The notes under the pieces are model-generated. The model did no database searches, had not been told where the DNA came from, and saw nothing but the letters and a program-made list of their open reading frames with translations. This document shows, piece after piece, positions 1 to 25,150 of a DNA stretch of 25,150 nt; the first letter of the stretch is position 1; each line of letters starts with the position of its first letter. The position numbers and the translations under genes are program-made. This stretch comes from a virus, in IMG/VR virus record IMGVR_UViG_3300020445_000067, positions 1 through 25,150 of that record; one strand, given 5' to 3'.

Positions 1-15
1 CTGATTGTTGCTCAC
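1..15 (-). CDS. Possible 5' end of the next gene, cut by the window edge
   Basis: On the minus strand a GTG codon at 15-13 opens a frame that runs to the edge, reading (V/M)SNNQ. An AAGG element lies about 8 nt upstream and a late-promoter-like element lies further upstream at 73-66. There is too little sequence to name a product. It follows the terminator of the tail fibre gene in the same direction, so another virion gene would be expected. The call rests on position and a weak ribosome binding site only; the true start may lie outside the window. Confidence 0.25.
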
Positions 16-65
16 CCCTGCCTTGCGTTGATGTCTTAGTAGTTAGGAACCTAGTGATCCCTCAA

Positions 66-73
66 CATTTATA
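66..73 (-). promoter_or_regulatory. Weak late-promoter-like element
   Basis: The minus strand reads TATAAATG, one mismatch from the T4 late element TATAAATA. It lies between the tail fibre terminator and the possible gene start at the left edge, where a promoter for a new transcription unit would be expected. In such AT-rich DNA a one-mismatch hit can be chance. Confidence 0.25.
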
Positions 74-82
74 TAATGCCAT

Positions 83-109
83 AAAAATACCCCCTTGTAT
101 AGGGGGTAT
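83..109 (-). terminator. Rho-independent terminator after the tail fibre gene
   Basis: A perfect 9-bp inverted repeat, ATACCCCCT (87-95) and AGGGGGTAT (101-109), encloses a 5-nt loop. Read on the minus strand, the hairpin is followed by TTTTTA from positions 87-82. It starts 22 nt past the stop of the 2572-aa protein and closes that unit. The plus strand lacks a T tract after the stem, so it should work in one direction only. Confidence 0.88.
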
Positions 110-130
110 GTGACACTTTGTAATGTGACC

Positions 131-3100
131 TCAAACCTTCATCATGTAACAGAGTTCATGGTATGCAGGTTTGTTATCAAGAGTCATGAGCAATTTAGCA
201 GACTGTTGAGTATCACCTGAACTTCCATAAGCATGGACTCCATCTGAATATAATCCAGAAGAATTTGAAGTTATGCTAACACCAGCAGTTTGAGTACCAC
301 CAGCAGAGAACTGTATTGGGTGATGGTGCTGGAATGCTCTAAAGTCACCAACTGCTCTACCCAACGTGTTACCAGCATTTTTGACCTTAGTGCTATCTGC
401 ATCAGGTCTTCTAGGATCACCTGTACCTGAATTTACAGTTGCATGAGTAGCAAAATCATGCCAACCATCGTTAGCAGATCCAGAACTGGTTACTTGCTCC
501 TCTACCTTGATTTCATACAATCCAGTGCTATGAAGGTTCCCCATAGTATATTTCCAATTTCCACTGGTAATCGTAGCACCATTGGTATTAGTACCAACAT
601 TTATATTATTATAGTAGAAGGTATATGATCCAGCAGTTCCACCTGATAAGGTTTCTTCCTTGATCTCATAGAAAGTAGTTGTTTCACCTTGAGGATCAAA
701 ACTGTTGTTGAGACCTCCCCAAGAATAGAAATCACAAATAGTATACCTCGTATTGGCATCTTTATTATAGATATCCCATGTCATTTCCTCAGTAATAAGA
801 TTGAACTTTGGATTCTTCGCTGTCCACTCAACACTGATTATTTGATTGTTATCACTACCACTATTATCCATAAATCCAATACCAGGTTGACCATTCTGAA
901 CATTACCATGAGTCCAAGTGGAACCAGAAACAGGATTCAATAGATTGAATGTACTCTTTGCATTACCAGTGATAGTAGCACTAAAGATCATACTCTGACC
1001 AGCAGGTATATCAGGAATAGTAACAGTTACAGGAGTATTAGAACCAGTAGTTGTATTATTATATGTTAATGATAAACCCAATGATGATATTGCATATGTA
1101 CCCAATGCTACACCATTTGTACCAGGATTATCTACCCAGTCATGATTAAATGTAAGTTGTAGACCTTTAGTATCAGCATGAGGATCAGATTGAATAACTA
1201 AATCTCCATTTTGATTGAATTGTACAGTAGGTCTATATCCTTCTGTTTGTGTACCTGACTTGAACCTAAATGGACCCCAATAGAACCAAGGACCAAATCC
1301 ATCCCACTGATTAGTAGCAGGATCATATGGGTTCAAAGCACGTAGCATATTATTGAACACATAGTGTGATCCAGTCCTGTTAGAATTATTGATATGAGCA
1401 TTAGCAGAACTATTCAAAGCATAGGTAGTTTCTACGTAGTTAGCAGCATTTTGCCCACTGAATACTTGTTGCCAACTCCCTGTAGATACCATAGCATTTG
1501 TTTGAACATGAGTTAGATATTCCACTGTTACCGCAGCACTTTGTACAGGAGAATCCCACTTATTATTAACACCAGCAGACTGAGTACATTTTATCATGCA
1601 AAGCTTCCGATTTACATTTACAGTACCTGAATCATCATGACCACAACCATATGTTACTGCCCATCCTCCACCAGTTCCACCAGTTACTTCAACTGCATTC
1701 TTAGGTGATGCACTATATCCATTAAATCGAGTCTGCCAAGAAGTTGATGATCCACCACCACCTGTAGATCCACCAGTACCAGCACCAGTTCTCATACTAC
1801 CTTTACCTGCTAAGTCTACAAATGCAGTACCTTCAGCAGTAGTAGTACCAGTCTGTAACCATTGGTTAGAAGCAGGATACTTATTAGATTGACTATTCTG
1901 TCCATCATAATTTGGCCACTCACCTTGGGTTACTAATGTATGAGCAGCAGATCCCCAGTTAGTACCAAAGGCAGCATCAGGGTTATCAGTACCAGAAGCA
2001 GCACCAATCAAGTCATTCAAACCAACCTGAACTGAAATGTCATGAGTGTGTCTGAAGTAGTTGTGATTCAATCCGTGTGAGTGAGCAGGAACTTCAGGTC
2101 TTGTTAGTTCATGAGCAAAAACATTCAAGTTAGCATCAACAGTATGACTATCGTAACCACCGTTTCCACCACCTGTAGATGTTCCTGTTCCACCTCTTAC
2201 AAACTTATTCTGTAAGTCAGGAGATGTTACTTGAGATCCATACCTATCAGTATAGGTAGATCCATTACATAATACATATCCATCAGGTAATGCATTACCA
2301 GCACCGTTCCACATTATTATAGAACCTACTGGTAATGCTTGGTTCCTTATATCTTTCTGGAACCACTCATCGAACATACTTGGTGCTTTCTCACTGAATC
2401 CACTACCACCAAAGTTTTTATATACATTATTATTTGCTGTAACAGCATCATGTACACTGAAGAAGCAATCATCACCTGTCTTATATGATCTACTTGAACC
2501 ATGAGTAGCAGGGACACGAATACCAGAATCAGTATCTAAGAACTCTGCTTTACTAGCAATATATACACTCTTACCAATTGATACCTCATCTGCCAAACTT
2601 ACTGGATGTCCAGTTGCAACTTCAAAAGAGAACTTACTACCAGAAGTACCAGACATCTGGGTTAGTATAGGTGAAGTATCATCCTTGAAGAATGTAACAC
2701 CAGGATTACCACTACCTGATCCAGTACCAGTCTTCTTGATCCACATTACCGCAGTGCCAGCATCACTATCAATACCTAATACATAATCTCTTTTCTTGGT
2801 TCCAGTAATAGCAGAACCTTTCACATATAATTCAGATAGTCTTGCAGTATTTCTATACTCAGCATTGATACCCAATGTACCTGTAGTACCAGTAGATGAT
2901 GTATCTTCGAAAGGATACATACCACCAGTCCTTGTCAATCCTGCATTGAACCACCATCCAACTTTAGCACCAGTAGGATCATCAAGATAGATCCATTTCT
3001 CATTATGAGGAGTGGAATCAAGAATAGTAGAAGGTTTATATGCTATATCACCAAATGTTTCACCCAGTGACCATGTTCCAGCTGCCTGTACTCCACTTTC

Positions 3101-6100
3101 ATTTACCAAGTTTTGAATAGTATCACCTACACCAGCAGTATAACTTTCTGGTCTTGAGGTCATTGCCCATAGATACTTACTCTTCTTATATTTCGAGTCA
3201 CCTAGATAATGTTCTATTTTCTTGGTTCCAAGAGTAGCAGTGTCTATATAAATTCCTCGTAAACTATAGTTGGTAGAAGAAGATAAATCATGGATACCTC
3301 TAAATGCACCATTACCATCTTCTTTCCACCCATTAGCCATACCATAGAATGTGACTCTTTGAGTAGATCTAAACTGTTCTTGTCTAGGTGTATTAAATTC
3401 TACACCACCTCTAAAGATACTTGGACTTCTAATAGATCCTTTTATTCTAGTAGATTTATCCTCAGAACCATTATCAACTGTAAGTTTACCCCAAACATCG
3501 AGATCCCAGAAGTTCATGGTTCTCTCTAATTCAGTATCATCACCAGAATCTTCTGGATCAGGTCTGTCTTGTGGAGGAATAGCAGAAATTTCTAATATAG
3601 ATTCATCAATAATTTCTATCTTACCAGTAACAGCATTGATCTTCTGAGTACCAACATACAAGTCACCTTGTGAGTTTAGACCTGAGTAGAATACAACACC
3701 AGCATCTTCTTTCTTAGACTGAGATACAACAACTTCCCTATCATTTAGATCACGTTGTTGTTTAGCTGGGAATGCAGTTGAATAGTTACCTGGACCATAT
3801 CCAACATATTCAAATGTATGGTTTCCAGATCTTACAAGTGATGGTCGTCTAAGTTCAACAAAAATACCATCATCTTCAGTTCTATTAGTAGAGTTACCTC
3901 TCAAATATCCTACTTGGAATAATCTCGATTGATCTTCTCTACCTCTCCTAGCAAAACCTTCTCTTGCTTCACAAATACCATTTATCTCATTTGATGCATA
4001 TCTATTATCTCCTAAGAATGCTTCAGCAGTTTCTCTGGTAATACTCTTAGTCCTTGAGTCTGAATATACCCATCCATGTATTCTATGGTCTGATACAGAC
4101 TTAGCTGCATCAGGATTATCTTTAGGATTATCTGCGTCTAATGAAGGATATAATTCAGCAGTATTCTGACTAAACTTATATTTCTTGAACCAGTTCTGTG
4201 AAATATTACCCTGATTTCCACGAATCATCCTATCGTGGTCAATCTGAATATCAGCAAGCAATAAAGTTAGATAGTATACACCATCTTGCACCTGTGGAAT
4301 GAAATCCTGAACTTCAGTTATATCATAAATGTAATATGTTCTTGCATACTGGGTGTAATCGGAAGGATTACCTCCATCCCACTTATCCATTACATAACCA
4401 TCACTATCCGTTCTTAGTTTTAATACATATCCTAAGAAAGGTGGTCGTGCAGTTCTGTTATCTTTAGGTAATACATAACGATAACGATATGTTCTATCGT
4501 AATTAGATCTTACATCTTTGATCCTTTTTATAACACCACCTGGTGTAGTTCTAGGTGCTTCATCTCCTGAATAATCAGTTGCAGTTAGAACTTTATCTAT
4601 AATCTCATTATCAGTATCTTTAGTTAGTACAATCCAGTTACCATAAGCTCCAGTATCAAGATCAGCTGCTTGAAGATTTCTCCTACTAGGATCATACAAT
4701 AATGGCTGTCTGGTTATACTCGTACTCCATTGACCATTATTAGCATAGACCCTGCAACTACCAGAAGAAGATACAGCACCAAGAGTAATCAAGTTGATAC
4801 CAAGATCAGCATCAGCCTGAGTAGAAGCTATCTTAAATCTAGTTCTTGTTGTGGGATATGCATAGTAAAACTCTGTTCGTGATAATGATCCACCAGCAAG
4901 GTTAGGTAAAGTATCAGTAGATACTCCTTTTGAGAAGAATATTGGCTGACCTTTATCATATCCATGAGGAATTTCTGTCCAGTTTCCACCTGAAGCTGCT
5001 GCATCATTGACAGTAATAAATTCACCACTAGATGCTTGAGTTACAAACTCATGCATAATAGGAATTGGTTTTACATCTGATACTAACTGTTTGACAGTCA
5101 TAACACCAACAGTTGTTATCTTACCAGTGCTGGCATTAACAGTCTTTGGTGGGTTATCAGTTCTTAGATCAAGAGCAGTACCATTTCTTGCTTCCTCAAC
5201 CGTCTTTGCAATTTTGAATTGATTACTTCTATTATCAATATTACCTGATCCACTCTGAGTATCTTGCCATGTAGAAAGATCACCCCATCTACCACCATTC
5301 TCAGTAATAATATAGTAAATGGTATTTGGTTCTAATCCATCTGGTAAATAACCTGTTTCAGATTCTAATCTGACAGGAGTACCAGTTCTCCATTGATGAG
5401 AATCATTATTTGTTAGTGTACATACATCAGTATTAGGGTTGATAACAAATCCTTTAGACTGAACATTTTCATATGAACCACCAGCATCAGTATTAGTTGC
5501 AAACTTAGATGATACTGGAACTGGGAATCCACCAACATTCAACTCCATACTCACGTCTTCATTCTCTTTACCACCAAACAGATACCTATCATCAAATGTA
5601 TATGTTGGTGTTAGAGTAGGAGATAATGCATTGTATAAGTATAGCTTAGTTTTAGATGCACTTGTATTTGCTTCCTGAACTTTCTTTACATCAAATGGAT
5701 ACCATTTGAATTCCGCTTGATTTGTAAGATCTAATTTCTGAGGTGGAATGATATGTGTAATTATACCAGTCTTATCCTGTGGGAATGCTTTCTCTCTGAA
5801 ACCAACTGCTCTCAATGCAGTGTTACCAAAGTTAGAGTTAGAGTTAGTAATAGAAATATCACCACCATCTTCAATCAAATGGTGATCGCAGAATCCAACA
5901 GCGAACACAGATACCGCCTGAATCAATCCTTCATATCTAATATGAATATGGAATGTTCTCCAGTTATCCTGATAATATGCTCCTCCATCACTATGTAAAG
6001 TAGATACAGTTGTAGAACCTGCGTCAGATGGTCTATCAAATCCACTTTGACCCTCAGTCAACCATGCAGGGTCTTTCAAGTCTGTATTATCAATAGTTCT

Positions 6101-7849
6101 TTGCTGCTTCTGATACATATACTTGACGAATGCTCTATCATCTTTCTGTAGAGATACACCAGTATACTGTGCCACAACCATTGACTTGAATCCAGTTGCT
6201 TTGGATCCATCACAGAACATACCACATATACCAAACACTGATCTAATAGAACAGTTGAATATGTATGGTGATGCTGAGTCAACAGTATCAATATCAGCAA
6301 CTAATGTAGCAGCAGCAGTGGTGTTGAATAGATAAGTCTGAGCAGTAACCGTACCACCCATATCTTTCTCACATTCAATTTCATTCTCAGCAAGTACGCT
6401 AGTTACAAATACAGTACCATTAATATCACCACCAAAACCAGTACCTTGTGCTGTTTCAGAAGGATCTAAACCTTTCAGTGAGACAATTTGGTTCTTGAAG
6501 AGACCATGAGAACCTCTTGTTTTTACATTAATTTTATATCTACCAGCAAATACTTCAGTAACAGTAATTTGTGCAATTTCATTATCTACGTTTAGAGGAC
6601 CAACAATTCTATTTTCCTGTTGTCTTGCTTCTACTTCACCTTCAGCATCAACAATAGCATCTTCAATACTGGTATCAGAAAATCCTCTTGCAACCTTAGC
6701 ATAATACAATCCTAAATCATTCAATTTAATTATATCAGTAAGAGCAGGATGAGTTGCAGGAGCAGTAGTTCCTAATTGACTTCTATAAACCCATATCTTA
6801 CTATTACCAGTATCTACTTTCTTTACTCTAACAATTTCCTTATCAGCATTATTCGCATTATCTATCAATAGATAATCACCCATGTGGATTCTTGCTTGAG
6901 AACCACTATTGATCCTATCTAATGTTATTTCAGTAGCAGGAGCTCCATCTCCAGGATCAACAGTTGCACTAGGTATAGCTAATTCATTTTGTATATCACG
7001 AACCGACATTCCATTAGCGAATGCAAATCCAGTTAGTTTATGATGAGATCCTAAACCAGTTGTCTTATCTTGAGTTAGAGCCTGCTTCTGGTTATTCCAC
7101 TCATAGTCAGTTTTATATTTTGTATACTTGATAGTATCAGCAGCATCATTAGATGCATATCTAAAGACACCACCTGTATTTGTAGGAACAGAATCAAAAA
7201 TTGAGAACTGCCAGAAATAGCAACCACCAGTTACCCTAAAGAATGCTGCTCTAGGTAATGTTCTTGAAGAACCTTCTTCAACATATACTCCAGGAACTTT
7301 ATAGTCAGAAGTTTCATATCCTGTATTATCAGAATCCAAGTATTCTGCATACATTGGATCAGGAACATACCTTGGTCTAACTCTAGTCTTTCTTAGATCA
7401 GAACCTACAAGAGATGTACCCCTAGGGATGATAACACCACCTTCATAAGAGTTGAATTTGAATAAGTCGTTATTATCTTCAAAGATGTTGAAATTAGATT
7501 GGTCAGTTAGTTTTGGTATTATATCTACGCCATTAATTTGTTGATCGGTATCCCAATAATTCGCTGTAGTATCCCAATCTACAAAATATCCAGGTCTATT
7601 ATCAATCCAGTGATCTCCTGGACTTAGTAAGATTGTAAATTGGTCATACTTATCATTACCTCGTTCAGGTCCAGCAATGTATGAAAAACGTGCAACCTCT
7701 AATAAAGCCCTCTGAATAGTCTTGAAAGGTCTTGTAGGTGAATTACCTCTATTCGTAATTAAATCCGAAGCATTGAACTCATTAGGGTCAACATACAAGA
7801 AACGTCCTTCAGTTGAACTAATGAGATTTGATAAGCGTGTTAATGACAT
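131..7849 (-). CDS. Giant tail fibre / tail collar protein with N-terminal beta-helix domain
   Basis: This 2572-aa virion protein probably mediates attachment to the host surface. The N-terminus (about residues 15-170) has the pattern of a pectate-lyase-like right-handed beta-helix, with the motif TRPFKTIQRALLEVARF and later LLSPGDHWI, as in large fibre proteins of marine T4-type phages. About residues 1835-1885 form a phage tail collar domain (PVGSIIMWNG ... PDGYVLCNGS ... DLQNKFVRGG). It is followed by a His-rich stretch near residue 1928 (PAHSHGLNHNYFRHTH), like the metal-binding HxH tips of T4 fibres. The C-terminus has a second His run (FQHHHPIQF) and ends in HELCYMMKV, a typical fibre end. 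A similar ending, RKLCMIKC, occurs internally near residue 2083, so about 480 residues appear added beyond one receptor-binding module. The start ATG has GGA 9 nt upstream, and a late promoter precedes it. Which T4 fibre it replaces is unclear. Confidence 0.85.
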   Translation of the reverse strand: MSLTRLSNLISSTEGRFLYVDPNEFNASDLITNRGNSPTRPFKTIQRALLEVARFSYIAGPERGNDKYDQFTILLSPGDHWIDNRPGYFVDWDTTANYWDTDQQINGVDIIPKLTDQSNFNIFEDNNDLFKFNSYEGGVIIPRGTSLVGSDLRKTRVRPRYVPDPMYAEYLDSDNTGYETSDYKVPGVYVEEGSSRTLPRAAFFRVTGGCYFWQFSIFDSVPTNTGGVFRYASNDAADTIKYTKYKTDYEWNNQKQALTQDKTTGLGSHHKLTGFAFANGMSVRDIQNELAIPSATVDPGDGAPATEITLDRINSGSQARIHMGDYLLIDNANNADKEIVRVKKVDTGNSKIWVYRSQLGTTAPATHPALTDIIKLNDLGLYYAKVARGFSDTSIEDAIVDAEGEVEARQQENRIVGPLNVDNEIAQITVTEVFAGRYKINVKTRGSHGLFKNQIVSLKGLDPSETAQGTGFGGDINGTVFVTSVLAENEIECEKDMGGTVTAQTYLFNTTAAATLVADIDTVDSASPYIFNCSIRSVFGICGMFCDGSKATGFKSMVVAQYTGVSLQKDDRAFVKYMYQKQQRTIDNTDLKDPAWLTEGQSGFDRPSDAGSTTVSTLHSDGGAYYQDNWRTFHIHIRYEGLIQAVSVFAVGFCDHHLIEDGGDISITNSNSNFGNTALRAVGFREKAFPQDKTGIITHIIPPQKLDLTNQAEFKWYPFDVKKVQEANTSASKTKLYLYNALSPTLTPTYTFDDRYLFGGKENEDVSMELNVGGFPVPVSSKFATNTDAGGSYENVQSKGFVINPNTDVCTLTNNDSHQWRTGTPVRLESETGYLPDGLEPNTIYYIITENGGRWGDLSTWQDTQSGSGNIDNRSNQFKIAKTVEEARNGTALDLRTDNPPKTVNASTGKITTVGVMTVKQLVSDVKPIPIMHEFVTQASSGEFITVNDAAASGGNWTEIPHGYDKGQPIFFSKGVSTDTLPNLAGGSLSRTEFYYAYPTTRTRFKIASTQADADLGINLITLGAVSSSGSCRVYANNGQWSTSITRQPLLYDPSRRNLQAADLDTGAYGNWIVLTKDTDNEIIDKVLTATDYSGDEAPRTTPGGVIKRIKDVRSNYDRTYRYRYVLPKDNRTARPPFLGYVLKLRTDSDGYVMDKWDGGNPSDYTQYARTYYIYDITEVQDFIPQVQDGVYYLTLLLADIQIDHDRMIRGNQGNISQNWFKKYKFSQNTAELYPSLDADNPKDNPDAAKSVSDHRIHGWVYSDSRTKSITRETAEAFLGDNRYASNEINGICEAREGFARRGREDQSRLFQVGYLRGNSTNRTEDDGIFVELRRPSLVRSGNHTFEYVGYGPGNYSTAFPAKQQRDLNDREVVVSQSKKEDAGVVFYSGLNSQGDLYVGTQKINAVTGKIEIIDESILEISAIPPQDRPDPEDSGDDTELERTMNFWDLDVWGKLTVDNGSEDKSTRIKGSIRSPSIFRGGVEFNTPRQEQFRSTQRVTFYGMANGWKEDGNGAFRGIHDLSSSTNYSLRGIYIDTATLGTKKIEHYLGDSKYKKSKYLWAMTSRPESYTAGVGDTIQNLVNESGVQAAGTWSLGETFGDIAYKPSTILDSTPHNEKWIYLDDPTGAKVGWWFNAGLTRTGGMYPFEDTSSTGTTGTLGINAEYRNTARLSELYVKGSAITGTKKRDYVLGIDSDAGTAVMWIKKTGTGSGSGNPGVTFFKDDTSPILTQMSGTSGSKFSFEVATGHPVSLADEVSIGKSVYIASKAEFLDTDSGIRVPATHGSSRSYKTGDDCFFSVHDAVTANNNVYKNFGGSGFSEKAPSMFDEWFQKDIRNQALPVGSIIMWNGAGNALPDGYVLCNGSTYTDRYGSQVTSPDLQNKFVRGGTGTSTGGGNGGYDSHTVDANLNVFAHELTRPEVPAHSHGLNHNYFRHTHDISVQVGLNDLIGAASGTDNPDAAFGTNWGSAAHTLVTQGEWPNYDGQNSQSNKYPASNQWLQTGTTTAEGTAFVDLAGKGSMRTGAGTGGSTGGGGSSTSWQTRFNGYSASPKNAVEVTGGTGGGWAVTYGCGHDDSGTVNVNRKLCMIKCTQSAGVNNKWDSPVQSAAVTVEYLTHVQTNAMVSTGSWQQVFSGQNAANYVETTYALNSSANAHINNSNRTGSHYVFNNMLRALNPYDPATNQWDGFGPWFYWGPFRFKSGTQTEGYRPTVQFNQNGDLVIQSDPHADTKGLQLTFNHDWVDNPGTNGVALGTYAISSLGLSLTYNNTTTGSNTPVTVTIPDIPAGQSMIFSATITGNAKSTFNLLNPVSGSTWTHGNVQNGQPGIGFMDNSGSDNNQIISVEWTAKNPKFNLITEEMTWDIYNKDANTRYTICDFYSWGGLNNSFDPQGETTTFYEIKEETLSGGTAGSYTFYYNNINVGTNTNGATITSGNWKYTMGNLHSTGLYEIKVEEQVTSSGSANDGWHDFATHATVNSGTGDPRRPDADSTKVKNAGNTLGRAVGDFRAFQHHHPIQFSAGGTQTAGVSITSNSSGLYSDGVHAYGSSGDTQQSAKLLMTLDNKPAYHELCYMMKV

Positions 7850-7885
7850 CTTTTATTTCCAGTGGACATACCAATCCTATAATGA

Positions 7886-7893
7886 TATTTATA
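7886..7893 (-). promoter_or_regulatory. T4-type late promoter for the tail fibre gene
   Basis: The minus strand carries a perfect TATAAATA, the T4 late promoter element read by RNA polymerase with the gp55-type sigma and gp33. It lies between the stop of the 67-aa gene and the tail fibre start, with room for transcription to begin near 7880 and leave a leader of about 30 nt. Confidence 0.7.
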
Positions 7894-7910
7894 CACCACT
7901 GATTCCTAGA

Positions 7911-8114
7911 TTACGCCTTTATAGGATCAACGTATGTTATAGTATCTTCATCAAGTAGCTTTCTACAAACATCTAATACGTTCATAAATTGCTCATAATT
8001 ATCACATTGAACATGCTTTTCAAAACCATTATCAGAATATAAATGAATCTCTCTTCTCAAGACATCCACAACCACCTTTGCTAGGAGTTCATCTTTTTCA
8101 TTTGGCATTGTCAT
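7911..8114 (-). CDS. Small hypothetical protein, 67 aa, with its own host-type promoter
   Basis: The function is not recognised. The protein is small and acidic and looks soluble, with a predicted alternation of strands and helices (KVVVDVLRREIHLYSD, then FMNVLDVCRKLLDED). It has no signal peptide, membrane segment or obvious catalytic motif; its two cysteines are far apart. Start ATG at 8114 has GGAG 5 nt upstream; a second ATG two codons later is also possible. It sits among late virion genes but follows a perfect TTGACA-N16-TATAAT promoter. It is therefore likely made early by host polymerase and may act on the host rather than be part of the virion. That is inference from the promoter only. 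Confidence 0.75.
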   Translation of the reverse strand: MTMPNEKDELLAKVVVDVLRREIHLYSDNGFEKHVQCDNYEQFMNVLDVCRKLLDEDTITYVDPIKA

Positions 8115-8132
8115 AGAGTCTCCGTTTTTAGC

Positions 8133-8160
8133 ATTATACTATAAAAATATAATTTGTCAA
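8133..8160 (-). promoter_or_regulatory. Perfect sigma70-type promoter for the 67-aa gene
   Basis: On the minus strand TTGACA (8160-8155) and TATAAT (8138-8133) are separated by 16 nt; both hexamers match the bacterial consensus exactly. Transcription would begin near 8126, just ahead of a GGAG ribosome binding site and the ATG at 8114. The TGA inside the -35 hexamer is also the stop codon of the preceding 231-aa gene. Confidence 0.85.
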
Positions 8161-8852
8161 TTCAGATAGATCATCTTAGCGTCAACATCAAGAGTTTTTG
8201 CAATTTCAACCTTACAATTTTTAGCACCACTTACATTGATATTACCATCAGTAACAGTAGTATTGTAATTTTTGACCACATTCACATTCATTTCTCCTTG
8301 AGATTCAATATAGACACCACCTTTTTCATTAGTGTTCTTATATCCTAATCCAGTTTCACTGGTAGTATTCCACATTCCTTTGAAGTTCCATATACCAGCA
8401 CCTTTAGCATCAACATCAAGAGCATTGGTATTGACATAATGTCTATTAGTACATTCACATGTATATGCTTCTACATTAAGAACATACTCCTTTACTGTAG
8501 TAACCTTAGAAACATCTGAGTGTCTTCTATATGCTTTAGCGATTTGAAAGTTTACTTCCTCATTGGCAACAATATTCAAATTCTTCCTAAACTCCAAATA
8601 ACAATCACCACCAAACACCATATGACTTTTCTTACCATTTCCTTTTCCACCAGCAAGGAGCATTAGATCCTTTACAGCAATAATAGATATACTTCCATCA
8701 GGAAGAAATTTTATACTACTACCAGTCTTATGTTTCCAAGTAGTTGTTTCCTGACCTGGAGTATTATTGATAGTAAGTTGAGAACCATCAAAATAGGTTA
8801 CGCCATATACATGGGATGACCTTGCTTTTTCATCTTGAATTGGGATACCCAT
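8157..8852 (-). CDS. Probable baseplate central spike protein (beta-helix, gp5 C-terminal-like)
   Basis: This 231-aa protein follows the gp5-like hub gene by 9 nt and is preceded by AGAGG, which overlaps the hub gene's stop. The sequence is rich in short alternating beta strands and glycine turns (GSSIKFLPDGSISIIAVKD, LMLLAGGKG, CYLEFRKNLNIVANEEV). It ends in repeated N-V/D-V steps (GNINVSGAKNCKVEIAKTLDVDAKMIYLN). Such strand repeats resemble the triple-stranded beta-helix of T4 gp5C and gpV spikes. I infer it forms or caps the membrane-piercing needle, a job the 887-aa gp5-like protein may not do alone. The N-terminal 40 residues (YGVTYFDGSQLTINN) could dock it to the hub. An alternative is a small baseplate decoration protein. 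No lysozyme motif is visible. Confidence 0.6.
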   Translation of the reverse strand: MGIPIQDEKARSSHVYGVTYFDGSQLTINNTPGQETTTWKHKTGSSIKFLPDGSISIIAVKDLMLLAGGKGNGKKSHMVFGGDCYLEFRKNLNIVANEEVNFQIAKAYRRHSDVSKVTTVKEYVLNVEAYTCECTNRHYVNTNALDVDAKGAGIWNFKGMWNTTSETGLGYKNTNEKGGVYIESQGEMNVNVVKNYNTTVTDGNINVSGAKNCKVEIAKTLDVDAKMIYLN

Positions 8853-8861
8853 AATTTACCT

Positions 8862-11525
8862 CTAAGGACAATCGATAACAGAAATAACTTTTTCTGCTTC
8901 GAGTTTTTTGACAAGATCTGGATCACTAGAAGACATATATCTAATAATAGGATATATTTTCGCAGATGCTCCAGAACCAAGTGTATCTGAAACAAGAATA
9001 TTCATCATCTCAGTATAACCACTACCAGAATTAGTAATCTTGATATCAGTCAATCTTCCATCAATTATTACAGGTTCAGCAGATGCACCTGATCCTTTAC
9101 CACCACCTGTAAAGATGATTTCTGTACCAGATGAATAATTATTTCCTACATTCTGTATACCAAATCCTTGAAGAACACCATTTATTCCTTTATTACCTGT
9201 ATATACAACAAGAGTAGAATCAGTTTGATTAGTCAAAGTATTAGGATCTTTGACTGCTTCATTACTACTTGGATCTCCAACATCTCCACCACAAGGAGTT
9301 ACAGAAACTATAGGGTTTTCTCTGAATACATATCCATGCTCATTATTGAATGAAACAGCAGATATAGATCCATTATCATCAACAAATGCTGTTCCTTTTA
9401 GATAGTAATCTCGAACTTCCTCATCTGTCTCTGGATTATACATTGGTGTAGATATAAAGGCATCAGGAGCACAATTATTATTAGCACCATTACCATAACC
9501 ACTTCCACCATCATATACTATAGCATCTTGATTTGGATAACCATCCTTATCAATAGGTAGTTCAATCCATGCACCACTACCTTCACCACTAACTTTAGGT
9601 TTATATGTACTACTACCAGCAACTTGGAAGAAATATTGCTGAGATCCACAGGTTCTAACCCATGATCCTATAATATAAGTATTATCCAAATCTGTTACTT
9701 TATGTTTCTTATCTAATGGGAAGTATGATTTTAGTTTTCCTTGAATACCATACTCAGGACCATATCCTGTAACTTGAGTGAATTGGGAAAGAAGTCCTAT
9801 ATCAGATAAAGCTTGAGTTGCTTTGAATGCTGCACTAGGATCAGTTTGTGCTGCTTGTATATTTTGACCCAAATTAGTAATATAATTTTGAACTGCAATT
9901 GATTCTTCTTGTAATCCTCCAAGATCAGATGGAGGTACAACATTTGAGTTCCTTACTGCTCCTTCTAAATCTAATGTTCCATCATCAAATGCAGTAATAA
10001 CTTCTACTGGAAGGAACCCACATAAAGGTTCTCCAATTTGATTCAATCCATCATCAGGATTGATTCCTATTCCAAATGCAGATGCAACAACATCCATTGT
10101 ATTAGTTTTATCCGTTGTTGCTTCATCACATATTGGTGTAGGTCCACCTGCTAACTTAGCAAGTCTATTATCTAAATTAGGATTAGTCTTTATATCAGGA
10201 ATCAATGCTTTAGGTCTTACGTCTCCAGACTTAGTATCATGTAATTTAGATCTAACACATTTTTCTACTCCTGGATTTACACAAGAAAGGATTCCTAATG
10301 CTTGCTTTGCAAATCCCAAAACCTTATTCATAATACCTGTAATAGCCCCTAATGCTCCTCCCAATTTTCCAAGAGCACCCTTTACAGTATTCAGTATACC
10401 ATTAATCTTATCTAAAATACCACCAAATAATTTATCTGCAATAGAAGATAGAAGACAATTTGCATCATTAACAACTTTACCAAGACTTCCAAACAAATCA
10501 TTCAAGATCTTCTTGAACATGTTTGCCAATCCATTTAGTAATCCAGATTGAAATGCACACTTAGCAATACCAAGAACACCATCCAACTCACCTTTCAATG
10601 CATTCAATTCAAATGGATTTGCAGTAGCAGCTGCCTTGTAAATATCAGGAAATGACTCTGCTATCTTTGACTCTGTATATTTCATGATAGCACCCATAGG
10701 AGCCTGCATCATATTACCCATTATATTTGAATAGTTCTGAATCTTATTTGTCATATTCAGAACTTGTCCTGTCTGAGCATTGATCCATCTCTCACCTACT
10801 TGTGTTGCTCCCTCCAAATCTGATACAAACTCAGACATAATAGTAAGCATATGATCCTTTGAAGCTTCAGTAGCACAAACACCATCAGCAATAGCTACTT
10901 TATATGTCTCGTCTTTCTTTTGTGCAACTTGACCCTTACTTGCTCCTGGATCATCTGCTATTATTATACCTTTAGTTTTTCCATCATCAACATTTTCAAA
11001 ATCATCATCAGAATTTTCTCCATTCTCTCCACCTGCTGTATTGAGAGGAGCAACACGAACTGTATCACTATTAGGATCAACAGAATTTACACTCGCTGAC
11101 TTAGCAATAGTTTCTGGTTTTACATGTAATGGTTTTCCATAAAGATTTTCTGGTTTCAGGAATGCTTTTCCTGGAACAGTTTGGAAAGAATCTGCCTTAG
11201 CAACTGCACCTAAACAACCCCAAACAATAGGTATTTGGCATTCATCACCATCCATGAAGAATCCAAGAACCCATTGACCAGGAACTAGCATTGACTTTGT
11301 ACCCTGTCCACTTATTTGAGACTGAGTAGGTGGCATCAAAATCTGAGCCCAAGGTAACTCATCGGGCTTTACACTCTTTCTATCAGAGTGATGCCCGACT
11401 ATTCTTACCTTCACTCTATTAGAGTTTTTAGCGGTATCTACAGATTTTTCAACCTGACCAATCCACCAGTAAAATCGTTCTTTACCAATGAAATTGGGTT
11501 GTACAAAGCTAGTTGATGCGTCCAT
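8862..11525 (-). CDS. 5: Baseplate hub protein, gp5-like OB-fold, no visible lysozyme domain
   Basis: This 887-aa protein is predicted to sit at the centre of the baseplate under the gp27-like ring. Residues about 15-110 match the gp5 N-terminal OB-fold (FYWWIGQVE, VKVRIVGHHSDRK, LPWAQILMPP, LVPGQWVLGFFMDGDECQIP). Residues about 290-420 form a long amphipathic Gly/Leu/Lys-rich helical stretch (e.g. GGILDKINGILNTVKGALG) with several cysteines. The C-terminal third (about 650-885) carries imperfect beta repeats of the type SGSGY ... GSGASA, seen at 745-870 (GKGSGASAEPVIIDGRLTDI). T4 gp5 is 575 aa with a lysozyme between OB-fold and spike; I see no lysozyme motif here. The ATG overlaps the stop of the 88-aa gene (TAATG), implying coupled translation. 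Confidence 0.82.
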   Translation of the reverse strand: MDASTSFVQPNFIGKERFYWWIGQVEKSVDTAKNSNRVKVRIVGHHSDRKSVKPDELPWAQILMPPTQSQISGQGTKSMLVPGQWVLGFFMDGDECQIPIVWGCLGAVAKADSFQTVPGKAFLKPENLYGKPLHVKPETIAKSASVNSVDPNSDTVRVAPLNTAGGENGENSDDDFENVDDGKTKGIIIADDPGASKGQVAQKKDETYKVAIADGVCATEASKDHMLTIMSEFVSDLEGATQVGERWINAQTGQVLNMTNKIQNYSNIMGNMMQAPMGAIMKYTESKIAESFPDIYKAAATANPFELNALKGELDGVLGIAKCAFQSGLLNGLANMFKKILNDLFGSLGKVVNDANCLLSSIADKLFGGILDKINGILNTVKGALGKLGGALGAITGIMNKVLGFAKQALGILSCVNPGVEKCVRSKLHDTKSGDVRPKALIPDIKTNPNLDNRLAKLAGGPTPICDEATTDKTNTMDVVASAFGIGINPDDGLNQIGEPLCGFLPVEVITAFDDGTLDLEGAVRNSNVVPPSDLGGLQEESIAVQNYITNLGQNIQAAQTDPSAAFKATQALSDIGLLSQFTQVTGYGPEYGIQGKLKSYFPLDKKHKVTDLDNTYIIGSWVRTCGSQQYFFQVAGSSTYKPKVSGEGSGAWIELPIDKDGYPNQDAIVYDGGSGYGNGANNNCAPDAFISTPMYNPETDEEVRDYYLKGTAFVDDNGSISAVSFNNEHGYVFRENPIVSVTPCGGDVGDPSSNEAVKDPNTLTNQTDSTLVVYTGNKGINGVLQGFGIQNVGNNYSSGTEIIFTGGGKGSGASAEPVIIDGRLTDIKITNSGSGYTEMMNILVSDTLGSGASAKIYPIIRYMSSSDPDLVKKLEAEKVISVIDCP

Positions 11526-11791
11526 TATTCGTCATATACTCTACATTCAAAGGCATCGGGATGATTATCACAGTAGACCTCTAAGTGTTGATCTTGATGT
11601 CTAGTATGATAATCATTGATAGCACCATCATTTCTATCAACTTCTTCATCCTTATGATATTCATCATAATAAGCATGAGAAGTTTTTAAATCTTCTTCTG
11701 TATACTCAATCATACCATGATTGATATGTTCTTTATGATCCTTTGGATCTATATAGACCTCATGGTCTAAGTCATGTTTCTTTTCAGTCAT
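11525..11791 (-). CDS. Small His- and acid-rich protein between the hub genes, 88 aa
   Basis: The family is not recognised. Eleven of 88 residues are histidine and many are Asp or Glu (for example DHKEHINHGM and NDYHTRHQDQH). The C-terminus YCDNHPDAFECRVYDE holds two cysteines around a histidine, so metal binding is conceivable. There are no membrane segments. Its start overlaps the end of the gp27-like gene by 8 nt, and its stop overlaps the gp5-like start by 1 nt (TAATG), so it is translated with the baseplate hub. It may be a hub assembly factor or minor hub component; this rests on position alone. Strand, spacing and coupling leave little doubt that it is a real gene. Confidence 0.75.
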   Translation of the reverse strand: MTEKKHDLDHEVYIDPKDHKEHINHGMIEYTEEDLKTSHAYYDEYHKDEEVDRNDGAINDYHTRHQDQHLEVYCDNHPDAFECRVYDE

Positions 11792-13151
11792 CAGTTACCT
11801 CGTTGTTTTGATCTCTTATGAGTACAAGGGAAGTGGTCATAACTGCCTGTTCACAGGAATGAAGAACTTTAGAGATTAAATAATAACCACTTTGTTGTTT
11901 ATCAATCCTATCTTCCTCTTTGGATTCAGTATTACTAACTGACTTGTAGACCTGAAGAATAATCTTCTGACCTGCATGTAGTTTAGCATTGCCTGGAATA
12001 TTTATCTCCAGTCTCTGATTCCCTAGTAACTCTGCTCTAACAATTTGTTGAGCCAAAGACTGTTTTATTTTATCATACTCTGACTCTTTTGCCTTTTTAT
12101 CTTTATTCTCGTACATTTCATTATTGAAAATACGAGTCATAATTCTGGTTGGTTTTGATTTCCATTCATCCTCACCAACAAGTTCTTTCAAGTCTTGGTT
12201 AGAACCATCAGAATCTGCTAAGTGACCCATTGCTTTGAAGTTCTTACCAGACATATAATAAATTTCCTCAGCATATCTCAGTGAGGATATATCAAAAAAT
12301 CCAACCAAATTAGATTTAGTTCCCTGATATAACTGTCTTTCAATATTATTACTATTCAAAATCTTTAGACTCTGAACTATATGTCTTTCAGTCTCTTGGC
12401 TATTATCAGAAACAGCAGCAGGAACATTGAACATATATGTATCAACATTACTCTCACCTTTTATACCAGATTTAGTAGGAGCAGTTTCCCCACCTTTACT
12501 AGGTGCTCCCATCAATTCATCCAATGATTTGAAATGATATCCTACAGATGTCTTCCAAAAAGTATATCCAGCAGTTCCAGTTTCAGCACCTTTAGGACCT
12601 TCTGCTGGAATAGATTTTCTACAAATTCTTTTAGTAATAAAATCAAATGGTCTATCCCTCATTGCAGCCATAGTCAATGGCAATGCTTCAATTCCTTTTT
12701 TGATGTCACCAATTTCTTCTTTAGTCTTCAAATGTTCCTTCAGAATATTCTCAACAATTTCTGCTGGAGGAAGTTTCTTATAAAACTTTTCAACACGAGT
12801 CATTAGATTCATCATTGAATCTACACTCATACATTGAAGAATATACGACTTAGCATCATGTTTTGCTGTACCCAAACCTTTGATATTATATACAGCAAGT
12901 TCAGTCTCCATAACTTCTTCATCTGCTGTACTAATTTTCAAAAAAACTTTCTCACCATTCCTGATAGGAAGTTTAGCTAACATATTCTCTGTAGAAGTAT
13001 CTACAATAGTAATAGCAGCTTCTGGTGAAGTATTAGCAATACCTTCAACATATAATACATTTACTATTTTTGCTTTAGATACTGGCTTGTCTTTTATCTT
13101 GACTTCCATTACAAAGTCACCAGCACCAAGTGTCTTTAAAGAATCGCTCAT
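11784..13151 (-). CDS. Baseplate hub protein, gp27-like by fold pattern and position
   Basis: This 455-aa protein (T4 gp27 has 391) lies between the tape measure gene and the gp5-like gene, where the hub protein is expected. The N-terminal 120 residues are beta-rich (DFVMEVKIKDKPVSKAKIVN, EAAITIVDTS, GEKVFLKI). A central segment, RPFDFITKRICRKSIP ... GYTFWKTSVGYHFKSLDEL, is typical of gp27/gpD-type hub proteins, which form a trimeric pseudo-sixfold ring joining spike to tube. The C-terminal part (LEINIPGNAKLHAGQKIILQ ... SGYYLISKVLHSCEQAVMTT) matches the last barrel of these proteins. Start ATG overlaps the tape measure stop by 4 nt (ATGA). The assignment as gp27 is by pattern, not by close identity that I can recall. 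Confidence 0.72.
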   Translation of the reverse strand: MSDSLKTLGAGDFVMEVKIKDKPVSKAKIVNVLYVEGIANTSPEAAITIVDTSTENMLAKLPIRNGEKVFLKISTADEEVMETELAVYNIKGLGTAKHDAKSYILQCMSVDSMMNLMTRVEKFYKKLPPAEIVENILKEHLKTKEEIGDIKKGIEALPLTMAAMRDRPFDFITKRICRKSIPAEGPKGAETGTAGYTFWKTSVGYHFKSLDELMGAPSKGGETAPTKSGIKGESNVDTYMFNVPAAVSDNSQETERHIVQSLKILNSNNIERQLYQGTKSNLVGFFDISSLRYAEEIYYMSGKNFKAMGHLADSDGSNQDLKELVGEDEWKSKPTRIMTRIFNNEMYENKDKKAKESEYDKIKQSLAQQIVRAELLGNQRLEINIPGNAKLHAGQKIILQVYKSVSNTESKEEDRIDKQQSGYYLISKVLHSCEQAVMTTSLVLIRDQNNEVTDD

Positions 13152-16003
13152 GTTGTTCCGTATAACCCAATACTAATTTCAGCAACTTGATTGGATATGT
13201 TATTAGTGTAATTAGATGCTGATACATTTGATGTTCCACCACTCCCATCAGAACCAGCACCAGGAGTAACAGTAGATGTAACAGGTGTATTACTATCAGT
13301 ACCACCAGCAATTGATGTACCCTCAATTGTTCCTGAAATCATATCAGTTAGTGCTTTAATCTTTTCCTTTTGAGTCAGACCTTTTGCACCCATAATTCCA
13401 CCAAAACTATCTGATTTTCCACCACCCATAGTAATAAGATGTTTATAACCACCTGGAATTGCATTCAATGTCTTATTAGCATCTGCTTCAGAAACATTAC
13501 CTGAATTTGTTTCAGCTTCAATAACTTTGAATGCATGAGCAAGGATATTTTCTTTGATTTTTGATTGAGAGAAATGACTTATTTCATCCTTTCTTGCTCC
13601 ACCCCACCAATTCTTATTGAAATCAATTGTCTTAGTGGAACTATTCATTGTTCCGACTCTCTTATCAGCCATGAACTCTTCGTTCCATATTTCTATATTC
13701 TTTCCGTCCTTAGCTATTTGTAAGAAGTATGCTTCATTACCTGGTCCAGCAAATCTATACTCTTTACGATCACTTCCAATAAATCCTTTTTTAGCAGTCA
13801 TTCCAACACCACCACCTTCATTGAATCTAGGTATACCAAAGTTTAGAGCATTTAGGTTTCTTGGTCCAATTGCTGATACTGCATTTCTATTGAGAACATA
13901 TTCACCACGTTCCAAATATGCTGGAACACTATCACCTGTTGGTTTACCACCAAATATTTGACCACCTCTTTGCATCCCTGCTTGTGCCTCAGCCTCACCA
14001 TATCCGTTACCTTCAGTAGCGAATAATGGAGCACCAGTACCAAATACATCAGCATCACGAATTTCGGGTGGTAATATATTACCAAGAGTTCTTGCTATTC
14101 CACGACCAAGTAATTCTCCACCAATACCACCTGCCATTGCACCAATAAATGATCCAGGACCAGGTAATGCTGCTGATCCAACTGTTGTACCTAAAGCAGA
14201 TCCTAAAACACCACCTATTGCACCAAGAATAGCATTACCTGGAGATGCTTTGAATAAAGCAATTTCAGCAACCGCAGTCAAAGCACCTATAAGAGCATCT
14301 AATCCAGGAACTTTGAATGTCTTTCTTCCTTCTTTTATAGCACCTACTACTGGTTTTGCTTGTGCTCCTGCTTTTGTAACAAGACCTTTTATAGCCTTAC
14401 CAACATCACCAGGTTTCATATTCTTCAAATTCTTTAGCTGTTTGACCATAGTATTGCTTGTCAGCATATCATCTACTTGGGTCAACGCTTTTGATTTGAT
14501 GTTCTCAAATAATTGCATTGGATTTAGATGTTGTAATGCTTCACCAGTTGCAGTCCAAGCTGCTTTACCACCTTTTAGAAGATTACCTGGAGCATTCCAT
14601 AAGAATTTACCTAAACCACTAATTCCTCTACCCATACCACCAAGCATATCACCAGCAGTACCTAAAAGACCTCGACCTAAATTACCACCTTTAGCAAGTA
14701 ATCCTTTCAAACCTTGTGGACCACCTTCCTGAGCAATCTTTAGTGCTTGTGATTGAGTTAATTCTCCAGCAAGTACACGTGCTCTATTTACTCTGGAGAC
14801 GTTATTTCCTTTCAAATTCGACATTACATCGACTGCCCTATTAGGACCAAGCATTCTAGTTGCTTGACCAGTGCTTTCATTGATAAGACTTCCCATTCTA
14901 GCGACTCTACCGCCATTAGGACCACCTGATCTGAACATCCTAGAGAAGTTTATTCCACTTCCTCTAGGAGTAGAGAATCTTGGACTAATTCCTAGTCCAG
15001 GTCCACGTCTACCACCAAGCATATCACCTAATCCACCACCACCTTGATTAGTGACATAAACGTGCATTGGGTTCTGGGCTGTTCCCAGATCCTTACCCAT
15101 TCTACCACCAACAAGACCTCCCATAGACCTTCCAAGTCTACTAAGTCCCTTTATACCAAATATATTACCAATTACTCCAAGAGTATTACCAATACCAGCA
15201 ATAGCAGACCTTGGATTCCTTATAAGATCTGAACCAATCTTTATTGCACCTACACCAGCAATAAGTTGAAGTACACCAGTAAGACCTTTAAGATTTGTAT
15301 TTATCTTACCTTCATCATTAAATATCTTACCTAATGCACTACCAAAGAAATCAATACCCCATGATACTACAGATCCTATTGCTTGAAAAGTTTTACCAAT
15401 AATATTACCCATTCCAGTTATAACTCCTGGAGGTAATTTACCTATTGCTGTTGAAATAGCAGTTATAGCAGAAAAGAATCCATCAAAAACTTTCTTTATT
15501 CCTTGTCCAGAAACTAACTTAGATATAAGAGGTTTAGCAAGAAATGCAGCAGCAAGTGTACCAAAGAAATTCAAAGCTTTGGTAATCCATCCTAATATTC
15601 CTTTAGTACCTTTACTTGTAAGAGATTTTGTAGCATCACCAACACCTTTTAGAATATTAACTTTCTTACTTTCAATCTTACTTTCTCTATCTTTTCTTAG
15701 TTGTGCCTTATGTCTCCTTTCCTCTTTCTTTATTTCCTCTTTTTGAAGTTTACCCTGTGCTCTTGCAAGAGTATTAGTCTGACCCAATGCTACCTTTATA
15801 TCCTTCAATGTGCTATTGATCTCACCAATCTGAGTAACATTATTGAAGAATACCTTTTGCTCAACCTTAGAAAACCCTAACCCATTGCCATTACCATTAT
15901 TAATTGAAAAATCAGCACCAATCTTCTTACTACCACCAAAACTGACGTTACCAGTTGGATTGATAGTTATATTGGCGGTAGTTAGATCAATTTGCTGTGG
16001 CAT
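13148..16003 (-). CDS. Tail tape measure protein (functional counterpart of T4 gp29)
   Basis: This 951-aa protein probably sets tail length and fills the tube before injection. Residues about 60-118 form a highly charged helix or coiled coil (QKEEIKKEERRHKAQLRKDR). Hydrophobic helices follow at about 136-165 (GWITKALNFFGTLAAAFLAK), with more through 270, then a Gly/Arg-rich flexible region around 320-375. Residues about 570-640 form an Ala/Gly hydrophobic stretch that could enter the host membrane. The segment at 679-732 (GGKPTGDSVPAYLERGEYVL, later IPRFNEGG) is a signature of many tape measure proteins. It follows the gp26/frameshift pair with a TAATG overlap, exactly where tape measure genes follow their chaperones. 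T4 gp29 is shorter (590 aa); a longer tape would suggest a longer tail, though extra domains could also explain it. Confidence 0.82.
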   Translation of the reverse strand: MPQQIDLTTANITINPTGNVSFGGSKKIGADFSINNGNGNGLGFSKVEQKVFFNNVTQIGEINSTLKDIKVALGQTNTLARAQGKLQKEEIKKEERRHKAQLRKDRESKIESKKVNILKGVGDATKSLTSKGTKGILGWITKALNFFGTLAAAFLAKPLISKLVSGQGIKKVFDGFFSAITAISTAIGKLPPGVITGMGNIIGKTFQAIGSVVSWGIDFFGSALGKIFNDEGKINTNLKGLTGVLQLIAGVGAIKIGSDLIRNPRSAIAGIGNTLGVIGNIFGIKGLSRLGRSMGGLVGGRMGKDLGTAQNPMHVYVTNQGGGGLGDMLGGRRGPGLGISPRFSTPRGSGINFSRMFRSGGPNGGRVARMGSLINESTGQATRMLGPNRAVDVMSNLKGNNVSRVNRARVLAGELTQSQALKIAQEGGPQGLKGLLAKGGNLGRGLLGTAGDMLGGMGRGISGLGKFLWNAPGNLLKGGKAAWTATGEALQHLNPMQLFENIKSKALTQVDDMLTSNTMVKQLKNLKNMKPGDVGKAIKGLVTKAGAQAKPVVGAIKEGRKTFKVPGLDALIGALTAVAEIALFKASPGNAILGAIGGVLGSALGTTVGSAALPGPGSFIGAMAGGIGGELLGRGIARTLGNILPPEIRDADVFGTGAPLFATEGNGYGEAEAQAGMQRGGQIFGGKPTGDSVPAYLERGEYVLNRNAVSAIGPRNLNALNFGIPRFNEGGGVGMTAKKGFIGSDRKEYRFAGPGNEAYFLQIAKDGKNIEIWNEEFMADKRVGTMNSSTKTIDFNKNWWGGARKDEISHFSQSKIKENILAHAFKVIEAETNSGNVSEADANKTLNAIPGGYKHLITMGGGKSDSFGGIMGAKGLTQKEKIKALTDMISGTIEGTSIAGGTDSNTPVTSTVTPGAGSDGSGGTSNVSASNYTNNISNQVAEISIGLYGTT

Positions 16004-16194
16004 TAGCTATGTCCTGCTTTTTGTTCTGCTGCTTTTTTGTTTTCTGACTTGATGTGATCGGCTAGCATTTGCACGTACACATCCCTTTCCCACGGAATTA
16101 GGTTTTCAATTTCAGTTAGACTCCATTTATGATGTTGGATCATTGAGAAATTTGTTTCGTACCATGATTCAAGAGATATGTATCCCATAATCAC
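16003..16194 (-). CDS. Tape measure chaperone extension (lambda T-like reading frame, at the T4 gene 51 position)
   Basis: A 63-aa frame from GTG at 16194 to TAA at 16005-16003, with a possible internal ATG at 16188. It is Trp- and Glu-rich (WYETNFSMIQHHKWSLTEI, ENLIPWERDVYVQML). The IPWERDVYVQML motif resembles the short downstream chaperone frames of tail assembly genes (lambda T, P2 E'). T4 gene 51 sits at this place but is much longer (about 249 aa), so I do not assign that symbol. Neither GTG nor ATG has a well-spaced ribosome binding site. The frame is entered precisely by a -1 slip at the heptamer ending gp26, so it is more likely expressed as the C-terminus of a fusion than alone. Confidence 0.72.
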   Translation of the reverse strand: MIMGYISLESWYETNFSMIQHHKWSLTEIENLIPWERDVYVQMLADHIKSENKKAAEQKAGHS

Positions 16195-16898
16195 CCGAAA
16201 AAATCACCTAACCCTGTAAGAGTTACATCACTAATAACATTTGTATTAGGATTTGTTATTTGAATTGTATGCTCAAGTCTTGGCATAGTTTCAAAAAACT
16301 TTTGTATTTCCTTGAACTGTTCAGATGTCATAGATTCTAAGAAATCTTTTAGTTCTTTTGGAGTACAATCCTTTGCTTCATGTACCTCATCTCCTTCAAT
16401 AATTTTATCAATACATTTAGCAACTACAGAAAAAGGATCTTGTTCTGCTTGTTTGAAATTAGCTTCAATGAATGCATCCATACTAGGATACTTCATATAA
16501 AGAGTAATTCCTTTTCCTAAATCTATTTCAGGATTATGTCCTTCAGGGAAGGTTACTTGAACTTCTTCTACATTTATTGATGTAGAAACAGTTGACTTAT
16601 CATCATCTGGACAAGGTATTGTAAGATCAATTACTTCTCCTACAGATTTTCCTCTAATATTGAGGAAGATATATTCTATGTCAAAAGAAGGTAAAGATTC
16701 AATCTTTATACCTCTTGTGGCAATGCAGTTTTTGATAATCGATTTAATTGCTTGTGCAATATCTTTCTCATTTTCAGACTCCGATGCTAACATAAGAACC
16801 TTTTCTTCTTTTACAAGAAATGGTCTATAACGTAATGGTTTACCAGAAGAAGGTAATGTTATCTCATATGTCGGAGCAGCAATTTTTGGTAATGGCAT
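16191..16898 (-). CDS. 26: gp26-like baseplate/tail assembly protein
   Basis: This 235-aa protein (T4 gp26 has 208) matches the T4 base plate protein family: the N-terminus PAPTYE-type opening is seen as IAAPTYEITLPSSGKPLRYR followed by PFLVKEEKVLMLASE. The central part, FDIEYIFLNIRGKSVGEVID, and the helical C-terminal half (FLESMTSEQFKEIQKFFETM) are also typical. gp26 is listed as a baseplate hub component, but this fold and genome place also fit a tail assembly chaperone acting on the tape measure protein two genes on. Its last codons contain a canonical -1 slippery heptamer. It is the first gene of the hub operon and follows two CTAAATA late elements. Confidence 0.85.
   Translation of the reverse strand: MPLPKIAAPTYEITLPSSGKPLRYRPFLVKEEKVLMLASESENEKDIAQAIKSIIKNCIATRGIKIESLPSFDIEYIFLNIRGKSVGEVIDLTIPCPDDDKSTVSTSINVEEVQVTFPEGHNPEIDLGKGITLYMKYPSMDAFIEANFKQAEQDPFSVVAKCIDKIIEGDEVHEAKDCTPKELKDFLESMTSEQFKEIQKFFETMPRLEHTIQITNPNTNVISDVTLTGLGDFFG
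16197..16203 (-). promoter_or_regulatory. Programmed -1 ribosomal frameshift site, T TTT TTC
   Basis: On the minus strand the end of gp26 reads GAT TTT TTC GGG TGA. The bases at 16203-16197 form T TTT TTC, an X XXY YYZ heptamer in the correct phase. After a -1 slip the next codons are CGG GTG ATT ATG GGA, the frame of the 63-aa ORF. The gp26 stop lies 3 nt downstream of the heptamer. An AGGTGA run lies directly 5' of it. I could not identify a convincing downstream pseudoknot by eye. Confidence 0.7.
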
Positions 16899-16920
16899 AA
16901 TAAATTATGATATGTACTTT

Positions 16921-16927
16921 TATTTAG
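16921..16927 (-). promoter_or_regulatory. Late promoter element CTAAATA, proximal, for gp26
   Basis: The minus strand reads CTAAATA between the gp54-like stop and the gp26 start, placing transcription start near 16914 and giving a leader of about 16 nt. It matches the CTAAATA elements of the divergent promoter at 17839-17872 and differs from T4's TATAAATA at its first bases. Confidence 0.55.
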
Positions 16928-16933
16928 CGAGTC

Positions 16934-16940
16934 TATTTAG
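16934..16940 (-). promoter_or_regulatory. Late promoter element CTAAATA, distal, for gp26
   Basis: A second copy of the same heptamer lies 13 bp upstream of the proximal one on the same strand, just after the gp54-like stop codon. Either copy, or both in tandem, could start the gp26-to-gp5 hub operon. Confidence 0.45.
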
Positions 16941-16944
16941 GAGT

Positions 16945-17838
16945 TTATCCGTGCTTTACTGGATCATATTCTTCACCAACACCATCTCCTTGACTACTGG
17001 TAACAACAATTTTATCAGATCCACCTGATCCATCACCATTACCTTCTGTTTCAGCAGCAGTGCTATTTGCTAAATCACTAGCTTTCTTAGAACCTAATCC
17101 GTCAGTCCATCCAGTTACTAAATTGGTTAGAGTTGCACCAGTTTTAAATGCACTAAATGGTTTTCTAGCTCTTCTGAGGAAATCACTATCATTAGCAGAT
17201 TTACCTCCAAATAATCCACCTAGACCTGCTACTTGTTCTCCTGCCTGACCACCATAAACATTTTCAAATGTCTCATATGCAAAGTTTACAGTAAATTCTA
17301 ATTGATTATTATTTGATGAAGATGTCAAAGATAAATCTGATAAATTTATAGGAAAGGCATTATATACCAAACAAGTCATGGAGGACTCACCATCCCTTTC
17401 AAACTTCTTCAAAATAATCTTTGGATCAATATAAGAATTATACCAGTTCATTCTTATATCTTTTCTATTAGTTGGACCACCACCTCTACGAACACCAGTC
17501 TTCTCATACCAATCATTGAATATATCATGAACTGCCATATCACCTGTTAGAAGAAATGTCATAGCAAATTCATTGAACATTACGCTAGTAACATATTTTC
17601 TACTCAATCCTATTCCCATTTCACCACGCATTTCTCCTGTGGTAAAACTTCTACCAGGAAATTGTATAGATTGAATTAGAAATCTTGAATGCTCATTTAG
17701 TTGTCTTAGAGTGGAATAATCACCATTAATCCATCCAGGAGATCCACCAATACCACCTCCAGTGAATATTGCTTCGTATCTATTAGAGGAAGCTGGACCT
17801 GATGCCAGCAACTTATTTACACTTTCATATATTCCCAT
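16945..17838 (-). CDS. 54: Baseplate tail-tube initiator, gp54-like (gp19 tail-tube fold)
   Basis: This 297-aa protein (T4 gp54 has 320) shows the tail-tube fold pattern: SRFLIQSIQFPGRSFTTGE, KYVTSVMFNEFAMTFLLTGD, FNDWYE, then PINLSDLSLTSSSNNNQLEF leading into TVNFAYE. The tube protein gp19 is much shorter (about 163 aa), and this gene lies opposite gp48, its partner at the end of the tube, so the initiator gp54 fits best. The C-terminal 100 residues (after FENVYGG) are Gly/Ser/Ala-rich and look disordered. It is transcribed divergently from gp4 from its own CTAAATA element. A second tube-like paralogue cannot be excluded. Confidence 0.72.
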   Translation of the reverse strand: MGIYESVNKLLASGPASSNRYEAIFTGGGIGGSPGWINGDYSTLRQLNEHSRFLIQSIQFPGRSFTTGEMRGEMGIGLSRKYVTSVMFNEFAMTFLLTGDMAVHDIFNDWYEKTGVRRGGGPTNRKDIRMNWYNSYIDPKIILKKFERDGESSMTCLVYNAFPINLSDLSLTSSSNNNQLEFTVNFAYETFENVYGGQAGEQVAGLGGLFGGKSANDSDFLRRARKPFSAFKTGATLTNLVTGWTDGLGSKKASDLANSTAAETEGNGDGSGGSDKIVVTSSQGDGVGEEYDPVKHG

Positions 17839-17848
17839 CTAAATAATA
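17839..17848 (+). promoter_or_regulatory. Late promoter element for gp4-gp48-gp53 (half of an inverted repeat)
   Basis: The plus strand reads CTAAATAATA starting one base after the gp54-like start codon on the other strand. Transcription would begin near 17852, about 22 nt ahead of the gp4 start. It is the left arm of a perfect 10-bp inverted repeat whose right arm is the promoter of the opposite gene. Confidence 0.6.
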
Positions 17849-17862
17849 CTTAGGGTATCATT

Positions 17863-17872
17863 TATTATTTAG
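17863..17872 (-). promoter_or_regulatory. Late promoter element for the gp54-like gene (half of an inverted repeat)
   Basis: The minus strand reads CTAAATAATA here, identical to the plus-strand element at 17839-17848, with 14 bp between the arms. Transcription would begin near 17859, about 21 nt ahead of the gp54-like ATG. The two face-to-face elements would give transcripts overlapping at their 5' ends. Confidence 0.6.
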
Positions 17873-17874
17873 CA

Positions 17875-18315
17875 TTGGCTTATAAAGGAAAGTATAGACC
17901 CATAAATTATAAGAAATACAAAGGTGATCCTACCAATGTAACTTATCGCTCTTTATGGGAACGGAAGTTTATGATCTGGTGTGATAAAAATCCAAGCGTG
18001 ATGGAATGGGGTTCAGAGGAATTAGTAATTCCTTATATATCTCCAGTCGATCAAAGAGGACATAGATATTTCCCTGACTTCTATATGAAACTAAAAAATG
18101 TACAAGGTGTTATTGAAAGATATATAATAGAAATAAAACCAAAATATCAAGTCGTTGGTCCTAATAAAGCAAAAGCAAAAAGGACTAAAAGATATCTAAA
18201 CGAAGTGAAAACATTTGCGGTGAATAGAGCAAAGTGGAAAGCTGCTCAAAACTATTGTGAACTTAGGCAAATGAAATTTAAGATTCTAACCGAAAAAGAA
18301 TTAGGTATAAAATAA
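17875..18315 (+). CDS. 4: Head completion protein gp4, nuclease-like fold
   Basis: This 146-aa protein (T4 gp4 has 150) completes DNA-filled heads before tails join. It has the TnsA-like endonuclease pattern: E29 in YRSLWERKF, D68 in HRYFPDFYM, and E86-x-K88 in YIIEIKPK, followed by a basic helix (KAKAKRTKRYLNEVKTF). These acidic and lysine positions suggest an intact nuclease core that could trim protruding DNA; activity is inferred. The start is TTG at 17875 (TTG GCT TAT AAA GGA); the next ATG is at codon 33, inside the conserved fold, so TTG is preferred. It heads the short plus-strand block and is followed without a gap by gp48. Confidence 0.85.
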   Translation: MAYKGKYRPINYKKYKGDPTNVTYRSLWERKFMIWCDKNPSVMEWGSEELVIPYISPVDQRGHRYFPDFYMKLKNVQGVIERYIIEIKPKYQVVGPNKAKAKRTKRYLNEVKTFAVNRAKWKAAQNYCELRQMKFKILTEKELGIK

Positions 18316-19413
18316 ATGAGTAACCTTGGAGAATTAGGTCTCGACAATCTATACAAAGAAGACCAGACTGGAATAAGCTTTGCTGATGCAGTAAATGCTG
18401 ATACTTCTGGTTTGGGTTTGGAGTATGATTCAAGTATATTTGATGGAAAAGATTTTTCTTCTTATTATGATTCAAATCCAGATGCATCAACTAATTACTG
18501 GGGTGTACCTAAGAAAGAAGCAACAAGAACCCAAAAAAGTAATAAAGCAAAATCTGAAGTACAGAAATTAGCAGGAAGTGGTCTGAGATATCCTAACGAC
18601 TTATTTACTAATACTTCTGATTGGTTATCTATAGACATAAAAGAATTTGGACCATCAACTGAAGTAGGAAGCACTGGTACTAAAGGACCAGTTCTAGGTA
18701 ATATAGCAACTTATATGCCAGCAAACCTTGGTGCTTCTTATGCTCAAAGTTGGAATACAGCAAACTTATCTCCAAGTGGAAGAATGGCTATGAGTGCTAT
18801 AAATGCAGGAATAGCACAAAGAGATAGTGGTGGAGATGTAAGAAAAGGTGTTGGTGATATTATTCAAAAATCTTTAGGTGGGCTTGGAACAACAGTTGAA
18901 GCAAACCTTATGGCACAACTTGTTAGTCAGTTTGGTGATTCTAATATGAATGCTCAAGCATTCACAGGATTGACTCAAGGTATGGGTATCAATAATACTA
19001 TGGAATTATATTGGGATGGTCCTGCTGGTCAAAGAACAGCAGGGTTTTCAATAGCAATGTCTCCAAGAAATAGCTCAGAAGCAAGAACTGTAAGAGACAT
19101 TGTAAGAACTTTCAAGATAGCAATGCATCCATCAAAATCACCCGACATGGGTGGTGGTAATGTTGGAGGAAGATTTGTACAATATCCATTCACCTTTATA
19201 GTAAAGTATATGACTGGATCACAAGAGAACCACTATCTCAACAAATGGAAACCAATGGTTATGACTGGTTTTCAGACTAACTATACACCAGATGGTGTAT
19301 ATGCTACTAATCCTGATGGTTCACCTGTATCCACCTTGATTTCATTACAATTGAAAGAACTAAAACTTGTATACGCAGACGATATTATAGATTCACCTGG
19401 AGTAGGCTACTAA
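18316..19413 (+). CDS. 48: Baseplate tail-tube cap protein gp48
   Basis: At 365 aa it matches the T4 gp48 length (364). gp48 caps the baseplate and with gp54 starts tube growth. The C-terminal half is diagnostic: AGFSIAMSPRNSSEARTVRD, TFKIAMHPSK, FTFIVKYMTGSQENHYLNKW, VMTGFQTNYTPDGVYA, and LISLQLKELKLVYADDI at the end. The middle segment (about 160-220) is Ala/Gly-rich and helical. ATG directly follows the gp4 TAA, and its own stop overlaps the gp53 start (TAATG), so the three proteins should be made in step. Confidence 0.87.
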   Translation: MSNLGELGLDNLYKEDQTGISFADAVNADTSGLGLEYDSSIFDGKDFSSYYDSNPDASTNYWGVPKKEATRTQKSNKAKSEVQKLAGSGLRYPNDLFTNTSDWLSIDIKEFGPSTEVGSTGTKGPVLGNIATYMPANLGASYAQSWNTANLSPSGRMAMSAINAGIAQRDSGGDVRKGVGDIIQKSLGGLGTTVEANLMAQLVSQFGDSNMNAQAFTGLTQGMGINNTMELYWDGPAGQRTAGFSIAMSPRNSSEARTVRDIVRTFKIAMHPSKSPDMGGGNVGGRFVQYPFTFIVKYMTGSQENHYLNKWKPMVMTGFQTNYTPDGVYATNPDGSPVSTLISLQLKELKLVYADDIIDSPGVGY

Positions 19414-20129
19414 TGGCATTTTTCAAAAAATTACCAGACTTATTATACGCTTCCAAGATTACAAAATCTGGTTTCGGTGATTATACTCGGATCAAGAACA
19501 TGTTCCGAGTTTATAAACTTAGTGATAATGCTAAACGTCACGCATTACAATTCTATAAGTATACTGTTTCTGAAGGTATGAGACCTGAAGATGTGGCTCT
19601 GGAAGTTTATGATCGTACTGATTTTCATTGGATCGTACTAATGGTCAATGAAATTGTAGATGTTTATGAACAATGGCCAAAAGATAGACAAACATTAGAA
19701 AAACTTGTTGATGATAAATTAACAGCTGGTGAATATCCACCACCTACATTTGAAGGTGATCCAATAGGACCTGCTACCATAGATTCAATTCATCACTTAG
19801 AAACATTAGAAAGAAAGGATGCTGATGGTAATGTTGTTATACCAGCAGGATTGACTGTTTCTGATGATTGGTCATATACATATAGACATTCTACATCACC
19901 ATCAATAGAAAAAACTCTATTAGCATCAACTGATGCAGTAGCAATCAGTAATTTTGATTATGAAGATTCATTGAACGAAAAGAAACGTACTATTGAATTA
20001 TTGAAACCTGAATATGTACAGACATTTATTCAAGACTTTGAATCTATTACTTCTTACGAACAGAACTCTGATCTTGAAGATAAGAGAACTAAGAAAACTG
20101 CTATCGATCTTGTACGCAAGTATTACTAA
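19413..20129 (+). CDS. 53: Baseplate wedge protein gp53
   Basis: This 238-aa protein (T4 gp53 has 196) belongs to the wedge family that joins wedges around the hub. The conserved N-terminal half shows FFKKLPDLLY, TRIKNMFRVYKLSDNAKRHA, and the LysM-like segment EDVALEVYDRTDFHWIVLMV followed by NEIVDVYEQWP. The C-terminal part is acidic and ends with KKTAIDLVRKYY. It begins in a TAATG overlap with gp48 and ends in another TAATG overlap with a 32-codon ORF. Confidence 0.87.
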   Translation: MAFFKKLPDLLYASKITKSGFGDYTRIKNMFRVYKLSDNAKRHALQFYKYTVSEGMRPEDVALEVYDRTDFHWIVLMVNEIVDVYEQWPKDRQTLEKLVDDKLTAGEYPPPTFEGDPIGPATIDSIHHLETLERKDADGNVVIPAGLTVSDDWSYTYRHSTSPSIEKTLLASTDAVAISNFDYEDSLNEKKRTIELLKPEYVQTFIQDFESITSYEQNSDLEDKRTKKTAIDLVRKYY

Positions 20130-20227
20130 TGCCAAAACCACCTAAACAAGCAAAACCTGTAAAATGGATTCATAAACCTGGAAAAGCATCCAGACCTGAT
20201 ATGAGGACAATAAAAAAGGGGTCGTAA
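20129..20227 (+). CDS. Micro-ORF, 32 aa, basic, coupled to gp53
   Basis: ATG at 20129 overlaps the gp53 stop in the same TAATG arrangement that couples gp48 to gp53. The predicted peptide is MPKPPKQAKPVKWIHKPGKA followed by SRPDMRTIKKGS. It has about nine lysines and six prolines and no recognised domain. It fills the space up to the terminator, and its TAA stop is exactly the loop region of the terminator hairpin (GTAA). Such a basic, extended peptide could bind nucleic acid or acidic virion proteins; that is a guess. It could also be a non-functional remnant. Confidence 0.5.
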   Translation: MPKPPKQAKPVKWIHKPGKASRPDMRTIKKGS

Positions 20228-20241
20228 GACCCCTTTTCTTT
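20212..20241. terminator. Bidirectional terminator between gp53 block and gp32
   Basis: Stem GGGGTC (20218-20223), loop GTAA, and GACCCC (20228-20233), flanked by AAAAAA on the left and TTTTCTTT on the right. A-T pairs can extend the stem. Both strands therefore show hairpin plus T tract. It sits at the convergent meeting point of the plus-strand neck/baseplate block and minus-strand gp32. Confidence 0.88.
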
Positions 20242-21157
20242 ATGCTTCTGCTAGTCGTTGAAAGTACGATAATGATTCGTCTTCATCAGCGTCTGCTGTG
20301 ACTGCTGCTGCTCTCACCTTCTGTTGTAGAGGTGACGGTGTTGAAGGAATTACTTCCTCTGCATCACCTGGACCATCTATTCCTGTATCTTCATCTGAAA
20401 TTACTACTTGAGTCTTCCGTCCACCTAGAACTAATGCTAGACGACTTTGAAGTGCCTCATAAGTCTTGAACTTATCTGCTGCTGTAATTTCAGCAAGTGG
20501 ATACTCAGTCTTCCAAAGTGCTTCAAGTTTTTCATCATCTCCACCTAGAGTAGGTGTTGGTGTAGCAAATTCAGACTTATCATAATTCCAATAACCATCG
20601 ACCTTACGGATCTTTAGTTTGAAATCTGCACCATCCCAGAAATCAAATGGATTTACTGGTGTTTCATCTTGGAATGCAGGTTGCATTGCTTCTTGAATCT
20701 TATCAAATATCTTCTTACCATATTTGAATAAAAATACTTTACCTTCGTTATCAGGGTTCTTAGGATCCTGAATAACAAGAACATTACTGTAGTAAGAAAG
20801 TTTACGCTTCTGCTTACGAACAGTTTCTTTATCCTTCTCTGATCCACTATTCCATAATTCTCTATTATGGTCAGATACTGGATCTTTTTGGTTTAGAGTA
20901 GTTAGACTATTCTCTATATACCAACCACCTGGTCCTTGAAATGCATGAGACCATATCTTTGCCCAAGGAAGGTCTTCACCTTCTGGTGCTGGTAGGAATC
21001 GTAATATAGCATATCCATTACCAGAGGGATCTAATTCTGGTTTCCAGAGTCGCTCATCCTTTCCATTGGACTGACCAACCTGTTTAGACTTTTCTAATTC
21101 ATCAGATAATTTTGCAAAAACAGATTTGTTACTGCGTTTTAGATCTGAAAATGACAT
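20240..21157 (-). CDS. 32: Single-stranded DNA-binding protein gp32
   Basis: This 305-aa protein (T4 gp32 has 301) coats single-stranded DNA during replication, recombination and repair. The N-terminus MSFSDLKRSNKSVFAKLSDE is the cooperative-binding region. The OB-fold core shows GNGYAILRFLPAPEGEDLPW, WYIENS, KRKLSYYSNVLVIQDP, EGKVFLFKYGKKIFDKI and the later LKIRKVDGYWNYDKSEF. The acidic C-terminus (ADADEDESLSYFQRLAEA) would recruit partner proteins. The T4 zinc ligands are absent: where T4 has three cysteines, this reads WYIENSLTTLNQKDPVSDHN. I chose ATG 21157 because it has GGAG 9 nt upstream and matches the family; the 19 in-frame codons further upstream overlap the promoter. It has both a host-type and a late promoter. 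Confidence 0.92.
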   Translation of the reverse strand: MSFSDLKRSNKSVFAKLSDELEKSKQVGQSNGKDERLWKPELDPSGNGYAILRFLPAPEGEDLPWAKIWSHAFQGPGGWYIENSLTTLNQKDPVSDHNRELWNSGSEKDKETVRKQKRKLSYYSNVLVIQDPKNPDNEGKVFLFKYGKKIFDKIQEAMQPAFQDETPVNPFDFWDGADFKLKIRKVDGYWNYDKSEFATPTPTLGGDDEKLEALWKTEYPLAEITAADKFKTYEALQSRLALVLGGRKTQVVISDEDTGIDGPGDAEEVIPSTPSPLQQKVRAAAVTADADEDESLSYFQRLAEA

Positions 21158-21204
21158 CTTTGTATTCTCCGTATTAGTAGATTTGGCTTGTTTGCTACTG
21201 TGTA

Positions 21205-21233
21205 ATCGTAGCACTTACTATTTATATTGTCAA
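21205..21233 (-). promoter_or_regulatory. Sigma70-type promoter for gp32
   Basis: TTGACA (21233-21228) and TACGAT (21210-21205) are separated by exactly 17 nt on the minus strand. Transcription would begin near 21198, leaving a leader of about 40 nt to the gp32 ATG. The TGA inside TTGACA is the stop codon of the preceding DUF1825 gene. Confidence 0.75.
21219..21226 (-). promoter_or_regulatory. T4-type late promoter embedded in the gp32 sigma70 promoter
   Basis: A perfect TATAAATA lies inside the 17-nt spacer of the sigma70-type promoter, on the same strand. It would start transcription about 14 nt upstream of the host-type start, near 21212. This allows gp32 to be made both early and late. 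Confidence 0.65.
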
Positions 21234-21565
21234 GATGGTGTCTCAATACTCAGACGCATTCCTTTTAGGATTTCATCCATTTGTTTGAACAGTTCATTGA
21301 ATGATATTCCATCAGGTATACCTAATGAAGTAGCAGTCATTTTCATCTTATTCAACATCTCTTTTGCTTTTGGATCTGGATCTAATTCCATCCTAGTATG
21401 CAAAATTCTTTGCTTCTCAAGCAAAACTTCCATCTTACTAATATGCTCAAGACGTTGATTTGAAGTCATTGCAATATATCCAATAGAATCTTTATATATT
21501 GTTTGTTGCATATCTTGTATTTCTTTTATTTCATTCTGTACAAGTTCAGAATCGAAAAAACTCAT
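21230..21565 (-). CDS. DUF1825 family protein, cyanobacterial type
   Basis: This 111-aa helical protein matches the DUF1825 pattern common in cyanobacteria: the opening SFFDSELVQNEIKEIQDMQQ, the middle KMEVLLEKQRILHTRMELD, and the end SLGIPDGISFNELFKQMDEI. The function of the family is unknown. It lies between gp59 and gp32 with an ATGA overlap to gp59, a place where only replication genes are expected, so a link to replication or host control is plausible but unproven. Its stop codon is part of the gp32 -35 element. A host-derived auxiliary gene is the simplest reading. Confidence 0.72.
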   Translation of the reverse strand: MSFFDSELVQNEIKEIQDMQQTIYKDSIGYIAMTSNQRLEHISKMEVLLEKQRILHTRMELDPDPKAKEMLNKMKMTATSLGIPDGISFNELFKQMDEILKGMRLSIETPS

Positions 21566-22155
21566 TCTACTTTTCCTTTTACTATTTGAATAAATTTGTC
21601 TGTTTCTACTTTTACAAATGGAGAGTATTTGTGCATTTTAGAAGAAACTGATTCCCATATGGGATCTTTTAGTATATTATCATAATCCTTTTTGAATTTT
21701 AGAATCCTATCAAGAATAACCATTGTCTCAATACATATCTTTCCAGAAAGATACCTTTTCAAGATAATAGGATGACTACCCTCTTTACAACTCAATACAG
21801 AATCTAAATCACTTTCTAATATTTCATCAATATCACTAGAAAAACGATACGTCAAATTTGTCTGTATCTTTTTCCAAGAAATATAATTTCCTTCACCTTC
21901 TCTTATTATAGATCTGATCCAAAGTTTTGAAGGATCGTCAGATGCAACAAAATTGGATAGAAAAAATTCTACTATCTCTTTATCAGATCTCTTACGAGCC
22001 ATAGCTTCGAAGAAATACCTATCCTTTCTCATTTTGAAGGTTTGTTCCTTTACACTGGTTTTACCACCATAAAGAAAATAATCGTAATTGCCAGTTCCAA
22101 AATGGTTCTTTAGTGCAAGATAGGTTCTATAACACTCAAAACCAGAGATTCTCAT
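21562..22155 (-). CDS. 59: Loader of the gp41 DNA helicase, gp59
   Basis: This 197-aa protein (T4 gp59 has 217) loads the replicative helicase on gp32-covered fork DNA. The N-terminus is typical: RISGFECYRTYLALKNHFGT followed by YDYFLYGGKTSVKEQTFKMR and KDRYFFEAMARK. The C-terminal domain (ISWKKIQTNLTYRFSSDI, HPIILKRYLSGKICIETMVI, and DPIWESVSSKMHKYSPFVK) also fits the family. It overlaps gp33 upstream and DUF1825 downstream by 4 nt each (ATGA). The gp33-gp59-gp32 order is that of T4, here with one gene inserted before gp32. Confidence 0.88.
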   Translation of the reverse strand: MRISGFECYRTYLALKNHFGTGNYDYFLYGGKTSVKEQTFKMRKDRYFFEAMARKRSDKEIVEFFLSNFVASDDPSKLWIRSIIREGEGNYISWKKIQTNLTYRFSSDIDEILESDLDSVLSCKEGSHPIILKRYLSGKICIETMVILDRILKFKKDYDNILKDPIWESVSSKMHKYSPFVKVETDKFIQIVKGKVE

Positions 22156-22418
22156 ACTGGCAATTTAGCACGAGTAGTTTTCTTCAAGTAATTCAAAGTA
22201 AGTGCTTCACACTTCAATTTTTCCTTCAAAGGTTTGGATATAAGTTTGTTGACCTTCTCAATTTCAATATCATTTTCATCACAGTAATGACATACTGCTT
22301 CAATGTAATTGAAAGCATCGGTCTTATTCTGCACAAGTTGTTCAATATCTTTACTAAACTTTTCTTGTGTCATGAATTTCTCTTCAATTAGTTTTTCAAC
22401 TTTTTTATCATCTGCCAT
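22152..22418 (-). CDS. 33: Late transcription co-activator gp33
   Basis: This 88-aa helical protein, starting MADDKKVEKLIEEKFMTQEK, shows the gp33 pattern in its middle (NKTDAFNYIEAVCHYCDEND) and C-terminus (INKLISKPL-type segment VNKLISKPLKEKLKCEALTL). gp33 links RNA polymerase to the sliding clamp at late promoters, which fits the TATAAATA and CTAAATA elements in this window. T4 gp33 has 112 aa. An in-frame ATG at 22433 would add five residues and has AGAAG just upstream; I prefer 22418 by family pattern but cannot decide firmly. It overlaps the nuclease gene end by 11 nt and gp59 by 4 nt. Confidence 0.8.
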   Translation of the reverse strand: MADDKKVEKLIEEKFMTQEKFSKDIEQLVQNKTDAFNYIEAVCHYCDENDIEIEKVNKLISKPLKEKLKCEALTLNYLKKTTRAKLPV

Positions 22419-23070
22419 GAGTATAGTTAACATAATCTTCTACATAATTTTTCAAGAGTTTCATATAAGTAAGTTTATCACGTTGTTCATAAACTTTCAC
22501 ATCTCCATCTTCACATGTCATAATTATGACTAATTTTTTGATGGTTTCTTGTGTCCGTTCAAAGTACATCATACCATATGCCATGCATTGAACATAGTAG
22601 TGTTCAATCCATTTCTCTGGTTTGACTTTCTCTGATGTTTTGAAATCTATTACGGCTAATTCGCCTTCATATTCAGCAATGCAATCTACTTGCCCTGCTA
22701 GATGTAATTGGTCACTGTATAGTGTTCCTTCTAAACAGTGTATATTGTTTATTTTATCTAATGTTGGTTTTGCTTGCTTAAACAAATAAGATGGTAATGG
22801 ATCTGATTTAGGAACTTCTTCGTTTTTTAGGTAATGCTCAATCAACGTATGAGTTGCAGTTCCCCTATTTGTTGCTCTTTTGGTCTTGGCATTTGCTGCT
22901 TCAAGACCAACCTTTTTTCTCCATTTTGCAAATATCTCACGATTTCTATGACTGGTAATCGTAGTTATGGATGGATACTTGTTATCTTCTGGAGTAACAT
23001 AATAACGTGTCTGTCCTTCATGTAGCCTATTTAGCTTGAATGTAGGAGTCTCAATGTGGGTAAAAGTCAT
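22408..23070 (-). CDS. PD-(D/E)XK nuclease, RecB/MGME1-like exonuclease
   Basis: This 220-aa protein carries a complete nuclease core: G70-T-A-T-H74 (RGTATHTLIEHYL), E114 (CLEGTLYSD), D129 (AGQVDCIAEY), the D142-F-K144 element (LAVIDFKTSEK), and the RecB-type Q161-x3-Y165 (YVQCMAYGMMY). These resemble the mitochondrial MGME1 and Cas4/RecB-like exonucleases that occur in marine T4-type phages. A role in processing DNA ends during replication, recombination or host DNA breakdown is likely. Start ATG overlaps the phoH stop by 4 nt (ATGA). No iron-sulfur cysteine cluster as in Cas4 is visible. Confidence 0.82.
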   Translation of the reverse strand: MTFTHIETPTFKLNRLHEGQTRYYVTPEDNKYPSITTITSHRNREIFAKWRKKVGLEAANAKTKRATNRGTATHTLIEHYLKNEEVPKSDPLPSYLFKQAKPTLDKINNIHCLEGTLYSDQLHLAGQVDCIAEYEGELAVIDFKTSEKVKPEKWIEHYYVQCMAYGMMYFERTQETIKKLVIIMTCEDGDVKVYEQRDKLTYMKLLKNYVEDYVNYTHGR

Positions 23071-23825
23071 AAACCAAGATTCATTTTACTAATAATATAG
23101 TTACGAACTAAACCAGATCGTACAATATCGCCTATTTCAAATCCAATCATAGAAAAATCATCAGGCATGACTTCAATAATCTTCATGAAATCTATTATAC
23201 CATTCTTTTCATGAACTTTGGTCAAATCTGTCTGAACATGATCACCTGAGAACATAATCTTAGTATTATCACCAACACGAGTGACAATAGAATCTAGTTC
23301 GTGGAAATTTAGGTTCTGACATTCATCAACTAAGAGAATGGCATTATCAAAGGTTGTACCTCTAATAAAAGATGTACTCAAGAAATCAAGAGTACCTTGT
23401 CCTTTTAGGTTCCCATACAGCATATCAAATTGCTCATTAGTTGGCAACTTGAACATGTACTTCACCATATTTTGATAAGGGATTTGATAAAGGTAGGATT
23501 TGTCTTCATGATCACCAGGAAGAAACCCAATTTCACGAGTAGCAACAAGACTCCTAACAATATATACTTTTTCGTGAGGCGTGGTCGGATCCAAGACATC
23601 TTTGAGTGCGTTATAGAGTGTTATAAACGTCTTACCTGTTCCTGCACATCCATAAGCAAAGATATTTTTGCCAGCCTTGTACGCATCAAATAATCTTTGC
23701 TGATTATCTGTCAATGGTTGAATATCAACCATCATTTCTGTATTGATAGGCTTTTTACGTTTCATTACTCTTGAAGAGGTAGATCCGTTTCCGTTTCCGT
23801 TTTTCTTTTTACGTGTGGTTGGCAT
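23067..23825 (-). CDS. phoH: PhoH-like P-loop ATPase
   Basis: This 252-aa protein has Walker A at 59-66 (GCAGTGKT), the segment VYIVRSLVATREIGFLPGD, Walker B at 165-168 (ILLVDECQN), and SGDHVQTDL as sensor-like motif. These place it in the PhoH family, related to the helicase-like core of superfamily 1. PhoH is very common in marine phages; its exact job, possibly RNA handling or the response to phosphate stress, is unsettled. The N-terminal 28 residues are basic and Gly/Asn/Ser-rich and look disordered. It begins one base after the 82-aa gene. Confidence 0.93.
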   Translation of the reverse strand: MPTTRKKKNGNGNGSTSSRVMKRKKPINTEMMVDIQPLTDNQQRLFDAYKAGKNIFAYGCAGTGKTFITLYNALKDVLDPTTPHEKVYIVRSLVATREIGFLPGDHEDKSYLYQIPYQNMVKYMFKLPTNEQFDMLYGNLKGQGTLDFLSTSFIRGTTFDNAILLVDECQNLNFHELDSIVTRVGDNTKIMFSGDHVQTDLTKVHEKNGIIDFMKIIEVMPDDFSMIGFEIGDIVRSGLVRNYIISKMNLGL

Positions 23826-23826
23826 G

Positions 23827-24075
23827 TTATAAAGTTAGTTTGGGTGCTCCTGGTGCCTGTGATGCTTTATGAAGTACGTCATTCCATCCAGGTTTAGTTC
23901 TTCTAAGTTTATCTTTCCAATCTCCGACATCTGTTGCCATAGGAGCTGTAGATGGATCACTCCAATCTCTAGTCCAATCGGGATTTTCATTACACCATTC
24001 GTTCCACTTATGAACACTAAGAACCACTTCTTTTTGTTCACCAGTCTCTTTGTTTATAACAGGATAAGTTGCCAT
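23827..24075 (-). CDS. Small Trp-rich hypothetical protein, 82 aa
   Basis: The protein starts MATYPVINKETGEQKEVVLS and continues VHKWNEWCNENPDWTRDWSD. The opening resembles small FmdB-like phage proteins with the pattern MPTY-x-NK-TGE, which sit in many marine phage genomes. The usual zinc-ribbon cysteines are not present (one Cys only). It has six tryptophans in 82 residues. It lies between thyX and phoH on the same strand, one base from phoH, so it belongs to that operon. No function is assigned. Confidence 0.75.
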   Translation of the reverse strand: MATYPVINKETGEQKEVVLSVHKWNEWCNENPDWTRDWSDPSTAPMATDVGDWKDKLRRTKPGWNDVLHKASQAPGAPKLTL

Positions 24076-24095
24076 AATAAATTAGTTTACACAAG

Positions 24096-24103
24096 TATTT
24101 ATT
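24096..24103 (-). promoter_or_regulatory. Possible late promoter at the thyX end
   Basis: The minus strand reads AATAAATA, one change from TATAAATA, overlapping the thyX stop codon. It could start transcription near 24089, ahead of the 82-aa gene and phoH. The stop codon itself forces part of the match, so this may be chance. Confidence 0.3.
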
Positions 24104-24740
24104 TCCATTCTAATGCTTCAGACACTAGAGGAAACTGTTCGGTGAATACACTACGGCATTCTTCTGCAATATCCATATGTTCCTTTTGAGTACCATGTGC
24201 AGATCTTAGATTGATATAATGAATCCAAGAACGGCATGATCCAGTCATATAAAGTCTTGTGGGTGTAGCAAGCGGTAAGACGAATCTGGCACATTCTTTG
24301 GCAATACCTGAATCAAGCATTTGCTTGTACAGTGCCATAGATTTATCAAAAATCTTTCGAATTTCAATTTCATAATGTTGTTTATCTAAGGGATCAATAT
24401 CATCAATTGAATTTTGACGATTTTTAGTATCTTGCCTACGAAGATCAAACATAGGAATAGTTTCATCAAGAAGACTACTATCAGCATATCTTTGAGAAAA
24501 CTCTTGATATGTAAAAGACCTGTGCCTCAAGATTTGGGCAGCAAGTCCTCTAGTTGTGTTTATTTCAACAGTCATATGAGCCTGTTCAAAAACAGACCAA
24601 TGACCATGATCACAACAATACTTTAGGAGTTTCGCTACTTTCGGATTCTCCTGATTCTTCGGGTTCGACACTCTCGCCACGTACCCCATCATCTCCTCCG
24701 CTTTCGGAGTCACTGATATTAACTTCACTTTCTGGGTCAT
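24099..24740 (-). CDS. thyX: Flavin-dependent thymidylate synthase ThyX
   Basis: ThyX makes dTMP from dUMP with FAD and methylenetetrahydrofolate, supplying the phage with thymidine nucleotides. The 213-aa protein begins MTQKVKLISVTPKAEEMMGY and contains GHWSVFEQAHMTVEI and the ThyX signature RHR-x7-S at residues 72-82 (RHRSFTYQEFSQRYA). The later LPLATPTRLYMTGSCRSW and HYINLRSAHGTQKEH also fit. Longer in-frame starts exist (ATGs at 24761 and 24755), but MTQKV matches the family start. The first 131 nt overlap the end of the preceding 130-aa gene in another frame, and this stretch is unusually rich in codons ending in G (20 of the first 43, not counting Met, against about 5 in the next 43). 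Confidence 0.93.
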   Translation of the reverse strand: MTQKVKLISVTPKAEEMMGYVARVSNPKNQENPKVAKLLKYCCDHGHWSVFEQAHMTVEINTTRGLAAQILRHRSFTYQEFSQRYADSSLLDETIPMFDLRRQDTKNRQNSIDDIDPLDKQHYEIEIRKIFDKSMALYKQMLDSGIAKECARFVLPLATPTRLYMTGSCRSWIHYINLRSAHGTQKEHMDIAEECRSVFTEQFPLVSEALEWK

Positions 24741-25002
24741 AATATTCGACATTTCCATCAACGTTTTGTATAGGGTGATCATGTAAAGGATCTGGTTCAG
24801 TCTGATATTGACCAAAACCATTTTTTTCGAATAATCGCTCATTTGCGATTCTAGCATTCACATTACGAAGTTCTCTTTTCAAACGAATGATTTCATCATC
24901 CTTATAATTGAATGGATTCTTTTCAGTGTCCTTTACAGCATTTTTGAGATACTTTCTAGCAACTCCTAAACTGTATGCGACATTAGACTGTGGGACTTTC
25001 AT
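24610..25002 (-). CDS. Hypothetical 130-aa protein with acidic tail overlapping thyX
   Basis: The function is not recognised. The N-terminal part, MKVPQSNVAYSLGVARKYLK onward to about residue 65, is helical and charged, with a possible coiled coil (DDEIIRLKRELRNVNARIAN). From about residue 88 the protein is a disordered-looking Ser/Glu/Asp tail (SDSESGGDDG, VEPEESGESESSE) with 14 acidic residues in 42, encoded over the start of thyX in the other frame. An extended -10 element lies just upstream, so it appears to be the first gene of the thyX operon. The N-terminal part reads as a normal gene. The tail is either a real overprinted extension or an accidental read-through of a gene that lost its stop. 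Confidence 0.72.
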   Translation of the reverse strand: MKVPQSNVAYSLGVARKYLKNAVKDTEKNPFNYKDDEIIRLKRELRNVNARIANERLFEKNGFGQYQTEPDPLHDHPIQNVDGNVEYYDPESEVNISDSESGGDDGVRGESVEPEESGESESSETPKVLL

Positions 25003-25022
25003 AATTTGATCTAATTGAATAT

Positions 25023-25031
25023 ATTATAGCA
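25023..25031 (-). promoter_or_regulatory. Extended -10 promoter for the 130-aa gene and thyX operon
   Basis: The minus strand reads TGCTATAAT, a perfect extended -10 element. The -35 position falls in the terminator hairpin and reads TTACGC, a poor match, which extended -10 promoters tolerate. Transcription would begin near 25016, giving a leader of about 13 nt without a clear ribosome binding site. Confidence 0.6.
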
Positions 25032-25032
25032 C

Positions 25033-25060
25033 AAAAAAGGGGGTTGCGTAAACCCCCTTT
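25033..25060 (-). terminator. Rho-independent terminator after the edge gene
   Basis: A 10-bp perfect stem, AAAGGGGGTT (25036-25045) and AACCCCCTTT (25051-25060), encloses loop GCGTA. On the minus strand the run continues as six T, then GTGC. It ends the gene whose stop is at 25080 and separates it from the promoter of the 130-aa gene two bases further on. On the plus strand only three T follow, all inside the stem. Confidence 0.87.
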
Positions 25061-25079
25061 GAATGCAAGTTTTTTGAAC

Positions 25080-25150
25080 TTAGGCAGTAACGAGTTTCTT
25101 AGAAACTTTAAGACCACGATACATCAGATCGTGACGTTGACGTTTTGCTG
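25080..25150 (-). CDS. 3' end of a gene cut by the window edge
   Basis: The minus strand reads AKRQRHDLMYRGLKVSKKLV followed by TA and TAA at 25082-25080; the other two frames are closed. It is basic and includes MYRGLKVSKK, loosely like small YRG-motif proteins of cyanobacteria and their phages (DUF4278-like), but 23 residues are too few to assign. It ends just before a strong terminator in the same direction, which supports a real gene end. Confidence 0.6.
   Translation of the reverse strand, partial: AKRQRHDLMYRGLKVSKKLVTA

Follow-up and report, generated by a model that had tools for sequence, protein, structure and literature searches.

The gpG/gpGT pair of phage lambda slips on G GGA AAG. 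Among T4-like phages, Vladimirov, Gautam and Davidson reportedly found in 2022 that frameshifting is kept in several groups, T4 itself being said to have separate genes 26 and 51. In the papers that cite it, that study (Virology 2022;566:9-15) is credited with poly-T slippery sites in the TAC-N genes of T4-like phages (PMC12846349) and with a T4-like alternative of two genes, one short and one long (PMC10274946). Going by these citing papers, frameshifted T4-like chaperone genes are already described in outline, and an earlier sequence-only reading of the present DNA, which knew of no described frameshift in T4-type phages, has to be corrected on that point. According to a 2016 review, long-tailed phages keep G-T type frameshifting "except T4" (PMC5009743); T4 gp51 has been listed as a baseplate hub factor that is essential and "of unknown function" (PMC3004832). 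Our literature search found no paper that brings frameshift, gp51 and cyanophage together in the relevant sense. Compared with the 2022 work as its citing papers present it, the present analysis is broader, supplies codon statistics, and brings in a Shine-Dalgarno-like element upstream of the heptamer as well as a possible extra ATG in this phage's clade.

The DNA analysed (the window) comprises 25,150 nt of IMG/VR record IMGVR_UViG_3300020445_000067, with the phage locus read on the minus strand (Table 1). Judged from its sequence, this marine, T4-related virus of bacteria very probably makes two tail-chaperone forms from one gene by a -1 slip; the account of the locus that we favour, at a probability of roughly 90%, is a short chaperone, gp26, together with a -1 frameshifted long form that carries a gp51 domain. 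The gp26 protein matches PF12322 (E 5e-73) and phrog_150 (E 8e-81), the small frame behind it matches phrog_634 (E 7e-28), and the record, which may be a genome fragment, holds one PF12322 match. The 3' end of gp26 reads GGT GAT TTT TTC GGG TGA, and the sequence and coordinates that the sequence-only reading gave for this ending and its in-phase heptamer are right. A -1 slip would yield TTT TTT CGG GTG ATT ATG GGA, entering the 63/64-codon frame as had been proposed, with the junction product ...GDFF-RVIMGYISLESW...; this frame is open to the start of the next gene, its TAA stop (16005-16003) overlapping the ATG of the 951-aa gene as TAATG. That gene was earlier called the tape measure gene, which agrees with its position and with weak matches to tape-measure PHROGs (E 3e-4 to 2e-3). 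On the other side, the tail-tube-type gene upstream of gp26 is its neighbour in other T4-type phages too.

Table 1. Features of the gp26 locus (positions in the window)
Feature	Position	Strand	Basis or remark
gp26 (TAC-N), zero-frame tail assembly chaperone, 235 aa	16191..16898	-	PF12322 T4_baseplate, phrog_150; predicted chaperone fold, residues 1-96
Slippery heptamer T TTT TTC (zero-frame GAT TTT TTC)	16197..16203	-	X XXY YYZ phase; 90/93 clusters
Zero-frame stop TGA, two codons past slip site	16191..16193	-	Sequence
-1 extension (TAC-C), T4 gp51 C-terminal domain, phrog_634; 64 codons plus stop	16003..16197	-	
AGGG, site of conserved upstream Shine-Dalgarno-like stimulator	16212..16215	-	Weak in this phage, -3.8 kcal/mol
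Alternative small-frame ATG with GGGTGA (16196-16191) ahead of it; may give a reinitiation product	16186..16188	-	
Probable tape measure gene, 951 aa	13148..16003	-	Position and weak tape-measure PHROG matches
Upstream tail-tube-type protein, 297 aa, gp54/gp19-like	16945..17838	-	Synteny

The string TTTTTTC is no commoner in the window than chance would have it (6 occurrences against 9.0 expected from shuffling), so its presence alone was rejected as evidence and its conservation was tested. When the junction was aligned across relatives, the check suggested by the sequence-only reading, T TTT TTN stood at the equivalent place in 90 of the 93 gp26 clusters that make up the family set (<80% identity), the final codon being TTC in 52, TTT in 33, TTA in 4 and TTG in 1. 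The three clusters without it are outlying, one from Ackermannviridae and two from Vibrio phages. The residue before the Phe is variable (D, S, N, A, T, R or H) and its codon is always NNT; NNT TTT is thus present in 90/90 clusters against about 36/90 expected from amino acids and codon usage, a statistic that overstates independence because the clusters share common ancestry and fall into 31 single-linkage groups at 50% identity. A chance heptamer was considered and rejected, as position, phase and conservation exceed chance even though TTTTTTC itself is not rare.

Beyond the slip site the -1 extension is open in all 90 heptamer clusters and is 57-73 aa long in the 86 complete ones, whereas the +1 frame, taken as a control, has a median of 5 codons. 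Its first residues, R-[LIV]-x-L-S-H-D-S-L, are kept directly past the slip site, ahead of any start codon, and substitutions at codon positions 1:2:3 number 797:402:1153. No ATG occurs before codon 13 in 68/89 clusters, and 54/89 have no ATG, GTG or TTG there and nonetheless keep the heptamer. From the slip site onwards the -1 frame is open and selected at the protein level, and it is not separately started; this last point is taken from the family, since this phage's own clade carries an ATG as the third codon. A profile of the extension hits T4 gp51 at residues 206-244 (E 3.9e-5) and gave no match to T4 gp26; both T4 proteins match PF12322/phrog_150, and phrog_634 is matched by gp51 only. 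As the extension is a homologue of the gp51 C-terminus and gp51 a paralogue of gp26, one frameshifted gene would cover the roles of T4 genes 26 and 51. Sequence searches of solved structures with the gp26 or extension profiles, and Foldseek with the extension model, returned nothing meaningful, while a Pfam scan of the extension gave weak matches alone, among which DUF6760 (4/52 members) was looked into.

The AlphaFold model of gp26 (pLDDT 91.7) points to the tail assembly chaperone fold in the N-terminal domain of the short form. The top three rows from VIA-align were 3FGX (Z 8.2), 2OB9 (Z 7.8) and 3KLU (Z 7.4), with the next at 2.6; these values lie near the level that the tool flags as perhaps common arrangement alone, although each of the three is a phage tail assembly chaperone or related to one, which is what we take 3KLU and 3FGX to be. 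Foldseek alone returned 2OB9 at probability 0.69 and E ~1. HK97 chaperone 2OB9, YqbN (3KLU) and RBSTP2171 (3FGX) superpose on the N-terminal 85-95 residues of the model at 6-12% identity, and gp26 is longer than these, its residues 97-235 forming a further beta-rich domain. Many relatives have Cys pairs in residues 97-235. The proposal that gp26 and the fusion are the tail chaperones of this phage gains support from the conserved heptamer, the -1 coding, this predicted fold and the gp51 C-terminal domain.

Upstream of the heptamer, at -15 to -9, a Shine-Dalgarno-like element is stronger across the family (mean -5.2 kcal/mol) than in synonymous controls (-4.1 +/- 0.2 kcal/mol), the phage's own copy being weak. 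No downstream stem-loop or pseudoknot was found in the window (z +0.26), and the family averages z -1.10 there and -0.59 in the gene body, so downstream RNA structure would be at most lineage-specific.

It should also be considered that the C-terminal domain could be made separately, since there is an in-frame ATG three codons into the extension with a passable Shine-Dalgarno sequence, GGGTGA 2 nt ahead of it, pairing with the anti-Shine-Dalgarno at -5.8 kcal/mol. The sequence-only reading had the small frame lacking a well-placed ribosome-binding site; this needs correcting, as the window does offer some such site. Across the family, most clusters have no start of their own in this frame. Taken to its end, this would mean two separate proteins and no frameshift, the small frame being reached by termination-reinitiation at ATG 16188 (GGGTGATTATG); the ATG is kept throughout the phage's clade (L001, L004, L008) and many cyanophage GenBank records annotate gp26 and gp51 as separate genes. 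We consider this highly improbable: the reinitiation sites of the clade's other members are weak (-2.9 to -3.9 kcal/mol), the majority of clusters keep the heptamer with no start codon there, T4 gp51 has the C-terminal domain solely as a fusion, and the clade's Met aligns with a Leu of equal-length extensions elsewhere and so need not be a start. That both routes operate in this clade, frameshifting for the fusion and reinitiation for a free C-terminal domain, is unlikely rather than far-fetched, as heptamer and ATG are each kept in the window and in L001-L008; the weak sister-locus sites count against it, as does the fact that we know of no tail chaperone system requiring a free C-terminal domain. 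Similarly doubtful is a broader picture in which the clade makes three products (short, frameshifted long and free C-terminal domain from that ATG) and slippage across the family is tuned by the internal Shine-Dalgarno-like element ~8 nt upstream of the heptamer, not by downstream RNA structure.

Transcriptional slippage on the T run could in principle also yield the fusion, and several relatives do have 7-8 consecutive T. The run is, however, just 6 T ending in C in the window and in most TTC clusters, the X XXY YYZ phase is kept exactly in every case, TTA and TTG variants exist, and there would be no use for a Shine-Dalgarno-like element placed at a spacing that suits ribosomes, all of which leaves very little room for this explanation. 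Least credible, and already contradicted, is the idea that the heptamer is a by-product of a conserved Phe-Phe, almost invariant at the end of gp26, with an ordinary overlapping gene accounting for the gp51 frame; T always fills the third position of both codons that precede the final Z, at the rate given above, the Phe-Leu variants TTT TTA/TTG stay slippery, and the -1 peptide is already conserved ahead of any start.

Under the favoured frameshift account, most ribosomes would end at the zero-frame TGA and release the short TAC-N, and a minority would slip -1 on T TTT TTC, tRNA-Phe re-pairing from TTT TTC to TTT TTT. The slip would add 64 residues, giving a TAC-NC of ~300 aa with the gp51 domain as its C-terminal part. 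If lambda G/GT is a guide, the tape measure protein may be coated by many short and few long forms, the C-terminal part may recruit tail tube subunits, and both forms would be absent from the virion. Slippage in the phage itself, its efficiency and the binding partners are what we infer.

For the locus, the analysis establishes sequence anatomy, conservation, coding in the -1 frame as far as the slip site, homology with T4 gp51 and, as a prediction, the chaperone fold. These sequence comparisons support the view that T4 is the exception and that marine and several terrestrial relatives retain an ancestral frameshift. If so, T4 gp26 and gp51 would together make up an ordinary pair of tail assembly chaperones, and annotation would be incomplete in hundreds of cyanophage records, with gp51 separate or missing where the fusion belongs. 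The family (PF12322/phrog_150) and the C-terminal domain (phrog_634) are common to T4 26/51 and the phage locus; in T4 the short form comes from gene 26 and the long form from its paralogue 51, which lies on the opposite strand, whereas the phage has one gene with T TTT TTC. Lambda gpG/gpGT has no sequence homology to this locus, nor is its slip site the same. The TAC of Vandenendeviridae phage Adele belongs to a different phage family, yet resembles the gp26 locus in frame and motif: its -1 frame is conserved, and the 3' end of TAC-N holds a GTTTTT motif (PMC12846349).

The gp26 gene of this 25,150-base IMG/VR virus record has an in-phase slippery heptamer close to its 3' end, and a -1 slip there would open an extension of 64 codons whose TAA overlaps the ATG of a 951-aa gene; the sequence-only reading had reported both heptamer and -1 frame, and both are present in the window. 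Family profiles identify the 235-aa protein as T4-type gp26 (PF12322, E 5e-73; phrog_150, E 8e-81) and place the small frame in the gp51 family, the 'baseplate hub assembly catalyst' (phrog_634, E 7e-28). The 951-aa gene matches tape measure families weakly; that it is the tape measure gene is likely from its position and size, if unproven. Within the tail gene cluster also lies an 88-aa protein that overlaps its neighbours on both sides. Its C-terminal part, at positions 46-70 only, has a CP12-like motif (PF02672, E 1.6e-7), which suggests a cyanobacterial host.

Features of the window with coordinates
Feature	Position	Strand	Remarks
gp26 gene	16898-16191	minus	235 aa; 3' end GGT GAT TTT TTC GGG TGA
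Slippery heptamer T TTT TTC	16203-16197	minus	phase X XXY YYZ
CP12-like protein	11525-11791	minus	88 aa

Since TTTTTTC occurs in the window no more often than chance predicts (6 observed against 9.0 expected), only position and conservation count as evidence. From IMG/VR and phage records we assembled a set of 242 loci, whose gp26 proteins fall into 93 clusters at 80% identity; the heptamer is kept at the same place in 90 of them, where the gene ends NNT TTT TTN in phase. In these 90 Phe-Phe is preceded by Asp, Ser, Asn, Ala, Thr, Arg or His, and yet every codon at that position has T as its third base and TTT encodes the first Phe throughout. The amino acids, with codon usage pooled over these genes, predict NNT TTT in 36 of 90, a contrast inflated by kinship; single linkage at 50% leaves 31 groups. 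The last heptamer codon is TTC, TTT, TTA or TTG, each compatible with slipping. At loci L112, L057, L126, L152 and L089 the second Phe codon has become Leu (TTT TTA or TTT TTG), altering the protein while retaining the slippery property. Three clusters lack the heptamer, namely Ackermannviridae L086 and Vibrio phages K475 and D504; at their junctions (L086, L087, L088) a gp51-like frame still follows gp26, with T TTT TTN missing. The TAATG overlap with a start in K475 and D504 suggests separate genes, while at the L086 junction a clear start and a canonical heptamer are both missing.

The -1 frame is open in all 90 heptamer clusters, running for 57-73 codons in the 86 not ended by a contig edge; as a control, the +1 frame stays open for a median of 5 codons. 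Substitutions among close relatives favour third codon positions (797:402:1153 for positions 1:2:3). The frame is coding from the slip site onward: the extension's opening residues, R-[LIV]-x-L-S-H-D-S-L, are conserved right behind that site and ahead of any start codon. Before codon 13, ATG is absent in 68 of 89 clusters, and ATG, GTG and TTG are all absent in 54; judged by sequence, only a frameshift, or else an exotic start, gives access to the extension in clusters without a start codon. Aeromonas phage Aeh1 and Citrobacter phage Ci1 are among the cultured examples, and in their records the extension is unannotated as a gene or only partly covered. The GenBank records of S-BM3, S-CAM1, S-CAM4, ACG-2014b and ACG-2014i likewise hold a gp51 extension without an annotated feature.

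It also should be considered that the small frame might be started independently. The earlier claim that the frame has no well-placed ribosome binding site is correct only in part: in the window's clade extension codon 3 is ATG, aligned with Leu of other relatives, and in the window GGGTGA immediately precedes it, pairing with the anti-Shine-Dalgarno at -5.8 kcal/mol (-2.9 to -3.9 kcal/mol in sister loci). A free small product alongside the fusion is therefore possible in this clade. The frameshift fusion remains the main reading, because the heptamer and the frame are preserved just as they are in the start-less relatives. Family-wide, a putative stimulator, a Shine-Dalgarno-like stretch (GAGGG, AAGGG, AGAGG), lies about 15 to 9 nt upstream of the heptamer, pairing more strongly (mean -5.2 kcal/mol) than synonymous controls (-4.1 +/- 0.2); the window's element, ACAGGGTT, is weak (-3.8 kcal/mol). 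Downstream of the heptamer the window shows no RNA structure, and the family as a whole little of note. A few related clusters (L227, L033, L209) have unusually stable folds just 3' of the heptamer (z below -4), which may be a stimulator particular to their lineage.

Similar junctions occur in contractile-injection-system-like operons, at loci L253 (about 1470-1500), L252 (811-830), L261, L259 and L260, where a short chaperone-like gene precedes DUF6760 (PF20546), a domain read in the -1 frame and resembling the gp51 extension (pattern HWS..EIL.ME..ER). At its junction L253 has the lambda slippery sequence, G GGA AAG, in phase; L252, adjoined by sheath- and tube-like genes, and L261 have G- or C-runs only, and L259 and L260 carry the two parts as an in-frame fusion. 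Tail chaperones made by frameshifting may exist outside phages.

The proposal that gp26 and the fusion are tail chaperones gained support from structure prediction. An AlphaFold2 model of gp26 with 60 family members is confident (pLDDT 91.7), and after VIA-align re-alignment its top PDB chains are 3FGX (Z 8.2), 2OB9, the HK97 tail assembly chaperone (Z 7.8), and 3KLU, YqbN (Z 7.4), all covering residues 1-96; the next match has Z 2.6. Sequence searches alone found none of the three for gp26. The extension is predicted to be a three-helix peptide, and searches of solved structures found no relative of it. In lambda, many short and few long chaperones occupy the tape measure protein and the long form's tail recruits tube subunits (PMC5009743). 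The model's matches make a lambda-type mechanism the most likely here; by this analogy, the tape measure protein would be covered by numerous copies of the short chaperone and a small number of the long form, and the tail of the long form would bring in tube subunits.

Vladimirov, Gautam and Davidson reportedly concluded in 2022 that several T4-like groups retain frameshifting and that T4 uses genes 26 and 51. No described frameshift in T4-type phages was known to the sequence-only reading; their work (Virology 2022) is such a description. The PRFect paper cites it for T4-like phages in which a short and a long gene replace the frameshift (PMC10274946), and another paper refers to it for T4-like TAC-N (short chaperone) genes with poly-T slippery sequences (PMC12846349). 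The observation is correct and, given that description, not new in kind; the locus is one more member, and the addition is wider quantitative support. The T4 proteins gp26 (208 aa) and gp51 (249 aa) share matches to PF12322 and phrog_150, which marks them as paralogues, with the phrog_634 domain additional at the C-terminus of gp51. The extension profile aligns with gp51 residues 206-244 (E 3.9e-5) and does not align with T4 gp26, and the two T4 genes lie on opposite strands. T4 gp51 is described as required for hub assembly, missing from the particle and of unknown function (PMC3004832). From the paralogy, the match of the extension to gp51 and the existence of two T4 genes, it follows that T4 splits between genes 26 and 51 what the window's phage very probably holds in one frameshifted gene.
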